Source of the DNA: Jiangella sp. DSM 45060
GTDB taxonomy: Bacteria; Actinomycetota; Actinomycetes; Jiangellales; Jiangellaceae
Direction of reading: 5' to 3'
Assembly: GCF_900105175.1 (NCBI RefSeq)
Contig: NZ_LT629771.1
Span: 5,474,501-5,538,500 of the forward strand
Length of the DNA: 64,000 nucleotides
Shown here: positions 1 through 64,000 of the stretch, in pieces
Numbering within the stretch: position 1 is the stretch's first letter
Layout: every line of letters starts with the position of its first letter
The notes under the pieces: model-generated
Database searches by the model: none
Told to the model about the DNA's origin: nothing
Seen by the model: only the letters and a program-made list of their open reading frames with translations
Translations under genes and position numbers: made by a program

Positions 1-1011
1 ACCTACCCGGCCGACACAAGCCAGCGGCAGGCCTACGACCTCACCGTCGAGGGGTTCGGGCCGGGCTTCAACGGCCCGCTCATGGTGATCGTCGACGGCG
101 AGGGCGCCGAGGCCGCGGCCGCCGAGGTCGCTGGGGAGTTGCAGGGGCTCGACGGTGTCGCGATGGTCGCGCCGCCGGAGCTCGACGAGGCCGGCCGGAC
201 CGCCGTCGTCACCGTCGTGCCCGCCAGCGGCCCGTCCGACGCGGACACCGAGCGGCTGGTCGAGGCGATCCGCGCCGAGCTGGCCGGGCCCGGCGCGCCC
301 GCCGGGACGACCGTCCTCGTCACCGGACTGACCGCGCTGTACATCGACTTCTCCGAGCGGATGTCGGACGCACTGCTGCCCTACCTGCTGGTCGTCGTCG
401 GGCTGTCGTTCGTGCTGCTGATGCTCGCGTTCCGGTCGCTGGTGGTGCCGGTGAAGGCGACGCTCGGGTTCCTGCTGACGATGGCGGCGACGCTCGGAGC
501 GATGGTCGCGGCGTTCCAGTGGGGCTGGCTCACCGGCATCGGCATCGACGAGGTCGGCATGATCAACAGCATGCTGCCGATCATCGTCGTCGGCATCGTG
601 TTCGGCCTGGCCATGGACTACGAGGTGTTCCTGGTGACGCGCATGCGCGAGGCGTACGTGCACGGCGAGCCGGCCGTCCGCGCCGTCACGACCGGGTTCG
701 GGCACGGCGCGCGGGTGGTCACTGCGGCGGCGATCATCATGATCAGCGTGTTCGGCGGGTTCGTGCTGAACGAGGCGGCCGACATCAGGCAGATGGGGTT
801 CGCGCTGGCCGTCGCGATCGCCGTCGACGCGTTCGTGGTGCGCATGACGATGGTGCCTGCGGTGCTGGCGCTGGTCGGCGACCGCGCCTGGTGGCTGCCG
901 CGCTGGCTGGACCGGCTGCTGCCGAACGTCGACATCGAGGGCGCCCGGCTCACCGACGCCCTGGCCGATCAGAACCGCCAGCGGGTCGCCGTCAGCCCGT
1001 CGACGCCGTAG
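1..1011 (+). CDS. MMPL-family membrane transporter, C-terminal part
   Basis: The frame is open from the first base, so the N-terminus lies outside the window. About 336 residues are visible. A short extracytoplasmic region is followed by a cluster of five to six hydrophobic helices starting near residue 122, with MMPL/RND signatures such as GLAMDYEVFLVTRMREAY and the closing FVVRMTMVPAVLALVGDRAWWLPRWLDRLLP. MMPL proteins export lipids or small hydrophobic compounds using the proton gradient. The last 43 bases overlap the 3' end of the convergent PPOX-like gene. The substrate cannot be told from this fragment. Family assignment is firm. Confidence 0.93.
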   Translation, partial: TYPADTSQRQAYDLTVEGFGPGFNGPLMVIVDGEGAEAAAAEVAGELQGLDGVAMVAPPELDEAGRTAVVTVVPASGPSDADTERLVEAIRAELAGPGAPAGTTVLVTGLTALYIDFSERMSDALLPYLLVVVGLSFVLLMLAFRSLVVPVKATLGFLLTMAATLGAMVAAFQWGWLTGIGIDEVGMINSMLPIIVVGIVFGLAMDYEVFLVTRMREAYVHGEPAVRAVTTGFGHGARVVTAAAIIMISVFGGFVLNEAADIRQMGFALAVAIAVDAFVVRMTMVPAVLALVGDRAWWLPRWLDRLLPNVDIEGARLTDALADQNRQRVAVSPSTP

Positions 1012-1478
1012 CCGAACCCCGTCGCCGGGGTGATCTCGAAGAACGCGTACTCCGGCGAGCCGGGCAGCGAGTCGTCGTACACCCGGCCGTCGCGCAGCCC
1101 GAACCGCCAGTCGTACTTCGCGGCGAACGCGGCGGCCAGCTCGCGCTGCCGCGCGGTGTCGGTGACGTGGACGGCGGTGCCCTCGACGACGAGGTCGCCG
1201 CCGTCGGTCGCCGCCGTGACGACGCAGTCGCCGTCGCGGCGCAGGTTGCGGCCCTTCACCGAACCCGGGCGGGTGCTGACTGCGAGCGTGCCGCCCAGCC
1301 AGACGCCGAGCACCGGCATGACGTGCGGCCGGCCGCCCGGCCGCCCCGTCGCCAGCCAGTACTTCGGGACCGCGGCCAGCAGCTCGGCGGCGACCGGCCA
1401 GGGCAGCAGATCGGCCTCGTCGGTGCTCATCGGCGTGGCGTCCTCGGGCCGGAACAGCGGCTCGGTGGTCGGGCTCAT
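969..1478 (-). CDS. Pyridoxamine 5'-phosphate oxidase-like (PPOX/FMN-binding split-barrel) protein
   Basis: A 169-residue protein with the split-barrel pattern of F420/FMN-binding PPOX-like proteins: YWLATGRPGGRPHVMPV near residue 40, then VKGRNLRRDGDCVV and VVEGTAVHV. The ATG at 1478 overlaps the stop of the upstream DUF899 gene (ATGA), so the two are translationally coupled and probably form one transcript. Such proteins bind a flavin or deazaflavin and reduce small molecules. The substrate is unknown. The divergent HxlR regulator is the likely controller of the pair. Confidence 0.85.
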   Translation of the reverse strand: MSPTTEPLFRPEDATPMSTDEADLLPWPVAAELLAAVPKYWLATGRPGGRPHVMPVLGVWLGGTLAVSTRPGSVKGRNLRRDGDCVVTAATDGGDLVVEGTAVHVTDTARQRELAAAFAAKYDWRFGLRDGRVYDDSLPGSPEYAFFEITPATGFGYGVDGLTATRWRF

Positions 1479-2146
1479 GGCGCCTCCGTCGTCGCGGGGT
1501 ACTCGTCGTGCAGGCGCCACCACTCGTACGGCGGCGTCTGCGGCCGGCCGGCGGGCGAGTCCTCCCAGGTCTCCTGCCGCCCGTACGGCGTGAGGTCGAG
1601 GATGTTGAGGTCGAAGCGCAGCCGGTCGACGCCGCGCGCCGTCGTGACGTAGGTGCGGTAGACCTCGTCGCCGTCGCGCAGCAGGACGCTCAGGGCGAAC
1701 CCGCCACCGGCGCCGATGTCGGTACTGAACGAGCTGCCGCGCGACGAGTAGACCGGCGCGCTCCAGCCCATCCGCCGCCAGTACGCGGCCAGCTGAGGCA
1801 TCGGCATGTCGCTCACGACGGCGAAGCCGGTGTCGCGGGCGTGCAGGTGGGACAGGTGGCCCACGCTGTCGATGACGCACGCGCAGCCGGTGCAGTAGTC
1901 GTCCGGCCCGTTGTCCATCATCTGGTAGATGACCAGCTGACGGCGGCCGCCGAAGAGGTCGAGCAGGCTCCGTTGCCCGTCCGGACCGGTGAACACGTGG
2001 TCGCGGGAGAACGGGGTCATCGGCAGCCGGCGCCGCTCGGCCGCCAGCGCGTCGAGCGCCCGAGTGGCCGCCTTCTCTTTCGCGAGCAAGCTGTCGCGGG
2101 CCGCCTGCCAGACGTCCGGAGTGACGATCGGTGGGAGCGGCGACAT
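1475..2146 (-). CDS. DUF899 family (thioredoxin-like) protein
   Basis: A 223-residue protein matching the DUF899 family: an N-terminal helical stretch (WQAARDSLLAKEKAATRALDAL), then a thioredoxin-like core with LLDLFGGRRQLVIYQMM, a cysteine motif CTGCACVIDSVGHL, and MGWSAPVYSS. The start at 2146 is preceded by a clear GAGGAGG; an upstream in-frame ATG at 2212 would lie inside the operator region and is less likely. The family is often next to HxlR- or ArsR-type regulators and is thought to act in redox or stress reactions. No exact function is known. Confidence 0.85.
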   Translation of the reverse strand: MSPLPPIVTPDVWQAARDSLLAKEKAATRALDALAAERRRLPMTPFSRDHVFTGPDGQRSLLDLFGGRRQLVIYQMMDNGPDDYCTGCACVIDSVGHLSHLHARDTGFAVVSDMPMPQLAAYWRRMGWSAPVYSSRGSSFSTDIGAGGGFALSVLLRDGDEVYRTYVTTARGVDRLRFDLNILDLTPYGRQETWEDSPAGRPQTPPYEWWRLHDEYPATTEAP

Positions 2147-2164
2147 GAGTCCTCCTCGTCTACT

Positions 2165-2183
2165 GAGTTCCTTGAGGGAACTC
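2165..2183. promoter_or_regulatory. Operator-like palindrome 1, DUF899/HxlR intergenic
   Basis: GAGTTCC and GGAACTC form a perfect 7-bp inverted repeat with a 5-base spacer, 19 bases before the DUF899 start. It is the natural binding site for the divergent HxlR-type winged-helix regulator. A second, weaker copy follows at 2198-2214. Confidence 0.7.
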
Positions 2184-2197
2184 ACGCTAACGTAGTA

Positions 2198-2214
2198 AGT
2201 TCCTTCAAGCAACT
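2198..2214. promoter_or_regulatory. Operator-like repeat 2, HxlR promoter side
   Basis: AGTTCCTTCAAGCAACT has 4-bp complementary ends and shares the AGTTCCTT half-site with the palindrome at 2165-2183. It lies just upstream of the HxlR start, consistent with autoregulation by two sites, one per divergent promoter. Confidence 0.55.
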
Positions 2215-2229
2215 GACTGGGGAGATGGC

Positions 2230-2678
2230 ATGCAGCGCACCGACTTCGGCGACATGGCCTGCTCCATCGCGCGGACGCTGGCCGTCGCGGGCGAGCCGTG
2301 GTCGCCGTTGATCATCCGCGACGTGTGGGTCGGGCTGCGCCGCTTCGACGAGCTGCAGCGCGACCTCGGCATCTCCCGCAAGGTGCTCACCGAGCGGCTG
2401 GCCTGGCTGGTCGGGCAGGGCGTGCTGGAGCGCCGTCAGTACTCCGACCGGCCGCCGCGGCACGAGTACGCACTCACGCCGAAGGGGCTGGAGCTGACCG
2501 AGGTGCTGATGGCGATCACCACCTGGGGCGACCGCTGGACGGCGGGCGCGGCCGGCCCGCCGGTGCTGCTGCGCCACCGCGGCTGCGGCGAGCACGTGCA
2601 CGCCGAGGTGCGCTGCTCACACTGCGGCGAGCCGCTGCACGGCGACGACGTCGAGGTGGAAGCGGGTCCCGGCGCGCG

Positions 2679-2682
<4 letters not shown>
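2230..2682 (+). CDS. HxlR-family winged-helix transcriptional regulator
   Basis: A 150-residue protein with the HxlR pattern: [21 protein letters not shown], then [21 protein letters not shown] (recognition helix) and [20 protein letters not shown] (wing). A C-terminal tail contains [18 protein letters not shown], with paired cysteines and histidines that could bind metal or act as a thiol switch. HxlR proteins usually sense aldehydes, quinones or thiol stress. It is divergent from the DUF899-PPOX pair with two operator-like repeats between. Its stop codon interlocks with that of convergent kbl (2679-2682). Confidence 0.92.
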
Positions 2683-3860
<1,178 letters not shown>

Positions 3861-3873
3861 GGCCGTCCTCCTG

Positions 3874-4905
3874 CTACCGCTGCGCCCACTCGATGATGAC
3901 CTTGCCGCTGTGCCCGCTGGCCGCCGCCTCGAACGCCGCCTCGTGCTGGTCGACGGCGAACCGGTGGGTGACGACGCGGGAGATGTCGACGCCGGCGGCG
4001 ACCAGGACGGACGCCTGGTACCACGTCTCGTACATCTCGCGGCCGTAGATGCCGCTGATGGTGATCATGCGCAGCACGATGCGCGACCAGTCGACGCTGC
4101 TCTCCTTCGACGGCAGGCCGAGCATGGCGATGCGCCCGCCGTTGGCCATGCCCTCGATCATGTCGTGCAGCGCGATGGGGTCGCCCGACATCTCCATGCC
4201 GACGTCGAACCCCTCGGCCATGCCCAGTTGCCGGCGCACCTCCTCCAGCGTCGTCGACCGGACGTCGACGGTGGTGCCCGCGCCCAGGCGCTCGGCCAGC
4301 TCGAGGCGGTACGGGTTGACGTCGGTGAGGACGACGTTGCGGGCCCCGGCGTGCCGGGCGACGAGCGCGGCCATGATGCCGATGGGCCCGGCGCCGGCCA
4401 CCAGCACGTCCTCGCCGTGCACCGGGAACTTCAGCGCGGTGTGGACGGCGTTGCCGAACGGGTCGAAGATCGCGGCGGCATCGAGGTCGATGCCGTCGGG
4501 ATGCCGCCACAGGTTGCCGGCCGGCATGACGATGTACTCGGCGAACGCGCCGTCGCGGTTGACGCCGATGCCCTCGGTGTTGGGGCACAGGTGCCGCTGC
4601 CCGGCGCGGCAGTGCCGGCACCGCTCGCACACGATGTGGCCCTCGCCGCTGACGAGGTCGCCCACCTGGACGCCGCGGCTGCCGGGGCCGACCTCGACCA
4701 CCTCGCCGACGAACTCGTGGCCGACGATCAGCGGCGGGCGGATGTTCGCCTGCGCCCACGGGTCCCAGCTCACGATGTGCAGATCGGTGCCGCAGATGCC
4801 GGTGCGCAGGACCCGGACCAGCGCCTCGCCCGCACCGGCCATCGGCATCGGGACGTCCGTCAGTTCCAGCCCGGCGCCGGGTGCGGCCTTGACCAGTGCT
4901 CTCAC
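3874..4905 (-). CDS. tdh: L-threonine 3-dehydrogenase
   Basis: A 343-residue medium-chain zinc alcohol dehydrogenase. From the GTG at 4905 the catalytic zinc ligands are C38, H63 and E64 ([16 protein letters not shown]). The structural zinc cysteines are C93, C96, C99 and C107. The nucleotide fold has [20 protein letters not shown]. It oxidises threonine to 2-amino-3-ketobutyrate, which the adjacent kbl product cleaves. An open frame continues upstream through the inverted repeat to 5001, but GTG 4905 gives the standard tdh N-terminus. It is divergent from the NAD(P)-binding protein at 5084. Confidence 0.95.
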
Positions 4906-4972
4906 TCGCGCGAGCGTAACGCACCCTTCCACCGCGCCCGCACAACGCTGCTGGTCGCGGATGTGCCGGCTG

Positions 4973-5037
4973 CCTTTGCAATGAGCACCAATACGCATCA
5001 TGAACGAGGTGATGCGTATTGGTGCTCATTGCAAAGG
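4973..5037. promoter_or_regulatory. Perfect 28-bp inverted repeat upstream of tdh-kbl
   Basis: Positions 4973-5000 and 5010-5037 are exact reverse complements, separated by a 9-base spacer (TGAACGAGG). The arms contain ATGAGCACC and GGTGCTCAT cores and are far less GC-rich than the flanks. The element sits between the divergent tdh and NAD(P)-binding genes, about 68 bases before the tdh GTG. It may be a paired operator for a regulator of threonine catabolism, or an RNA hairpin. It matches no standard terminator (no U tract). Confidence 0.75.
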
Positions 5038-5083
5038 GGCCGGGAGTCCACCTCGTGAGACGACGTCGGCTAACGTACGGCGA

Positions 5084-5740
5084 ATGCAGGTGGTCATCGC
5101 TGGCGGACACGGACAGATCGCGCTCCAGCTGGAACGGCTGCTCACCATGCGTGGCGACACCGCGGTCGGCCTCATCCGCAATCCCGAGCAGGCCGGCGAC
5201 CTCGCGTCGAACGGAGCCACGGCGGTCGTCATCGACCTGGAGAAGGCGACGGTGGACGAGGTGGCCGCCGAGGTGCGCGGCGCCGACGCCGTCGTGTTCG
5301 CGGCCGGCGCCGGGCCGGGCAGCGGCGCGGCCCGCAAGGACACCGTCGACCGCGGCGCGGCGGCACTGCTGGCCGACGCTGCCGAGCTGGCCGGCGTGCG
5401 GCGCTACCTCCTGGTGTCGGCGATGAACGCCACCACCGAGCCGCCGGCCGACCCCGACGACGTCTTCCAGGTGTACCTGGCGGCCAAGGGCCAGAGCGAG
5501 GCCGACCTGCGCCGGCGCGACCTCGACTGGACGGTGCTGCGGCCCGGCGCCCTCACGAACGACGCCGGCAGCGGGACGGTGCGGCTGGCGCGGTCGGTCC
5601 CGCGCGGCCGGGTCAGCCGCGACGACGTCGCCGCCGTGCTGCTGGCACTGCTGGACGAGCCGGGCACGGCGCGGCTGACGCTCGAACTGGTCGGCGGCGA
5701 CGTCCCGGTCGACGACGCGGTGCGGCGGCTGGCCGGCTGA
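5084..5740 (+). CDS. NAD(P)-binding (SDR-type, atypical) protein
   Basis: A 218-residue Rossmann protein: VVIAGGHGQIALQLERLL near the N-terminus, AVVIDLEKATVDEVAAEVRGADAVVFAAG, YLLVSAMNA, then a substitution of the usual YxxxK by VYLAAKGQSEADLRRRDLDWTVLRPGAL. This is the NAD(P)H-binding family related to YwnB/NmrA proteins, which bind NADP and act as reductases or redox sensors. The ATG at 5084 is 8 bases after a TAACGT hexamer that resembles a -10 box, so the mRNA may be leaderless. It is divergent from tdh across the 28-bp inverted repeat. Confidence 0.85.
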   Translation: MQVVIAGGHGQIALQLERLLTMRGDTAVGLIRNPEQAGDLASNGATAVVIDLEKATVDEVAAEVRGADAVVFAAGAGPGSGAARKDTVDRGAAALLADAAELAGVRRYLLVSAMNATTEPPADPDDVFQVYLAAKGQSEADLRRRDLDWTVLRPGALTNDAGSGTVRLARSVPRGRVSRDDVAAVLLALLDEPGTARLTLELVGGDVPVDDAVRRLAG

Positions 5741-5783
5741 GACGGAGTCGAGGGCGGCCGGCGGGCGGCCTAAGCTGTGCGCC

Positions 5784-7079
5784 GTGGCCGCCGAACCGAC
5801 CTCCGGTCCCGCTCTGACCCCCGATCCGATCACCCTTGCCGTCCTCGAGCTCGCGCTCCTGGGCATCGCCGCGCCCGGCTCCGCCGCGCCGCCGCCCGCC
5901 GTCGCCGTCGAGCTCGATCCGCTGCCCGGCAGGAAGCCGGCGCCGGGCACGGAGATCACCGTCACCGACGCCGAGGGCGCACCGGTCGCCGTCCTCACCG
6001 TCGAGTCCGCGGCCACCCGCAAGCGCCGGCTGACGGTCAAGGGGACGGTGCGCCGCGCGGCGGCCGCCACGGACGACGACGAGCCGCGCGGGGCGTACTC
6101 GGGGCTGCGACGTGCGCCGGGACGGGCGAAGGCGACCGGCGCCGCGGTCGTCGTGACCCGCGACCCCGTCGACCTGCGCACGCTCGAGGCCGCGACGGCG
6201 AAGGCCGGCCAGCCGGTGCTGCTGATCGTGCTGGACGGGCCGCGCGCCGTGCCCGGGCCGGACGCCGCCGACGTCGTCTCCGCGACGCTGACGCTGCGCG
6301 ACCGGCTGCGCCGCGACGGCCGCCGGGCCGACCTGATCGTCGTCCCGGCGCCTCAGTACGGCGACGACCGCGACGACGAGCTGGCCGAGCGCATCGCCGT
6401 CGCGTACGGCGGCACCCGGGTCGTGGCCGCGCAGCCGCCGTCGCCGCAGGCGCTGCACGACTGGCTCGACGGCACCGCGGCCGAGCCGGCCGACTGGCCC
6501 CCCGCCAGCCGGCACGCGTGGCGGCGCTGGCGGCCGCTGCCGCAGGAGCGCGGGCTGGTGCTGTTGTTCACCGGGCTGTCCGGGTCGGGCAAGTCGACCA
6601 TCGCGCGGGCCGTCACCGACCGCATCGCCGAGATCGGCACCCGCACGGTCACCCTCCTCGACGGCGACGTCGTGCGGCGCCACCTCTCCGCCGGGCTCGG
6701 GTTCTCCAAGGAGGACCGCGACCGCAACGTCGAGCGCATCGGGTTCGTCGCCGCCGAGATCGCGAAGCACGGCGGCGTCGCGGTGTGCGCGCCGATCGCC
6801 CCGTTCGCCGCCACCCGGGCCCGGGTCCGCGCGCTGGCCGAGGCCCACGGCGACTTCCTGCTGATCCACGTCGCCACCCCGCTGGCCGAGTGCGAGCGGC
6901 GCGACCGCAAGGGCCTCTACGCGCGCGCCCGCGCCGGCGAGATCGCGGAGTTCACCGGCATCTCCAGCCCCTACGAGGAGCCCGGCGACGCCGACCTCGT
7001 GCTCGACACCACCGGCATGTCGATCACCGCGGCCCGCGACGCCGTCATCACCCTGCTCGACCAGGGCGGACGGCTCTGA
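5784..7079 (+). CDS. cysC: Adenylylsulfate (APS) kinase with long N-terminal extension
   Basis: A 431-residue protein. Residues about 255-425 are an APS kinase: P-loop GLSGSGKST at 264-272, LLDGDVVRRHLSAGLGFSKEDR, RNVERIGFVA, and a CAPIAPFAATRARVR segment in place of the usual phosphosulfate-binding motif. It phosphorylates APS to PAPS. The N-terminal 250 residues weakly resemble a decayed ATP-sulfurylase-like or regulatory domain (AGQPVLLIVLDGPRAV, VVPAPQYGDDRDDELAERIAVAYGGTRVV), but no sulfurylase active-site motif is seen. The GTG start at 5784 follows a TAAGCT box at 5771-5776. No cysD, cysN or sulfotransferase lies nearby. Confidence 0.85.
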   Translation: MAAEPTSGPALTPDPITLAVLELALLGIAAPGSAAPPPAVAVELDPLPGRKPAPGTEITVTDAEGAPVAVLTVESAATRKRRLTVKGTVRRAAAATDDDEPRGAYSGLRRAPGRAKATGAAVVVTRDPVDLRTLEAATAKAGQPVLLIVLDGPRAVPGPDAADVVSATLTLRDRLRRDGRRADLIVVPAPQYGDDRDDELAERIAVAYGGTRVVAAQPPSPQALHDWLDGTAAEPADWPPASRHAWRRWRPLPQERGLVLLFTGLSGSGKSTIARAVTDRIAEIGTRTVTLLDGDVVRRHLSAGLGFSKEDRDRNVERIGFVAAEIAKHGGVAVCAPIAPFAATRARVRALAEAHGDFLLIHVATPLAECERRDRKGLYARARAGEIAEFTGISSPYEEPGDADLVLDTTGMSITAARDAVITLLDQGGRL

Positions 7080-7162
7080 CCTCATCCGGGCAACCATTGC
7101 CCTGCTGGTCAGGCCCGTGAGGGCAAGGTCGCGGGCAAGAGCCGCCGCCCAGCCTGGGACGC

Positions 7163-7963
7163 ATGAGCGTCACGATCACGGGAGCGCGGCGGCACACCGG
7201 GACCGGCGTGGCCGGCCGGCTCAACGACGAGTGGGACCGGCTGCGCGCCGACGGGCAGCCCGACGCGGTCGCCCGCTGGGCGGCGGCCGAGCCGGCCCTG
7301 GCCGGCTGCCGCCGTCTCGCCGACGTCGAGGCCGCGGTGGCCACGGCCGCGGCGGGCGGTGCGCGAGTGGCGAGCGGCAGCGCCGACGCCGTCCTCATCG
7401 CGCTGCTCCGGCTGGCGCACGCCGGCGACGCGCTAGCGGGGCGTACCGTGCTGCAGCTCATGCTCGGCAAGGCCATCCGCATCGCGGCCGGCCACGCGGG
7501 CCGCGACAGCCGCGAGGCGCTGGAGCACGCGGCGGTCGCCGCGCTGTGGACCGTCATCGCGACGTACCCGACGACGCGGCGGCCGGCGCGGGTGGCGGCG
7601 AACCTCGCCATGGACACCCTCGGCGTGGTCAGCCGCGAGTTGGCGCACCGCCGCACCGAGACACCCGCCGAGCCGGACGTGCTGGCGTCCGTCGCCGGCA
7701 CCGACGCCGACGACTCCGCCGGCACCGGCCTCACCGAACTGCTCGCGTGGGCGGTCGACGCCAAGGCCGTCAGCCTCGCCGACGCGCGGCTGCTGCTCGA
7801 CATCTACGCGCCCGCTCCCGGCGTCGAGGGCGGGGCGGCGGCGGCCGAGCGGGCCGGCATCAGCTGGGCCGCCGCCCGGCAGCGGGCCAGCCGCGCGGCA
7901 CGCCGCATCGCCGTCGCCGTCCGCTCCGACGAAGGACCTCACGACGCGCTCCCCGCGGCCTGA
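7163..7963 (+). CDS. Uncharacterised protein with sigma-factor-like C-terminus
   Basis: A 266-residue, alanine- and arginine-rich, all-helical protein with no clear enzyme motif. The centre (EALEHAAVAALWTVIATYP, RPARVAANLAMDTLGVV) resembles helical proteins of actinomycetes related to sigma-70 region 2. The C-terminal stretch GISWAAARQRASRAARRIAVAV looks like a region-4-type helix-turn-helix, so DNA binding is possible but unproven. It stands alone between cysC and the formaldehyde dehydrogenase. The product is best left hypothetical. Confidence 0.75.
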   Translation: MSVTITGARRHTGTGVAGRLNDEWDRLRADGQPDAVARWAAAEPALAGCRRLADVEAAVATAAAGGARVASGSADAVLIALLRLAHAGDALAGRTVLQLMLGKAIRIAAGHAGRDSREALEHAAVAALWTVIATYPTTRRPARVAANLAMDTLGVVSRELAHRRTETPAEPDVLASVAGTDADDSAGTGLTELLAWAVDAKAVSLADARLLLDIYAPAPGVEGGAAAAERAGISWAAARQRASRAARRIAVAVRSDEGPHDALPAA

Positions 7964-8101
7964 CCGCACCACCCGGCACACTCGATTGACACCGCCCCAG
8001 GCACCGGGTCTACGTTGGAGAAACCGGGCGAGCGAGCCGCCCTGTTCCCGTGTGGTGACCACTCGTTCGGCGCATCCGCCACGAGGGAGGGAGCAGAGGT
8101 C

Positions 8102-9328
8102 GTGCCTGGAAACAGAGCAGTCATCTACCGGGGGCCGGGCCACGTCGAGGTCGAGTCGGTCGACTATCCGACCTTCGAGCTGAAGGACGGTCCGGGGGTC
8201 AACCCGGCGAACGTGGGGCGCCAGCTACCCCACGCGGCGATCCTCAAAGTGGTCGCGACGAACATCTGCGGCAGCGACCAGCACATGGTCCGCGGCCGCA
8301 CCACGGCGCCCGAAGGGCTGGCCCTCGGCCACGAGATCACCGGCGAGGTGGTCGAGTGCGGCCGGGACGTCGAGTACATCAAGACCGGCGACCTCGTCTC
8401 GGTGCCGTTCAACATCGCCTGTGGGCGGTGCCGCAACTGTAAGGAGGGCAAGACCGGCGTCTGCCTCAACGTCAACCCGGACCGGCCCGGGTCGGCCTAC
8501 GGCTACGTCGACATGGGCGGCTGGGTCGGCGGCCAGGCGGAGTACGCGCTGGTGCCGTACGCCGACTGGAACCTGCTGAAGTTCCCCGACCGCGACAAGG
8601 CGATGGCGAAGATCCTCGACCTCGCGATGCTGGCCGACATCTTCCCGACCGGCTTCCACGGCTGCGTGACGGCCGGGGTGAAGCCGGGCACGTCGGTGTA
8701 CATCGCCGGCGCCGGGCCGGTCGGGCTGGCCGCGGCGACGTCGGCGTTCCTGCTCGGCGCGTCCGTGGTCATCGTCGCGGACCTGCAGCAGGAACGGCTG
8801 GAGCAGGCCCGCTCGTTCGGCTGCGAGACGATCGACGTCTCGCAGGGCGACCCGGCGGACCAGATCGAGCGGCTCCTCGGCGAGCCGGAGGTCGACTGCG
8901 CGGTCGACGCGGTCGGGTTCGAGGCCCGCGGGCACGGGGCCGACGCGCAGACGGAGCGGCCGGCGACGGTGCTGAACACGGTCATGAGCGTCACGCGGGC
9001 CGGCGGCGCCGTCGGCATTCCGGGCCTGTACGTGACGGGCGACCCGGGCGCCGGCGACGAGGCGGCGAAGGTCGGCTCGCTGTCGATCCGGCTCGGCCTG
9101 GGCTGGGCGAAGTCGCTGTCGTTCACGACTGGTCAGTGCCCGGTGATGAAGTACAACCACCACCTCATGCAGGCGATCCTGCACGACCGCACGCCCATCG
9201 CGAAGAACGTGAACGCCACGGTCATCCCGCTGGACCGCGCGCCGGAGGGCTACCAGGAGTTCGACCGCGGAGCAGCACGCAAGTACGTCATCGACCCCCA
9301 CGGCATGCTGGGGTCGTCGACGTCCTAG
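8102..9328 (+). CDS. fdhA: Glutathione-independent formaldehyde dehydrogenase
   Basis: A 408-residue zinc alcohol dehydrogenase of the Pseudomonas putida FdhA type. Motifs include ATNICGSDQHMVRGR (catalytic Cys), ALGHEITGEVVECG, the structural zinc stretch CGRCRNCKEGKTGVC, the subfamily-specific GSAYGYVDMGGWVGGQAEY, and an NAD fold with YIAGAGPVGLAAATSAFLLGA. The C-terminal GQCPVMKYNHHLM is also typical. It oxidises formaldehyde to formate with NAD and no external thiol. The GTG at 8102 has a GGGAGGG purine tract upstream. It appears monocistronic. Confidence 0.93.
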   Translation: MPGNRAVIYRGPGHVEVESVDYPTFELKDGPGVNPANVGRQLPHAAILKVVATNICGSDQHMVRGRTTAPEGLALGHEITGEVVECGRDVEYIKTGDLVSVPFNIACGRCRNCKEGKTGVCLNVNPDRPGSAYGYVDMGGWVGGQAEYALVPYADWNLLKFPDRDKAMAKILDLAMLADIFPTGFHGCVTAGVKPGTSVYIAGAGPVGLAAATSAFLLGASVVIVADLQQERLEQARSFGCETIDVSQGDPADQIERLLGEPEVDCAVDAVGFEARGHGADAQTERPATVLNTVMSVTRAGGAVGIPGLYVTGDPGAGDEAAKVGSLSIRLGLGWAKSLSFTTGQCPVMKYNHHLMQAILHDRTPIAKNVNATVIPLDRAPEGYQEFDRGAARKYVIDPHGMLGSSTS

Positions 9329-9399
9329 AGAAAAGAGTGATACTGGATCCGTCGCAACGGGGCGGCGAGCAGACCCCCTCCCCATGCGTGGTGATCCAC

Positions 9400-9600
9400 A
9401 TGACCATCGACGAACGCCTCGACCTCGAGTTCGCGTACACCAGTTATGCCGACTCCTGCCGAGATCTCTACTCGCTGACGTACCGGTGCCGGCGGCCGTA
9501 CGGCCACGACGGCGTGCACGCCGCCGGCTTCGGCACGCATCGGGTCCGCTGGGACCACCATCCCGACCACGGACCCGACGCGCCGCCCGTCAGCCAGTAG
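9400..9600 (+). CDS. Small conserved-looking protein with Cys/His cluster
   Basis: A 66-residue protein beginning MTIDERLDLEFAYTSYADSC. A short motif, YRCRRPYGHDGVHAAGFG, has two cysteines (with C20) and histidines spaced as in small actinobacterial zinc-binding peptides. A GTG nine bases upstream is an alternative start. It lies 72 bases after fdhA and ends 11 bases into the end of the convergent TetR gene. No function can be assigned; coding is supported by composition and the ordered Cys/His pattern. Confidence 0.55.
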   Translation: MTIDERLDLEFAYTSYADSCRDLYSLTYRCRRPYGHDGVHAAGFGTHRVRWDHHPDHGPDAPPVSQ

Positions 9601-10351
9601 CCGTCCCGCCTTCCACCCGCAGCGCGAGGCCGTCGAGGATCGTCTTCAGGCCGAACTCGAAGATCTCCTCGTAGCCGAAGGAGAAGGTGTCCTCGTCCAT
9701 GGCGGCCAGGGCCGGGTAGCGCCCGGTCTCCATCATCTTGACGAGCACCGGCTCCTGCGCCGCCCAGAACTCCTCCTCGGAGACGCCGGTGCGCTGCTCG
9801 GCCTGCAGCGCGTTGACGTGCGAGCGCGCCAGCGTGGTGACGAAGCCGTCGATCACCGACACCATGAGCATGAGCTGCTTGTCCGGCAGCCCGGTCGGTT
9901 TCAGCCGGCGGATGAGCCGATCGACTCCGGCGATGCTGTTCGGGCCGAGCAGCGGCCGCACCTGGTCGACCTGTGGATACCAGGGGTGGTCCAGGCACAG
10001 CTGCCAGGTGCCGCGGGCCATCTCGTCCAGCGCGGCCCGCCAGCCGACGGGCTCGTCGTCGGCGTCGCCGTCGACCGGCCCGGCGACGTGGTCGAGCATG
10101 AGGTCGAGCAGTTCGGCCTTGCCCGGCACGTAGCGGTACAGCGACATGGTGCCGACGCCGAGGTGCGCCGCGACCCGCCGCATGGACAGCGCCGCGAGGC
10201 CGTCGGCGTCGGCCACCTCGACGGCCGCGACGACGATGCGCTCGAGGGTGAGCCCCGGCTTGGGCCCGCGGGTCGGACGCTGCTGCATCCCCCACAGGAG
10301 CTCGAGGCTCTTCGAGACGTCGCCACTTCCGCTGCTGTAGTCCGTGGTCAT
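9590..10351 (-). CDS. TetR-family transcriptional regulator
   Basis: About 253 residues. The N-terminal helix-turn-helix reads ERIVVAAVEVADADGLAALSMRRVAAHLGVGTMSLYRYV, and the ligand domain fits the TetR_C_1 class (HPWYPQVDQVRPLLGPN, GLPDKQLMLMVSVIDGFV). The ATG at 10351 is chosen over an in-frame GTG four codons upstream. The gene is divergent from a DrrAB-type exporter, and the intervening 86 bases contain a perfect 7-bp inverted repeat. The likely role is drug-responsive repression of the exporter and of itself. Confidence 0.92.
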   Translation of the reverse strand: MTTDYSSGSGDVSKSLELLWGMQQRPTRGPKPGLTLERIVVAAVEVADADGLAALSMRRVAAHLGVGTMSLYRYVPGKAELLDLMLDHVAGPVDGDADDEPVGWRAALDEMARGTWQLCLDHPWYPQVDQVRPLLGPNSIAGVDRLIRRLKPTGLPDKQLMLMVSVIDGFVTTLARSHVNALQAEQRTGVSEEEFWAAQEPVLVKMMETGRYPALAAMDEDTFSFGYEEIFEFGLKTILDGLALRVEGGTATG

Positions 10352-10388
10352 CAGGGCAAACACTATCCGTGGAATAAACTGCGCATGG

Positions 10389-10414
10389 TGTACGCTTTAA
10401 CGCGTACATTGTAC
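10389..10414. promoter_or_regulatory. TetR operator between regulator and ABC exporter
   Basis: TGTACGC (10389-10395) and GCGTACA (10402-10408) are a perfect inverted repeat with a 6-base AT-rich spacer. An overlapping GTACATTGTAC palindrome extends it to 10414. It lies 24 bases before the TTG start of the ABC ATPase and 37 bases before the TetR start, the position expected for an operator that blocks both promoters. Confidence 0.75.
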
Positions 10415-10437
10415 TCGGTTTAGCGGAAGGGACTCCC

Positions 10438-11430
10438 TTGAGCACCTCCAGCCACGCGATCGAAGCCGAAGGACTGCAGAAGAGGTACGGCGAGAAGCGC
10501 GCCCTCGACGGCTTCGATCTCGCCGTCCCGCAGGGCATGGTCTACGGCCTCCTGGGGCCCAACGGCGCCGGCAAGACCACCGCGGTGCGCATCCTGGCCA
10601 GCCTGGTGCGCCTCGACGGCGGCCGCGCCGAGGTGGCCGGCTTCGACGTCGTCCGCGACGCCCGCAAGGTGCGCCGACGCATCGGCTTCACCGGCCAGTT
10701 CACGGCCGTCGACGAGATCCTGACCGGCCGGCAGAACCTGCGGATATTCGGCCGGTTGTTCCACCTCGGCTCGGCCCGCGCGGCCGCCCGGGCCGACGAG
10801 CTGCTCGAGCAGTTCGACCTCACCGAGGCCGCCGACAAGGGCACCAAGGAGTACAGCGGCGGCATGAAGCGCCGGCTCGACCTCGCCGCCAGCATGATCC
10901 TCGCGCCGAGGGTGCTCTTCCTCGACGAGCCGACCACCGGCCTCGACCCGCGCGGGCGCAACGAGGTGTGGACGGCGGTCCGCTCTCTGGTGTCCGGCGG
11001 CACCACGGTGCTGCTGACCACGCAGTACCTCGACGAGGCCGACCAGCTGGCCGGGCGGGTCGCCGTCATCGACCACGGCCGGGCGATCGCCGACGACACC
11101 CCGGCCGCGCTCAAGCGCCGCGTCGGCGGCGACCAGCTGGAGGTCGTGCTGGAGGAGGCGGTCGACCTGCCGGTCGCGCTGCAGGCCGTCACGCGAGTGG
11201 CGTCCGGCGAGCCGGAGGTCGACGAGGAGCTCCGGCGGGTCGCCGCGCCGGTCGAGCGGCGGGTCGCCGCCCTCACCGAGGTGGCCCGCACGCTGCAGGA
11301 CGAGGGCATCGGCGTCGAGGACATCGGACTGCGCCGGCCCACGCTGGACGAGGTGTTCCTGCGGCTCACCGGACACAAACCGGAGGAGACCACCGAGACG
11401 ACGACGGAGCGGACGGAGGTCCCCGCATGA
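10438..11430 (+). CDS. Daunorubicin-resistance-type ABC transporter, ATP-binding protein
   Basis: A 330-residue ABC ATPase of the DrrA class: Walker [14 protein letters not shown]-loop [16 protein letters not shown], signature [14 protein letters not shown], Walker [13 protein letters not shown], and the DrrA-type C-terminal [13 protein letters not shown]. It powers drug or lipid export with the permease encoded next. The TTG start at 10438 is preceded by GGAAGGG. Its stop overlaps the permease ATG (ATGA at 11427), so the two are coupled. Repression by the divergent TetR protein is likely. Confidence 0.94.
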
Positions 11431-12257
11431 GCAGCACCCTCCTCGACGACGACCTGGACGTGCCGGAGCGGCGGCTGTACTGGGCGCTGGCCGACGGCTG
11501 GACGGTCGCCCGCCGCACGCTGACGCACCTGATCAGGCAGCCGGGCAACATCGCCTGGCAGCTCGGCTTCCCGATCGTGTCGGTGCTGCTGTTCGGGTAC
11601 GTGTTCGGCAGCGCGATGAGCGTGCCGGGCGGCGGCGACTACCGCGAGTACCTGATGCCCGGCATGTTCGGCATGACCATGGCGATGGGCTTCATGAACA
11701 CCGCCTACGCCGTCGTCATCGACACCACGAAGGGCGTCACCGACCGGTTCCGCTCGATGCCGATGTCGCCGTCGGCCCCGGTCACCGGCCGCGGGCTGGC
11801 CGACATCGTCAGCGCCGCGCTCGACCTGGCGGTGCTGGCGGTGACGGCGCTGGTGATCGGCTGGCGCTCGGACGGCGGATTCTGGGCGACGCTGGCGGCG
11901 TTCGGGCTGCTGCTGTGGCTGCGGTTCGCGCTGATCTGGATCGGCATCTGGATCGGCCTGCTGACGCCGAACGAGGAGGCGGCCGGCAGCCTGTTCGCCG
12001 TCGCGTTCCCGTTCGCGATGATCTCCAGCGTGTTCGTCGCGCCGTCGCAGATGCCCGACTGGCTGGGCGCCGTCGCGGCGTGGAACCCGGTGTCGTCGAC
12101 GGTGACGGCGGCGCGCGAGCTGTTCGGCAACCCCGCGGCACTGGGCGACAGCTGGATCGAGCAGCACGCGTTGCTCGGCGCGCTCGTGTGGCCGCTGGTC
12201 ATCACGCTGGTGTTCGTGCCGCTGGCGGTGCGCCGGTTCCAGCGGCTGAGCCGGTGA
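11427..12257 (+). CDS. ABC-2 type (DrrB-like) exporter permease
   Basis: A 276-residue membrane protein with six hydrophobic helices in the ABC-2 arrangement. Typical segments are [57 protein letters not shown] and [18 protein letters not shown]. It forms the transmembrane part of the exporter with the ATPase at 10438. The substrate is unknown; the family exports anthracyclines and other hydrophobic drugs. The start overlaps the ATPase stop by four bases. Confidence 0.93.
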
Positions 12258-12359
12258 CGCTGCGTCAACAAATCAGGTCGAAAGGGTAGCGGAATGTGAC
12301 ATAGGCCACCAACATATGGCGTGTCACGTCATACAGTCCTCTTCCTCCGGGAGTGGCCC

Positions 12360-14753
12360 ATGGCACCGCAGACCCCTCGTCCCCGCCGCCGGCTGGCCGT
12401 GTTGGCAGCCCTGCCCCTGTTCCTGGCCGGGCTGCCACTGGCCGCCGGCGCGGAACCCGAACCCGATGACGTCGCCTCGCCGGTCTCCGCCGCCGCCACC
12501 ACCGGCGAGGCGAGCGAGATCGTCGAGGTCACCGTCGCCGACCAGGACGCCATCGCCGAGCTGATCGAGGCCGGCGCCGACGTCACCGAGTACACCCGGC
12601 CGGTCGACGGCGGCCTACTCGTGCACGTCGTCGCCACGCCGGCCGAGCAGGCCGTGCTGCGCGACCTCGGCTACGCCGTCGGCGAGGTCGTCGTCAGCGC
12701 CGCCGAGACCGAGGCCGTCGTCGCCGAGCGCGACGCCGCCGTCCGCCGGGTGAACCAGACCTTCGCCCGCATGGCCGAGACACTCACCCCGCTGCGCGCC
12801 GAGTGGTTCGAGAGCGTCGGCGGCCAGACCTACCTCGGTGTCGAGGTGAAGACCTCGCTCGGCGCCGACAGCAACGTGACGCTGACCGTCGGCTTCGGCG
12901 GCCAGACCGTCACGATGGACCGGTTCGTCGACGCGGGCCAGTACATCTACCACACGTTCTTCGAGCCGGTCGCGGTCGACGACGTGCCCGCCGAGGTCAC
13001 CGTCACCAGCAGCGGCGGCGCCTCGATCACCGTCCCGGTGGTCGAGTGGCTCGGCGACCCGCGCCCCGATCCCGGCCCGCACTACGCGACCGGCTTCGTC
13101 GACCACTACATGGACCCGACCGAGCTGTACGACCGCATCGAGGCGCTGGCCGCGGAGTTCCCCGAGCTCGCCGAGATCGTCGAACTGCCGTACCAGACCA
13201 ACGGGTACCGGCGGAAGGCGCAGGCGATGATCGGTACCGGAGCCGCGGCGTTCTACGTGACGTCGCACGACTGGGGCCACGAGGGCGGCAACGACCTGCG
13301 GCTGGAGTCGGTGAGCCCGGGCACGGCGAACAGCCCGCTGAGCGTCGGCGTCACCGGCGGCACCGTCCGGGTGTCGCTCGGCACCGACGCGGCCGGCGTG
13401 CCGAACAGCACCGCGGCGCAGGTCGTCGCGGCCGTCAACGCCTCGCCCGCGGCGTCGGCCCTGGTGACGGCGGCGACGTACCGCAGCACCGGCGGCACCG
13501 GGATCGCCGTCGCCGGCGCCCAGGACCTCACCGACGGGCTCGACGCGCCCGCGGGCGTCTCGCGCGAGCCGTTCACCGTCCGGGCCATCCGCATCGGCAA
13601 GGTCCGCGACGGGTCGCGGACCGGCGTGTTCGCGTACAGCCAGGAGCACGCCCGCGAGTGGGTGACGCCGCTGGTCGCGCTGGAGACGGCGGAGCGGCTG
13701 CTGCGCAACTACGCCAACGACGCCGACACGAAGAAGCTGGTCGACGACCTCGACATCTTCATCGTCCCTTCGGTGAACCCGGACGGCGCCCACTACTCCT
13801 TCTACGACTTCAACGGGCAGCGCAAGAACCTGACGAACTACTGCCCGGCCACGAACGGCGACCCCGCCAGCGCGAACTCCTGGGGCGTCGACCTGAACCG
13901 CAACTTCTCCGTCGGGTCGCGCTTCGACGGCTACAGCGGCGCGTCCGCGAGCTGCACCAGCGGCACCTTCTCCGGGCCGGCCGAGCTGTCCGAGCCGGAG
14001 GCGCGCAACGAGGTGTGGCTGACCGAGCAGTACCCGAACATCAGGTTCGCGATGAACGTGCACTCCTATGGCGGGTACTTCATGTGGCCGCCCGGCGCGT
14101 ACGTCCAGAACGGCCGTGTCCCGCTGCCCCGTCCGACGCTGGGCGAGGAGAACTACTTCTGGGCCGCGTCCAGCCACATCCTGTCCGCCGTCCAGGGCTG
14201 GCGTGGCACGGCGGTCTGGCCCGGCCGCACCGGCCCGGTCAGCGACGTGCTCTACTCGGCGGCCGGCAACTCCGCCGACGAGCACTGGTACAACCGCGGC
14301 ATCTTCGGCTGGGACTTCGAGGTCGGCGCGGACCTGTGGGACCCGGTCGAGCGGGAATGGGATCCGCAGGGCTTCCAGCCGCCGTTCGCCGAGGGCTACG
14401 AGCAGGCCATGGAGTTCTCCAACGGCCTGGTCGGGCTGCTGGAGGTGGCCCGCGCGTACGGCCGCGACAACCGGCCGCCGCGCACCACGCTCGAGCTCAC
14501 CGACGCGGGCGTCACGTTCGAGGCGACCGAGCCGGTGACCATCCACTACACGCTCGACGGCAGCCGCCCGACGTACGAGTCGCCGCGGGTGGAGTCGTCC
14601 GGGCTGCGTGAGGGCGCGGCGCCGATCCCGGTCGGCGCCGGGTCGACGCGGGTGCACTGGTTCTCCGTCGACGCCGCCGGCAACATCGAGAACCGCTACG
14701 ACCCGCTGCGGCCGAGCTCCAGCTACCGCAAGCAGACCGTCGAGGTCGGCTGA
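12360..14753 (+). CDS. Secreted M14-family zinc carboxypeptidase, multidomain
   Basis: A 797-residue secreted metallopeptidase. A signal peptide spans about 1-31 (RRRLAVLAALPLFLAGLPLAAGA). The M14 zinc ligands are H430 and E433 in EHAREW and H568 in NVHSYGG; the catalytic glutamate is E654 in WDFEVG. GVDLNRNF supplies substrate-binding residues. An insertion at about residues 287-410 splits the usual N-terminal half and contains NSPLSVGVTGG and TAAQVVAAVNASPAASALVTA, a small domain seen in varied extracellular proteins. The C-terminus has a chitobiase-like module (VTIHYTLDGSRPTYES). The gene is monocistronic, ended by a strong hairpin. The natural substrate is unknown. Confidence 0.92.
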   Translation: MAPQTPRPRRRLAVLAALPLFLAGLPLAAGAEPEPDDVASPVSAAATTGEASEIVEVTVADQDAIAELIEAGADVTEYTRPVDGGLLVHVVATPAEQAVLRDLGYAVGEVVVSAAETEAVVAERDAAVRRVNQTFARMAETLTPLRAEWFESVGGQTYLGVEVKTSLGADSNVTLTVGFGGQTVTMDRFVDAGQYIYHTFFEPVAVDDVPAEVTVTSSGGASITVPVVEWLGDPRPDPGPHYATGFVDHYMDPTELYDRIEALAAEFPELAEIVELPYQTNGYRRKAQAMIGTGAAAFYVTSHDWGHEGGNDLRLESVSPGTANSPLSVGVTGGTVRVSLGTDAAGVPNSTAAQVVAAVNASPAASALVTAATYRSTGGTGIAVAGAQDLTDGLDAPAGVSREPFTVRAIRIGKVRDGSRTGVFAYSQEHAREWVTPLVALETAERLLRNYANDADTKKLVDDLDIFIVPSVNPDGAHYSFYDFNGQRKNLTNYCPATNGDPASANSWGVDLNRNFSVGSRFDGYSGASASCTSGTFSGPAELSEPEARNEVWLTEQYPNIRFAMNVHSYGGYFMWPPGAYVQNGRVPLPRPTLGEENYFWAASSHILSAVQGWRGTAVWPGRTGPVSDVLYSAAGNSADEHWYNRGIFGWDFEVGADLWDPVEREWDPQGFQPPFAEGYEQAMEFSNGLVGLLEVARAYGRDNRPPRTTLELTDAGVTFEATEPVTIHYTLDGSRPTYESPRVESSGLREGAAPIPVGAGSTRVHWFSVDAAGNIENRYDPLRPSSSYRKQTVEVG

Positions 14754-14757
14754 CACC

Positions 14758-14790
14758 GCGCGGGGTGGGCGGGCGCCGCCCACCCCGCGC
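14758..14790 (+). terminator. Strong hairpin terminator after M14 peptidase
   Basis: A 15-bp perfect GC stem (14758-14772 with 14776-14790) and a 3-base GCG loop begin 4 bases after the stop codon. There is no U tract, which is common for actinomycete terminators. Confidence 0.8.
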
Positions 14791-14879
14791 TCCACCCGGT
14801 GGCCACGATGCGACCGCGGACGAACCGGGCCGCGACCCCCGCCGTAGACTGCGTCCGTCGTCGTCGGACCGGGCACCGG

Positions 14880-15431
14880 GTGGGGGTCAGCATCGACGTT
14901 CTCTTCGTGTGCACGGCCGGCCGCTGCCGTTCGCCCATCGCCGCCGCCATGCTCGACACCTACGCGCCGCGGGCCGGGTCGCCGCTGGTGGGCCGGTCCG
15001 GTGCGCTGGTGGGCGCGCACGGCTCGGTGCCGCCGGTCGGCATCACGGTCATGCGCGAGCGCGGACTGGAGCTGGGCGGGCACCGCAGCCTGCCGGTGAC
15101 GCCCGCCGCCGTCGCGTCGGCGGCCCTCGTGCTGGGGATGGAACGCGAGCACGTCCGGGCCGTCGTCGACGACGGCCCGGACGCCTGGGTGAAGACGTTC
15201 ACACTCAAGGACTTCGTCCGCCGGGTCGAGAAGGCCGCCGTCAGGGGCCGGCACCAGCGCTTCACCGACTGGCTGCACCACGTCGGCGAAGGCCGCACCC
15301 GCGACGACATCACCGGCGACGACCCCGACGACGACATCGCCGACCCCTACGGCCAGCGCGCCTCCGTCTGGCGCGAGGTCGTCGACGAGCTCGACGACCT
15401 CGTCCGGCGGCTCATCCCGAACGTCAGCTGA
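14880..15431 (+). CDS. Low-molecular-weight protein tyrosine phosphatase family protein
   Basis: A protein of about 183 residues from GTG 14880. The phosphate loop VLFVCTAGRCRSPIAAAM matches the LMW-PTP C-x5-R-S pattern, and a DPYG near the C-terminus (DDDIADPYGQRASVWREV) supplies the general acid. The middle carries an insertion rich in basic residues (VRRVEKAAVRGRHQRFTDWL) beyond the classical 150-residue fold. Relatives dephosphorylate tyrosine kinases of capsule export (Wzb) or act on arginine phosphate. The gene sits just left of the surface-glycan locus, so a Wzb-like role is conceivable. It converges on the secreted peptide genes. Confidence 0.82.
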   Translation: MGVSIDVLFVCTAGRCRSPIAAAMLDTYAPRAGSPLVGRSGALVGAHGSVPPVGITVMRERGLELGGHRSLPVTPAAVASAALVLGMEREHVRAVVDDGPDAWVKTFTLKDFVRRVEKAAVRGRHQRFTDWLHHVGEGRTRDDITGDDPDDDIADPYGQRASVWREVVDELDDLVRRLIPNVS

Positions 15432-15432
15432 C

Positions 15433-15708
15433 CTAGCAGCTGTCGCCGGTGGCGAACACGTCCCAGATCGTCGCGCTCGGGCCGATGTACTGACTCTCGC
15501 CGGCCGGGACGCAGGCGTAGTTGAACAGCGACGGCGGCATCACGACGTGCCAGCGGACCTCCTGCCCGTGGTCGGTGCAGTTCGCCCAGTAGCGGTTGCC
15601 GTTGACGGCGTAGCTGCCGCAGATCTCGTCGGCCGGCGCCGCCGGCGCCACGCCCAGCGTCAGGACGACCGCGGCGAGCCCGGTGGCCACCGCGCCCCTG
15701 CGCGTCAT
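15433..15708 (-). CDS. Small secreted four-cysteine protein (DUF6355-like), copy B
   Basis: A 91-residue precursor with a Sec signal of about 27 residues (MTRRGAVATGLAAVVLTLGV, cleavage near APA). The mature part has four cysteines (C30, C44, C66, C91) and aromatic-rich spacing: CGSYAVNGNRYWANC, then YACVPAGESQYIG and IWDVFATGDSC. The pattern matches copy A just upstream and resembles the DUF6355 natural-product-associated family. The ATG overlaps the stop of copy A (ATGA), so the two are coupled. Function unknown. The stop faces the end of the phosphatase gene. Confidence 0.72.
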   Translation of the reverse strand: MTRRGAVATGLAAVVLTLGVAPAAPADEICGSYAVNGNRYWANCTDHGQEVRWHVVMPPSLFNYACVPAGESQYIGPSATIWDVFATGDSC

Positions 15709-16019
15709 TCCGGATCCGAACACGGCTCCCCCTCGGAGTAGGCGTCGAGGACCGGGTTGTTGAAGATCTCGTTCAGGTCGTGCACGCCGGGCGCCAGACA
15801 CGCCGTGTACTGGTTGTAGAGGCCGAGGCCGACCATCGTCACCCACACCGGATGGTCGCCACAGTGGTTGTACATGTCGTCGTTGAGGAAGCCGCCGCCC
15901 ACCTCGTAGAAGCCGCACGGCGGCGGAACGGCCTGCGCCGACGCGGCCGCACCGCCCGCGACCACGCCTCCCGCGAGCGCCACCGCGGCGGCGGACCTCG
16001 CTATCTTGCCCCATGTCAT
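15705..16019 (-). CDS. Small secreted four-cysteine protein (DUF6355-like), copy A
   Basis: A 104-residue precursor with a signal peptide (ARSAAAVALAGGVVAGGAAA, cleavage near AQA-VP). Cysteines are C35, C53, C74 and C100 in CGFYEVGGG, NHCGDHPVW, YTACLAPGVHDL and SEGEPC, the same order as copy B. GGAGG lies 7 bases before the ATG. It is 88 bases downstream of the glycosyltransferase gene on the same strand and may be cotranscribed with the PqqD-kinase-glycosyltransferase genes, though that gap could hold its own promoter. No leader or core peptide signature for a known RiPP is visible. Confidence 0.72.
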   Translation of the reverse strand: MTWGKIARSAAAVALAGGVVAGGAAASAQAVPPPCGFYEVGGGFLNDDMYNHCGDHPVWVTMVGLGLYNQYTACLAPGVHDLNEIFNNPVLDAYSEGEPCSDPE

Positions 16020-16107
16020 GCCATGACCTCCTGCCGGTCTCAGGACTGTTGCGTGCCTGAGTACCCGGCAGCGGGGCCGATCGACGGAACGGGCGAATCG
16101 ACCGCCG

Positions 16108-16932
16108 TCAGGCGCGGCTGCTCTCGTCGCGCAGCCAGGTGCCGTCGGCCCGCCGCGCCCGCAGCCGTGACAGCACGGCGGTGCCGAGGAACAGCGCCAC
16201 CTTGGGCGCCAGCCGCGGGTCGGCGGCGACGATGCGGCGCAGGTCGCGCCAGCCGGTGCGCGGTTGCGCCCGGGCTGTGGCCGGACGGTCGCCCGCGACC
16301 AGCCGGGCGTTGCCGGACATCGCCCGGACGCGGCGGCGCAGCAGGTCCGCGTAGGTGCGCGGCGGGCGGATCTCGACGACGGCGCCGGCGACGATCGCCC
16401 GCTCGGCCGGACCGAACGCCGTCGCGACGGCGAGGTCGTCAGCCATGACGTCCTCCCAGGCGCCGAGCCGCTCGTGCCCCTGCTCGGACAGCGCGATGAC
16501 ACCGCGGCCGTACAGTTCGCCGGCGACGTGCGGCAGCCGCTCCCACACGTCGTAGTACCAGCGCACCGGCCAGCCCACGCCGTCCATCGGCAACCGCCGC
16601 CGCGGGCCGGCCGCGAGCACGCCGCCGGTGAGCGCGGCGCACAGCACCCGCAGCTGCGCCGTAGGCAGGACGACGTCGGCGTCGAGGTAGACGCGGGGGA
16701 AGCCGGCCGCCGCATCGTCGCCGAGCCGCAGCGCGTTGCTCTTCGACGCCACCTCGGTCTCGACGACGCGCACCCCGGCGAACCCGCGGGCGATCGCCGC
16801 GGTGGCGTCGGTGCAGCCGTTGGCCACCACCACGACGTCGAACTCGCCGGGCGCCGCGTCGGCGAGCAGCGCCGACAGCGTGCGGCCCAGCACCCGCTCC
16901 TCGTTGTGGGCGGGCACGACGATGCTGGTCAC
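16108..16932 (-). CDS. Family 2 glycosyltransferase
   Basis: A 274-residue GT-A enzyme: VTSIVVPAHNEERVLGRTLSALL at the N-terminus, VVVANGCTDATAAIARGF, and the metal-binding VYLDADVVLP. It transfers a sugar from a nucleotide donor; donor and acceptor are not predictable. The GTG at 16932 overlaps the stop of the HPr-kinase-like gene (GTGA), so it is the third gene of a tightly coupled operon (PqqD-like, kinase-like, glycosyltransferase). This tight link to a recognition protein and a kinase is unusual for an ordinary cell-wall glycosyltransferase. Confidence 0.88.
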   Translation of the reverse strand: MTSIVVPAHNEERVLGRTLSALLADAAPGEFDVVVVANGCTDATAAIARGFAGVRVVETEVASKSNALRLGDDAAAGFPRVYLDADVVLPTAQLRVLCAALTGGVLAAGPRRRLPMDGVGWPVRWYYDVWERLPHVAGELYGRGVIALSEQGHERLGAWEDVMADDLAVATAFGPAERAIVAGAVVEIRPPRTYADLLRRRVRAMSGNARLVAGDRPATARAQPRTGWRDLRRIVAADPRLAPKVALFLGTAVLSRLRARRADGTWLRDESSRA

Positions 16933-17588
16933 GAGCGCGAGTATGGCAGCCCGGCGACGGCGGCAGCGGCGGAGTCCACGTCGGCGGCGTCGAGCCACCA
17001 GCCCTGGACCCGTCCGGCCAGCGCCGCGACCGCCGTCCACGCCGCCGCGCCGTGCCGGTAGTGGTTGAACGACGACGACAGCAGCAGCGTCAGCAGGTCG
17101 CCCGCGGCCATCGGGCCGAGCGTCGTCGCCGCCGCGCCGCGGCGCACCCCCACGACGTGCGCCACCGGGAGCGCCGCCTCGACCGTGGTGCCGCCGAGCT
17201 CCGCGCACGACACCGCGGCCTTGCCCTCGCCGCCGTCGCGCACCGGCAGCCCGAGCGCCTCCTGCGCCCACGGCGTCAGCATGATCGGCCGCGGCCAGCC
17301 GCGCACGGCGCCGGTGCCGAGGTCCAGCGCGACCATCTCGTCGGTCAGGTAGCCGAAGCCGCGCCGGACACAGGCCGCCACCATCGTGCTCTTGCCGGTG
17401 CCGGACTCGCCGGGGAAGAGGACGGCCACGCCGTCGCGCTCCACCGCACCGGCGTGGAACAACAGCTCGGGCGAACGCTCGACGGCCAGTCGCGCGGCGG
17501 CCGCGTAGAGGTCCTCGACGCCGGCATGCCCCTCGGCCGGCACCTCGACGCGCACCCCGATGACGTCGAGCACCACCGGGTCGGTCAT
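16929..17588 (-). CDS. HPr kinase/phosphorylase-like ATPase
   Basis: A 219-residue protein. The P-loop FPGESGTGKSTMV is at about 58-70, preceded by FHAGAVERDGVAVLF, which is the HprK-related kinase pattern. YLTDEMVALDL holds the second metal-binding acidic pair. It lacks the N-terminal DRTGG domain of true HPr kinases. Related enzymes occur with PqqD-like proteins, and in some lasso-peptide clusters they phosphorylate the precursor's C-terminus. Coupled by overlapping codons to the PqqD-like gene upstream and the glycosyltransferase downstream. Confidence 0.85.
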   Translation of the reverse strand: MTDPVVLDVIGVRVEVPAEGHAGVEDLYAAAARLAVERSPELLFHAGAVERDGVAVLFPGESGTGKSTMVAACVRRGFGYLTDEMVALDLGTGAVRGWPRPIMLTPWAQEALGLPVRDGGEGKAAVSCAELGGTTVEAALPVAHVVGVRRGAAATTLGPMAAGDLLTLLLSSSFNHYRHGAAAWTAVAALAGRVQGWWLDAADVDSAAAAVAGLPYSRS

Positions 17589-17866
17589 GCGTGCGGAGCG
17601 CCGTCGACGACGTGGTGGTCGGCGAGCTGGCGCAGCGCCGCGTGCACCCCGGTCCGGATGGTGCCGGCGTCGGCGGCGTACACCCGGGCCAGCTCCTCGA
17701 CGATGTCGGCGACCGTGCGCCGGCCGTCGAGCAGCCGCCAGACGTCACTCGCGGTCTCGTTCAGCACCAGTGCCGTCTGGGTGGGCTCGTGGAAGAGGGT
17801 GACCGCGCCGTCGACATGGAGTTCGCGCACGGCGTGGGCGCGCGAGAGGGGCGGGGGCGCCGTCAT
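17585..17866 (-). CDS. PqqD-family peptide-recognition protein
   Basis: A 93-residue PqqD-like winged-helix (RiPP recognition element): VRELHVDGAVTLFHEPTQTALVLNETASDVWRLLDGRRTVADIVEELARVY. The family binds leader peptides and presents them to modifying enzymes. It is the first gene of a three-gene operon with an HPr-kinase-like ATPase and a glycosyltransferase. The ATG at 17866 lies 8 bases after a TACCCT box, compatible with a near-leaderless mRNA. No obvious precursor is adjacent apart from the two small secreted proteins downstream. Confidence 0.88.
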   Translation of the reverse strand: MTAPPPLSRAHAVRELHVDGAVTLFHEPTQTALVLNETASDVWRLLDGRRTVADIVEELARVYAADAGTIRTGVHAALRQLADHHVVDGAPHA

Positions 17867-17935
17867 GGACCCCAGGGTAGCCAGGCCCGCAACCGGGCGC
17901 TCCGGCTCGGGGCGACAAATGGTCAGTTATGCCGT

Positions 17936-17968
17936 TATGATGCACGCCAGCGCACGGGGGGCGTGCGC
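17936..17968 (+). promoter_or_regulatory. Promoter and leader hairpin of the LPXTG gene
   Basis: TATGAT at 17936-17941 is a good -10 box. A few bases downstream GCGCACG (17950-17956) and CGTGCGC (17962-17968) form a perfect 7-bp hairpin whose 5-base loop is all G. The hairpin lies in the presumed 5' leader, 20 bases before the ATG at 17989, and could influence translation. Confidence 0.6.
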
Positions 17969-17988
17969 ATTGACTCGATGGGGCCGAT

Positions 17989-18489
17989 ATGCCACACGAT
18001 GATGTCACCGGGCTCAGCCGCCGGCAGGTGCTCCGCCGCGGCGTCGCCGTCGGGACAGCGGTCTGGACGGTGCCCACGGTCACCGCCATCACGCTGACCC
18101 CCGCGAACGCCGCGTCGCCCAGTGGCGAACCGCCGACCGAGCCGCCGAAGCCTCCCACGGAGCCGCCGAAGCCGCCGACGGAGCCGCCCACTGAGCCGCC
18201 GTCGAACGAGACGACGCCGCCGCCGTCCACCGAGACCACGCCGCCTCCGTCGAACGAGACGACGCCGCCCGGCAGCACCAGCACGCCGTCGGGCAAGCCT
18301 CGGCCGCCCGCCGACGAGGACAACGACGACGACACCACCGCGGGCGGGCTGCCCAACACCGGCCCGGGCGACGTCGCCCAGGGGCTGGCGGTCGGCGGGC
18401 TGCTCACGGCGGCCGGCGCGGCCATGTACGTGGCGTCGCGGAAGGAGTCCCCCGCGCCGGGCGACGCACAGCCGGGAGCGACCGTCTGA
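17989..18489 (+). CDS. LPXTG-anchored, proline-rich surface protein with Tat-like signal
   Basis: A 166-residue precursor. The N-terminus has a twin-arginine motif (GLSRRQVLRRGVAVG) and a hydrophobic stretch ending TPANA. Residues about 45-105 are repeats of TEPPKPP, TEPPSNETTPPP and similar, a wall-spanning spacer. The sortase signal LPNTG is at 121-125, followed by a hydrophobic helix (LAVGGLLTAAGAAMYVA) and a basic tail SRKE. There is no folded domain between spacer and anchor. It precedes the glycan cluster. No sortase is in the window. Confidence 0.86.
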   Translation: MPHDDVTGLSRRQVLRRGVAVGTAVWTVPTVTAITLTPANAASPSGEPPTEPPKPPTEPPKPPTEPPTEPPSNETTPPPSTETTPPPSNETTPPGSTSTPSGKPRPPADEDNDDDTTAGGLPNTGPGDVAQGLAVGGLLTAAGAAMYVASRKESPAPGDAQPGATV

Positions 18490-18530
18490 GGGGCGGCACG
18501 CTCGACCAATGAGCCTGGGGGGGCTGCTTC

Positions 18531-19739
18531 ATGGGGGTCTGGGGTGGAGCCCGGCGGCGTGCGACGCCACGGGTGCTGATCGTCGTGCAGAACATCCCGG
18601 TGCGGATCGACCGCCGGGTGCGCCACGAGTGCAGGGCGCTGCTCGACGCCGGGTACGGCGTCACGGTGATCTGCCCGAAGGAGACGCCGGACGAACCGGA
18701 CGTGCACGAGCTGGACGGCATCGTGGTGCGCTCGTACCAGCCGCCGCCGGCGACGTCGGGGCTGGTCAGCTACCTCGTCGAGTTCGTCGTCTGCTGGCTG
18801 CGCACGGCCCGGCTGTCGCTGCGGGCGGCCCGCGCCGAGGGCTTCGACATCCTGCAGGCCTGTAACCCGCCGGATACCTACTGGCTGCTCGGCCTGCTGT
18901 GGAAGCTGCGCGGCAAGCGGTTCGTGTACGACCAGCACGACCTGTGCCCGGAGGTCTACGAGGCGCGGTTCGGCAAGCGCGGCCCGCTCTACCGGGCCCT
19001 GCTGCTGCTCGAGCGGGCCACCTACGCCACCGCCGACCGCGTGGTCAGCCCGAACCCGTCGTACCAGGAGGTCGCGCTCACCCGCGGCAAGGTGCCGATC
19101 GGCCGCACCGCCGTCGTCATGAGCACGCCCGACCCGGAGCAGATGAAGGCCGGCCCGCAGCACCCGGAGCTGCGCGGCGGCCGCGAGTTCCTGGTCTGCT
19201 ACATCGGCATCATGGGCCCGCAGGACGGCGTCGACCGCCTGCTCGACGCCGCCGCCCACTACGTGCACACGCTGGGCCGGACGGACACCCGGTTCGGGCT
19301 GCTCGGGTACGGCGACAGCCTCGACGACCTGCGCGCCCAGTGCACGCGGCTGGGCCTGGACGAGTGGGTCACGTTCACCGGCCGGGTCGACCAGGCCGAG
19401 CTGGGCCGCTGGCTGTCGACCGCCGACGTCGGCGTGACCCCGGACCCGCCGTGCGAGTTCAACCACCGCTCCACCATGAACAAGACGCTGGAGTACATGG
19501 CGCACGCGGTGCCCGTCGTCGCGACGGACCTGCGCGAGACCATGCGCTGTGCCGGGCCGGCCGCCGACTACGTGCCCGACGGCGACCCGGTCGTCATGGC
19601 CAAGACCATCGCCGCCCTGCTGGACGACCCGCACCGGCGCGCGCAGATGGGCGCCGCCGGCCGGCGGCGGATCGAGACCGAGCTGGCCTGGGCCGACCAG
19701 GCCCGCCGCTACGTCGACCTGATCGGGTCGCTGCGATGA
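18531..19739 (+). CDS. Family 4 glycosyltransferase
   Basis: A 402-residue GT-B enzyme. The N-terminal domain has RVLIVVQNIPVRIDRRVRHE and FDILQACNPPDTYWLLGLLW; the C-terminal donor domain has FLVCYIGIMGPQDGVDRLLDAA, FTGRVDQAELGRWLSTADVGV and TLEYMAHAVPVVATDLRE. It retains anomeric configuration when moving a sugar from an NDP donor to a lipid or glycan acceptor. A run of seven Gs (18517-18523) lies 7 bases before the ATG. Its stop overlaps the start of the next methyltransferase gene, so it leads an operon. Confidence 0.92.
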   Translation: MGVWGGARRRATPRVLIVVQNIPVRIDRRVRHECRALLDAGYGVTVICPKETPDEPDVHELDGIVVRSYQPPPATSGLVSYLVEFVVCWLRTARLSLRAARAEGFDILQACNPPDTYWLLGLLWKLRGKRFVYDQHDLCPEVYEARFGKRGPLYRALLLLERATYATADRVVSPNPSYQEVALTRGKVPIGRTAVVMSTPDPEQMKAGPQHPELRGGREFLVCYIGIMGPQDGVDRLLDAAAHYVHTLGRTDTRFGLLGYGDSLDDLRAQCTRLGLDEWVTFTGRVDQAELGRWLSTADVGVTPDPPCEFNHRSTMNKTLEYMAHAVPVVATDLRETMRCAGPAADYVPDGDPVVMAKTIAALLDDPHRRAQMGAAGRRRIETELAWADQARRYVDLIGSLR

Positions 19740-20908
19740 CCACCGCGTGCCCCGCCTGCTCCGGGCCGGACCTGCGCACCTTCTACACCGTCGAGCGGGT
19801 GCCGGCCGCGAGCTGCCTCATGCTCGACGACGAGGCGGCGGCGCGCGCCTTCCCGGCCGGCGAGCTGCGCCTCGCGGTGTGCGAGAGCTGCGGGTTCGTC
19901 ACCAACACCGCGTTCGACCCGGCGCTGACCCGGTACGAGGACGACTACGAGGAGTCGCAGGGCTGCTCGCCGCGGTTCCGTGACTACGCGACCGAGCTGG
20001 CCGGCGGCTGGGTGCGCCGCTACGGACTGACCGGCCGGACCGTCGTCGAGCTGGGCTGCGGCAAGGGCGACTTCCTGGCGACGCTGATCGCGGCCGGCGT
20101 CGGCCACGGCATCGGCGTCGACCCCGCGGTGCGGACCGAGCGGATCGACCCCGCGCTGCGGGCGCGCACGACCTGGATCCCGGGCCTGTTCCCGGACGCG
20201 CTGGAGACCATCGACGCCGACGCGGTGGTGTGCCGGCACACGCTGGAGCACATCGCGCCGGTCGGCGCCTGGTTGCGGAGCGTCCGTGCCGCCATCGGCG
20301 CGCGCACGGACACCGTCGTCCTGTTCGAACTGCCCGACGTGCTGCGCGTCCTGCACGAGGGCGCGTTCTGGGACGTCTACTACGAGCACTGCTCCTACTT
20401 CTCCGCCGGCTCGCTGGCCGCGCTGTTCCGCCGCAGCGGGTTCGAGCCGCTGGACCTGCGCCGCACCTACGACGACCAGTACCTCGTCATTGAGGCCCGC
20501 CCGGCGCCGGTCGGCCGGGCCGGCGCCGACGCCGACGATCGCGACGACGTGCTGGCCGCGGCCGGCACCTTCGTGGCCCGCATGGAGGAGACCCGGACGC
20601 ACTGGCGCGACCGGGTGCGCAAGGTCGCCGCGAGCGGCGGAACCGTGCTGCTGTGGGGCGCCAGCTCGAAGGCCGTCGGGTTCCTCGCCACCCTCGGCGA
20701 CGACGCCCGGCACGTCGCAGCGGCCGTCGACATCAACCCGCACAAGCAGAACCGCCACCTGGCCGGCAGCGGCCACCGAGTGGTCGCGCCGGACGCGGTC
20801 GCCGACCTCGCGCCGGACCTCGTCATCGTCATGAATCCCACCTACGCCGCCGAGATCGGCCGCGACCTGGACGCCCGCGGCGTCCGCACCGCCCTGGAGA
20901 CGCTATGA
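19736..20908 (+). CDS. SAM-dependent methyltransferase with N-terminal zinc domain, copy 1
   Basis: A 390-residue protein in the Methyltransf_13/class I/Methyltransf_14 layout used by sugar C-methyltransferases. An N-terminal zinc-binding part has CPACSG and CESCGFV; the SAM site is VVELGCGKGDFLATL; HTLEHIAPVGAWLRSV follows; the C-terminal half has VLLWGASSKAVGFLATL. It probably methylates a nucleotide sugar or nascent glycan. It overlaps genes on both sides (ATGA) and is paralogous to the next gene, suggesting local duplication. Confidence 0.88.
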   Translation: MTTACPACSGPDLRTFYTVERVPAASCLMLDDEAAARAFPAGELRLAVCESCGFVTNTAFDPALTRYEDDYEESQGCSPRFRDYATELAGGWVRRYGLTGRTVVELGCGKGDFLATLIAAGVGHGIGVDPAVRTERIDPALRARTTWIPGLFPDALETIDADAVVCRHTLEHIAPVGAWLRSVRAAIGARTDTVVLFELPDVLRVLHEGAFWDVYYEHCSYFSAGSLAALFRRSGFEPLDLRRTYDDQYLVIEARPAPVGRAGADADDRDDVLAAAGTFVARMEETRTHWRDRVRKVAASGGTVLLWGASSKAVGFLATLGDDARHVAAAVDINPHKQNRHLAGSGHRVVAPDAVADLAPDLVIVMNPTYAAEIGRDLDARGVRTALETL

Positions 20909-22038
20909 CCTTCCACCCGTGCCTCGCCTGTGGCGGCGACCGGCTCCGGCCGATCGCCGACCTCGGCCTGACGCCGGTGCTCAACGGCGTGATGTTCGAC
21001 GACCGCGACGCCGCCCGGTCCGCGGCGCTCGGCCGGCTCGACCTCGCCGGGTGCCCGGACTGCGGGCACGCCGTGAACGTGGCGTTCGACCCGGGGCTGA
21101 TCGACTACGACGCCGAGTACGACAACTCGCTGCACTTCTCCCCGACGTTCCAGGCCTACGCCGACGACCTCGCCGCCTGGCTGGTCCAGACCTACGGCCT
21201 GCGCGGCGGCGTCGTCGTCGAGATCGGCTCCGGCAAGGGCGACTTCCTCGCGTCGATCACCGCGCTCACCGGCGGCACCGGCGTCGGCTACGACCCCAGC
21301 ACGATGCCCGACCGCGAGATCCCGAACGTGACGCTGGTCAGCGACTACTACCGGCCTGGCCAGGACGTCGAGCCGTACGACCTGCTGGTCTGCCGGCACG
21401 TGCTGGAGCACCTGGAGGACCCGGCGGCGATCCTGCGCTCGCTGCGCGCGGCCGCGCCGCCGGACGCCGTCCACTACTTCGAGGTGCCGGCCGCCGAGTT
21501 CGACTTCGGCCCCACCGGCATGTGGGACTTCATCTACCCGCACGTCTCCTACTTCTCCGCCGGGTCGCTGCACGCGCTGATGCGCCGCTGCGGGTTCGAG
21601 GTCGTGGCATCCGGGCGGTCGTTCGCCGGCCAGTACGCGTGGGTGGAGGTCCGCGCCGGCAGCACCGACCCGGCCCCCGCCGACCCGGCCGAGCACCTCG
21701 CCCTGCTCGCCGACTTCGCCGAGCGGCACCACGAGCACGTCACCCGCTGGCGCGACGACATCGCCCGGCACGGCGACCGGACGGTGCTGTGGGGCGCCGG
21801 CTCGAAGGGCGTGAGCTTCCTCAACGCCGTCGACCCGGAGGGCCGGCTCACCGTCGTCGACCTCAACCCGCGCAAGTGGCACCGCTTCCTGCCCGGCTCC
21901 GGGCACCGCGTCATCGCCCCCGCCGACCTGCCCGGCGAGCAGGTCGCCACCGTCCTCGTCACCAACCCCGCGTACCAGCGGGAGATCACCGGCCAACTCG
22001 GCGAGCTCGGCGTTCCCGCCGAGGTCGTCGCGGTCTGA
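20905..22038 (+). CDS. SAM-dependent methyltransferase with N-terminal zinc domain, copy 2
   Basis: A 377-residue paralogue of the preceding protein. Zinc cysteines are CLACGG and CPDCGHAV; the SAM loop is VVEIGSGKGDFLASI; then CRHVLEHLEDPAAILRSLR, WDFIYPHVSYFSAGSL and VLWGAGSKGVSFLNAV. Both copies keep YFSAGSL and the WGA-SK segment. The pair may methylate different positions or different sugars. The start ATG overlaps the stop of copy 1. Family is firm; the C- or O-position is not predictable. Confidence 0.88.
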   Translation: MTFHPCLACGGDRLRPIADLGLTPVLNGVMFDDRDAARSAALGRLDLAGCPDCGHAVNVAFDPGLIDYDAEYDNSLHFSPTFQAYADDLAAWLVQTYGLRGGVVVEIGSGKGDFLASITALTGGTGVGYDPSTMPDREIPNVTLVSDYYRPGQDVEPYDLLVCRHVLEHLEDPAAILRSLRAAAPPDAVHYFEVPAAEFDFGPTGMWDFIYPHVSYFSAGSLHALMRRCGFEVVASGRSFAGQYAWVEVRAGSTDPAPADPAEHLALLADFAERHHEHVTRWRDDIARHGDRTVLWGAGSKGVSFLNAVDPEGRLTVVDLNPRKWHRFLPGSGHRVIAPADLPGEQVATVLVTNPAYQREITGQLGELGVPAEVVAV

Positions 22039-22048
22039 GGTGGCCACA

Positions 22049-23035
22049 ATGTCCGCGACCGCGACACACGCCCAGGCAGGGGGCCCGCGCGGCGGCGCTG
22101 TGCCACGTCTCAGCCTCGGCATGCCGCTGTACAACGCCGAGCGCTATGTTGCGCAGGCATTCGATGGCCTACTTGCCCAGGACTTCGCAGACTTCGAGAT
22201 CATCGTCAGCGACAACGCCTCAACCGACCGCACCTGGGAGATCTGCGAGCAGTATGCGCGGCGTGATCCCCGGATCCGGTTGTACCGCAATCCGGAGAAC
22301 CTCGGCGCCGCGTACAACTACAACCGGACGGTCGACCTCGCTCGCGGGCCGCTGTTCCGCTGGGTCGCGTACGACGACGTCTGCGCCCCGACACTGCTGC
22401 GACGGTGCGTCGATGCGCTCGACGCCGACGCCGACGCGATCCTCGCCTACCCACAGACGATGCTCATCGACGACGACGGTGCGCCCCTCCGCCCCTACCG
22501 CGACGGCCTCGACCTGCGCTCAGCCCACGCCTACCGCCGGGTCGCTCAGTACGCCCGCCATTGGAGCCTGTGCAACGCCGTCTTCGGCGTCATGCGGAGC
22601 GAGGTGCTGCGCGCAAGCGGGCGAATCCGGCCCTACCCGTCGTCCGACGTGGTGCTGCTCGCGGAACTCGCCGCCCTCGGCCAGTTCCACGAGGTGCCCG
22701 AGCGGTTGTTCTTCCGGCGAATCCACCAGGCATCGAGCCGCCAGGGCAGCACGAAGAACCTTGCCACCGTCGCCGCCTGGTTCGACCCGAAGAGAGTGGC
22801 GAACACCAAGCCACGACGCATTCAACTCGTGCGCAGGGTCACGGGCACGCTCGCCGGTCTGCCGGCTCCCCTGCCCCAGCGGTTGAGCTGCATCGCGGCC
22901 TTCGCCGCGGTTTGGGCTCTGCGGAAGGCGCACATGAAGGCCAGCCGGGTGAAGCACGCGGTCCTCGATCGCGCTCCCGCCGCATCCAGACCCACACGCC
23001 GCGCAGGCGCCGACGCCTCGAGGGAGGCCAAATGA
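22049..23035 (+). CDS. Family 2 glycosyltransferase
   Basis: About 328 residues. GT-A motifs are LSLGMPLYNAERYVAQAFDGLLAQ, IIVSDNASTDRTWEICEQY, NLGAAYNYNRTVDLARG and WVAYDDVCAP (metal-binding acidic pair). It adds one sugar of the exopolysaccharide repeat. The ATG at 22049 has GAGGTGG 6 bases upstream; a GTG at 22040 is an alternative. Its codons are visibly less GC-biased at third positions than those of the methyltransferases before it, marking the start of the compositionally distinct part of the cluster. Confidence 0.9.
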   Translation: MSATATHAQAGGPRGGAVPRLSLGMPLYNAERYVAQAFDGLLAQDFADFEIIVSDNASTDRTWEICEQYARRDPRIRLYRNPENLGAAYNYNRTVDLARGPLFRWVAYDDVCAPTLLRRCVDALDADADAILAYPQTMLIDDDGAPLRPYRDGLDLRSAHAYRRVAQYARHWSLCNAVFGVMRSEVLRASGRIRPYPSSDVVLLAELAALGQFHEVPERLFFRRIHQASSRQGSTKNLATVAAWFDPKRVANTKPRRIQLVRRVTGTLAGLPAPLPQRLSCIAAFAAVWALRKAHMKASRVKHAVLDRAPAASRPTRRAGADASREAK

Positions 23036-25749
23036 ACCTCCGTGGACAGCGCGCCCGGAGCCTGGGGCTGATCGCCGTCGGTGTCACTACCGCGGCGCTG
23101 CTCATTCCGCCGTTGGCCGTCGCCGAAACGACCAGCATCACCTCGGACGACTTCTCGTCGGGCACCCTGGGCAGCGCCTGGACGGTCGTCGACCCACTGG
23201 GGGACGGCACCGTGGCCGTCACGGGTACCGGAACAACGAACGCGCGGCTGACCATCGACGTGCCGGCCGGCACCGAGCACAACGCATGGCGCAGCGCCGA
23301 CGTGCCGCGGGTGATGCAGTCCGTCGCCGACGCCGACGTTTCCGTCGAGGCGAAGTTCGACACCATGCCGAGCGCCGCCACGCAGGACATGGGTCTGCTC
23401 TTCGAGCAGAGCCCGACCACTTTCGTGCGTGTCGATGTGTTCGACGCCGGCGCCGGGCCGCGGCTGTTCGCGTCCAGCACGGTCAACGGCACGCCGAAGA
23501 CCCGAACCAATCAGGCACTGCCTGACCTGGGGTCGATCCGGCTGCGGGTGGACCGGGCCGGCGACTCCTGGACCGTACATTGGTCGGGCGACGGCCAGTC
23601 GTGGACGACGGCCGTCACCTTCACCCAGGCCATCGACCTGTCCAGGGTCGGACCCTACGCCGGCAACGCCGGCGGCACGTCATCCCCCGCCTTCACCGCT
23701 GCAATCGACTACGTCTTCGACCCGGCGGCGTCGGTCAGCCCGGAGGACGGCACGGGCTCGGAGCCCGAACCAACGCCGACGCCGACTCCGACGCCAACCC
23801 CCACCCCCACGCCAACCCCCACCCCCACGCCAACCCCCACCCCCACGCCGACTCCCGCGCCGGGTTCAGCGTTTGTCTCGGACGACTTCGCCACGGGAGC
23901 GCTCGGCTCACGTTGGAGCATCGTCGATCCCGCCGGCGACGGCACTGTGACCCTGACCGGCGCGGGCACCGCCGATGCCCGGCTCGTCCTCGGGGTCCCG
24001 GGCGGTTCCGACCACAACCCGTGGCGTAGCGCCGACTCGCTGCGTGCCGTCCAGTCGGTCCCCGACGACGACATCACGGTCGAGGCGAAGTTCGACTCCA
24101 TGCCGACCCTGAAGAACCAGACACAGGGCCTGCTGTTCGAGCAGAGCCCCGGCACGTTCACCCGGTTCGACGTGTTCCACGACGGCACCGGCCTGCGGTT
24201 GTTCGCGTCGAGCACCGTCAACGGCACCGCGAAGAGCCGCCTCAACCAGTCGCTGGCGGCGCTGCCGTCGGTGCGGCTGCGGGTGTCCCGCGCGGGTGAC
24301 ACCTGGACGCTGAGCTGGTCGGCCGACGGCCAGTCGTGGACCACTGCCGCCACCTTCACACAGGCCATCGAGCTGAACCGGGTCGGCCCGCATGCGGGCA
24401 ACGCCGGCGGCTCGGCGGCGCCCGCGTACAGCGCACTGGTCGACTACGTCTTCGACCCGGCGCGTCCGATCGACCCCGAGGACGGCACCGAACTGCCGCC
24501 TGACACCACGCCACCGGTCATCGGCCAGCCCACGGTGACCGCCACCGCCGTCTCGGCCACCGTCCAGTGGACGACGAACGAACCGGCGGGCGGCGCCGTC
24601 GATTACGGCCTCACGACGTCGTACGGTTCGACGGTCACCGAGTCCGGTGCCGCGCTGAACCATTCCGTCACGCTGACAGGCCTCGAGCCCGAGACCACCT
24701 ATCTGTACCGGGTGCGCGGCAGCGACCTCGCCGGCAATCCCGGCGCCCCGGTCACCGGGACGTTTACCACGGCCGCGCCCACCGGCTCCGGCGACGAGAT
24801 CGACGTCTGGTACGGCCCGCAGCAGTCGTTCGGCACTCCGGCCCACACGCAGCCTTGGGTGAACATCCTGGGTGCGGTGGCCGACCCGGCCAACGTGACC
24901 GCGCTGACCTACCGTGTCGACGGCGGCTCGGCCAAGCCGCTGAGCATCGGTCCGGACAACCGGCGGCTGCAGAACCCAGGCGACTTCAACATCGACATCC
25001 CGCGGTCGTCGCTGTCGACCGGCCAGCACACGGTGGCGATCAACGCCACCTACCGGAACGGACATCAGGCATCGGCGAATGTCACCGTCAGCGTCGCCAG
25101 CCCGGGAGCGCTCTCAATGCCCCGGACGGTGAACTGGTCGGGATCGACGCCGCTACAGAACCAGGGCCAGGTCGTCGACGGCCGCTGGGTCATCTCCAAC
25201 GGCACGCTGCGGACCGCCACGACCGGATACGACCGGCTGGTCGCGGTCGGGGACCTGCGGTGGACGGACTACGAGGTGACCGTGCCGATGACTGTGCACA
25301 GCTTCGGGCCGGGCGCGTATACGCATCTGTCCGGTGCGCCGATGATCGGGCTCGGCCTGCGCTGGCAGGGCCACACGGCGGTCGACAGTTCGCAGCCCGC
25401 CTGGGACTGGTTCCCCGCAGGCGCCTACAGCTGGTACCGGTTCTTCGAGGACGGAGCCCGGTGGGAGCTGCGAGGCAACGGGAACTCACCGGTGAAACGC
25501 GGCACCCGCGAAGGCAGCGGCATCGCGTTCGGCACCAGTTACACGATGAAGGTCAGGGTCGAGAGCCTGGCCCAGGGCGCGCGGTACTCGATGAAGTGGT
25601 GGCGCACAGGTACCGCCGAGCCGGCCGCTTGGTCCGCCACGATCGACGACACCGACAGTGTCGCCAACGGCTCGATCGTGCTGATCGCGCACCAGCTCGA
25701 CGCCACGTTCGGAGCAGTTCAGATCACGCCCGTTCCCGGATCGCCGTGA
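23032..25749 (+). CDS. Large secreted protein with duplicated concanavalin-like (DUF1349-type) domains
   Basis: A 905-residue exported protein with a signal peptide of about 31 residues. Two paralogous beta-sandwich repeats (about 33-240 and 283-485) both read SDDF..G.LGS.W and GLLFEQSP.TF, as in DUF1349/glucanase-like folds. A Thr-Pro linker (about 246-276) separates them. A fibronectin-like module follows (about 497-582; TVQWTTNEPAGGAVDYG, LEPETTYLYRVRGSD). The last 320 residues form another sandwich (WTDYEVTVPMTVHSFGPGAYTH, LRWQGHTAVDS). No catalytic motif is evident, so it may bind or modify the polymer outside the cell. AGGGAGG precedes the ATG, which overlaps the glycosyltransferase stop. 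Confidence 0.82.
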   Translation: MNLRGQRARSLGLIAVGVTTAALLIPPLAVAETTSITSDDFSSGTLGSAWTVVDPLGDGTVAVTGTGTTNARLTIDVPAGTEHNAWRSADVPRVMQSVADADVSVEAKFDTMPSAATQDMGLLFEQSPTTFVRVDVFDAGAGPRLFASSTVNGTPKTRTNQALPDLGSIRLRVDRAGDSWTVHWSGDGQSWTTAVTFTQAIDLSRVGPYAGNAGGTSSPAFTAAIDYVFDPAASVSPEDGTGSEPEPTPTPTPTPTPTPTPTPTPTPTPTPTPTPAPGSAFVSDDFATGALGSRWSIVDPAGDGTVTLTGAGTADARLVLGVPGGSDHNPWRSADSLRAVQSVPDDDITVEAKFDSMPTLKNQTQGLLFEQSPGTFTRFDVFHDGTGLRLFASSTVNGTAKSRLNQSLAALPSVRLRVSRAGDTWTLSWSADGQSWTTAATFTQAIELNRVGPHAGNAGGSAAPAYSALVDYVFDPARPIDPEDGTELPPDTTPPVIGQPTVTATAVSATVQWTTNEPAGGAVDYGLTTSYGSTVTESGAALNHSVTLTGLEPETTYLYRVRGSDLAGNPGAPVTGTFTTAAPTGSGDEIDVWYGPQQSFGTPAHTQPWVNILGAVADPANVTALTYRVDGGSAKPLSIGPDNRRLQNPGDFNIDIPRSSLSTGQHTVAINATYRNGHQASANVTVSVASPGALSMPRTVNWSGSTPLQNQGQVVDGRWVISNGTLRTATTGYDRLVAVGDLRWTDYEVTVPMTVHSFGPGAYTHLSGAPMIGLGLRWQGHTAVDSSQPAWDWFPAGAYSWYRFFEDGARWELRGNGNSPVKRGTREGSGIAFGTSYTMKVRVESLAQGARYSMKWWRTGTAEPAAWSATIDDTDSVANGSIVLIAHQLDATFGAVQITPVPGSP
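23770..23860 (+). repeat. Thr-Pro-encoding minisatellite
   Basis: Tandem ACN-CCN codons encode an alternating Thr-Pro linker. An 18-base unit (CCAACCCCCACCCCCACG) is repeated nearly exactly three times, flanked by shorter degenerate units. Because the unit is a multiple of three, copy-number change would alter linker length without shifting frame. Confidence 0.8.
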
Positions 25750-25774
25750 CCGGACGACCAGACGTGATACGTCG

Positions 25775-27448
25775 ATGACCGCCGAGACCATCGAGCGACA
25801 GGCACCGGGACGGCACGCGGCCGGCAGGCGGCGACCGGTCCGGCGTCAGGCGATCCATGACTCGACGGACGACCTGCTGGCCGCACGCTACGAGGCGCGT
25901 CGGGCCAAGCCCAAGCGCCACTCGAAGCTGCGTTCGGCCACGATCTGGTCCTACTCGCTGACCATCGGCAAGATGGCCATCACGACCGGACTGTCGCTGG
26001 CGTTGGCCGCCATGCTCGGGCCGCGCGCGTTCGGCGTCATCGCGATGGCCCTGGTGTTCACCAACTTCATCGAAATGCTCCAGCAGCAGGGAATGATGCC
26101 GGCGATCATCGCCCGCAAGACGCTCTCCAATCTGCATGCCGATACCGCGTTCTGGCTCGTCCTGGGCACCGGGGTCGTCTGCACAGGCCTGGGGCTGCTC
26201 GCCGCGCCCTGGTGGGCCGGACTCAACGGGCTGCCCGAGCTCGCGCCGGTGATTCAGGTGCTGGCGCTCAGCGTCCCGCTCAGCTCGTCGGTCGTGGTGC
26301 ACGAGGCGATCCTGCGCCGCCACCTGGACTTCCGGAAGCTGGCCGTGCGCAGCTGGTCGTCGGTCCTCGCCGGCGGCGTGGCCGGCATCGCCGCGGCGGT
26401 CGCCGGCTGGGGCGTCTGGGCACTGGTCACCCAGCAGGTGGTGACGACGGTGACCACCGTCGTCGTGCTCTGGCGGGTGTCGCACTGGCGGCCCCGGCTG
26501 CGGTTCAGCAGCGGAGCGGCGAAGGACCTGTGGCGCTACTCCGTCAGGTCGTCGGCTTCCAGCCTCGGGTTGTTCCTCGGTGGCCGCCTCGACGTCATCC
26601 TCGCCGGCGCGCTGTTCGGTCCGGTGCTGGTCGGCCTGTACCGGATGGGGCAGCGGCTGACCAGCATGGTCGTCGACGTCACCGCACGATCAATGCAGGC
26701 AGTCTCACTGCCCGGCCTGTCCGCGCTGCAGGACGACCAGGACGCCTTCAACGAACGGCTCCTGCGCATGCAACGCGTCACCGCGGCGCTGGCACTGCCC
26801 ATGCTGGGGATCGTCGCCGGTGTGGCGCCCGCGGTCCAGAGCCTGCTCGGCGGCGAGTGGGCGGGCACCACTGAGGCCATCAGGATCCTCGCCGTGAGCC
26901 AGGCGCTCTCTGCCCTGACCCTGCTGCTGGGGCCCGCGCTACAGGCCAGAGGCAAGCCGGGGACTCTTGCCGTGGTGCTGTGGATCTGGGGCGGGCTGGG
27001 CGCCGCAGCGCTCCTCACGGCAGCGGCACTCGACGATGCCGCACTGAGCCAGCTCGCTGTGCTCTGCTGGGCCATCGTGGCGGCCTCTGCGGGGGCGGCA
27101 GTCCTTCTCCTGGCGGTCGCCTCCCGCACCTTCGGTATCCGCATCACCACGTTTTTCATGATTTTTCTCCCGGCCGTCGGGGCTGGAATCGCCGCTGCGG
27201 GCGTCGCCAGCGCCGTCACCTGGCAGCTAGCTACGTCTCCGCTGGTCGCAGCACTGCTCGGCGGCTTGTTAGGCGCAATGGTGTCGGTGGTCGTGCTGGC
27301 CGCGCTGGACCCGGTGGTCCGGACCATTCTGACGCCTTTGCTGCAGGTCACGAGCTTGCAACGGTTTGCCGTCCATGTTTCATTGGGCACCGTCACGAAA
27401 CGGTCACGGGCCCAAGAGACCGCACAGTCGAGAACCCGCAGGGACTGA
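25775..27448 (+). CDS. Oligosaccharide flippase (Wzx-like, PST family)
   Basis: A 557-residue polytopic membrane protein. A hydrophilic N-terminus of about 55 residues precedes some twelve to fourteen hydrophobic helices. Landmarks are SYSLTIGKMAITTGLSLALAAMLGPRAFGVIA, RKTLSNLHADTAFWLV and LGGRLDVILAGALFGPVLVGLYRMGQRL, typical of lipopolysaccharide/teichuronic-acid-type flippases. It moves the lipid-linked repeat unit across the membrane for polymerisation by Wzy. The long basic N-terminal tail is unusual. GC at third positions is lower than the window average. Confidence 0.92.
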   Translation: MTAETIERQAPGRHAAGRRRPVRRQAIHDSTDDLLAARYEARRAKPKRHSKLRSATIWSYSLTIGKMAITTGLSLALAAMLGPRAFGVIAMALVFTNFIEMLQQQGMMPAIIARKTLSNLHADTAFWLVLGTGVVCTGLGLLAAPWWAGLNGLPELAPVIQVLALSVPLSSSVVVHEAILRRHLDFRKLAVRSWSSVLAGGVAGIAAAVAGWGVWALVTQQVVTTVTTVVVLWRVSHWRPRLRFSSGAAKDLWRYSVRSSASSLGLFLGGRLDVILAGALFGPVLVGLYRMGQRLTSMVVDVTARSMQAVSLPGLSALQDDQDAFNERLLRMQRVTAALALPMLGIVAGVAPAVQSLLGGEWAGTTEAIRILAVSQALSALTLLLGPALQARGKPGTLAVVLWIWGGLGAAALLTAAALDDAALSQLAVLCWAIVAASAGAAVLLLAVASRTFGIRITTFFMIFLPAVGAGIAAAGVASAVTWQLATSPLVAALLGGLLGAMVSVVVLAALDPVVRTILTPLLQVTSLQRFAVHVSLGTVTKRSRAQETAQSRTRRD

Positions 27449-27452
27449 TTCG

Positions 27453-28622
27453 ATGCCCAAGTACGGTGGCAACCCCGCGCGCCGCAGAACGCGCCGCCAC
27501 ATCATCGTCATCACGCTGATCGTCGCCCTCCTGGGCGGAGGCGGCGCGGTGGCCTACGCACTTCAGCCGGACGAGCCCACATCGACCGTCGCAGACGACA
27601 CCCTCTCCGCAGCGCGCCAGATCGGCGCTCCTGAGCCGAAGCCCACGCGCCACCAGTACTGGAAGCGCGGTTGGCACCGGACGCCGAAGCCAACGGCGAC
27701 TCCGACCCCCACACCGACGCAGGAACCGACCGAGGAACCTCAGCCGGAGCCGACGCAGTCGGAGGAACCGGAAGAGACGCAGGTGCCCGAGCCAGAGCCG
27801 CCCGCCGAGGACGTCGATTACGGGGATTTCCCGACCATGGAGACCACGGGACCTCGCACCTCGGACTTCACGCAGAGCGATTCCCTCTCGTCCGAAGAGA
27901 ACGGCCAGGTCATCGAGGGCCTGGAAGTCAGCGGCCGCATCCAGATCGAGCACGATGACGTCGTCCTCCGCGATGTGCGCATCAACCACGTCGCACAGGA
28001 GAACGGCCAGTACGCGCTGCACATCACCGAGAAGTCCAACGGTGAGTGCCCCCGCAACGTCGTCATCGAGCACATCGAGATCGCCGGCGACACCGACGTG
28101 CTGGACGACCGCGCGAAGTCGTTCTACAGCGAGTGTCCCTTCACCATGACGAACTCTCGCGTCTACGACGTCGGCACTGGCCTGCGTTTCACCAACGGCG
28201 CGCACATCGAGGGCAACTTCATCCGGGCGAACCACTACAACCCAGACTCCGGCACGCACCGCTCCGGCATGGGCATGAACGGCGGCGCGGATCACGTGAT
28301 CGTCAACAACACCATCGAATGCGAGGGCCCGGGCTGCTCCGGCGCGTTCGTGATGTACGGCGACTTCGCCCAGGTCAGCAACGTGCTGGTCGAGCACAAC
28401 CTGTTCAACACCACCGGCTCGTACTGTACGTACGCGGGATCGTTGGACTCCAAGGAGTTCCCGGTGGCCGAGAACGTTCGCTACATCGACAACCACTTCG
28501 GTCGGAAGTTCTTCGACACGTGTGGTCGATACGGCCCCGCCGCGGGCCGAGACAGTAATGGGGGGCCAGGCTTTGTCTGGGAAGGAAACGTCTGGGCGGA
28601 CACCGGCGAACCCGTCGAGTAG
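27453..28622 (+). CDS. Membrane-anchored right-handed beta-helix protein
   Basis: A 389-residue protein. A basic start (RRRTRRHIIVITLIVALLGGGGAVAYAL) forms one membrane anchor or uncleaved signal. A Pro/Thr/Glu-rich spacer of about 70 residues follows (TPTPTPTQEPTEEPQPEP). The rest is a pectate-lyase-like parallel beta-helix: IEHDDVVLRDVRINHV, NVVIEHIEIAGDTDV, NGAHIEGNFIRANHYN, DHVIVNNTIECEGPGC, VLVEHNLFNTTGSYC. Such proteins bind, cleave or epimerise acidic polysaccharides. It sits 5 bases after wzx and is closed by a strong hairpin, so it ends this transcription unit. Confidence 0.83.
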   Translation: MPKYGGNPARRRTRRHIIVITLIVALLGGGGAVAYALQPDEPTSTVADDTLSAARQIGAPEPKPTRHQYWKRGWHRTPKPTATPTPTPTQEPTEEPQPEPTQSEEPEETQVPEPEPPAEDVDYGDFPTMETTGPRTSDFTQSDSLSSEENGQVIEGLEVSGRIQIEHDDVVLRDVRINHVAQENGQYALHITEKSNGECPRNVVIEHIEIAGDTDVLDDRAKSFYSECPFTMTNSRVYDVGTGLRFTNGAHIEGNFIRANHYNPDSGTHRSGMGMNGGADHVIVNNTIECEGPGCSGAFVMYGDFAQVSNVLVEHNLFNTTGSYCTYAGSLDSKEFPVAENVRYIDNHFGRKFFDTCGRYGPAAGRDSNGGPGFVWEGNVWADTGEPVE

Positions 28623-28636
28623 CCGCACCACGCTGA

Positions 28637-28681
28637 CCACGGTGAGCGGACCCGCCACGCGGCGGGCTCCGCTCACCGTGG
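28637..28681 (+). terminator. Long hairpin after the beta-helix gene, overlapping the racemase start region
   Basis: The outer stem CCACGGTGAGCGGA pairs exactly with TCCGCTCACCGTGG, and an inner CCCGCC/GGCGGG extends it to about 20 bp with one bulged base and a 4-base loop. It starts 15 bases after the beta-helix stop. It also covers both plausible GTG starts of the racemase, so it may act as a terminator, an attenuator or a translational lock. Confidence 0.8.
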
Positions 28682-29376
28682 GCGTGCTCGGCGGCATGGG
28701 TCCGATGGCGACGGTCGAGGCGTTCCGCCGCATCACCGCGATCACACCGGCGCACAGCGATCAGGAGCATCTGCACGTGTTCGTCGACTCCGACCCGTCG
28801 ATCCCCGACCGGACCCGGGCGCTGCTCCATGGAGGCGAGGACCCGCGCCCCAAGCTGCTCGCCAGCGGTCGCCGGCTCATCGACGCCGGGGCGGAGCTCA
28901 TCTGCCTGCCGTGCAACACGTCGCATGCGTTCTACGAGTGGCTGCAGGAGCGCATCGACGTGCCGATCGTGCACATGGTCGACGAGGCCGCGACCGCGGC
29001 GAGGAAGCGCGCCAAAGGCTCGTTGTGCGGCCTGCTCGCGACCTCGGGTACGGCCGCGACCGGCATCTACGCGACGGCACTGCACCACGTCGGCCTGGAA
29101 ATCGCCCTGCCCGGCGCCGAGCACCAGCGGGCCGTGCACGAGTCGATTTCGGTGATCAAGGCCGGCGGGTCGCTCGACGACGCGGCCGCGCTGTGCGCCG
29201 AGTCCGTCGATGCCCTCCTCGCCGACGGCGCGACCATGCTGATCCTGGGTTGCACGGAGCTGTCGCTCATCGCCGACCGGCTGGGTCATACTGCACAGGT
29301 CGTCGACGCGCTCCAGGCCATGGCGGAGGCCACGGTCGACATCGCGCTCGGCCGGCGCGCGGCCGTGTCCCTCTGA
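28642..29376 (+). CDS. Aspartate/glutamate racemase family protein
   Basis: About 244 residues. The three family motifs are present: LTVGVLGGMGPMATVEAF at the N-terminus, the first catalytic cysteine in LICLPCNTSHAFYEWL, and the second in LILGCTELSLIA. The enzyme interconverts L- and D-Asp or Glu, or a related acid, without PLP. The start is uncertain: GTG 28642 or 28678 lie within the hairpin, and an ATG at 28558 lies inside the previous gene. It is followed 12 bases later by the asparagine-synthetase-like gene, which suggests a D-amino-acid decoration for the polymer. Confidence 0.85.
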   Translation: MSGPATRRAPLTVGVLGGMGPMATVEAFRRITAITPAHSDQEHLHVFVDSDPSIPDRTRALLHGGEDPRPKLLASGRRLIDAGAELICLPCNTSHAFYEWLQERIDVPIVHMVDEAATAARKRAKGSLCGLLATSGTAATGIYATALHHVGLEIALPGAEHQRAVHESISVIKAGGSLDDAAALCAESVDALLADGATMLILGCTELSLIADRLGHTAQVVDALQAMAEATVDIALGRRAAVSL

Positions 29377-29388
29377 CCTGGTGAGGCC

Positions 29389-31263
29389 ATGTCCTACGAG
29401 ATCCTCCTCAGTTGCGGTTCCGATCGGCCCGAGGACCGCGCCCGACGCCGGGCGACCGTCGGCCGCGCCGCCGGCCTGGTGCCCGGCGCCACGTCGTCGC
29501 GCATCGCCGAGACACCCACCGCGACGTGTGCGCTCGTCGCCACCGAGCCGGCCGGTGGCACGCTGGCGGAGTTCCGTGAGGACGCTTCGGGCTCCTTCGT
29601 GGCCGTCGCGACCACCGCGCATGGGCTGGCGGTCGCGGCCACGTCGGATGGCCAGCTCGCCGGCGCCGAGGCCGGGCACGTGGGCGTGCACCTGCGCACC
29701 GACGGCACGGTGTCCGCCGGCACCGACGGCATGGCGTTCCTGCCCGCCTACTGGGCGGAATCCGACAGCGGCGGTCTGTTGCTCTCGACCCATCTCGCCT
29801 CGCTGGTCAGCCTCGGGCTGCCGAACCGCGTCGACGAGCGCGGCCTCCTCGAATACCTCGTGATGCTCCACCCGCTTCAGGAGCGGACGCTGCTCGCCGG
29901 CGCCGGACTGCTCGCCCCCGGCACCCACCTCGAGTGGAGTCAGGCCGACGGCGGCCACCGCAAGGGCATGCCGCTGTTCCAGCCGTCAGCCGAGTCCATG
30001 TCCGACGACGAGGCCGTCGCGGCCTTCGCGGAAGTCTGGCGCGAGGTCGTCGCCGACGTCCTCGGGCGCAACGCCGGCGCGCGCCTCGCGTTGGGCCTCA
30101 GCGGCGGCCTCGACAGCCGCGCCATCGCCGTCATGGCCACCGAGCTGGGTGCGCGGCCGGTGAGCTACACCTATGGCAACGGCCGGAACCGCGAGGCCGT
30201 GGTGGCGGCCCGAGTGGCCGAGCGCCTCGGCCTGCCGCACGTGCAGGTTCCGGTCACCGACGATCGCCTGCTGCGCCAGGCGCCGCGCATCGCCGACCGC
30301 CTCGACGGAGCGCACAGCCCGGCCGAGATGTACGAGCTGTGGTTCGACGACCTGCTGCCCACGTTCGCGGATGTCATCGTCAACGGGCTGGCCGGCGGCC
30401 CGATCTGGGGTGACGACAAGGGGTTGGGTATCACCGACCCGACGCAGGCGGCCGAGCGCCAGTGGCACCGCTACCAGGGCAGCGTCGCCGCCATGGCTCC
30501 GTATCTCAGCGACGACGTGCGCGGCGAGGCGCCGGCCGTGATCCGCGACGGCCTCGCGGAGTCGATGGCCGGGTGGGACTTTTCGCAGCGCGGCGACGCC
30601 GTGATCTTCTGGAAGCTCGCCAACCGCCAACTCCGGTGGGGCAACATCCTGGTGAACGCTCTGCGCCGGTCCGGGCTGCGCATCGAGGCACCGTTCCTGG
30701 ACAGCCGGGTCCTGCGGTTCGCGTCGCGGCTCACCACCGACCAGCGCCGCAACGGGACGCTCTACCTGCAGGCCCATCGGGAGCTGTTCGCAGCCACCGC
30801 GAACATCGGCCGCAGCGACGACGGCAACAGCCCGCACGGCCTCACCCACGTCTACTGGTCCGGCGACAGCTCATTCCTGGGCCAGCTGTCAGCACTGGGC
30901 CGCAGGCACCCGGTGTCCGCGGGCCGCCGCGCCGCGCGGTTCGCGCTGCAGACCGGCGCCGGCCACCTGCGGCAGCGCACGGGGTTGGCTCGACCCGCCG
31001 ACGTCATCGACAGGCGCGCCTCTGTGTTCCCGGCGGACCTCTGGGCCCGCACGAGGCCGGTCTATGCGCAGCGGCTCGCGACCTTCCTCGAAGCAGCGCC
31101 GCCGAGCCCGCTGCTCTCCGAGTCCGCGATCGCGAGGGCCGCGGCCGAGCTGCGCGCCGGGCGGTCGCCGTCGGACCCGCTGCTGCTCGCGAAGGTCGCC
31201 ACTGCCAACCACTGGCTCGCCGACTACGCGACCCGTGCGGCCGCCGTCAACGGGGCCGGCTAG
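29389..31263 (+). CDS. Asparagine synthetase-like protein lacking the glutaminase cysteine
   Basis: A 624-residue protein. The C-terminal synthetase half has the PP-loop ATP motif LALGLSGGLDSRAIA (about residues 226-240), YTYGNGRNREAVVAARVAERLGLPH and IEAPFLDSRVLRFA. The N-terminal half keeps the Ntn-like layout (FREDASGSFVAVATT, LLLSTHLASLVSLGL) but begins MSYEILLSC, without the Cys2 nucleophile needed to release ammonia from glutamine. It may therefore form amide bonds from ammonia or an amino acid, as lasso cyclases and some O-antigen amide-forming enzymes do. GGTGAGG precedes the ATG. Confidence 0.85.
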   Translation: MSYEILLSCGSDRPEDRARRRATVGRAAGLVPGATSSRIAETPTATCALVATEPAGGTLAEFREDASGSFVAVATTAHGLAVAATSDGQLAGAEAGHVGVHLRTDGTVSAGTDGMAFLPAYWAESDSGGLLLSTHLASLVSLGLPNRVDERGLLEYLVMLHPLQERTLLAGAGLLAPGTHLEWSQADGGHRKGMPLFQPSAESMSDDEAVAAFAEVWREVVADVLGRNAGARLALGLSGGLDSRAIAVMATELGARPVSYTYGNGRNREAVVAARVAERLGLPHVQVPVTDDRLLRQAPRIADRLDGAHSPAEMYELWFDDLLPTFADVIVNGLAGGPIWGDDKGLGITDPTQAAERQWHRYQGSVAAMAPYLSDDVRGEAPAVIRDGLAESMAGWDFSQRGDAVIFWKLANRQLRWGNILVNALRRSGLRIEAPFLDSRVLRFASRLTTDQRRNGTLYLQAHRELFAATANIGRSDDGNSPHGLTHVYWSGDSSFLGQLSALGRRHPVSAGRRAARFALQTGAGHLRQRTGLARPADVIDRRASVFPADLWARTRPVYAQRLATFLEAAPPSPLLSESAIARAAAELRAGRSPSDPLLLAKVATANHWLADYATRAAAVNGAG

Positions 31264-31279
31264 CCACGCAAGCCGCCGG

Positions 31280-32230
31280 TCAGGCCGATCGAGGGATGCG
31301 GCCGCGCAGCAGCGCCACGAGCGCAGCCCGGTGCGTCGGGCGGCCCAGCGCGGCGCGAACCGCCTCGTTGAGCACGACCACGCACCAGTAGGCGGCCGAC
31401 GCGATCGGCCCGTGCCGCTTGCGGTAGAGCTTCGTGCGGTTAACGGCCAGCACGCTCCACAGCCACGGCGATCGGCTCATCTCACCGCCCGGGTGAACGG
31501 CGACGGCGTCGGGCACGTAGCTGAGGTGGTAGCCGGCGTCGCGCGCCCGCAGCGCGTAGTCGGTCTCCTCGGAGTAGAGGAAGAACTCCTCGGACCAGAG
31601 CCCGACGGCGTCGAAGGTGCGCCGCGAGATGAACATGGCCGCGCCGGTGGCCCAGTCGGCGGTGGCGCCGTGGACGTAGTAGGCCGGATCGCGGATCATG
31701 TCGCCGAGCCGGGGGAAACGCGCTGCTCGGTGCCCGCCGAGGACTGCCTCGCCCACGGCGCGCAGCAGCGTGGGCTCGCGACGCAGCGAGAACTTGAGAT
31801 TGCCGGACGTGTCGAGGATCCGGGGGACCGCGACACCGATCTCGTGGCTGCCGGAGACCTCGTCGAGCAGGCTGCGGACCGCGCCCGCGGACAGGACGGC
31901 GTCCGGGTTGAGGACGAGCACGCCGCGTTCCCCCACACCCTGTCGCAGAGCGACGTTGAGTCCGGCGCCGTAGCCGAGATTGCCCCCCGCGTCGACGACC
32001 ACGGCCCACGGCGCGAGTGACCTGACCAGGTCCGGCGTGCCATCATCCGACGCGTTGTCGACGACGACGACGCGCGCCGAATCGATGCCCTTCAGCGCGG
32101 TCGGAAGCGATTCGAGGAAGGGCTCGACGATCGCCGCGCTGTTGTAGGTGACCGCCACGACGACCACCTCCGGCTCTGTCCCGGCGCTCGCCGCGGCGAC
32201 GGCGTCCGGCACGGCCAACACAGAGCTCAC
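31280..32230 (-). CDS. Family 2 glycosyltransferase (rhamnosyltransferase-like)
   Basis: A 316-residue GT-A enzyme: VVVVAVTYNSAAIVEPFLESL, VVVVDNASDDGTPDLVRSLAPW, NLGYGAGLNVALRQG, LVLNPDAVLSAGAV and DWATGAAMFISRRTFDAVG, all typical of rhamnosyl-transferring GT2 proteins. SEETDYALRARDAGY supplies the catalytic-base region. The GTG at 32230 overlaps the stop of the upstream gene (GTGA), with a second GTG three bases upstream. It is the last gene of a minus-strand operon of four and converges on the asparagine-synthetase-like gene. Confidence 0.92.
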   Translation of the reverse strand: MSSVLAVPDAVAAASAGTEPEVVVVAVTYNSAAIVEPFLESLPTALKGIDSARVVVVDNASDDGTPDLVRSLAPWAVVVDAGGNLGYGAGLNVALRQGVGERGVLVLNPDAVLSAGAVRSLLDEVSGSHEIGVAVPRILDTSGNLKFSLRREPTLLRAVGEAVLGGHRAARFPRLGDMIRDPAYYVHGATADWATGAAMFISRRTFDAVGLWSEEFFLYSEETDYALRARDAGYHLSYVPDAVAVHPGGEMSRSPWLWSVLAVNRTKLYRKRHGPIASAAYWCVVVLNEAVRAALGRPTHRAALVALLRGRIPRSA

Positions 32231-33072
32231 CACGTCGCCGGCTTTCCGGCCAGCCGCCTCATCCGGTTGCGGACTGTCTTCGCCTTGCGCCGCCAGCCGC
32301 GGTAGGCGTTCGGGTTCAGCGACGCCGTCTGCAGGACGTAGGCGCTCTGCCGCAGCTGGGCGAGCCAGTCGTCGACCGTCTGGACGCCGTTGGCCTGCGC
32401 CGAGAGCGGCATCCGCGCGGCCAACTCGGCGTCGGTGCGCACCAGCGTGTGCGGCGAGCGCGGGTCGTCCATGTGGTCCTCGGGGACGAACGGGTAGTAG
32501 TAGCCGTTGACGCCGCCGACGCGGGCCACCCGCAGGCAGTACCCGGTGAACGACTCGGTCTCGCCGAGCACGCCGAGCCGCTCGACGTACGAGCGGGGCA
32601 TCAGGTAGCCGCTGCCCTGGACCCACAGGTTGCGCATCAGCTGGTGGCCGTCGCGGAACGTCTCGATCTTGCGCTGCGCCAGTTCCGGCCGGAAGTCCTC
32701 GTCGGGGTGGCGCCAGCTGCCGATGACGCCGAAGTCGGGGTTCGCGTCGTGCGCGGCGGTGAAGGTGTCCAGCCAGCCGGGTTCGACCAGGCAGTCGTCG
32801 TCGACCTTGGACACGAACCGCGCCTCGGACTGCGTCCACAGCCAGGACGTCGGTGGGCGCAGCCGCACGTTCTCGCGGCTGTGGTGGTAGCGGTACACGC
32901 GGGGGTCATCGCGGTACGGCCGCAGCGCCTCGATGGTGGCCTCGTCGTCGCCGTTGTGCCACAGCCAGACGCGGTCGTCCGGGCCGCAGGTCTCGAGCAG
33001 CCGCGGCAGGCTGAGGTGCAGGTACCCGGCGCTCTTGTAGGTGATCATGACGATGTCGGCGCGGTGACCCAT
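32227..33072 (-). CDS. Glycosyltransferase, GT-A fold
   Basis: A 281-residue protein: ADIVMITYKSAGYLHLSLPRLLE, VWLWHNGDDEATIEAL, FVSKVDDDCLVEPGWLDTF (metal-binding DDD) and GSGYLMPRSYVERLG. YYYPFVPEDHMDDPRSPH near residue 210 may contact the acceptor. It probably extends the exopolysaccharide repeat. TGATG at the 5' end overlaps the stop of the F420-hydrogenase-beta-like gene. The donor is unknown. Confidence 0.85.
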   Translation of the reverse strand: MGHRADIVMITYKSAGYLHLSLPRLLETCGPDDRVWLWHNGDDEATIEALRPYRDDPRVYRYHHSRENVRLRPPTSWLWTQSEARFVSKVDDDCLVEPGWLDTFTAAHDANPDFGVIGSWRHPDEDFRPELAQRKIETFRDGHQLMRNLWVQGSGYLMPRSYVERLGVLGETESFTGYCLRVARVGGVNGYYYPFVPEDHMDDPRSPHTLVRTDAELAARMPLSAQANGVQTVDDWLAQLRQSAYVLQTASLNPNAYRGWRRKAKTVRNRMRRLAGKPATW

Positions 33073-34319
33073 CACGCCACCTCCCGCATCGGGCGCGGCT
33101 CGGGCTCGCGCAGCCGTTTGGCCTTGATCCGGCGCAGCGTCCCGGCCGTCGACCGGAGCTTGTCGCGCCAGCCCAGCGCCAGCCAGAGCCGGAACGACGG
33201 CAGGCCCGCGTAGTCGGGCGCGGGCAGCCCGGCCAACCGCATCGTCCGCACCCGGGCCCAGACGGCGCCGCGGGTCGCGGCGAGGTTCGGCTGCGACTGC
33301 GGCAGCCGCTCCAGCGGGATCGGGCCGCCCTCGACGGCGCCGTCGCGCAGCGCCGCCTCGAGCGCGGCCCGGCCGGCCTCGGTGCGGACCACCACCAGCG
33401 AGCGCCCCGGCTCGCCGTCGCGCACCGTCCGGTACCAGGGGTCGCCGACGGCGAGGTCGGCGAACTCGCTGGTGTGGTCCGGGCAGATCATGCAGCGCCA
33501 CTGCCGGTGCTTCTGCAGGGTCTCGCCCCACGACTCCTCGTAGCTGAACGACGGCGTCCGGCCGTCGCCGGTGCGCAGCCGGAACCGGCCCGGCCAGCCC
33601 TCGCCGCGGTAGTCCAGCTTCGTGACGTCGTCGGGCTCGACGCCGAGGCGCCGGACCACCTCCTCAGTGCCCTGGGTCGTCGGCGTGCCGGCGCAGAAGA
33701 TGCCGATGGTCAGGCCGACCTTCGCGCCCAGCGACGGCCGCAGCCGCGCCGCCTGCCGGGTGGCCGCGATGTCGCACGGCTTGCCGACGACGACGCTGCG
33801 GCCGTCGGCCTCCTCGACGAGGTCCAGCCGCTCGCCCGGACTGGCCGGCGAGTACCGCGACCCGGCCGCGGCGACGATGTCGGCGTACGTGCGGTTGCGG
33901 ACGGTCTCGTTCTCCAGCGGGGCGTCGGCGCGGGCCTGCACCTGCAGGACGCCGGTGGCCGCCCCGGACGTGACGGCGTGCGCGGCGAGTGCGCTGATCA
34001 CGCCGCCGGACGAGCCTCGGTGCCGCACCTCCGGATCGGTGGCCCAGCACTCGTAGAGCGCCAGGACCGGACCCCAGCTGCCGCCCAGCGGAGCGCCGTC
34101 GAGCGCGCCGGCCTCGTGCTCCAGCCGGGCGCCCGGGCAGGCCGCGAGCGCCGCGCCGGCCACCCGGCCGTTGACGCTGGCGATCGGCAACGGCCGCCGT
34201 CCGGCGCCGGGCACGTCGGCCATCCGCAGTGCGTCGGGCTCGAGGAACGCGCAGGTGCCGCAGCCGCTGCACAGGTGCGCGTCGACGACCTCCTGGATCG
34301 AGCCGGGCCTGGTGGTCAC
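33072..34319 (-). CDS. Coenzyme F420 hydrogenase/dehydrogenase beta-subunit family protein
   Basis: A 415-residue protein of the FrhB/FdhB family found in polysaccharide clusters. An N-terminal ferredoxin-like cysteine group (HLCSGCGTCAF) is followed by HRGSSGGVISALAAHAV, VVGKPCDIAATRQAARL, IGIFCAGTPTTQGTEEVV, KLDYRGEGWPGRF, and CMICPDHTSEFADLAVGDPW with further cluster ligands. It likely binds an FeS cluster and flavin and performs a redox step on a sugar. It pairs with the pyruvyl transferase gene, whose stop overlaps its GTG start (34316-34319). That pairing is common, but the reaction is unproven. Confidence 0.88.
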   Translation of the reverse strand: MTTRPGSIQEVVDAHLCSGCGTCAFLEPDALRMADVPGAGRRPLPIASVNGRVAGAALAACPGARLEHEAGALDGAPLGGSWGPVLALYECWATDPEVRHRGSSGGVISALAAHAVTSGAATGVLQVQARADAPLENETVRNRTYADIVAAAGSRYSPASPGERLDLVEEADGRSVVVGKPCDIAATRQAARLRPSLGAKVGLTIGIFCAGTPTTQGTEEVVRRLGVEPDDVTKLDYRGEGWPGRFRLRTGDGRTPSFSYEESWGETLQKHRQWRCMICPDHTSEFADLAVGDPWYRTVRDGEPGRSLVVVRTEAGRAALEAALRDGAVEGGPIPLERLPQSQPNLAATRGAVWARVRTMRLAGLPAPDYAGLPSFRLWLALGWRDKLRSTAGTLRRIKAKRLREPEPRPMREVA

Positions 34320-35605
34320 GCGATCGCTCCCCGCCGGTCGGCGTCGTGCCGCCAGCCGAGCACGTCGTGGACGATGTCCGCGAGCTGCCCGCGGGCGCGG
34401 TCGACGACGCCGGGCACGGTCTCGGCCAGCAGGTCGCGGCTCGTGGAACGCGCGTGGAACGAGGCCGTCATCGCCTCGACCGCGGCCGGCCCGGCGACCT
34501 CGCGCGCGTCGGCGACCTGGGCGCCCATGCCGCAGGTCTCGAAGACACCCAGCGTCTTGAGGCTGTAGGCGTAGCCGAAGGCCGGCACCCGCGACGACAG
34601 TGCGCCGATGGTGGCGTGCATGCGGCTGCCGGCGAACCAGTCGCACCGCGCGATGCACCACTTCAGCTCGGCCGCGTCCAGCTCGGGCGGCACGACGGCG
34701 GCCCGCTCGCGCTCGGCGGGGGTCAGCTCCCCCAGCACCTGCTCGATGGCGGCGATGTCGCTCTCGCCCTGGCCGCCGGGCACCTGGACGTGCGGCACCA
34801 GCAGCACCCGGGCGCCGGCCGCGATCAGGGCGCGGACCAGCTCCGTCATCGTCGCGACGTAGTCGCCGGCCAGTCCGAACCGCTCCCGGCCGGCGGCGTC
34901 GCGGAGCAGCCCGCTGACGTTGACGCCCGCCACGACCTCGTCCGCCGCCCACGCCTCGACGACGTCCGCGACGTGCGCCGCCGGGCGGCGCGGCCGCAGC
35001 GCGAACGCGACGTCGACGCCGTCGCGCAGCCGGGAGGTGTCGGCGCCTGGACCGGCCAGTTCGAGCAGCCGCTGGTAGCTGTGCGGATCACGCGCGTAGG
35101 CCAGCGACGCCGAGCGGATCAGCCGCTGCGCCAGCACCTGCCCTTCGGGGGTGTCGAACGGGCCGTACGTCTGCGGCAGCAGCACCAGCGGCCGGCCGGC
35201 CCGCACGGCGGCCAGCTTCGGCGCGGCGACCGAGTTCAGCCGCACCGGTCCGTACAGGTCGGTGAAGCTGTCGCCGCCGCTGATGTCGGCGACGGCGTCG
35301 GCACGGGCGATGCGCGTGGCCACCGGGTTGCCCCGTCCGCCGAAGGCCTGCGCGACCCGGATGCGCGCCCAGCTCTCCGGCCGGTGCCAGCGCCGTGACG
35401 TGCGGACGCCGGCGAACTCCACCGTCGTGGACGGGTACCGCCCTGACGTGTCCGGACGCACGCCCCAGCCGTCGTCGAACGCGGTGACCTGGCCGCCCGG
35501 TGCGACCGCGTCGATGACATCGAGTACCGAACGCCCGAGCGCTTCGACGCCTCTGTTGCCGTTGCCGATCGACGCGCCGGCAAGACAGAGTCGTATTCCC
35601 TCCAC
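34316..35605 (-). CDS. Polysaccharide pyruvyl transferase family protein
   Basis: A 429-residue protein with the CsaB/WcaK pattern: IRLCLAGASIGNGNRGVEALGRSVLDVI, DAVADISGGDSFTDLYG, PLVLLPQTYGPF and CDWFAGSRMHATIGALSSRVP. The family adds a pyruvate ketal from PEP to a glycan, giving acidic side groups. The GTG at 35605 follows a run of seven Gs with a 4-base gap. A CATACT box on the minus strand (35640-35635) is a likely -10. It leads a four-gene operon and is divergent from the Wzz-like gene. Confidence 0.9.
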   Translation of the reverse strand: MEGIRLCLAGASIGNGNRGVEALGRSVLDVIDAVAPGGQVTAFDDGWGVRPDTSGRYPSTTVEFAGVRTSRRWHRPESWARIRVAQAFGGRGNPVATRIARADAVADISGGDSFTDLYGPVRLNSVAAPKLAAVRAGRPLVLLPQTYGPFDTPEGQVLAQRLIRSASLAYARDPHSYQRLLELAGPGADTSRLRDGVDVAFALRPRRPAAHVADVVEAWAADEVVAGVNVSGLLRDAAGRERFGLAGDYVATMTELVRALIAAGARVLLVPHVQVPGGQGESDIAAIEQVLGELTPAERERAAVVPPELDAAELKWCIARCDWFAGSRMHATIGALSSRVPAFGYAYSLKTLGVFETCGMGAQVADAREVAGPAAVEAMTASFHARSTSRDLLAETVPGVVDRARGQLADIVHDVLGWRHDADRRGAIA

Positions 35606-35746
35606 GTGGCCCCCCCACAGTGCAAGACACTGCAAGTATGTCCGACATCGTCGAATGATGCGACTGTTCCGCTTTGCCGCGCTGGTGATCCACGCCTACC
35701 ATGGAGCAGGCCTCGTGACGAGGCAGCACGTGCTGGGGGGCAATAC
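35606..35746. promoter_or_regulatory. Divergent promoter region with twin G-run leaders
   Basis: The minus-strand unit has CATACT (35640-35635) and a 7-G run at 35616-35610; the plus-strand unit has TACCAT (35697-35702) and a 6-G run at 35735-35740. Both G-runs lie 4-6 bases before the start codons and could pair with the anti-Shine-Dalgarno sequence using one G-U pair. Confidence 0.55.
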
Positions 35747-36829
35747 GTGGACGTCTGGCGAATCACTCTTGCGGCCTTGCGCCGCTGGTATGTCCTGCTG
35801 CCGCTACTCGCCGTCACCGGCGTCATGGCCATCGGGGCCGGCAACCGGGTGGCTCCAGAGTACGAGGGGCAGGCCGGTGCCATGATCACGCCCGAGCGGA
35901 TTCAGGGCGAGGTGGCCAACCCGTACGGCAGCATCACCAACGCCAACGAGGCGCTGGGCATTGTCCTCAACAGCGTCGACAGCCGCCGCACCATCATGGA
36001 GCAGGGTCTCTCCGCGTCCTACGAGATCGGCGTCGCCTCGCGAAGCACCATCCTGCAGGTCTCGGTCCGCGCGGACAGCCCGGAGGTGGCCATCGCCACC
36101 GGCCAGGCGGTGCTCGACCTCGCCGCGCAGGAACTTGCGACCCGGCAGACCGACGCGGCCCTGCCTGCGGAAGCGCAGTACACGCTGGCGGTACTCGACC
36201 CGCCCGCTGTCACGGCCATCGTCGACACAGGGTCAGTTCGAGTCCAGGCCGTCGTCGGTGTCCTCGGTGCCGGGGTGTCGCTACTGGTGGCCGTCCTCTT
36301 CGACGACATCGTCGGGCTGTGGAAGCGGGCCCGCGCGAGGGGCTCGCGGCGAAGCGCGAAGCGGGCGCGCGATGAGAAGGAGGCGGCGTCCGACACCGCT
36401 GCGGCCGTCGCGGAACCGGCGGAGCCGAGCACCGACGCCGTCGACGACCCCGTCTCCGCCACCGAAGAGCCCGAGGCACCGCGGTCACGCGACCTTCCAC
36501 GCCGCAGGTCCGAGCCGGCGCCGGCCGGACCGCGTGGGCCGAACGGGAACAAGCACAGCGACCACACCGGCCTGACGACCGCCAGCCCGAGCATCAACAG
36601 TGCGCTCATCAACACCAACGAATGGGTGTGGCCCGGCGACCAGAGCCTCGAGGAGGCGATCGCGGCCGAAGAGGAGCCACGGCGGCGGCGCAACCCGTTC
36701 TTCGACCCGGAGTTCACGAAGCGGCAGCTGGAGAAGAAGTCCAAGCGGAAGGACGCGCCGGAGCCCGCTGAGGATGTCGAGTCCACGTCCGGCACCACGA
36801 CGTCCTCGGGCGCCGCGCAGCGCCCATGA
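35747..36829 (+). CDS. Wzz-like polysaccharide chain-length/co-polymerase membrane protein
   Basis: A 360-residue protein. The first membrane helix is near residues 14-32 (WYVLLPLLAVTGVMAIGAG), the second near 165-185 (VQAVVGVLGAGVSLLVAVLFD), with an extracytoplasmic loop of about 130 residues (EYEGQAGAMITPERIQGEV, VADSPEVAIATGQAVLD-like stretch). The last 165 residues are a charged, low-complexity cytoplasmic tail. No Walker A kinase motif exists, so this is the membrane half only, unlike Wzc. It controls polymer length or links to export. GTG 35747 follows a 6-G run; the stop overlaps the wzy start. Confidence 0.83.
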   Translation: MDVWRITLAALRRWYVLLPLLAVTGVMAIGAGNRVAPEYEGQAGAMITPERIQGEVANPYGSITNANEALGIVLNSVDSRRTIMEQGLSASYEIGVASRSTILQVSVRADSPEVAIATGQAVLDLAAQELATRQTDAALPAEAQYTLAVLDPPAVTAIVDTGSVRVQAVVGVLGAGVSLLVAVLFDDIVGLWKRARARGSRRSAKRARDEKEAASDTAAAVAEPAEPSTDAVDDPVSATEEPEAPRSRDLPRRRSEPAPAGPRGPNGNKHSDHTGLTTASPSINSALINTNEWVWPGDQSLEEAIAAEEEPRRRRNPFFDPEFTKRQLEKKSKRKDAPEPAEDVESTSGTTTSSGAAQRP

Positions 36830-38330
36830 GCGTCGCACCGGGTCCGGCTCAGACCCGTGTCCGGCGAGCCAAGCGGTCGGCTTGGCGCCCGGTGCTACTG
36901 CGCGAACCCGACCGTCTCGTCGCGGCCCGCACCACCTGGGCGCCCGCGGTCCTCAAGGCGCCCAGCACGCTGACGATCCTCGTCGTCTTCGTCGCGCTGC
37001 AGTTCATGATCCCTGCCCGGTTGGTCATCGGGGGATGGGGGCCGTCGGACGCCCGACTGTCGCCATAGGGATCCTCCTGGCATTCCTCTGGGCACTCTCG
37101 GTGCTGCGCGGGCGGGGCCAACTGCCTGGCGGGTCGCAGCCGATCCGCTGGGTCATCGGGCTCTACGTTGCCGTGCAGCTGTTCGGGTACGCGGTCGGCT
37201 TCGACCGCGGCCTGCCCGGCATCGAGGCGAGCAGCGCCGATCGCTGGCTGATCCTCACCATCGCGATGGCCGGCCTCAGCCTGGCCATCACCGACGGCCT
37301 CCCCACACGTGCCGCGCTCGACCGGTTCCTGTTGGCGCTGGTCGGGTTCACCGCGGTCATGGCGTTCATCGGCATCCTGCAGTTCCTCCGCATAGCCGAT
37401 CTCACGCAATACCTGCGGTTGCCAGGGCTGCGCAACAACGCCGACCTCATCGGCATCGGCGAGCGCGGTGGTCCGGGCTTCGCCCGCGTGGCGTCGACAG
37501 CGACGCACTACATCGAGTTCGGCGTAGTCCTCTCCATGGTCTTGCCACTGGCAATCCATTACGCGCTGTTCGCGACAACCAGACGCCAGCGCCGACTGCG
37601 CTGGTTCGCGGTCGTGTTGATCGGCTCCTCCATTCCGTTCTCGCTCTCGCGATCCGCCACTCTGGCCGTCACCCTCGGGATGGTCCTGCTCGCGACGGTA
37701 TGGCCGTGGCGACACCGGTACAACGCGGCGGTCATCGGCGTAGGCGCCACCGCAGTGTTCACCGTCGTACAACCAGGTGTCCTGGGCACCATCCGGTCGC
37801 TGTTCACGAACGCCAACAACGACCCCAGCATCCAGAACCGGTTGTCCGACACCGAGTACGTCATGAACCTCTGGGGCCAGCGGCCCTGGATCGGCCGCGG
37901 CGCCGGCACCCTCATCCCGGACGAGTACATCCTGCTCGACAACCAGCTCTACGGCACGCTCCTGGTGGGTGGCGTCATCGGGCTGGCCGGTCTGGTGATC
38001 TTCTTCCTCGCGCCGTACTTCGTCGCCCGCAGCATCCGGCTGCGCGGCGCGGACCAGGAGACGCGGCACCTGGCCCAGGCGCTAGCTGTGATCATGCCGG
38101 TCTGTCTCATGGTGAGCGCGACCTTCGACTCGTTCTCCTTCGCGACGTTCGTCGGGGTGCTGTTCATCGTCGTGGGAGCGATCGGCGCCCTGTGGCGGCT
38201 CGACCATGAGTCACCGCATGACCGGACCCTGCAGATCGCGGCGCCCGGCGACAAGTACGTCGCGACGCCGTGGATGGCCCGCTGGCGCCCCGACGAAATC
38301 AGAAGGTCAGCGTCGCCTTGGCGACGGTGA
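36826..38330 (+). pseudogene. O-antigen polymerase/ligase (Wzy/WaaL-like), apparently frameshifted
   Basis: The first 80 codons (36826-37068) read a hydrophilic start and one membrane helix (STLTILVVFVALQFMIPARLVIGG) and then stop. The expected continuation, MGAVGRPTVAIGILLAFLWAL, is in another frame from 37035. One extra G in the five-G run at 37030-37034 would join the two into a normal protein of about 501 residues with ten or more helices. The gene could be phase-variable, use slippage, be inactive, or carry a sequencing error. It overlaps the Wzz-like gene by four bases and the convergent PIG-L gene by 32. Confidence 0.75.
37035..38330 (+). CDS. O-antigen polymerase/ligase, downstream open frame
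   Basis: A 431-codon frame opening with ATG immediately after the G-run. It holds most of the polytopic protein: about ten helices, a long periplasmic loop with VASTATHYIEFGVVLSM and FSLSRSATLAVTLGM, and GRGAGTLIPDEYILLDNQLYGTLLVGGVIGLAG, which fits the O-antigen ligase/polymerase (Wzy_C) pattern. It would polymerise or transfer lipid-linked repeats. Independent translation from 37035 is possible but would lack the first helix. Membership of the family is secure; intactness is not. Confidence 0.8.
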   Translation: MGAVGRPTVAIGILLAFLWALSVLRGRGQLPGGSQPIRWVIGLYVAVQLFGYAVGFDRGLPGIEASSADRWLILTIAMAGLSLAITDGLPTRAALDRFLLALVGFTAVMAFIGILQFLRIADLTQYLRLPGLRNNADLIGIGERGGPGFARVASTATHYIEFGVVLSMVLPLAIHYALFATTRRQRRLRWFAVVLIGSSIPFSLSRSATLAVTLGMVLLATVWPWRHRYNAAVIGVGATAVFTVVQPGVLGTIRSLFTNANNDPSIQNRLSDTEYVMNLWGQRPWIGRGAGTLIPDEYILLDNQLYGTLLVGGVIGLAGLVIFFLAPYFVARSIRLRGADQETRHLAQALAVIMPVCLMVSATFDSFSFATFVGVLFIVVGAIGALWRLDHESPHDRTLQIAAPGDKYVATPWMARWRPDEIRRSASPWRR

Positions 38331-38937
38331 ACGCCTCGGCGTAGCGGCTGCGGCACTCCATGCCGCGCAGCCGGAGCAGGCCGAGGAACAGCTCCTCGTC
38401 CCACCAGTCGCGGCCGGCCTGGGACGGGAAGCTGTCGTCGAGCAGGTCGACCTTGCGGCGGGCCACCTCGGCCGAGATCGGCACGTAGTGGTTGACCGGG
38501 CCGAGGTCGCCGTCCCACTTGGGGATCTCGTAGCCGAGCACCAACGCGTCGCGCCAGACGGTGGGGACCAGCTCGGCGATCAGCCGGTGGTCCTGGTGCG
38601 CGTCGTCGCGGCGCGGCGCGAAGACGACGTCCGGGCGGCGCAGGGTGCGCGCGGCGTCCTCCAGGGTGTCCTTGACGTCGTCCCAGGCGGCCGGGAGCCG
38701 GCCGTCGCGCAGGCCGGCGACCCGGACGTCGACCGCGGCGCCGGGCAGGAACCGCTCGGTCGCCTTGAGCGCCTCGTCGCGCCGCTCGCCCGCGCCGGTG
38801 AGGACGAGGGCGGTGGCCCGCACGTCACGGGCGGTCGCCAACGTCAGCAGGGTGCCGCCGCAGCCGATCTCGATGTCGTCCGGGTGCGCGCCGAGGCACA
38901 GCAGCTCCAGCTCGCCGGGCGGCAGCGTCAGCGGCAT
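38299..38937 (-). CDS. PIG-L family deacetylase
   Basis: A 212-residue zinc-dependent LmbE-like deacetylase: LLCLGAHPDDIEIGCGGTLL (HPDD zinc motif), LTGAGERRDEALKATERFLPG, and FAPRRDDAHQDHRLIAELV (HxxH-type second half). Such enzymes remove acetyl groups from N-acetyl amino sugars. It overlaps the cytidylyltransferase stop (TGATG) and is last in a four-gene sugar operon, so its substrate is probably the CDP-sugar made there or the glycan carrying it. Confidence 0.9.
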   Translation of the reverse strand: MPLTLPPGELELLCLGAHPDDIEIGCGGTLLTLATARDVRATALVLTGAGERRDEALKATERFLPGAAVDVRVAGLRDGRLPAAWDDVKDTLEDAARTLRRPDVVFAPRRDDAHQDHRLIAELVPTVWRDALVLGYEIPKWDGDLGPVNHYVPISAEVARRKVDLLDDSFPSQAGRDWWDEELFLGLLRLRGMECRSRYAEAFTVAKATLTF

Positions 38938-39719
38938 CACGGCGCGGTCCGCCAGAGCTCCCAGGGCGCCGAGCCCCGCTTGTGCAGCTCCTCCAGCATC
39001 GTGCGTTCCTTCAGGGTGTCCATCGGCGCCCAGAAGCCGTCGTACGGGACGGCCAGCATCCGCCCGTCCTTGGCGGCCCGGGCGCACCCGTGCATCACCA
39101 GGTCGTCGCCGGGCTCGAGGTAGTCGAAGATGCTCTGGCGCAGCACGAAGAAGCCGCCGTTGATGCGCACGTCCATGTCCTCGGCCGGCAGGAACCCGAC
39201 GATCTTGGAGTCGGCGTCGACGTCGACGACGTGGAACGAGTGGTGCGGCCGGACCGTCAGCATGCTGCCGACGTCGTCGGTCGCGAGGAAGCGGTCGACG
39301 ATGCGGTCCATCGGGGCGTCGGTGAGCACGTCGCCGTAATTGGCGAGGAACACCTCGTCGCCGTCGAGGTGGTGACGTACCCGGCGCAGCCGCTCGCCGA
39401 TCTCGGAGTCCATGCCGGTGTCGGCGAACGTGATGCGCCAGTCGCTGATGTCCGAGCCCAGCAGCTCGACCCGGCGGCCGCCGTCACTGAGCACGAAGTC
39501 GTTCGACGCCGTCTCGCGGTAGTCGAGGAAGTAGTCCTTCACCGACTGCGCGCCGTAGCCGAGGCACAGGATGAACTCGGTGTGGCCGAAGTGCGCGTAG
39601 TAGCGCATGACGTGCCACAGGACCGGTCGGTCGCCGACGGTCATCATCGGCTTCGGGGCGGTGTCCTGGCCGCTGCGCATGCGCATGCCGTACCCCCCGC
39701 AGAACAGCACCACCTTCAT
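38937..39719 (-). CDS. rfbF: Glucose-1-phosphate cytidylyltransferase
   Basis: A 260-residue sugar nucleotidyltransferase: MKVVLFCGGYGMRMR, DTAPKPMMTVGDRPVLWHVMRYYAHFG, EFILCLGYGAQSVKDYFLDY, FLANYGDVLTDAPMD and NGGFFVLRQSIFDYL are all diagnostic for RfbF-type CTP:glucose-1-phosphate cytidylyltransferases. It makes CDP-glucose. No CDP-glucose 4,6-dehydratase (rfbG) is in the window. The ATG at 39719 follows a 6-G run (39724-39729) with a 4-base spacer, and the gene begins 14 bases after the methyltransferase stop. Confidence 0.93.
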   Translation of the reverse strand: MKVVLFCGGYGMRMRSGQDTAPKPMMTVGDRPVLWHVMRYYAHFGHTEFILCLGYGAQSVKDYFLDYRETASNDFVLSDGGRRVELLGSDISDWRITFADTGMDSEIGERLRRVRHHLDGDEVFLANYGDVLTDAPMDRIVDRFLATDDVGSMLTVRPHHSFHVVDVDADSKIVGFLPAEDMDVRINGGFFVLRQSIFDYLEPGDDLVMHGCARAAKDGRMLAVPYDGFWAPMDTLKERTMLEELHKRGSAPWELWRTAP

Positions 39720-39732
39720 GGGTCCCCCCGGG

Positions 39733-40962
39733 TCAGAAGATCTTCAGAGCCGGCAGCGGCACCACCAGCTGGCCACCCCACTCGCGCACGTACTCCAGCT
39801 GCGCGGCGATCTCGGTGCGCAGGTTCCACGGCAGGATCAGCACGTAGTCGGGCTTCTCCTCGGCCAGCCGCTCGACCGGGTGCACCGGGATGTGCGTGCC
39901 GGGCAGGAACTTCCCGTGCTTGAACGGGTTGCGATCGACGGTGAACGCGAGCAGGTCCGACCGGATGCCGCAGTGGTTGAGCAGCGTGTTGCCCTTGCCG
40001 GGCGCGCCGTACCCGGCCACCGTCGCGCCCTTGCGGGAGCATTCGACGAGGAACTCGACGAGGTCGTTGCGGACGTCGGCGACGGCGACGCTGAAGCCGG
40101 CGTGGCCCTCCAGCGTGTGCAGCCCGGCAGCGGCCTCGTCGGCGAGCACCTTCGCGACGGCCGCGCTGGGCGCGCCCGCGTTCTCGGACGGCGTCGACCA
40201 CGTGCGCAGCGAGCCGCCGTGCGTCGGCAGCTCGTCGACGTCGACGACGGTGAGCCCGGCGGCCGCCAGTACCCGCTGCGTCGTCAGCAGCGACAGGTAC
40301 GAGTAGTGCTCGTGGTAGATGGTGTCGTACTCGCGGCCCTCGACCAGCCGGAGCAGGTGCGGGATCTCGATGCTGACGTAGCCGTCGTCGGCCACCAGCG
40401 CCCGCAGCCCCTTGGCGAAGTCGACGATGTCGGGCACGTGCGCGAACACGTTGTTGGCGACGACGAGGTCGGCCCGGCCGTTGGCCGCCGCCACCTCGGC
40501 GCCGGTGGTCTCGCCGAGGAACCGCACCTCGGTCGGGATTCCCTTGTCCAGCGCCGCCTGCGCGACGTTCGCCGCCGGCTCGATGCCCAGGCAGCGGATG
40601 CCGCGGGCGACCACGTGCTGCAGCAGGTAGCCGTCGTTGCTGGCCACCTCGACGACGAAGGAGCCGGGCCGGAGCCCGAGCCGGTCGGCCGCGCCGTCGA
40701 CGAACGCCTTGGCGTGCGCCACCCACGAGTCGCTGTAGGAGGAGAAGTACGCGTAATGCGTGAAGATCTCCTCGGCCGGGATGTAGGCCGGCAGCTGCAC
40801 CAGCAGGCACTGCTCGCAGACCCGGACGTGCAGCGGGTAGAAGGTCTCGCCGCGGTCGAGCTGATCGGCCTCGAGGATCGCCTCGCACGGCGGCGACATG
40901 CCGAGGTCGACGAACGTGTGGCTGAGCTCGGCGCCGCAGAGCCGGCAGGCCGGGGCGCTCAT
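39733..40962 (-). CDS. SAM-dependent sugar C-methyltransferase, zinc-domain type
   Basis: A 409-residue protein with the TylC3/NovU layout: an N-terminal zinc domain ([18 protein letters not shown]), the motif [16 protein letters not shown], a SAM site [30 protein letters not shown], and the C-terminal [19 protein letters not shown]. It is the third such methyltransferase in the locus but belongs to a different subgroup from the 19.7-22.0 kb pair. It probably builds a branched-chain deoxysugar from the CDP-sugar. Start ATG 40962 overlaps the epimerase stop. Confidence 0.92.
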
Positions 40963-41993
40963 CGCGCCACCTGCTCGACCCGCAGGCGCAGCTCGGTGTC
41001 GAGCCGGCCGGAGTCGATCAGCTCGCGGACCCGGGCCAGCCGCACGTACCGGGCGCCCTCGAAGTCGTCGGCGGTGATGCCGATGCGGGCGAAGTCGGCG
41101 GACAGCTCGCGGATGCCGTCGGGCACCGTCCACCGCGGCGCGAAGGCCGGCAGCAGCTCGTGGATCTTGGAGAAGTCGACGCGGTAGTCGCGGTGGTCCG
41201 GGCCGGCGTCCCTGGCGAACGTCACCGGCACGCCGACGATGTCGGAGACCTGCTCGGCGATGTCGCGGATCTGCATGACGTCCTCGTCGCGGCCGACGTT
41301 GAACGCCTGGTCGTGGACGACCTCGCGCGGCGCCTCGAGCGCGGCGAGGAAGGCCCGCGAGATGTCCTCGATGTGCACCAGCGGGCGCCACGGGGTGCCG
41401 TCGCTCTGCAGCCGCACCTCACCGCGGGTGTACGCGGTGCCGGTGAGGTTGTTGACGACGATGTCCGCGCGCAGCCGCGGCGACGAGCCGTACGCCGTGG
41501 CGTTGCGCAGGTAGGTCGGGCTGAAGTCGTCGCCGGCCAGCTCGGACAGCTGCGCCTCGGCGACGATCTTGCTCTCGCCGTACGGCGTGACGGGGTTGAA
41601 CGGGGCGTCCTCGGCCACCGGCGCGCTGCCGGCGGCGCCGTACAGCGAGCAGGACGACGAGAACAGGAACCGGGTGACGCCGGCCTGCTTGGCGGTGCGG
41701 GCCAGGTACACCGGCGCGGAGGCGTTGACCGCCAGCGTCGCGCCCGGGTTCAGGTGCCCGATCGGGTCGTTCGAGATGGCCGCCAGGTGGATGACCGCGT
41801 CGAAGCCGGCGAGGTCGTCGGTGGTGACGTCGCGGACGTCGCCGGACCGCGACTCGCCCGGCTCGAACGCCCCGAAGTCGCAGCCGTCGTACCAGCCGGC
41901 GTCGAGCCCCACGACGTCGTGACCGTGGCGGCGGAAGAAGGGAACCAGGACGGCGCCGATGTAGCCACGGTCGCCCGTCACGAGCACACGCAT
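40959..41993 (-). CDS. NAD-dependent epimerase/dehydratase (extended SDR)
   Basis: A 344-residue protein: [20 protein letters not shown] (NAD fold), [31 protein letters not shown], and [14 protein letters not shown], where the catalytic Y and K are present; [17 protein letters not shown] follows. It resembles the SDR partner of RfbF and C-methyltransferases in actinobacterial sugar cassettes. It may epimerise or reduce the CDP-sugar. It is the first gene of the minus-strand operon. A 6-G run (42003-41998) followed by CAAT precedes the ATG. Confidence 0.9.
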
Positions 41994-42099
41994 ATTGCCC
42001 CCCAGGCCCACAGGCCCGTTTGCGGCGTTCCGAGCCCCCCGCCCGGAATACACCTCGAAAGGAGACTATCGGGCAGGTCGGGACACGTCGAGCCGGAGA

Positions 42100-42627
42100 T
42101 CAGCAGTCGCGTTGGAAGGCCAGCGCCTTGATCATCGCGCCGTTCTCGTAGAACACCCGGAAGACCTGCTGGGCCAGTCCGTCCTCGCGCACCGTCACCA
42201 GATCGAGGTCGCCGTCGAAGCAGCGCTCCAGCCGGATGCGGGCGCGTTCGGCCTGGCTGGCCGCCGTCACCACCACCAGGTGGTCCCAGTCCCGTTCGCG
42301 CGCCAGCTCGGCCACCATGCGCGCCTCGCCGCGGGTCGTCGACGGCTCCGGCGTCAGGCAGATCTCCTCCGGGTCGACGTCCAGCGGCTCGCACAACCGC
42401 GGGTCCGGCACGAACGTCACGACGACCGGCGCGATGTCGTCGCGGGCGAGGTCCCAGCCGCGGCCCAGCCGGTCGCCGGGGCCGCCCAGGATCACGACGG
42501 CGTCGGCCCGCGATGGCGTGTCGGCGGGCGGGAACACGAACAGCCGCAGCTCGACGACGACCACCGCGAGCAGCAGCAACGCGCCCGCCATCACCAGGCG
42601 GCGCGGCTTCCCCCCGAGCCGGCGCAC
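42100..42627 (-). CDS. YdcF-like (DUF218) membrane-anchored protein
   Basis: A 175-residue protein from a GTG start. One N-terminal membrane helix (RLVMAGALLLLAVVVVELRLFVF) is followed by a DUF218 domain: ADAVVILGGPGDRLGRGWDLA, PSTTRGEARMVAELAR, WDHLVVVTAASQAERARIRLERCF and YENGAMIKAL. DUF218 proteins such as SanA and YdcF are linked to envelope integrity and polysaccharide processing, without a clear reaction. It stands alone on the minus strand between the epimerase and the divergent nucleotidyltransferase. Confidence 0.88.
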   Translation of the reverse strand: MRRLGGKPRRLVMAGALLLLAVVVVELRLFVFPPADTPSRADAVVILGGPGDRLGRGWDLARDDIAPVVVTFVPDPRLCEPLDVDPEEICLTPEPSTTRGEARMVAELARERDWDHLVVVTAASQAERARIRLERCFDGDLDLVTVREDGLAQQVFRVFYENGAMIKALAFQRDC

Positions 42628-42738
42628 GAGAGGGATCGTACGGCGTCGGCTGTCCCGAATGTCGAGTGCGGTCTACCATGAGTCAATCCACCGGGCGCGA
42701 GGGGGTTCGACCCGGTGGGCTGATCCGTGGGGGGCCAC

Positions 42739-43908
42739 ATGGCGGGGTCGGTTGACGCCTCGACCGTTCCGACGAACACCGCGTCCGCGCGCCACCGGGC
42801 GGCCGTCTCGGCCGCGGTGGCCGAGGTCTGCCGTGCGAAAGCGCCGGTGCTGGCCGGCAACGGCGCCGTGCGCGACGCGTTCGTCACGGCCGTGCGCCAT
42901 CACCGCGTGGCGCCGCTCGCCCACGTGCTGCTGCGCGAGTCCGACCCCGCCGTCGCCGCCGAGCTGAAGGCCGACCGCGACGCCGCGATGATCCGCCACC
43001 TCACCGCGTCCGTCGTGCTCGACGATCTCGGCCGCACGCTCGGCGAGCTGCCGTGGGTGACGATCAAGGGGCCGGTGCTGTCCGAGCACGCCCATCCCGC
43101 GCCCGGGCTGCGCTCCTACACCGACGTCGACGTGCTGGTGCCGCCGCAGCGGCTGCGCTCGGCGGTCGAGTCGCTGACGGCGGCGGACTGGCAGGTCATC
43201 GACTTCCAGGACATGCTCTACAACGTCCAGACCCCGGGCGAGATCCACCTGGTGAGCCCGCGCGGCGTGCTGGTCGACCTGCACTGGTCGCTGATCAACA
43301 TGCAGCAGACCCGCCGCCAGTTCACCGTCGACACCGGCGAGCTGCTGGAGCGCCGGGTGCGGCGGCCGGTCGGCGGCGCCGCGACGTGGACGCTCGACCT
43401 CGCCGACTCGCTGGTCCACGTGTGCCTGCACGCCGCGCTCACCGGCGCGCACAAGATGCTCTGGCTACTCGACGCCGACCAACTCGCGCGTCAGGTGGAC
43501 GACTGGGACGAGGTCGCCCGGCGGGCCGCCGGCTGGGGCGCGGCGCCGGCGGTGGCGATCGTGCTGGCCAGGTCCCGGGCGTTGCTGGGCACGCCGCTGC
43601 CACCCGACCTCGACCGCCGGCTCGGCGTCTCGGCCGGCCTGCGGCTGGTCACCGGAGCCGTCGACCGGTTCCGGCCGGTGTCGGGACTGACGCAGGAGGC
43701 GTCGCTGCCGCGACTGGTGGCCCGGTCGGCGCGCTCCAGCGGCGGGCGGACGCTGTCGGCGATCGGTCGGCGCGGGCTGCGCGGGGTCGGCGAGCGGTTG
43801 CGGCCGGGTGGGCGGGCCGGCGACGGGGCGCGGCGCGAGCCGGCCGACGCGGCGGCGCTGGCCGCCTACCTGGACGCCGTCGAGGCGCACGCGCGGACGG
43901 CGACCTGA
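42739..43908 (+). CDS. Nucleotidyltransferase-fold protein (NTP_transf_5 type)
   Basis: A 389-residue protein: VTIKGPVLSEHAHPAPGLRSYTDVDVLVPPQRL holds the nucleotidyltransferase DxD, then GEIHLVSPRGVLVDLHWSL and the helical HVCLHAALTGAHKMLWLLDADQLARQV. This family is found beside lasso-peptide and related RiPP genes with HPr-kinase-like proteins and may modify a phosphorylated peptide. The ATG at 42739 follows six Gs and CCAC. TACCAT at 42674-42679 may be a -10 box. The stop overlaps the start of the ABC exporter by one base. Confidence 0.85.
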   Translation: MAGSVDASTVPTNTASARHRAAVSAAVAEVCRAKAPVLAGNGAVRDAFVTAVRHHRVAPLAHVLLRESDPAVAAELKADRDAAMIRHLTASVVLDDLGRTLGELPWVTIKGPVLSEHAHPAPGLRSYTDVDVLVPPQRLRSAVESLTAADWQVIDFQDMLYNVQTPGEIHLVSPRGVLVDLHWSLINMQQTRRQFTVDTGELLERRVRRPVGGAATWTLDLADSLVHVCLHAALTGAHKMLWLLDADQLARQVDDWDEVARRAAGWGAAPAVAIVLARSRALLGTPLPPDLDRRLGVSAGLRLVTGAVDRFRPVSGLTQEASLPRLVARSARSSGGRTLSAIGRRGLRGVGERLRPGGRAGDGARREPADAAALAAYLDAVEAHARTAT

Positions 43909-45914
43909 TGGCGCGGCACGCGGCCGGACGGTCCGGCACCCGGGCCCGAGCGGCGCAGGCGGCGCGCGGCGGCGCACCGTCCCCGTCTCGGCCCGGCTCG
44001 GGCGACGCCGCTCTGCCGCCGGTGGCCGACGACCTCCCGCCTCCGCCTCCGGACGACGAACCACCGGTCAGCGACGACTACGTCGACCTCGCGGCGTCGG
44101 CGCGGCGGCAGCGGCGGTCGGTGGGCCGGCTGCGGGCGCTGGTCGAGCACAGCATCCGGCTCACGTGGGCCGCGGACCGGCGCGCGTTCGTCGTCACGAC
44201 GGTGCTGCAGCTGTTCGGCGCGGCCGTCATCGCGGCGCAGGTGCTGATCGTCAAGGCGGTGCTCGACGCCATCCTGGTGGTCGGCGACGGCGGCGGGGTC
44301 GGGCCGGTCGTGCTGCCCGTCGTGCTGCTGGCCACCATCACGGCGCTGGTGGCGGTCGCGTCGGCGATCCAGACCAACCAGCAGCGGCTGCTGTCCGAGC
44401 TGGTGCTGCGCTCGACCTGGCAGCAGCTGCTGGACGTCGCCGGTGCGGTGGGGCTGCGGGCGTTCGAGTCGCCGGAGTTCTACGACCGGCTGCAGCGGGT
44501 GCAGACCAACGCGCTGAGCCGGCCCTACCAGCTCACCCAGGGCCTGGTCGGCCTGGCCGGCGGGCTGGCCGGCTGCATCGGGCTGTCGATCGCGATCGTC
44601 AGCTTCGAGCCGGCGCTGCTGCCGATCCTGCTGCTGGCAGGCGTCCCGCTGTTCTTCAGCACCCGCCGCGAGAGCCGCCTGGAGTTCGACTTCGCCGTCG
44701 CGCAGACGCCGCGACTGCGGCTGCGTCAGTACCTCGGCCTGGTGCAGACCGGCCGCGACGAGGCGAAGGAGGTGCGGGCGTACGGGCTGACCGGCGCGCT
44801 GCGGGCCCGCTTCGACGCCGTCTACTCCGCGTACACCGATGACCTGCGGGTGCACCTGCGCCGCCGCACCCGGCTGGCCGTGGCCGGCAACCTCGCGTCG
44901 GCGGTGTTCCTCGCCGCCACCCTGCTGGCGCTGGTCTGGCTGGTCGGCCAGGGCCGGGTCACGCTGGCCGAGGCCGGCGCGGCGATCGTCGCGATCCGGC
45001 TGCTGGCCACCCAGGTCGGCACCCTGTTCAAGGGCGCGCAGCAGATCTTCGAGTCGGGGCTGTTCCTCGACGACCTCGACCGGTTCGTGGCGATGCGGCC
45101 GGAGGCCGAGCAGGCCGAGTCGGGCGCCCCGGCGCCGGCGTCGTTCGGCGCCCTGCACGCCGACGGCCTCAGCTTCACCTACCCGGGCAGCACGGCGCCG
45201 GCGCTGGACGACGTGTCGATCCGGCTGAACGCCGGCGAGATCGTGGCGCTGGTCGGCGAGAACGGCTCCGGCAAGACGACGCTGGCCAAGCTGCTGGCGA
45301 CGCTGTACGAGCCCGACGGCGGCACGATCCGCTGGGACGGCGTCGACGTCGCGGCGTACTCGCGGCCGGGGCTGCGCCGGTCGGTCGCCGTCGTCTTCCA
45401 GGACTTCGTCCGCTACCACCTGTCCGCGCGCGAGAACGTCGGCCTGGGCGACGCCGACCGCATGGACGAGATCGACGCCATCGCGGCGGCCGCCCGCCGG
45501 GCCGGCGTCGCCGACGTCATCCAGGACCTCCCGCACGGCTGGGACACCGCGCTGTCGCGGATGTTCAAGGGCGGCCGCGACCTCTCGCTGGGCCAGTGGC
45601 AGCGGGTCGCCCTGGCCCGCGCCTTCTTCCGCGACGCCCCGTTCGTCATCCTCGACGAGCCCTCGGCGTCGCTGGACCCGCGGGCCGAGCACGCGTTGTT
45701 CCAGTCACTGCGCGACCTGCTCGGCGGCCGGACGGTGCTGTTCATCTCGCACCGCTTCTCCACCGTCCGCACGGCCGACCGCATCTACGTCCTGAGCGAC
45801 GGCCGGGTGACCGAGCACGGCTCGCACGACGAGCTCATGGCCCGCGACGGCCACTACGCCGAGCTGTTCCGCCTGCAGGCCGCCGCCTACCTCTCCCCCG
45901 AAGCGTCGCACTGA
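43908..45914 (+). CDS. ABC exporter, fused permease-ATPase
   Basis: A 668-residue type IV half-transporter. A proline-rich cytoplasmic N-terminus of about 75 residues precedes six hydrophobic helices (FVVTTVLQLFGAAVIAAQVLIVKAVLDAILVVG, LLPILLLAGVPLFF). The ATPase domain starts near residue 405: Walker A GENGSGKTT from residue 450, signature DLSLGQWQRVALARAF, Walker B FVILDEPSASLDP. Coupled (TGATG) to the nucleotidyltransferase, as in lasso or class II peptide exporters, it could export a modified peptide or glycolipid. No peptidase C39 domain is present. Confidence 0.92.
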   Translation: MARHAAGRSGTRARAAQAARGGAPSPSRPGSGDAALPPVADDLPPPPPDDEPPVSDDYVDLAASARRQRRSVGRLRALVEHSIRLTWAADRRAFVVTTVLQLFGAAVIAAQVLIVKAVLDAILVVGDGGGVGPVVLPVVLLATITALVAVASAIQTNQQRLLSELVLRSTWQQLLDVAGAVGLRAFESPEFYDRLQRVQTNALSRPYQLTQGLVGLAGGLAGCIGLSIAIVSFEPALLPILLLAGVPLFFSTRRESRLEFDFAVAQTPRLRLRQYLGLVQTGRDEAKEVRAYGLTGALRARFDAVYSAYTDDLRVHLRRRTRLAVAGNLASAVFLAATLLALVWLVGQGRVTLAEAGAAIVAIRLLATQVGTLFKGAQQIFESGLFLDDLDRFVAMRPEAEQAESGAPAPASFGALHADGLSFTYPGSTAPALDDVSIRLNAGEIVALVGENGSGKTTLAKLLATLYEPDGGTIRWDGVDVAAYSRPGLRRSVAVVFQDFVRYHLSARENVGLGDADRMDEIDAIAAAARRAGVADVIQDLPHGWDTALSRMFKGGRDLSLGQWQRVALARAFFRDAPFVILDEPSASLDPRAEHALFQSLRDLLGGRTVLFISHRFSTVRTADRIYVLSDGRVTEHGSHDELMARDGHYAELFRLQAAAYLSPEASH

Positions 45915-45917
45915 CCC

Positions 45918-46655
45918 GTGGGCGACGCGCTGCGCCGAGCCCTCGACCGGCCCGTCCTCCTGGTGCTGTTCGGCACGCTCGGACTGCTGATCGCGATGGC
46001 CGCGACGGGTTGGGGCGTCTGGTCACTGGTCCAGGTGGCCAGCCTCGGCGACCTGCGGCCCTGCGACCACGACTTCAGCGGCCGCTGCCTGACCGAGCGC
46101 GACGCGCTCGTCGAGGAGCAGTCCTGGAGCGGTGGACGCAGGATGGACACGACCCCGACGTGGCGGCTCGCGATCGACGGGGGGCTGCCTTCGGCCGAGG
46201 ACACGGATCGTCTGTACATGGAGTTCCGCCCGCAAGACGATCTCGGCGACCTGACGCAGGGGATCCGCGTGACGGTCGTCTTCATCGACCGGGATGCGGC
46301 CTGGCTGCGGCTGCCGTCCGGCGCGACGCTCGAGTCGGTGGAACATCCCCGCTATACATGGGCGCCGTCGTTCGGCGTGGCGTTGATGATCGCCGGGCCG
46401 AGCCTCTCCGCCATCCTCACCGGCGTCCGAGGCCGGCGCGGCGGCTGGGCGGCACGCACGCCCAGCGCCGGGTACGGCCCCGATCGCTGGTGGCTGTTGT
46501 CGGTGGTGGGCCTCGCCGGGTTCGTCGTCCAGCTCGCGTTCCCGCGGCCACCGGCCCGCCTCGTGATCCTCGGCGTGCTGCTGCTCGGCGGGCTCATCGC
46601 CCTCGGGCTCTGGCTGGTGCTACCTCGGCGCTCGTCCGGGCGGCATGCCCGCTGA
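45918..46655 (+). CDS. Uncharacterised membrane protein
   Basis: A 245-residue protein from GTG 45918, three bases after the ABC exporter stop, so probably in the same transcript. One N-terminal helix (PVLLVLFGTLGLLIAMAATGWGVWSLVQVA), an extracytoplasmic part of about 100 residues with two cysteines (RPCDHDFSGRCLTERDALVEEQ), and three more helices from residue 150. No recognised domain. The CDHDFSGRC pair suggests a disulfide in the exposed loop. Confidence 0.72.
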   Translation: MGDALRRALDRPVLLVLFGTLGLLIAMAATGWGVWSLVQVASLGDLRPCDHDFSGRCLTERDALVEEQSWSGGRRMDTTPTWRLAIDGGLPSAEDTDRLYMEFRPQDDLGDLTQGIRVTVVFIDRDAAWLRLPSGATLESVEHPRYTWAPSFGVALMIAGPSLSAILTGVRGRRGGWAARTPSAGYGPDRWWLLSVVGLAGFVVQLAFPRPPARLVILGVLLLGGLIALGLWLVLPRRSSGRHAR

Positions 46656-47118
46656 CAACGCGCGCGTCACAGTCGCGGGCTCGATGTCACGGCAGCGGTC
46701 TTCGGGGCGACGAGGGGACGCCGGAAGCGATAGACATGTGGGCGCGCCGGATCCGGCCGCGGCCCGCCTCCCCGGCCATCACCGCTGACCAGCGCCGGTT
46801 TCGATCAGTGAATCGGCGGGCCCGCGGAGACCGGCGCCCAGGCCGTCGAAACCGGGTGAGATGTCGGTAATGTCGGACTTGCCGCGCGTCTCGTGTCTCC
46901 CGATGTTTCAACGTGTCACACGTCGGGCGGTGACGCTGCACGATCGTGTGGGGAGTGTCACTCTGGTGACATCTCCACCAGAGTGCGAAGGGACGGCCCA
47001 TGGCGATCGGGGTGCGCCGAGCGGCCGTCGACCGCGCACCACAGGCCGGCGTGGCGGCCGGTCGGACCAGCCAGGTCCCGGCCGCCACGCCTGATCAACG
47101 AAACGGGGAACGAGTCAC
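46656..47118. other. Gene-poor region with palindromes upstream of the 109-residue protein
   Basis: No frame here has convincing codon bias or domains. The region is less GC-rich than its flanks. It contains ACGTGTCACACGT (46911-46923, perfect palindrome) and TGTCAC-TCTG-GTGACA (46956-46971), both suited to a dimeric regulator. Nothing else is evident. Confidence 0.5.
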
Positions 47119-47448
47119 GTGAGCCAGCCCGCTCAACTTCCGCGCCGCTTCGGCCTGCACCGCCGCTACGACCTCACCGGCGTCTCCGGCACCGGCCTGG
47201 TGGCCTACGGCACGCAGTACCCCACCGGCCGCGTCACCCTGGCCTGGTGCTGCTCGGAGGTCCAGTCGGTCGCCGTCTACGACGACATCGACGACGTCCA
47301 GCGCATCCACGGCCACGGGGGCCTCACCGAGGTCCGCTGGATCGACCCGCCGGCCGCGCCCGAGCCCACGGCGAGCGCCCACCCGACCGGGTTCACCGTG
47401 CTCAACGCGCGGGCCCGCTGCGCCACCGCCGCCCAGCAGACGGCGTAG
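47119..47448 (+). CDS. Small uncharacterised protein
   Basis: A 109-residue protein from GTG 47119 with GGGGAACGAG upstream. The sequence (RRFGLHRRYDLTGVSGTGLVAYGTQYPTG, VTLAWCCSEVQSVAVYDDIDDVQRIHGHGGLTEVRWID) suggests a compact beta-rich fold of the kind encoded singly in many actinomycetes. It has a CC pair and no signal peptide. It may be controlled by the palindromes just upstream. It ends two bases before the convergent dehydrogenase gene. No function assigned. Confidence 0.65.
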   Translation: MSQPAQLPRRFGLHRRYDLTGVSGTGLVAYGTQYPTGRVTLAWCCSEVQSVAVYDDIDDVQRIHGHGGLTEVRWIDPPAAPEPTASAHPTGFTVLNARARCATAAQQTA

Positions 47449-47449
47449 C

Positions 47450-48436
47450 TCAGCCCAGCACGACCGGCGCGCCGCGGGCGGCAGACCACGAGGCCGCCAG
47501 CGCCACCCGCGTCGCCGCCAGCCCGTCCTCCCCGGTGACGGACGGACGGCGCCGGTGGCGGGCGGCGTCGAGGAACTCCTCGATCATGGCCTGGTTGGCG
47601 TCGGACCCCCACGCCGGCCAGTCCAGCCGCCCCGGCGGCGCGCGGTGCACGGTGAGGTGCTGGCTGAAGGCGTCGACCGCGATCGTGCCGTGCTCGCCGA
47701 CCAGCTCGAGGGTGAGCCCGCCCCAGGTGGGATACCCCTCCGGACGGCTCCAACTGGAGTCGATGGTCGCGAACACACCGCCCGGGTAGCCGAGCATGAC
47801 CAGCGCCCCGGTCTCGACGGCGACGGTGTCGCGGTGCAGGACCCGGTTGGTGGCCGCGTACACCTCGACCGGGTCCTGACCCAGGTACCAGCGCAGGACG
47901 TCGGCCAGGTGCACGACGTGGTCCATGACGGCGCCGCCGCCGGCCAGCACGGGGTCGGCGAACCAGGCGCCGTGCCTCGTGGGCAGCACGCTCTGGTTGG
48001 TGCCGGTGCACGCGTAGACCTGGCCGAGCGCGCCGTCGGCGAGCAGCGCCGCGGACTCGCGCAGCGGCGGGCTGAACCGCATGGGGAACGCCGTCATCAG
48101 CGGCACGCCGGCCGCGGCGCACACGTCGACGATCGCGCGGGCATCGTCCTCGTTCGTGGCGAGCGGCTTCTCGCAGAGGACGGCGACGCCGGCCGCCGCC
48201 GCCTGTTCGACGAGGCGGCGGTGGTGCACCGTCTCGGACCCGACGACGACGGCGTCGACGGCGTCCAGCAGCCGCTCGCGCGAGGAGAACCACGGCACCC
48301 CGTGCGCCTCGGCCCAGCGGGTGCCGCGCTCGGCGTCGTCGTCGGTGACGCCGGCCGCCTCTGCTCCGGCGGCCCGGACGTTGCCGACGTAGGCGTCGAC
48401 GTGCACGTGGGCGGTGGACAGGAACCCGACTCTCAT
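47450..48436 (-). CDS. Gfo/Idh/MocA-family NAD(P)-dependent sugar dehydrogenase, second copy
   Basis: A 328-residue oxidoreductase: RVGFLSTAHVHVDAYVGNVR, AVVVGSETVHHRRLVEQAAAAGVAVLCEKPLATN (EKP motif with catalytic lysine), MTAFPMRFSPPLRE, and GGGAVMDHVVHLADVLRWYLG with the catalytic histidine. It oxidises or reduces a hydroxyl of a sugar with NAD(P). Its ATG overlaps the stop of the sister dehydrogenase gene. It is the last gene of a five-gene sugar operon. Confidence 0.91.
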   Translation of the reverse strand: MRVGFLSTAHVHVDAYVGNVRAAGAEAAGVTDDDAERGTRWAEAHGVPWFSSRERLLDAVDAVVVGSETVHHRRLVEQAAAAGVAVLCEKPLATNEDDARAIVDVCAAAGVPLMTAFPMRFSPPLRESAALLADGALGQVYACTGTNQSVLPTRHGAWFADPVLAGGGAVMDHVVHLADVLRWYLGQDPVEVYAATNRVLHRDTVAVETGALVMLGYPGGVFATIDSSWSRPEGYPTWGGLTLELVGEHGTIAVDAFSQHLTVHRAPPGRLDWPAWGSDANQAMIEEFLDAARHRRRPSVTGEDGLAATRVALAASWSAARGAPVVLG

Positions 48437-49425
48437 GCGGCCACCTCCACGTCCGCGGGCCGGCCGGTGGCGATCGACCGCCCGATCGCCGTCGCGATGC
48501 GCACCGCGGCGAGTGCGTCGTCTGCGGTCACGATCGGCGCCGCGACGCCGCGGACGACGTCGAGAAAGTGCCGCAGCTGGATCGCGTAGGGCGACTCGGC
48601 GAGTGGGCTGGACGGCAGCGGCATCGGCCCCGCCGCGGACCCTGCCCGCAGGTTCGGCCGCACCGGCGCGCTGCGGTCGGAGTCGAACTCGAGCAGGCCG
48701 CTGGTCCCGGCGATCTCGGCCCGGGTGCGAAACGTCGGCGGCGGCTGCGCCCACGACGCCTCGACGTGGCTGATCGCGCCCGGCGCGTGCCGCAGGATGG
48801 CCAGGACGTGGTCGGGCGCGTCGGGGCGAGCGGCCCGGACGCTGCGCGCGTGCACGCCCACCACCTCGCCGGCCACCCAGCGGGCGTAGTCGAGGTCGTG
48901 CACCATCAGGTCGAAGCAGAGCCCGCCCGAACGCGCCTCGTCGAGGTGCCACCGGTCGGCCGGGGGCTGGAACGACGCCCGGGTCAGCCGCAGCACGGCC
49001 GGCTCGCCGACGGCGCCCGCGTCGACCGCCGCCTTCGCCGCCGCGTATTCGGGGAAGAACCGCACGACGTGGGCGGGCAGCAGCGCCACGCCGGCCTCCC
49101 GGCAGACCGCGATCATCTCCGCCGCCTCGCCGGGCGTCCGGGCCAGCGGTTTCTCGCAGACGACGGCGCGCCCGGCCTTGGCCGCGCGGACGGTGACCTC
49201 GTGGTGCAGGTCGGTGGGCACGCAGACGTCGACGACGTCGACCTGGTCGAGCAGCTCGTCCAGGCCGGCGCAGACCCGCATGCCGTACTCGTCGGCCAAT
49301 CGCGTGGGCGGAGCGGACCCGCCCAGCACTGCCGTCAGCCGGGCGTCCGGGCAGGCCGCCCACGCCGCCGCGTGGACGGACCCCATGAAGCCGGCCCCGA
49401 CGATGCCGATCCGCGTGCGGCTCAC
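48433..49425 (-). CDS. Gfo/Idh/MocA-family NAD(P)-dependent sugar dehydrogenase, first copy
   Basis: A 330-residue oxidoreductase: RIGIVGAGFMGSVHAAAWAA, VDVCVPTDLHHEVTVRAAKAGRAVVCEKPLART, LPAHVVRFFPEYAAAKAAV and GGLCFDLMVHDLDYARWVAG. With the sister gene it likely handles the transported sugar, for example interconverting hydroxyl and keto forms. GTG 49425 overlaps the permease stop (GTGA). An open frame runs further upstream but is inside the permease gene. Confidence 0.91.
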   Translation of the reverse strand: MSRTRIGIVGAGFMGSVHAAAWAACPDARLTAVLGGSAPPTRLADEYGMRVCAGLDELLDQVDVVDVCVPTDLHHEVTVRAAKAGRAVVCEKPLARTPGEAAEMIAVCREAGVALLPAHVVRFFPEYAAAKAAVDAGAVGEPAVLRLTRASFQPPADRWHLDEARSGGLCFDLMVHDLDYARWVAGEVVGVHARSVRAARPDAPDHVLAILRHAPGAISHVEASWAQPPPTFRTRAEIAGTSGLLEFDSDRSAPVRPNLRAGSAAGPMPLPSSPLAESPYAIQLRHFLDVVRGVAAPIVTADDALAAVRIATAIGRSIATGRPADVEVAA

Positions 49426-50306
49426 TTGATCGCTCCCGACGTCAGTCCGCGGACGAACTGCCGCGAGAAGATGATGAACAGCGCCAGCATCGGCAGCGCC
49501 GCCAGCGTCAGCACCGCGAGCACGGCGTTCCAGTCGCTGACGAACTGGCCGAGGAACAGCTGGGTGCCCAGCGTCACCGTGCGGACGCCCTCGCCGGGTG
49601 TGAGGATCAGCGGGAACCACAGGTCGTTCCAGATCGGCAGCATGGTGTACACGCCGATGGCGGCCAGGCCCGGCCGCACCAGCGGCAGGGCCAGCGCGTA
49701 CACCCGGTACTCGCTGGCGCCGTCGATGCGGGCCGCGTCCTTCAGGTCACCGGGCACCTGTTTGAAGAACGCGGTCAGCACGAACACGGCCAGTGGCAGC
49801 CCCATCGCGGTGTACACCAGCACCAGTCCGGCCAGCGAGTTCACCAGGTTCAGCCGGACCATGAGGTCGAGGATGCCGACCGTGCCGAGCCGGATCGGGA
49901 TCATGATCCCCACCGCCATGTACAGCGAGATGACGGTGATGCCCGCGAACCGGTACTCGGCGAGGGCGAACGCGGCCATCGACCCGAGCAGCAGCACCAG
50001 GACCACCGTACTGACGGTGACGATGAAGCTGTTGAGGAAGTACAGCTCGAACCGGGCCCGGGTGAAGACCGTCTCGAAGCCGCCCAGGTCCAGCGTCGAC
50101 GGCGTCGGGAACGCGAACGGCTCCTCGAAGATCGCCTGGCGAGACTTGAACGCGTTCATGACGATCAGCGCGATCGGCCCGCACGCCACGACGACGTAGG
50201 CGATCAGGATGAGGTGCGGGACGGCCACGCCGGCCCGCGCCCGCCAGGTCCGGCCCGCCCGCGGCGGCCGCGCGACACCGCGGGGCGGGGTGCTCACAGC
50301 GCTCAC
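49422..50306 (-). CDS. Carbohydrate ABC transporter permease (MalG-like)
   Basis: A 294-residue protein with six hydrophobic helices and the EAA loop DAARIDGASEYRVYALALPLVRPGLAAIG, which contacts the ATPase. The C-terminus RQFVRGLTSGAIK is typical of carbohydrate-uptake permeases. GTG 50306 is preceded by AGGAG. It begins 10 bases after the MalF-like gene. No dedicated ATPase gene is present, so a shared MsiK-type ATPase elsewhere is expected, as is common in actinomycetes. Confidence 0.93.
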   Translation of the reverse strand: MSAVSTPPRGVARPPRAGRTWRARAGVAVPHLILIAYVVVACGPIALIVMNAFKSRQAIFEEPFAFPTPSTLDLGGFETVFTRARFELYFLNSFIVTVSTVVLVLLLGSMAAFALAEYRFAGITVISLYMAVGIMIPIRLGTVGILDLMVRLNLVNSLAGLVLVYTAMGLPLAVFVLTAFFKQVPGDLKDAARIDGASEYRVYALALPLVRPGLAAIGVYTMLPIWNDLWFPLILTPGEGVRTVTLGTQLFLGQFVSDWNAVLAVLTLAALPMLALFIIFSRQFVRGLTSGAIK

Positions 50307-50316
50307 TCTGGGCTCC

Positions 50317-51276
50317 TCATAGTTGGTAGCTCTGGATGCGTCGCTGCCAGCCGTAGAAGTACGCCAGCACGCCGGCCAGGATGAGCAGGAACATCATGGT
50401 GGCGACGGTGGCGCCCATGGTGCTGGAGCCCTGCTGGAGCTGGAAGCCGAAGAAGGTGCGGAAGAAGAGCGTCCCCATGATGTCCGAGGCGAAGTCCGGA
50501 CCGGCCAGAGCGCCCTTGACGGTGTAGATCAGGTCGAAGGCGTTCATGTTCGCCACGTAGGTGATGACGGAGACGATGCCGACGGTGGGCAGGATCAGCG
50601 GGAACTTCACCCGCCAGAACGTCGACCAGGCGCCGGCGCCGTCGACCGTCGCCGCCTCGATCAGCTCGTCCGGGATGCTGATGAGGACGGCGTAGAAGAG
50701 GATCATCGGGATGCCGATGTACTGCCACACCGACATCAGCGCGAGCGTCACCAGGGCGGTGCTCGACTGCCCCAGCAGCGGCGTCTCGACGAACCCCCAC
50801 ACCGGGCTGATGATCAGCTGCCAGATGAACCCGACGATGACGACGCTCAGCGTCGTCGGGATGAACAGCAGCGTGCGGTACGCCGACCGCCCCCGCAGCG
50901 TGGGGGCGGCCAGCAGCGCCGCGAGCAGCAGGCCGATCGGGTTCTGGACGAAGAAGTGCACGGCGAAGAACACCAGGTTGTTCCACACCGCGTTCCAGAA
51001 CGCGTCGGAGAGCAGGTCGTCGGAGAGCAGGTGGACGAAGTTGTCCAGGCCGACGAACGTCTGGACCCCGTCGACCGGGGCGTACAGGCTGAGCCGCAGC
51101 GAGTCGAGCAGCGGGTAGACCATGAAGATCGTGTAGATCGCCGCCGCCGGTGCGATGAAGACGACCAGATGGGTGCGGAACCGGCGACGCGGGCGGGCGG
51201 CGGGCGTCGGCGCCACGGCCGGCGTGCTCGCGGCCGTGGCGTCGATGCCGATCCCCTCGGGAGGCGCCGAGGTCAT
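50317..51276 (-). CDS. Carbohydrate ABC transporter permease (MalF-like)
   Basis: A 319-residue protein with six hydrophobic helices and an EAA loop (LIEAATVDGAGAWSTFWRVKFPLILPTVG). The N-terminal cytoplasmic segment is about 35 residues. It forms the channel with the MalG-like protein. GGAGAA precedes the ATG, and the gene starts 9 bases after the solute-binding protein stop. Confidence 0.93.
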   Translation of the reverse strand: MTSAPPEGIGIDATAASTPAVAPTPAARPRRRFRTHLVVFIAPAAAIYTIFMVYPLLDSLRLSLYAPVDGVQTFVGLDNFVHLLSDDLLSDAFWNAVWNNLVFFAVHFFVQNPIGLLLAALLAAPTLRGRSAYRTLLFIPTTLSVVIVGFIWQLIISPVWGFVETPLLGQSSTALVTLALMSVWQYIGIPMILFYAVLISIPDELIEAATVDGAGAWSTFWRVKFPLILPTVGIVSVITYVANMNAFDLIYTVKGALAGPDFASDIMGTLFFRTFFGFQLQQGSSTMGATVATMMFLLILAGVLAYFYGWQRRIQSYQL

Positions 51277-51285
51277 CCGTTCTCC

Positions 51286-52605
51286 TTACTGCTGCGGCTC
51301 GTACCAGCGCTCCAGGCCCGCCTGGGCCTGGGCGGCGGCATCGGCCGGCTGGACGGTGCCGTTCAGCACCTGCGCGCTGAGGTCCCAGAGCTGGTTCTCC
51401 AGGTTGGGCTCACCGCGCGAGAGGATCTGGTACGAGTTGCGGATGGTCGACTCGCAGTCCTCGCGCCAGCTGAGGAACTCCTGCGCCAGCGGGTCGTCGA
51501 CCTCGACGTCGTGGTCGGACATCGGGAAGAACCCCGGCAGCTCGTTGGCGTACAGGTCCGCGAACTCGGCCGAGGTGGTCCACTCCAGGAACGTCCTGAC
51601 CTCGTCCGGGTGCTCGGTGGCCGCGTTCATGCCGATGCCGATGTCGGTGTGGTCGCTGATGTAGCAAGCGTCCTGGCCCTCCGGCAGCGGCGGGCCGAAC
51701 GCGCCCATCTCGAAGTCCGCCTGCTCGTTGAAGAGCGCGATCTCCCAGGAACCGGCCGGGAAGATCGCCCCGCGGCCGAGGGTGAACATGTTCTGCGCGT
51801 CCGGGTAGGTCATCGACTCGTAGCCGCTGGGCAGGAACTCCGCCCACGAGGCCAGCTCGGTGAAGGCGGCGACGTACTGCTCGTCGTCGAACTGCTCGGC
51901 CCCGTCGATGAGCGCCTGCCGGCCCTCCTCGCCGTTCCAGTAGTTCGGGCCGATGTTCTGCAGGCCCATGGTCGCCGCCTCCCATTGGTCGGCGGTGCCC
52001 ATCACCAGCGGGGCGTACGTGCCGTCGGCGGCGATCGTGCCGAGCAGCTCGTGGAACTGCTCCTCCGTCTCCGGCGGCGTGAGGCCGAGCTCGTCGAACG
52101 CCGTCTTGTTGTAGAGGAAGCCGTGGATCACCGACGCCATCGGGACGCAGAACGACTCCGAGCCGTCGTCGGTCGACCACGCGGCCCGGGCGACGTCGCC
52201 GAAGGCGTCCATCCCCTCGAGGTCGGTGAGCGAGGCGAGGTGGCCCTCCTCGAACAGGCGCAGGGAGACGTCGAACGGGCGGCAGGTGATGAGATCGCCC
52301 GCCGTGCCTCCGGAGAGCTTCGCGTCGAGCGCGGCGTCGTACTCGTCCGGCGCCGTCGGCTGGAACGTCACCCGGATGTTGGGGTGCTGCTCGTGGAACG
52401 CGGGCAGGATGACGTCCTCCCAGATGGCGAGGTCGTCGTTGCGCCAGCTCTCCATGACCAGCGTGACCTGGCCGCCGCTGCTGCCGCCGCCGTCGTCGCC
52501 GTCGGCGGCGTCGGTGTTCTCCCGCGGATCGGAACTCTCGCCGCAGGCAGCGAGCACCAGGACCGCGCACACGGCCGGTGCCAGCCGGCCGAGTCGGTTC
52601 GACAT
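51286..52605 (-). CDS. Extracellular sugar-binding lipoprotein
   Basis: A 439-residue family 1 solute-binding protein. The lipobox is LVLAAC (lipidated cysteine at residue 21), followed by an acidic linker (DPRENTDAADGDDGGG). The body has VTLVMESWRNDDLAIWEDVILPAFHEQHPNIRVTF, YDAALDAKLSGGTAGDLI and GRGAIFPAGSWEIALFNEQ. It delivers a mono- or oligosaccharide to the permeases. It heads the uptake operon, downstream of a terminator-like hairpin that separates it from the 1512-residue enzyme gene. Confidence 0.93.
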   Translation of the reverse strand: MSNRLGRLAPAVCAVLVLAACGESSDPRENTDAADGDDGGGSSGGQVTLVMESWRNDDLAIWEDVILPAFHEQHPNIRVTFQPTAPDEYDAALDAKLSGGTAGDLITCRPFDVSLRLFEEGHLASLTDLEGMDAFGDVARAAWSTDDGSESFCVPMASVIHGFLYNKTAFDELGLTPPETEEQFHELLGTIAADGTYAPLVMGTADQWEAATMGLQNIGPNYWNGEEGRQALIDGAEQFDDEQYVAAFTELASWAEFLPSGYESMTYPDAQNMFTLGRGAIFPAGSWEIALFNEQADFEMGAFGPPLPEGQDACYISDHTDIGIGMNAATEHPDEVRTFLEWTTSAEFADLYANELPGFFPMSDHDVEVDDPLAQEFLSWREDCESTIRNSYQILSRGEPNLENQLWDLSAQVLNGTVQPADAAAQAQAGLERWYEPQQ

Positions 52606-52642
52606 GAGATCTCCCGTGAGGTTCGAGGGGTTGAGGATCCGG

Positions 52643-52681
52643 GTCCGGCGCCGGCCCGCGGGTGGCGGGCCGGCGCCGGAC
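52643..52681 (-). terminator. Strong hairpin between the multidomain enzyme and the uptake operon
   Basis: A perfect 17-bp GC stem (52643-52659 with 52665-52681) and 5-base loop lie 19 bases after the stop of the large secreted enzyme gene on the minus strand. It probably ends or attenuates that transcript before the solute-binding protein gene. Confidence 0.78.
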
Positions 52682-52699
52682 GTCGGCTGTCAGCGATCG

Positions 52700-55600
52700 T
52701 CAGGACATGGACCACGACATCCGGTGGGATGCCGGGCGTCCGATGTCGCTGCGGGCGGCGGTGTTGAGGATGTCGCGGCGTTCCCGTGCGGTGAGCACGC
52801 CATCGGTCACCAGCTGGCTGGTCACCTCTCCGGCATGCCGCACGAACGCGCCGTGGCTGGCCCATTCGCCGTCGTCGAGGATGAGGTCGTTGACCGTGCA
52901 GCCGTCGTCCAGGGCGTAGCTGGGCACGCCGCTGTCGAGGTCGCCGATCATGACGGTCTCCCGCGGGTCCGGCTCCGGGCAGGCGCCCGGGTCGCCGTCG
53001 CCGATGGTGAACTCGGCCGTCTGCCATTCCTCGGTGTGACCGGCCACGTCCACCGACCGGAACTCGACGACGTGGTCGCCGGGCTCGGTGACGGTGATCG
53101 GCTCGGTGTAGGCCACCGGCTCCTCCGTGCCGGCCAGCCGGTACTCCGTCGCGTCGACGCCGGACGTGGCGTCCTGCGCGGCGAGGGTCACCGTCACCGG
53201 ACCGGTGTAGACGTCGCCGGCCTGTTCGCCGGCCAGCGATGCCGTGGTGGTGGGCGCCGTCTGGTCGATGAGGAACTCGATCTCCTCGATCCCGGTCTCG
53301 ACCGGGGGCTGACCGGTGGACGGCGTCACCTCGAACTTCGCCACCATCCCGGCCCACGTCGTGGGGTCGGACGGGTTGGGCCGGTTCGAGTGCGGCGTGC
53401 AGTAGACGTAGTACGTGCCCACGTCGGCGGCGTCGAAGAAGAACGGGTCGTCCTCCCAGTCGTCGCCGAGCGGACGCGACGCCAGCACCTGACCGCTCGC
53501 GTCGGTGATCACGACGTCGTGTGCGTAGCCGGGGACGTACTGGAACTTGACGGTGTCACCCTGCGCCACGCTGAAGTCGGTCTCGCTGAACCCGAAACCG
53601 CCCGAGCCGACGAGGATCTCCTTCTCGACGGGTTCTCCGCCGCTGCCGGGGATGGCCGCCTTGTAGTCGATGTTGTAGACACCGTCGGTGTCGAACAGCA
53701 CCGGCTCGGTCCACGTGCGCCATTCCGTCTCGTCCGTCCGCGGCCGCCAGAACAGCTCCGCGTCCGCGTTGTTGGACTCGAGGCCGAGCGTGACCGGCGA
53801 GACGTACCAGCCGTTGGCGCCGTCGGGCTCGGGCGGCGTCAGCGAGGCGTCGACCGTCAGCTCGTCCTGGATCTCCTTGATCCAGACGTTGCGGAACTCG
53901 ACGCTCTCACCGGCCGCCTGTCCCGACGAGTGGTTCTGCAGGCCGACGTAACCCTCCAGCGGACGGGTGCCGTCGCCGGTGAACGTGGTGACCTCGACGC
54001 CGTTGAGCGTGACGCGGTACTCCTGGCCGATCACCTCGATCTCCATCGTGTTCCACTCACCGATGGGGTTGGTGGCCAGCGACTCGGCCGGTGCGTAGTT
54101 GTAGATCGCGCCGGTCCGGGTCATCGGGTTGTCGGTGGCGTCGTAGATCTGGATCTCGTGGCCCTCGTCGATCGTGTTCGTCGGATCGCCTTGCGGGTCG
54201 GGGAACCGGACGTACACGCCGGAGTTGTCCGTCGGCGCCTGGACCCGGAAGTCGACCCGCATCACGTAGTCCTTGAACGTCTGCTGGTCGTACCAGAGCA
54301 GGCCCATGCCTCCGTACGGCTCGAGCAGCCCGCACTCGTCGATCTCGAAGCCGCCCGGGCCGGCCATGGTCCAGCCCTCCAGCGTCTGGCCGTCGTACAG
54401 CGGCACGTAGCCCGCCGGCGGCGTCTGCGGCTCGGGGCACTGGGTGTCGCCGAGCTCCTTGATCCAGATGTCGCGGAAGAACACGTTGTCCGACACGCGG
54501 TTGTTCTGGATGCCGACGAAGCCGGAGGCGAGGTCGCGCCCGGAGCCCTCCGGGTTCTCGTACTCGTTGACCAGGACGTCGTTGATCCAGACCCGGACCA
54601 TCGGGTCCTCGACCTCGATCTCCATCTCGTTCCACTGGCCGGCGACCGTCGGGAACGACGTCGGCGCCTGGAACGTGTAGATCGAACCGGTCTTGGACTT
54701 GTCCGCGGCGCCCGGCGAGCCGCCGGTGTCGTCGATCTGGATCTCGTAGCCCTGACGCACCGCGACCCACGGGTCGTCACCGGGGTCGGGGAACCCGAAG
54801 AACACACCGGAGTTGTCGTCGACGGCCACGGCCTTGAAGTCCAGGTGCAGCCGATAGGACTCGAACTCCTCCTCGTGCCAGAGCATCCCCAGGCCGGCCG
54901 GATCGCCGATCGACTCCAGGGCGCACGAGCCGGCGCGCTCGCCGTCCGGGACGATCTCGAACCCGCCGGGACCGGACTGGTTCCAGCCGGTCAGCGTGGC
55001 GCCGTCCCACAGCGGCCGGTACCCGGCGTCGGGCGACGGCGCGGCGCAGGCGGGCTCCTCCGGGACGCACAGCGAGTAGTCCGAGAACGTCGCGGTCAGC
55101 GGGGTCTCGATCTCGGCCGGGCCATGGGCGGCGAAGAAGCCGAACTGGGGCGCCTCGTACTGCGAGATCGGCGCCGGTCGTCCGACGTTGACCCAGGTCA
55201 CGCCGTCGCGGGAGTACGCGGCCCGCACGTTCTCACCGTCACCGCTGAGCCGGAGGTGCAACGTCCGCGGCGCATCGGTGATGGTCGGGTTGTCGACTCC
55301 GCCCTCATAGCGGATCTCCCCGTTCTGGTGGAACAGGTACTCCATCCGGCCGTTCACCGAGGTGCCGTACGGCGGGAAGTAGGCCGCCTTGGTGAAGTTC
55401 TGGTCGTCGGAGTAGATGATGAACCCGGCCTGGTCGTGACTGACCGACTCCGCCGGCAGGTCGACGGTGACCTTGGCCTCCCAGCGCCCCTCGGGCACCG
55501 GAGTCATGATCATGTTCTGCGCGGTGGTGTTGATGTTGCCGCTCAGGTGGTTGCTGATCATGTCGCCCTGCAGCATGTCGATCTCGAGGGCGCCGTCGGT

Positions 55601-57238
55601 CTGCCGGTAGCCGGCCGCGTTCTCGCGCACGATCGTCGGCCAGGCCTCGCGGTCCAGTTCGGTGCCGGCGAAGTCGTCGGTGACGCACTGCCCGGGACCG
55701 GTGTCGGGCACGTAGTCGACCCGGTACAGGCCGGCGTTCGGGCTGTTGCCGAACGCGCCGCCCTCCAGCACGTACAGCGAACCGTCCGGGCCGAACTCGC
55801 CGTCCATCAGGCCGGACCAGGTCTGGCCGGGCATGAAGTCGTCGATCGCCTCGACCTGCTCGTTCGCGTCCAGCGAGACCGTCTTCACGTGGCCGCGGTG
55901 GAAGTCGAGCAGGAACCAGCGCCCGTCGTAGTGCTCGGGGAACTTGGTGTCGGACTGCAGCTCCGCGTCGTAGCGGTAGACCGGGCCCGACATCGGCCCG
56001 CCCGCGCCGGAGCCCATGTTGAGGAACGGCTCCGGGATCGGGTTGATCTCCTGCGCCGGCCAGCCGACCCACGACTCGGGCCAGCCCGCCCAGCTGCGCG
56101 GGTAGTAGATCGTCGCCGGCGTCACCGGCGGGAGCTGGTCCAGCCCGGTGTTGTTCGGCGAGTCGTTGACCGGGCCGTTCTCGCAGTCGTAGAAGTCGCC
56201 CAGCGGCTGGTTCGTCGCGTAGTCCCACGGCCGGTACGGGTAGTTGTTGCCGATGCAGAACGGGTAGCCGAAGTTGGCCGCCTCGGACGTCGCCATGTAC
56301 TGGTCGAAGCCCCACGGGCCGCGCTCGGTCCACTCACCCAGCCGGTCCGGGCCGTAGTTGCCGATGTGCAGCCGGTCGGTCGCGGGGTCGAGCGAGATGC
56401 GGAACGGGTTGCGGAACCCCATCGCGAAGATCTCCGGGCGGGTCTTGCCGCCGCCGTCCTCCTCGCCGGTGAACAGGTTCCCGTCCGGGATCGTGTAGGT
56501 GCCGTCCGGCTGCGGCGTGATCCGTAGCACCTTGCCGCGCAGGTCGTTCGTGTTGCCCGAGGTCCGGCGGTCGTCGTTGTACCAGTGCGTCGGACGGCTG
56601 TCGAGCGGCGAGTACTGCTGGTTGAGGTCCGGCGGCGACTCGTCGCCGGTGCTCAGGTACAGGTTGCCGGCGGAGTCGAAGTCGACGTCACCGGCGACGT
56701 GGCAGCAGTTCGTCTTGTTGTACGGCACCTTGAGCATGACGATCTCGGATGCGACGTCGAGCTGGTCGCCCTCGACGACGAACCGGGACAGGTAGTGCGC
56801 GTTCTCGGCGCGGCTGGTGTAGTACACGTACACCCAGCCGTTCGTCAGGAAGTCCGGGTCCAGGGCCAGGCCCAGCAGTCCGCCCTCCTGGTTCTTCGAC
56901 CCCTCGAAGTCGGGGTTCTGCGGCAGCGGGTGGTCGTCGAAGACGTCCAGCTCACCCACCACCATCGCGTGCCCCATGTCCGGGTGATACACGCGGATGA
57001 CGCCGTCGCGGCTGGTCATGTACACCCGGCCGTCGTCGGCGATGTCCATGTTCATCGGCTGGTTGATGCCGGGTGCCACCAGCACCTTCTCGAACTGGTC
57101 GGCCGCCGACAGCTCCGCGAACGTCGCGTCGGGGTTCTCGGCAGCCCCGGCCGGCTGCGCGGCGGCCGGGGCACTGACCATGACTGACATCAACAGAGCC
57201 AGGAACAGAAGTAACGCTGAAGATCGCTTGCCCAACAT
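52700..57238 (-). CDS. Secreted PQQ-type sugar dehydrogenase/DUF1080/cupredoxin multidomain protein
   Basis: A 1512-residue exported protein; signal about 1-30 (SSALLLFLALLMSVMVSAPAAA) and GGAGG before the ATG. Domains in order: soluble PQQ-glucose-dehydrogenase-like beta-propeller (about 40-520; EGGLLGLALDPDFLTNGWVY, MGFRNPFRISLDP); a concanavalin-like DUF1349-type sandwich (about 525-720); two DUF1080 domains (about 740-940 and 945-1120; RPLWDGATLTGWN, VPLYDGQTLEGWT); an Ig-like module; a cupredoxin with H1240, C1280, H1283 and M1298; a second Ig-like module; and an unassigned C-terminus. DUF1080 proteins cleave 3-keto-glycosides. The combination suggests oxidation of a glycoside with electrons passed to copper, then cleavage. 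Confidence 0.88.
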   Translation of the reverse strand: MLGKRSSALLLFLALLMSVMVSAPAAAQPAGAAENPDATFAELSAADQFEKVLVAPGINQPMNMDIADDGRVYMTSRDGVIRVYHPDMGHAMVVGELDVFDDHPLPQNPDFEGSKNQEGGLLGLALDPDFLTNGWVYVYYTSRAENAHYLSRFVVEGDQLDVASEIVMLKVPYNKTNCCHVAGDVDFDSAGNLYLSTGDESPPDLNQQYSPLDSRPTHWYNDDRRTSGNTNDLRGKVLRITPQPDGTYTIPDGNLFTGEEDGGGKTRPEIFAMGFRNPFRISLDPATDRLHIGNYGPDRLGEWTERGPWGFDQYMATSEAANFGYPFCIGNNYPYRPWDYATNQPLGDFYDCENGPVNDSPNNTGLDQLPPVTPATIYYPRSWAGWPESWVGWPAQEINPIPEPFLNMGSGAGGPMSGPVYRYDAELQSDTKFPEHYDGRWFLLDFHRGHVKTVSLDANEQVEAIDDFMPGQTWSGLMDGEFGPDGSLYVLEGGAFGNSPNAGLYRVDYVPDTGPGQCVTDDFAGTELDREAWPTIVRENAAGYRQTDGALEIDMLQGDMISNHLSGNINTTAQNMIMTPVPEGRWEAKVTVDLPAESVSHDQAGFIIYSDDQNFTKAAYFPPYGTSVNGRMEYLFHQNGEIRYEGGVDNPTITDAPRTLHLRLSGDGENVRAAYSRDGVTWVNVGRPAPISQYEAPQFGFFAAHGPAEIETPLTATFSDYSLCVPEEPACAAPSPDAGYRPLWDGATLTGWNQSGPGGFEIVPDGERAGSCALESIGDPAGLGMLWHEEEFESYRLHLDFKAVAVDDNSGVFFGFPDPGDDPWVAVRQGYEIQIDDTGGSPGAADKSKTGSIYTFQAPTSFPTVAGQWNEMEIEVEDPMVRVWINDVLVNEYENPEGSGRDLASGFVGIQNNRVSDNVFFRDIWIKELGDTQCPEPQTPPAGYVPLYDGQTLEGWTMAGPGGFEIDECGLLEPYGGMGLLWYDQQTFKDYVMRVDFRVQAPTDNSGVYVRFPDPQGDPTNTIDEGHEIQIYDATDNPMTRTGAIYNYAPAESLATNPIGEWNTMEIEVIGQEYRVTLNGVEVTTFTGDGTRPLEGYVGLQNHSSGQAAGESVEFRNVWIKEIQDELTVDASLTPPEPDGANGWYVSPVTLGLESNNADAELFWRPRTDETEWRTWTEPVLFDTDGVYNIDYKAAIPGSGGEPVEKEILVGSGGFGFSETDFSVAQGDTVKFQYVPGYAHDVVITDASGQVLASRPLGDDWEDDPFFFDAADVGTYYVYCTPHSNRPNPSDPTTWAGMVAKFEVTPSTGQPPVETGIEEIEFLIDQTAPTTTASLAGEQAGDVYTGPVTVTLAAQDATSGVDATEYRLAGTEEPVAYTEPITVTEPGDHVVEFRSVDVAGHTEEWQTAEFTIGDGDPGACPEPDPRETVMIGDLDSGVPSYALDDGCTVNDLILDDGEWASHGAFVRHAGEVTSQLVTDGVLTARERRDILNTAARSDIGRPASHRMSWSMS

Positions 57239-57629
57239 GGCATCCTCCCGGGCGGGGTACCGGTCGATGTGAAATAGCGCCGTGTTGATTCGCTGGTCGC
57301 CGTCATGACTTCCTGATGGAAGGCGTGCTGTTCCCCGTGACCCGGACTCCGCGGATCGCATCCGGACCATAGGCGGTCGACCGCTGGCACCGATGCCGGT
57401 CGGTAACGCAACGGGTGTGCTCGTCGGGCGAGAACGCAGGCGTGGTCGGGAGTGCCCGAGCCGACGCAGCGCCGCGCGTCTCCGGAGTCGCGCCGCGCTG
57501 TCGCTGGCCGTCCCGCCGCAGGCCTGGTGGCTCGCGTTGGACCGTGCCTAGACTTAGTAAGGAAGCTTTCCTCACTATGTAGCGTAAGATCACTATGTTG
57601 GTACGGCACGGCGGTGTCAAGGGGTGGCA
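57239..57629. promoter_or_regulatory. Divergent intergenic region of the sugar locus
   Basis: No gene is visible. The region carries the promoters for the multidomain enzyme (minus) and the ROK regulator (plus). TAAGAT at 57585-57590 is a possible -10 for the regulator, and a near-perfect palindrome at 57556-57576 lies just upstream. The rest shows no clear repeats. Confidence 0.6.
57556..57576. promoter_or_regulatory. ROK-type operator palindrome
   Basis: AGTAAGGAA and TTCCTCACT flank a short centre, giving a 21-bp near-palindrome (one mismatch per arm) of the AGTnAGGAA...TTCCTnACT type known for ROK-family sugar repressors. It lies between the divergent promoters, 54 bases before the ROK start. 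Confidence 0.7.
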
Positions 57630-58841
57630 GTGACGCAAACCGGACATGGAAGCGGCCCTCAAGTCCTACGTCTCATGAACTGCGCGGCGGTCCTCGGCGC
57701 CATCCGCGCCGCGGGCACCGCCCGCGTCACCGAACTCGTCCGGGCGACCGGCCTGTCCCGCCCGACGGTCACCGCGGCGGTGACGACGCTGATGGCCGAC
57801 GGCTGGGTCGAGGAGACCGAAGCGCCCGAGATCGACGCGCCGCGCATGGGGCGACCCGCGCGCGTGCTCAGGTTCCGCGCCGACGCCAGGCACGTCCTCG
57901 GCATCGACGTCGGGCCACACAAGGTCTACTGCGCCGTCGCCGACCTCAGCGGGACCGTCGTCGCGCACGCGCGCCACGACGTCACCGCGGCGCGCACCCA
58001 CGCGGAACTGCTCGACCAGGTCGAGACGACGATGCGCAAGGCGCTCGCCGCGGTGCCGGTGTCGCTGCCCGACATCGCCGCGGTCGGCATCGGCACGCCC
58101 GGCATCGTCGACGACCAACGCGGCGCCGTCGTGCAGGCTCCGTCCGTGCCCGGATGGAGCTCGCTGGAGCTCGGCAGCCTGATCCGCCAGCGCCTCGACT
58201 GCCCCGTGCGGGTCGAGAACGACGTCAACCTCGCGGTCATGGCCGAGCGGTGGAACGGCAGCGGCAGCGACGCCGAGAACCTGATCCTCGTGCAGTGGGG
58301 CGCCCGCATCGGTGCGGCCCTGCTGGTCGACGGGCAGCTGCATCGCGGTGCGCACGGCGCGGCCGGCGAGATCGGGTTCCTCGAGCTCGAGGAGGAGCCC
58401 CAGGGGACGCAGGCCGACGGGCTCGGGCCGCTCGAGTCCGCCGTCGGGACCGCGTGGATCCTGCGGCGCGCGCACAGCCTCGGCGACGAGAGCCCCGACG
58501 CCGCCGCCGTCCTCGTCGCGGCCGCCGCCGGTGACCCGCGGGCGCTGCAGGCCGTCGACGAAGCCTGCGCCAGGCTGGCCCGCGGCCTCGCCTCCTTCGT
58601 CTCCGCCATCGACCCCGCACTGGTGGTGATCGGTGGCAGCATCACACTGGCCGGCGACGTGATCCTGGCCGGGCTGCGACGCCACCTGAGCCGGCGCGCG
58701 CTGGTGGAGCCCCGGCTGGAGCTGTCCCGGCTCGGTGACGACGCGGTCGCGCTCGGCGCCGTCCGGCTCGCCCTCGCCGACGCCGAGCGGCGCCTGCTGG
58801 ACGTCTACACGACGGCGGCGGCCGAGCACCCCTTGCCTTGA
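57630..58841 (+). CDS. ROK-family transcriptional repressor
   Basis: About 403 residues. An N-terminal winged helix (VLGAIRAAGTARVTELVRATGLSRPTVTAAVTTLMADGWVEE) precedes a ROK/hexokinase fold: VLGIDVGPHKVYCAVADLSG, VGIGTPGIVDDQRG, RVENDVNLAVMAERW. The usual zinc cysteines after GEIGFLEL are absent, as in some NagC-like members. It probably senses the transported sugar and represses the divergent enzyme gene and the uptake operon. GTG 57630 follows AAGGGGTGG; GTG 57624 is an alternative. Its stop falls inside the MerR operator. Confidence 0.92.
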   Translation: MTQTGHGSGPQVLRLMNCAAVLGAIRAAGTARVTELVRATGLSRPTVTAAVTTLMADGWVEETEAPEIDAPRMGRPARVLRFRADARHVLGIDVGPHKVYCAVADLSGTVVAHARHDVTAARTHAELLDQVETTMRKALAAVPVSLPDIAAVGIGTPGIVDDQRGAVVQAPSVPGWSSLELGSLIRQRLDCPVRVENDVNLAVMAERWNGSGSDAENLILVQWGARIGAALLVDGQLHRGAHGAAGEIGFLELEEEPQGTQADGLGPLESAVGTAWILRRAHSLGDESPDAAAVLVAAAAGDPRALQAVDEACARLARGLASFVSAIDPALVVIGGSITLAGDVILAGLRRHLSRRALVEPRLELSRLGDDAVALGAVRLALADAERRLLDVYTTAAAEHPLP

Positions 58842-58855
58842 CGCAAGCGTCAAGG
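58836..58855. promoter_or_regulatory. MerR-type operator
   Basis: CCTTGACGC and GCGTCAAGG are a perfect 9-bp inverted repeat around a 2-base AA centre. It lies between a TTGCCT (58833-58838) and GATTAC (58856-58861) promoter pair with 17-base spacing, the usual placement for MerR operators. It starts inside the ROK stop region and ends 14 bases before the MerR ATG. Confidence 0.78.
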
Positions 58856-58869
58856 ATTACCGTCGAGGC

Positions 58870-59241
58870 ATGCGAATCGGCGACCTCGCGCAACGCGCCG
58901 GCACCACCACCCGGGCGTTGCGGTTCTACGAGTCACAGGGCCTGCTGATGGCGCAGCGCGCGCCCAACGGCTACCGCGAGTACGACGAGGACGACCTGCG
59001 GCTGGTCACCGAGATCCAGACACTGCAGGACATCGGCTTCAGCCTCGACGACACCCGCCCGTTCGTCGAGTGCCTGCGCTCCGGGCACGCCTCCGGCGAC
59101 TCCTGCGCGGACTCGATCGAGACCTACCGCCGCAAGCTCGCCGAGGTCGACGGCTACCTCGACCGCCTGACGGCGATCCGCGCCGGCATCCAGGCCAAGC
59201 TCGACGACGCCCAAGCACGGCAGCAGGGAGACCACGCATGA
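58870..59241 (+). CDS. MerR-family transcriptional regulator
   Basis: A 123-residue protein: MRIGDLAQRAGTTTRALRFYESQGLL and NGYREYDEDDLRLVTEIQTLQDIGFSLDD form the MerR DNA-binding domain. A C-terminal coiled coil follows (IETYRRKLAEVDGYLDRLTAIRAGIQAKL), with C83 and C92 flanking GHASGDS as possible sensor thiols. It is coupled (ATGA) to thioredoxin, so it may respond to thiol or metal stress and activate its own operon through the palindrome upstream. The promoter position suggests a leaderless mRNA. Confidence 0.92.
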   Translation: MRIGDLAQRAGTTTRALRFYESQGLLMAQRAPNGYREYDEDDLRLVTEIQTLQDIGFSLDDTRPFVECLRSGHASGDSCADSIETYRRKLAEVDGYLDRLTAIRAGIQAKLDDAQARQQGDHA

Positions 59242-59561
59242 CGCTCACCGTCACCACCGAGACGTTCGACCACGAGGTGCTGCGCAGCGACCTCCCCGTG
59301 CTGGTCGACTTCTGGGCCGAATGGTGCCCGCCGTGCCACATGATCGCGCCGATGCTGGACCAGCTGGCCGGCGAGCTCGACGGCACCATCGCCATCCGCA
59401 AGATCAACAACGACGAGAACCCCGAGGTCGGCGCACGCTACCGCGTCATGTCGCTGCCCACCCTCATGCTGTTCGTCGACGGTGAGCCGGTGCAGGCGCT
59501 GGTCGGGGCGCGGCCGAAGGCCCGGTTGCTGAAGGAACTGGACGACGCGCTGTCGCGCTGA
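59238..59561 (+). CDS. trxA: Thioredoxin
   Basis: A 107-residue thioredoxin: LPVLVDFWAEWCPPCHMIAPMLDQLA holds the active site WCPPC (29-33), with a Pro-Pro in place of the common Gly-Pro, and the cis-proline is in VMSLPTLMLFVDGEPV. It reduces protein disulfides. The WCPPC variant is more oxidising than WCGPC in related proteins. The ATG overlaps the MerR stop, so expression is tied to the redox regulator. Confidence 0.94.
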   Translation: MTLTVTTETFDHEVLRSDLPVLVDFWAEWCPPCHMIAPMLDQLAGELDGTIAIRKINNDENPEVGARYRVMSLPTLMLFVDGEPVQALVGARPKARLLKELDDALSR

Positions 59562-60039
59562 GCACGCCAGACCCGCTGGGACGCCCTCGCGCCGGCGCGG
59601 CCCCGTCCGCCGGCGCATCTCCCGGCCGGGCAGCCCCGTCCGCCGGCGCATCTCCCGGCCGGGCAGCCCCGTCGGCCGGCGCAAATCCCCGGCCGACGTA
59701 GACCCCTCCCGGCCCGGGTGGGGCCCACCCTACGGGCGGGCACCGACAACGTCGCCGCGCGCAGCAGCACGCCGACGCACGTGAGCCGTGGCAGCACCGC
59801 CCGTGACGTCGCGGCACTCGTGCGGCCGGCGCAGCCCCGTCGGCCGGCGCAGCCCCGTCGGCCGGCGCAAATCCCCGGCCGACGTAGACCCCTCCCGGCC
59901 CGGGTGGGGCCCACCCTACGGGCGGGCACCGACAACCTCGCCGCGCGCGGCAGCATGTCGGCCGCGTCGGCACCGTCCATGACGTCGCGGCACTCACGCT
60001 GCCGGTCCGTCACGACGACGGCGTACCCGCACGCGTCGG
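59562..60039. other. Noncoding region with GC-rich tandem and duplicated repeats
   Basis: No gene is supported. The region is packed with CCGGCCGG-type repeats, described separately. Open frames across it on the minus strand only translate the repeats into Arg/Gly/Cys-rich sequence and start inside the neighbouring methyltransferase gene. Confidence 0.6.
59613..59957. repeat. 33-base tandem repeats plus a duplicated block of about 107 bases
   Basis: A 33-base unit (GCATCTCCCGGCCGGGCAGC and 13 more bases) recurs at 59615, 59648 and 59681 with slight change. From 59665 to about 59771 the sequence is repeated, nearly unchanged, at 59851 to about 59957 (offset 186). An 18-base unit (CGGCCGGCGCAGCCCCGT) is tandem within 59820-59870. 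Many units form hairpins such as GGGTGGGGCCCACCC. There are no unique spacers of CRISPR type. Confidence 0.75.
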
Positions 60040-60825
60040 TCAGCGCCGCAGGCCGCGGACCGCCCAGGCGCGCGCCGTCAGCGCGATCGAGCCGTCGGCG
60101 GCCATCGGCAGCCGCGCCCGCACCGCGTCGCGGATCGCGTCCTGCTGGGACGGCGGCAGGGTGGCGAGGTAGCCGGGGGCGGCGCCCTGCCCGCCGAGGA
60201 ACGGGCGCCAGTAGTCGTCGAACGACGCGAACGCCGTCGGGATCTCGATGGACCGGACGTCGACGTCGGCCAGGCCGGCCGCCAGCCACAGGTGGGCCAG
60301 CGGCTCCGGCTGGCACAGCGGGAACCGGACGCCCTCGTCCAGACCGGCGCCGTCAGGATCGACGTCCGCGGCGGCCGCCCAGAAGTGCCGCATGAGCTGC
60401 ATGCCGTCGGCGTAGTCCCACACGTACGCGGCCACGACGGCGCCCGGCGCGGCCGCCCGGACGAACTCCGCCGCGGCCGCGGGCGCGTTGGGGACGAAGT
60501 TCAGCACCAGCCCGCTGATCACGGCATCGGCGGCGCCGTCGGCGACCGGCAGCGCCGTCGCCTCGCCGAGCTCGAACGTCGCGCCCGGCACCTGCTCGCG
60601 GGCGGTGCCGAGGAACCCGTCGGACGGGTCGACGCCGACGACGGAGGCGGGCGCGGCCAGCGTCAGCACGGCCTCGGTCAGCGCGCCGGTGCCGCACCCG
60701 ACGTCGAGCCACCGGGCGCCGCCGGGGACATCCAGCCACGGCACGAACGCCGCGGCGACCCCGCGGCTCCACCGGCCGACGTACGCCTCGTAGGCGTCGC
60801 CCTCGGCCCATACGTCCGGCGCCAT
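60040..60825 (-). CDS. Class I SAM-dependent methyltransferase
   Basis: A 261-residue protein: AYEAYVGRWSRGVAAAFVPWL, the SAM loop ARWLDVGCGTGALTEAVL, VVGVDPSDGFLGTARE, GEATALPVADGAADAVISGLVLNFVPN, and WDYADGMQLMRHFW. It matches the UbiE/Coq5-like class of small-molecule methyltransferases; the substrate is unknown. It stands alone. The repeat block lies directly downstream of its stop. Confidence 0.9.
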   Translation of the reverse strand: MAPDVWAEGDAYEAYVGRWSRGVAAAFVPWLDVPGGARWLDVGCGTGALTEAVLTLAAPASVVGVDPSDGFLGTAREQVPGATFELGEATALPVADGAADAVISGLVLNFVPNAPAAAAEFVRAAAPGAVVAAYVWDYADGMQLMRHFWAAAADVDPDGAGLDEGVRFPLCQPEPLAHLWLAAGLADVDVRSIEIPTAFASFDDYWRPFLGGQGAAPGYLATLPPSQQDAIRDAVRARLPMAADGSIALTARAWAVRGLRR

Positions 60826-60894
60826 GTGCTGACGATACGTCCGTTCAGCCGGTTAAGGTGGCGGACGAAGGCCGTGGATCGGGGGGAACGGGAT

Positions 60895-61578
60895 ATGCGC
60901 CGTCGCATCATCGTCACCGTCTCGGTGGTGGTGGCCGCGGCGCTGTGCCTGGGCGCGGTGCTCTGGTTCGGCATCGTTCCGCACTGGCGGCCGGCGCTGG
61001 AGCACGGCGAGCGCTACGGCATCGACGTCTCCGCCCACCAGGACGAGATCGACTGGGACGCCGTGGCCCGCGACGGCATCCAGTTCGCCTACATCAAGGC
61101 CAGCGAGGGCCAGGGCTGGGTCGACGAGTGGTTCGACGAGAACTGGGCCGGCGCCGCACGGGCCGGACTCGACCGCGGCGCGTACCACTTCTTCACGCTC
61201 TGCGCGCCGGGCGCCGCGCAAGCCGAGAACTTCCTCTCCGTCGCCCCGCCCGACGACGACGCGCTGCCGCCGGTCATCGACCTCGAGCTGACCGGCAACT
61301 GCAGCGACCGGCCGCCGGCCGACCAGGTCGCCGCCGAGGTCGACGCGTTCGTGCAACTGGTCGAACGTGCCTGGGGCCGCGACCTGCTGTTCTACGTCCG
61401 CCCCGACTGGGACGACGTCTACCCGGTCCGCGACGGCCTGGACCGCCGGCTCTGGGACTACCGCTTCTTCCGCCGCCCCACCGACGACCGCTGGCACGTC
61501 TGGCAAGTCAACACGTTCGCCCGGGTCGACGGCATCGACGGCCCGGTCGACCTCGACATCATGCGCGACACCGAGTAG
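60895..61578 (+). CDS. GH25 family lysozyme, membrane-anchored or secreted
   Basis: A 227-residue protein. An N-terminal hydrophobic segment (IIVTVSVVVAAALCLGAVLWFGIV) is a signal or anchor. The GH25 domain has RYGIDVSAHQDEIDWDAVA, FAYIKASEGQGWVDEWFDENW, GAYHFFTLCAPGAAQAENFL, PPVIDLELTGNC (catalytic acidic pair), and the closing VDLDIM. It cleaves N-acetylmuramic acid linkages in peptidoglycan, for growth or remodelling. A 6-G run (60881-60886) lies 8 bases before the ATG. It appears monocistronic. Confidence 0.92.
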   Translation: MRRRIIVTVSVVVAAALCLGAVLWFGIVPHWRPALEHGERYGIDVSAHQDEIDWDAVARDGIQFAYIKASEGQGWVDEWFDENWAGAARAGLDRGAYHFFTLCAPGAAQAENFLSVAPPDDDALPPVIDLELTGNCSDRPPADQVAAEVDAFVQLVERAWGRDLLFYVRPDWDDVYPVRDGLDRRLWDYRFFRRPTDDRWHVWQVNTFARVDGIDGPVDLDIMRDTE

Positions 61579-61658
61579 GGACGTGCCGGGTTTGCCCCGA
61601 TGTGGGCGCGGGAAGAGTTGACTACTGACACGCCGCCTGCCACCCGAAGGGACCCGGC

Positions 61659-62078
61659 ATGATCGTGCTCGGACTGATCCTCATCGTCGCTGCCGCGGCA
61701 GCGGTGATCGTCGCCGTCATCGCCGGCGGTGACAGCGTCACGCTCAGCGCGTTCGACGTCGATCTCGACTCGCCGGTCTGGGGCGTCTTCGCCGCGGGTA
61801 TCGCCGCGGGGCTGCTGCTCATGCTCGGGATCCTGGCGATCGTCGCCGGGGTGAACCGCTCGCGGGCCCGCCGCGAGGAGATCGAGTACCTGCGCGAGCA
61901 GGTCGCCCGCCACGAGCGCAAGACCGGCCGCGAGGCCGACGAGCCCGAGGTGAGCGACTGGCTCGGCCAGGCCCACCGCGCCGCGACCGGCACCGGCACC
62001 GCGGCCGCCGCCCCGGCCGAACCGACCGCCCACTCGGGCGCGACGTCGGGCGCGTCACCGCTGTACCGCCACGGCTGA
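61659..62078 (+). CDS. Small two-helix membrane protein (LapA-like)
   Basis: A 139-residue protein with two membrane helices (IVLGLILIVAAAAAVIVAVIAG and WGVFAAGIAAGLLLMLGILAIVAGV), then a charged segment (RSRARREEIEYLREQVARHER) likely to be a coiled coil, and a low-complexity tail. The layout matches LapA/DUF1049-like proteins of actinomycetes. GAAGGGA precedes the ATG. No function is known. It converges on the kinase-like gene at 62129. Confidence 0.72.
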   Translation: MIVLGLILIVAAAAAVIVAVIAGGDSVTLSAFDVDLDSPVWGVFAAGIAAGLLLMLGILAIVAGVNRSRARREEIEYLREQVARHERKTGREADEPEVSDWLGQAHRAATGTGTAAAAPAEPTAHSGATSGASPLYRHG

Positions 62079-62128
62079 CCACGCTCAGCCGACCCGCGTT
62101 CCCGGGGCGTGTCTCCCGGGTCCGTGGC

Positions 62129-63124
62129 CTACTGCGCGACGCCCAGGCGGCGCCTCGCTACGGCCGAGACCCGGGAGACACCCCCCAGCCCGACGGCGTC
62201 GGCGATGGCCGGCGCGACCGCCGGCGAGAACGGCGGGCCCCACGGCACGTGCGCCACGAACACCGGGACCCGCTCGACCAGCTCGCCCGCCTGCTGGAAC
62301 TGCCGGTCCAGGATCTCCGGATCGGTCCAGCCGAGCAGCCGCGGGAACCGCAGCAACGTGATCAGCGCGTCCATGGCGCCCATGCGGGTCAGCTCGATCG
62401 ACGCGCGCTCCCGGTCGGGCAGCGGGAACACGATCCCGGCCAGCGGCACCCGGTCGGCCCGCGACGGCGCCACGCTCAGCGCGTCGCGGGCGTCGCTGGT
62501 GAGCCGGCTGGACGGTGCGACGGCGAACTGCTCGACCAGCTCGGCGGCGGACTTGCGCAGCCGCAGCTCCGTCGCGCCCAGCCGGCAGACCGGCCGCCCG
62601 TCACCGTCGTCGTCCAGGCGGAGGACGTCGTCGGTGATCAGCGTGCCGCCGGCCGCGCACATCAAGGTCGCCATCGTCGACTTGCCCATGCCGGACCGGC
62701 CGACGAACGCCACCGCGCCGCCGCCGATCTGCACCGCGCTGGCGTGCAGCACGACGTCGCCGCGGATCGTCACGAGAAACGACAGCAGCGCACCGGCGGT
62801 CAGGATCCCGGCGATGCCCGGGTCGGCCCCCTCGACGACGTGCACCCGCACCGAGCGGCCGTCCGGCGCGACGACGAAGTCGCAGGTCCGGTAGAACCGC
62901 AGCAGCCAGCCTCCGTCGGCGACCTGGGTGAACGTGTAGTACGGCTGGTCGGTCTCCAGGTGCGCCAGCACCCGCCCGGCCGGCGCGTGCGTCGTCAGCG
63001 GCACCGGGTCGCCCCACCGGATGTCGACGTCCGGCTCCCCCTCCGCCGCGACGGCGCGTTCCTGGTGCAGCGGGACCTCCGAGGCCACCCGCAGCCCGTA
63101 CAGCAGCTGCCGCTCCGTCCTCAT
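62129..63124 (-). CDS. HPr kinase-like enzyme of a lasso-type operon
   Basis: A 331-residue protein. The P-loop VGRSGMGKSTMATLM lies at about 141-155, preceded by VVLHASAVQIGGGAVAF, with TLITDDVLRLDDD as the second metal site. The N-terminal 110 residues (LLYGLRVASEVPLHQE, RFYRTCDFVVAPDG) match kinases found in lasso-peptide clusters, which phosphorylate the precursor's last residue. It overlaps the B2 stop (ATGA) and is the last gene of the operon. It is distinct in length and N-terminus from the kinase at 16929. Confidence 0.87.
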   Translation of the reverse strand: MRTERQLLYGLRVASEVPLHQERAVAAEGEPDVDIRWGDPVPLTTHAPAGRVLAHLETDQPYYTFTQVADGGWLLRFYRTCDFVVAPDGRSVRVHVVEGADPGIAGILTAGALLSFLVTIRGDVVLHASAVQIGGGAVAFVGRSGMGKSTMATLMCAAGGTLITDDVLRLDDDGDGRPVCRLGATELRLRKSAAELVEQFAVAPSSRLTSDARDALSVAPSRADRVPLAGIVFPLPDRERASIELTRMGAMDALITLLRFPRLLGWTDPEILDRQFQQAGELVERVPVFVAHVPWGPPFSPAVAPAIADAVGLGGVSRVSAVARRRLGVAQ

Positions 63125-63576
63125 CGCGTCCCGCCCAACGCCTCGAACGTCCGGTACGTGGCGGCGCCGACCGGGTCCAGGCTCACGCCGTCGATCTCCA
63201 GCCACGCGTGCGCCTGGATCCGCCCCTCGACCTTGGCGACGCCGACCCGCAGCACCGGCTTCCGGCGGCGCAGCACGTGCCCGCCGACCAGCGCGCGGCG
63301 CAGACAGGTGTCGCCGAACGGCCAGTGCCGCAGCACGCGCCAGGTGGCGCGCAGCCGCCGCCGCTCGGTCGCGGACAGCCGCGCCGTCGCACCGCCGGCC
63401 GGCATCAGCGGCGACTCCTGCTCCAACCCCAGCGGAGCGCCCAGCCAGGCGGCCAGGCGCGGCAGCCGCGCGACCCGCAGGCCGACCTCGACCGTCGCGG
63501 CGATGACGGTGGCCGCCCAGACGGACGGCCACTCGCGCGGCGGTACGGCCCGCACCAACGTCAGGGGATTCCTCAT
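63121..63576 (-). CDS. Lasso peptide biosynthesis B2-like (transglutaminase-fold) protease
   Basis: A 151-residue protein with the B2 catalytic triad: C91 in FGDTCLRRALV, H123 in IQAHAWLEI, and D134 in SLDPVG. The N-terminal half is helical (PREWPSVWAATVIAATVEVGLRVARLPRLAAWLG). B2 proteins cut the leader peptide from lasso-type precursors, guided by a PqqD-like B1 protein. It overlaps both neighbours by four bases (ATGA), within an operon of cyclase-like, B2 and kinase-like genes. Confidence 0.9.
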   Translation of the reverse strand: MRNPLTLVRAVPPREWPSVWAATVIAATVEVGLRVARLPRLAAWLGAPLGLEQESPLMPAGGATARLSATERRRLRATWRVLRHWPFGDTCLRRALVGGHVLRRRKPVLRVGVAKVEGRIQAHAWLEIDGVSLDPVGAATYRTFEALGGTR

Positions 63577-64000
63577 TCGGCACCTCGTGGAGGGCTGGGC
63601 TGCGCGGCCAGCCAGGCCTGCTGCAGCAGCGTGCCGGACAGGGTCGACGGCCGGTCGGACAGCCAACCGGCCCGCAGCGCCTCGGGATCGACGAGTTCGG
63701 CGTCCACGCCCGAGCCGTCCCAGTCGCGGGCGAACGCGCGCGTGGGCTCGCCCATGTAGGCGCGGTCGAAGCTGGCCTTGCTGGACCGGCGCAGGATCTC
63801 GTCGGGCAGCACGTCGGCGAAGAGGATGCGCATCAGCGCGGTCCGCCCGGCGAACCCCCACCGGCCGCCGAAGCGCGTGAGAGCGGCGAGGAAGCCGGTG
63901 TCGAGCAGCGGGTGCCCGACGGCGACGTCGAACTCGGCGCCCAGCGCGGCGTAGTTGGCGATGACGGCGTCGACGGCGCGGCGGTGCCGCACCCACCACA
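63573..64000 (-). CDS. Asparagine synthetase-like (lasso cyclase-like) protein, C-terminal part
   Basis: The frame is open to the window edge, so the N-terminus lies outside. About 142 residues remain: VGHPLLDTGFLAALTRFGGRWGFAGRTALMRILFADVLPDEILRR and SSKASFDRAYMGEPTRAFARDW match the C-terminal helical part of asparagine synthetases and McjC-like lasso cyclases. Cyclases form the isopeptide ring after B2 cleavage. Adjacent B2 and kinase genes support that reading, but plain asparagine synthetase cannot be ruled out from this fragment. Confidence 0.8.
   Translation of the reverse strand, partial: WWVRHRRAVDAVIANYAALGAEFDVAVGHPLLDTGFLAALTRFGGRWGFAGRTALMRILFADVLPDEILRRSSKASFDRAYMGEPTRAFARDWDGSGVDAELVDPEALRAGWLSDRPSTLSGTLLQQAWLAAQPSPPRGAE

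Follow-up and report, generated by a model that had tools for sequence, protein, structure and literature searches.

A gene triad encoding a discrete PqqD-like RRE (PqqD1), an HprK-like kinase (HprK1) and a glycosyltransferase (GT2) is associated with a divergently encoded surface protein in Jiangella sp. DSM 45060, as seen in gene content, co-occurrence, adjacency, motif geometry and predicted folds. The window, i.e., the whole stretch of DNA analysed, is 64,000 nucleotides long, and its relevant features are listed in Table 1. Our reading, of roughly even confidence, is that this actinomycetotal locus encodes an RRE/kinase system resembling that of the linear polyphosphorylated peptides (LPPs), with surface proteins exported by Tat as its targets.

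Table 1. Positions and supporting evidence of the features in the window
Feature	Position	Strand	Evidence	Assignment
Secreted B	15433..15708	-		not part of the system
Secreted A, DUF6355	15705..16019	-	PF19882 6.5e-10, 39.6 bits vs cut-off 26.6	not part of the system
GT2 glycosyltransferase	16108..16932	-	PF00535 2.7e-14	accessory
HprK1, 219 aa	16929..17588	-	TIGR04352 3e-23 (below cut-off), fold, conserved residues	HprK-like kinase
PqqD1, 93 aa	17585..17866	-	PF05402 4.4e-16	discrete RRE (PqqD-like)
Surface protein, Tat-type signal, Pro/Thr-rich, LPNTG-type, 166 aa	17989..18489	+	TIGR01167, adjacency to PqqD1	predicted substrate
W26-T-V-P29-T-V31	18064..18081	+	alignment, geometry, published motif	RRE-docking-like motif inside putative Tat-type signal peptide
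Ser45, +4 after AxA motif (39-41)	18121..18123	+	alignment	predicted phosphorylation site
NT5 nucleotidyltransferase	42847..43908	+	PF14907 9.6e-38	probable partner
ABC half-transporter	44121..45914	+	PF00005 1.1e-32	probable lasso exporter
HprK2	62129..63124	-	H-K-D-D residues in sequence	kinase of lasso cluster
B2 leader peptidase	63121..63555	-	PF13471 7.9e-13	lasso cluster
Lasso cyclase (Asn synthase-like), cut by window end	63573..64000	-		lasso cluster

Composition of the locus and its conserved partner

The first-pass annotation had read five minus-strand genes as a candidate peptide-modification operon, with twin secreted four-cysteine proteins (secreted A and B) among the possible substrates. 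All five genes and their coordinates were borne out, as was their coupling by overlap, with four bases shared in each of the pairs PqqD1/HprK1, HprK1/GT2 and secreted A/B; an 88-base gap separates GT2 from secreted A. The four cysteines of each small protein are indeed present and are invariant in 4/4 copies, and the description of the two proteins as paralogous is weakly supported (no BLASTP match; 41% probability and E 2.8e-4 in profile comparison). Secreted B matches no Pfam family. Scanning 15300-18700 for promoters and terminators yielded no terminator and one weak plus-strand promoter-like site.

The five-gene order did not prove to be conserved, as the small proteins adjoin the enzymes in only 3/13 Jiangellaceae loci, and the five-gene operon was rejected on this distribution across genomes. 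The two relatives with the same order are G005 and G013; the remaining 10 HprK1-containing genomes yielded no DUF6355 match, and the A/B pair was not found at their enzyme loci. In G010, DUF6355 is present and A and B are again paired, while matches to HprK1 and PqqD are absent. Thus, secreted A and B are not considered part of the system. Their role as substrates, which their same-strand position 88 bases downstream and the shared order in two relatives had favored, is contradicted by their distribution and appears very improbable; furthermore, no [YW]xxP motif occurs in the N-terminal part of either protein. What stands of the earlier proposal is a peptide or protein modification system, now based on the RRE and the HprK-like kinase. 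The conserved partner that it missed is the plus-strand gene at 17989-18489, on the strand opposite to the triad.

The product of this gene carries an LPXTG-type sorting signal that scores 19.8 bits with TIGR01167 (cut-off 15.9), and its Pfam anchor score of 19.8 falls just under the cut-off of 20; six sortases are encoded in the genome. The motif inside its putative Tat-type signal peptide resembles the published RRE-docking motif [Y/W]xxPx[L/V/I/F/A]. Among 17 full-length leader rows, from which second, C-terminal matches in seven of the same genomes were left out, W-x-x-P-x-[VI] lies at -16/-13/-11 from the AxA site in 17/17, although an alternative AxA would also fit in 4/17, and the invariant Trp is partly built in because the distant leaders were picked with the family profile. 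Ser occupies +4 after AxA in 16/17 leaders, and Ser45 is invariant in 11/11 alignment rows; by eye, the +4 Ser is not kept in the kinase-linked leaders of L149, L151, L152 and L156.

Within the family, the leader profile matched at E<1e-20 in 13/13 genomes with HprK1 and 0/9 without it (22 searched; Fisher 2e-6, relatedness ignored); among the nine negatives, G010 gave a weak match at 1.9e-4, and completeness is only 75% for G003 and 81% for G004. In 13/13 loci, the surface protein gene and PqqD1 are no more than 260 bases apart. Four distant actinobacterial contigs (L074, L075, L076 and L078) have a leader gene beside PqqD/HprK in four arrangements; in another such contig, L077, the sequence breaks off at the kinase. 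In a survey of 396 Actinomycetota genomes, an HprK1 match accompanied the leader in 9/9 genomes at E<=1e-5, a cut-off chosen afterwards, compared to 39/396 overall (3.5e-10), and in only 10/23 at E<=1e-3; no more than 17 leader and 7 kinase candidates were scored per genome, and the counts are therefore to be read as "at least".

Adjacency was also evaluated from the side of the kinase. The 55 HprK matches gave 52 partly overlapping regions after two G000 matches and one overlapping G341 match were left out. Of the leaders in these regions, 10 were located no further than 2.5 kb from the kinase, in a total of 243 kb, and 3 were more distant, in 595 kb (p 5e-4). The distant three comprise a repeat of the L156 leader, contained in L164 because the two regions overlap, a leader at +2712 in L154 and another at -8570 in G037; 43/52 regions had no leader within 2.5 kb. 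From the side of the leader, a partner within 1.5 kb was present in 10/18 fetched loci with WxxP and 2/12 without (p 0.058); in these counts, L095 is misclassed and the contig of L091 appears a second time as L113. The raw leader regular expression did not discriminate, with 20 matches in the 286 kb close to kinases vs 31 in the 552 kb far from them, and the kinase-region counts were made with the profile instead. Matches to the expression in 6/11 non-actinobacterial loci, in L077, and the second ones in L074 and L076 were rejected by eye as not being Tat leaders.

The RRE and the kinase

PqqD1 is predicted to adopt the fold of a lasso RRE. Its closest solved match by sequence is the lasso RRE TbiB1, and the TbiB1-leader complex is the best PDB fold for its predicted model (TM 0.80/0.84). 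By hand mapping, LppB F74, the Phe dividing the RRE cleft, corresponds to Ala77 in PqqD1, and LppB D70, the Tyr-binding Asp, to Gly73; the Asp is kept at the D70 position in the RREs of L074, L076 and L078, although their leaders have Trp. In a weak tree with flagged long branches, a 97/97 branch places PqqD1 on one side and PqqD2, the RRE of the lasso cluster, on the other, grouped with TbiB1 and the LppB segment.

HprK1 conserves the active-site residues His45, P-loop Lys66, Asp83 and Glu84, and its predicted model (pLDDT 92.9) matches the PEPCK/HprK fold. Its scores fall under every curated cut-off, including PF07475 (21.7 vs 33.3 bits), TIGR04352 (82.3 vs 200) and TIGR00679 (22.7 vs 240), and HPr kinase/phosphorylase proper was rejected as its identity. 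The HPr-rel-A system (TIGR04352/TIGR04353) likewise pairs a PqqD-like protein with an HprK-related kinase, but both proteins here score far below the curated cut-offs (16.2 vs 35 bits for TIGR04353), and that identity was also rejected. HprK1 has D-E where D-D is reported for lasso kinases. Glu occupies the second place of this motif in 17/52 HprK loci, and a leader lies within 2.5 kb in 9/17 of these, including L158 with a leader lacking Trp, compared to 0/35 of the loci without it (Fisher 6.6e-6; classes assigned by hand, after the leader results were known). Two loci of the Glu class are E-E rather than D-E, L183 has no visible P-loop, and the P-loop of L195 was mispicked. The D-D-type kinase locus L200 has a similar leader by regular expression only.

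Tat proofreading chaperones exist, and the motif lies inside a Tat-type signal, so PqqD1 might act only as a signal-peptide chaperone that binds the surface protein and leaves it unmodified, with the target of HprK1 elsewhere. We regard this as improbable: PqqD1 and HprK1 are neighbors in 13/13 loci, and the published LPP kinase modifies the precursor bound by the RRE, according to Popov et al. 2026 (PMC13381572).

The polysaccharide island and the neighboring lasso cluster

GT2 directly follows HprK1 in 11/13 loci, and NT5 lies 25 kb from the triad within the window. The triad borders on a Wzy/flippase/glycosyltransferase island, with a low-molecular-weight phosphatase (14799-15431) nearby here and in 6 relatives. 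This setting would fit a role of PqqD1, HprK1 and GT2 in polysaccharide regulation or assembly, in which the kinase, opposed by the phosphatase, would tune glycan synthesis and the surface protein would be merely an island gene. However, it is not apparent what an RRE would do in such regulation, and the leader protein remains co-occurring and adjacent where the glycan genes differ (G012). The 6-kb contig of G002 holds the ABC gene, NT5, the LPXTG-type gene, PqqD1, HprK1 and part of GT2 and no other glycan gene, and no such phosphatase turned up in the fetched stretches of G011, G016, G018, G001 and G017. The polysaccharide role is thus unlikely, though we give it more weight than any other alternative.

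A true lasso cluster occupies the window end and the sequence beyond it, 46 kb from the triad and in the same island as NT5. It comprises B2, the cyclase, HprK2, and, in the sequence outside the window, PqqD2 together with two precursors that have a YxxPxL leader type and end in Ser. The triad could serve as a second tailoring set for these peptides, with PqqD1 binding their leaders and HprK1, NT5 and GT2 decorating the mature peptides. HprK1 and HprK2 occur together in 12/13 genomes, and the tail of the lasso peptide pseudomycoidin is modified by a kinase and a nucleotidyltransferase, as described in PMC9266682. The phosphorylated lasso peptides paeninodin and pseudomycoidin resemble our locus in having an RRE and an HprK-like kinase (plus nucleotidyltransferase). 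In contrast, no B2 peptidase, macrolactam cyclase or short precursor was found beside the triad, an RRE and a kinase are already encoded within the lasso cluster, and PqqD1 and PqqD2 are split in the tree with its flagged long branches. G001 keeps PqqD1, HprK1, GT2, NT5 and the LPXTG-type protein, but its 79 kb fetched contain no lasso set, and its whole genome gives a single PqqD and a single HprK match; this also weakens the idea of one lasso system to which the triad belongs. Lasso tailoring by the triad therefore seems rather improbable, close to the chaperone-only role.

The ABC half-transporter is probably the lasso exporter, and its role in the triad system is unsure; it has no close match within the 79 kb fetched of G001, where the lasso set is also absent. 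An Asn-synthase-like gene (29389-31263) lies 11 kb from the triad and has a possible cyclase role, but it shows no linkage to the set, occurring in the fetched stretches of only 6/13 genomes.

Relation to LPPs and the proposed maturation of surface proteins

The proposed RRE/kinase system most resembles the LPPs, which Popov et al. 2026 (PMC13381572) describe as restricted to Bacillota. Both have a discrete RRE, an HprK-like kinase and an NTP transferase, occur within polysaccharide loci, frequently next to lasso clusters, and possess precursors with a conserved N-terminus and a variable C-terminus. The LppA leader carries Y-16, P-13, V-11 and phospho-Ser3; [Y/W]xxPxV is thus shared at -16/-13/-11, and the modified Ser at +3 in LPPs has its counterpart in the conserved Ser at +4 here. 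Our locus differs in belonging to Actinomycetota, in a leader that is a Tat-type signal, and in a precursor with an LPXTG-type anchor. Only the [YW]xxPx[VI] part of the LPP leader YxxPxVLxHQxIxFETxxS is present, and PqqD1 does not group with LppB in the weak tree. LPP clusters have an MsbA-like exporter; the island ABC half-transporter here is only a tentative candidate for this part, as it is missing together with the lasso set from the 79 kb fetched of G001. The archaeal-type (SpI-like) signal peptidase gene of LPPs is absent from our locus, with no TIGR02228 match near the triad and one sub-threshold match 3.7 Mb away in the genome. Among the matches listed from the open-licence PMC literature, no report of an RRE with a Tat leader was found.

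We infer an order of binding, phosphorylation, glycosylation and export in which PqqD1 would bind the Tat-type signal peptide through W-x-x-P-x-V, and HprK1 would phosphorylate the Ser just past it (predicted Ser45) during this binding. NT5 and, where present, GT2 may then put a sugar or nucleotidyl-sugar on the phosphate. Release from the RRE would permit Tat export, after which signal peptidase would cleave at AxA and a sortase would attach the protein at LPNTG. In this way, an exported, wall-anchored protein would be matured by a module that combines RiPP-style recognition with a kinase, perhaps so as to mark the protein or couple it to the polysaccharide that the island produces. More tentatively, and below even confidence, RREs that read Tat signals may bring RiPP logic to several Actinomycetota lineages, independently of Bacillota LPPs, for phosphorylating, and perhaps glycosylating or coupling to polysaccharide, surface proteins of very different bodies.

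The known RREs come from the field of peptide natural products, and these observations suggest that peptide-modifying chemistry may also serve surface proteins. If the RRE docks on a Tat signal peptide, RiPP chemistry would be linked to protein export and surface anchoring, and a system described as confined to Bacillota would reach another phylum. For kinases with products that lack a known biological role, it would also supply a specific substrate and residue to examine.

The leader protein and the conserved enzymes

Sequence comparison points to the leader protein, a surface protein with a Tat-type signal peptide carrying W-x-x-P-x-[VI], as the real partner of PqqD1 and HprK1. No more than 260 bases separate its gene from PqqD1 in 13/13 loci (the window plus 12 relatives), and a profile of its N-terminus (the leader, 13 rows) matched at E<1e-20 in all 13 Jiangellaceae genomes with HprK1 and in 0/9 without it, two of the nine (G003 and G004) being incomplete assemblies; one HprK1-lacking genome, G010, gave a weaker match (1.9e-4). 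The LPXTG-type sorting signal scores above the TIGR01167 cut-off and 19.8 of 20 for the Pfam anchor.

The first-pass annotation had instead attached twin small secreted proteins to the enzymes. Its five minus-strand genes are present with the spacing it gave, but conservation of their order holds only for the enzymes: PqqD1 adjoins HprK1 in 13/13 loci and GT2 directly follows in 11/13 (one of the 11 cut by a contig end), whereas secreted A and B accompany them in 3/13, namely the window, G005 and G013, the HprK1 of the latter two being 96% identical. In G014 (HprK1 88%), GT2 adjoins the phosphatase gene with no A/B pair between. DUF6355 occurs in 4/22 family genomes, the fourth being G010, where the pair was seen in a 3.2-kb stretch and genome searches returned neither an HprK1 nor a PqqD match. 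The twin proteins are passengers outside the system. The phosphatase-like gene adjoins the triad in the window and 6 relatives and was not found in the stretches fetched of 5 others.

Features of the window and of related loci
Feature	Location	Strand	Description
Phosphatase-like protein	14799-15431		Low-molecular-weight type, at triad edge
Secreted B	15433-15708	-	Four-cysteine protein
Secreted A	15705-16019	-	DUF6355, four-cysteine protein
GT2	16108-16932	-	Glycosyltransferase (triad)
HprK1	16929-17588	-	HprK-like kinase (triad)
PqqD1	17585-17866	-	PqqD-like RRE (triad)
Leader protein	17989-18489	+	Divergent from PqqD1; Tat-type signal, Pro/Thr-rich stretch, LPNTG sorting signal
Polysaccharide island	18531-45914		GT4, GT2s, flippase, Wzy, pyruvyltransferase, C-methyltransferases, NTP transferase
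Asp/Glu racemase adjoining large Asn-synthase-like protein	28678-31263		In glycan island
Asn-synthase-like gene	29389-31263		Inside glycan island, 11 kb from triad
NT5	42847-43908	+	PF14907 nucleotidyltransferase
Lasso peptide cluster	62129-64000 and G000:C1 5538501-5540200		PqqD2, Asn-synthase-like cyclase, B2, HprK2, two precursors
Sulfate activation genes (by eye)	L005 4210-7188		cysN/cysD-like and inositol-phosphatase-like, directly past the lasso cluster
DUF6355/four-cysteine pair	L206 (G010:C7) 1205-1800		Two-gene secreted cassette

PqqD1 is a PqqD/RRE protein (PF05402, E 4.4e-16) whose closest solved relatives are lasso RREs, with TbiB1 top by sequence (1.4e-10); its predicted fold (pLDDT 79.9) best fits the TbiB1-leader complex (TM 0.80/0.84). 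HprK1 scored below every curated cut-off tried in family profile searches; its model (pLDDT 92.9) matches PEPCK and HprK/P structures, and His45, Lys66, Asp83 and the adjoining Glu84 are kept in 14/14 aligned rows.

Distribution in Actinomycetota

A search of the genome contig collection found HprK1 relatives at 25 loci, five from Actinomycetota outside Jiangellaceae, all metagenome-assembled genomes. In four of the five, the gene for a same-leader protein lies at most 0.5 kb from PqqD or HprK, variously divergent (L074), downstream on the same (L075) or opposite strand (L076), or between both enzyme genes (L078); the fifth, L077, starts at the kinase. Behind these leaders the bodies vary, with LPXTG-like ends, a Cys-containing secreted domain or a Ser/Thr repeat. 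The family leader profile found no such protein in the 11 remaining loci, which are non-actinobacterial.

Among 396 Actinomycetota genomes, the leader profile matched in 23 and the HprK1 profile in 39. At E<=1e-5, a cut-off picked after the list had been seen, 9/9 leader genomes also carried HprK1 (chance 3.5e-10, or 3.6e-9 minus the window genome); at E<=1e-3 the share was 10/23, and the weak matches mostly look like generic Tat signals. Across 52 kinase-match regions, 10 leaders lay within 2.5 kb of the kinase (243 kb) and 3 farther out (595 kb). The near ones fall in 9 regions; the 43 others have no leader that close, and in several of them the kinase is a lasso one, with B2 or a PqqD2-type gene nearby.

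Relation to linear polyphosphorylated peptides and lasso clusters

Trp stands at -16 from the AxA motif in 17/17 leaders (13 Jiangellaceae plus L074, L075, L076 and L078), thereby placing Pro at -13 and Val/Ile at -11, and +4 is Ser in 16/17; this agreement is partly built in, since an alternative AxA also fits in 4/17 and the distant leaders were picked by the family profile. According to the 2026 paper on linear polyphosphorylated peptides (LPPs; PMC13381572), the precursor LppA has Y-16, P-13, V-11 and phospho-Ser3, and discrete lasso RREs bind [Y/W]xxPx[L/V/I/F/A]. The same paper gives the conserved LPP set as RRE, HprK-like kinase, NTP transferase, SpI peptidase and MsbA-like exporter, notes LPPs in polysaccharide loci with lasso neighbours, and states that they are restricted to Bacillota.

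By that account, the window island has counterparts of these ingredients apart from the SpI peptidase: its RRE and kinase, the PF14907 enzyme, polysaccharide genes and an adjoining lasso cluster with two precursors, while its ABC half-transporter may correspond to the exporter. On present evidence the triad system would work like an LPP system yet is not classed as one, since neither the signal peptidase nor the complete leader motif of LPPs turned up when looked for. Mapped by hand, LppB Asn33 and Tyr60 correspond to PqqD1 Asn36 and Tyr63, whereas Phe74 and Asp70 become Ala77 and Gly73, and the PqqD1 pocket is therefore no copy of that of LppB. In an RRE tree with flagged long branches, a 97/97 branch parts PqqD1 and four distant relatives from PqqD2, TbiB1, LppB and TfuB1, and a PqqD segment groups on the PqqD1 side.

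The polysaccharide island sits between two RRE/kinase sets, which persist among relatives while its gene content varies. The four enzyme/RRE genes of the lasso cluster occur in 12/13 genomes with HprK1; its two precursors have YxxPxL leaders and a C-terminal Ser, and a product sulfated through the L005 genes is conceivable. The Asn-synthase-like gene of the island appears in only 6/13 genomes' fetched stretches and is therefore not counted in the triad system; its protein has matches in 5 relatives (47-53% identity).

Proposed course of modification

Binding, phosphorylation and glycosylation in the triad system are predictions. By holding the signal peptide, PqqD1 would shield it from the Tat translocon for as long as HprK1 works on the serine that comes shortly after it; NT5 and GT2 may act in later steps, by analogy with pseudomycoidin (PMC9266682). 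Export, cleavage and sortase anchoring would then follow, as the sequence signals in the leader protein suggest, in a genome that encodes six sortases.
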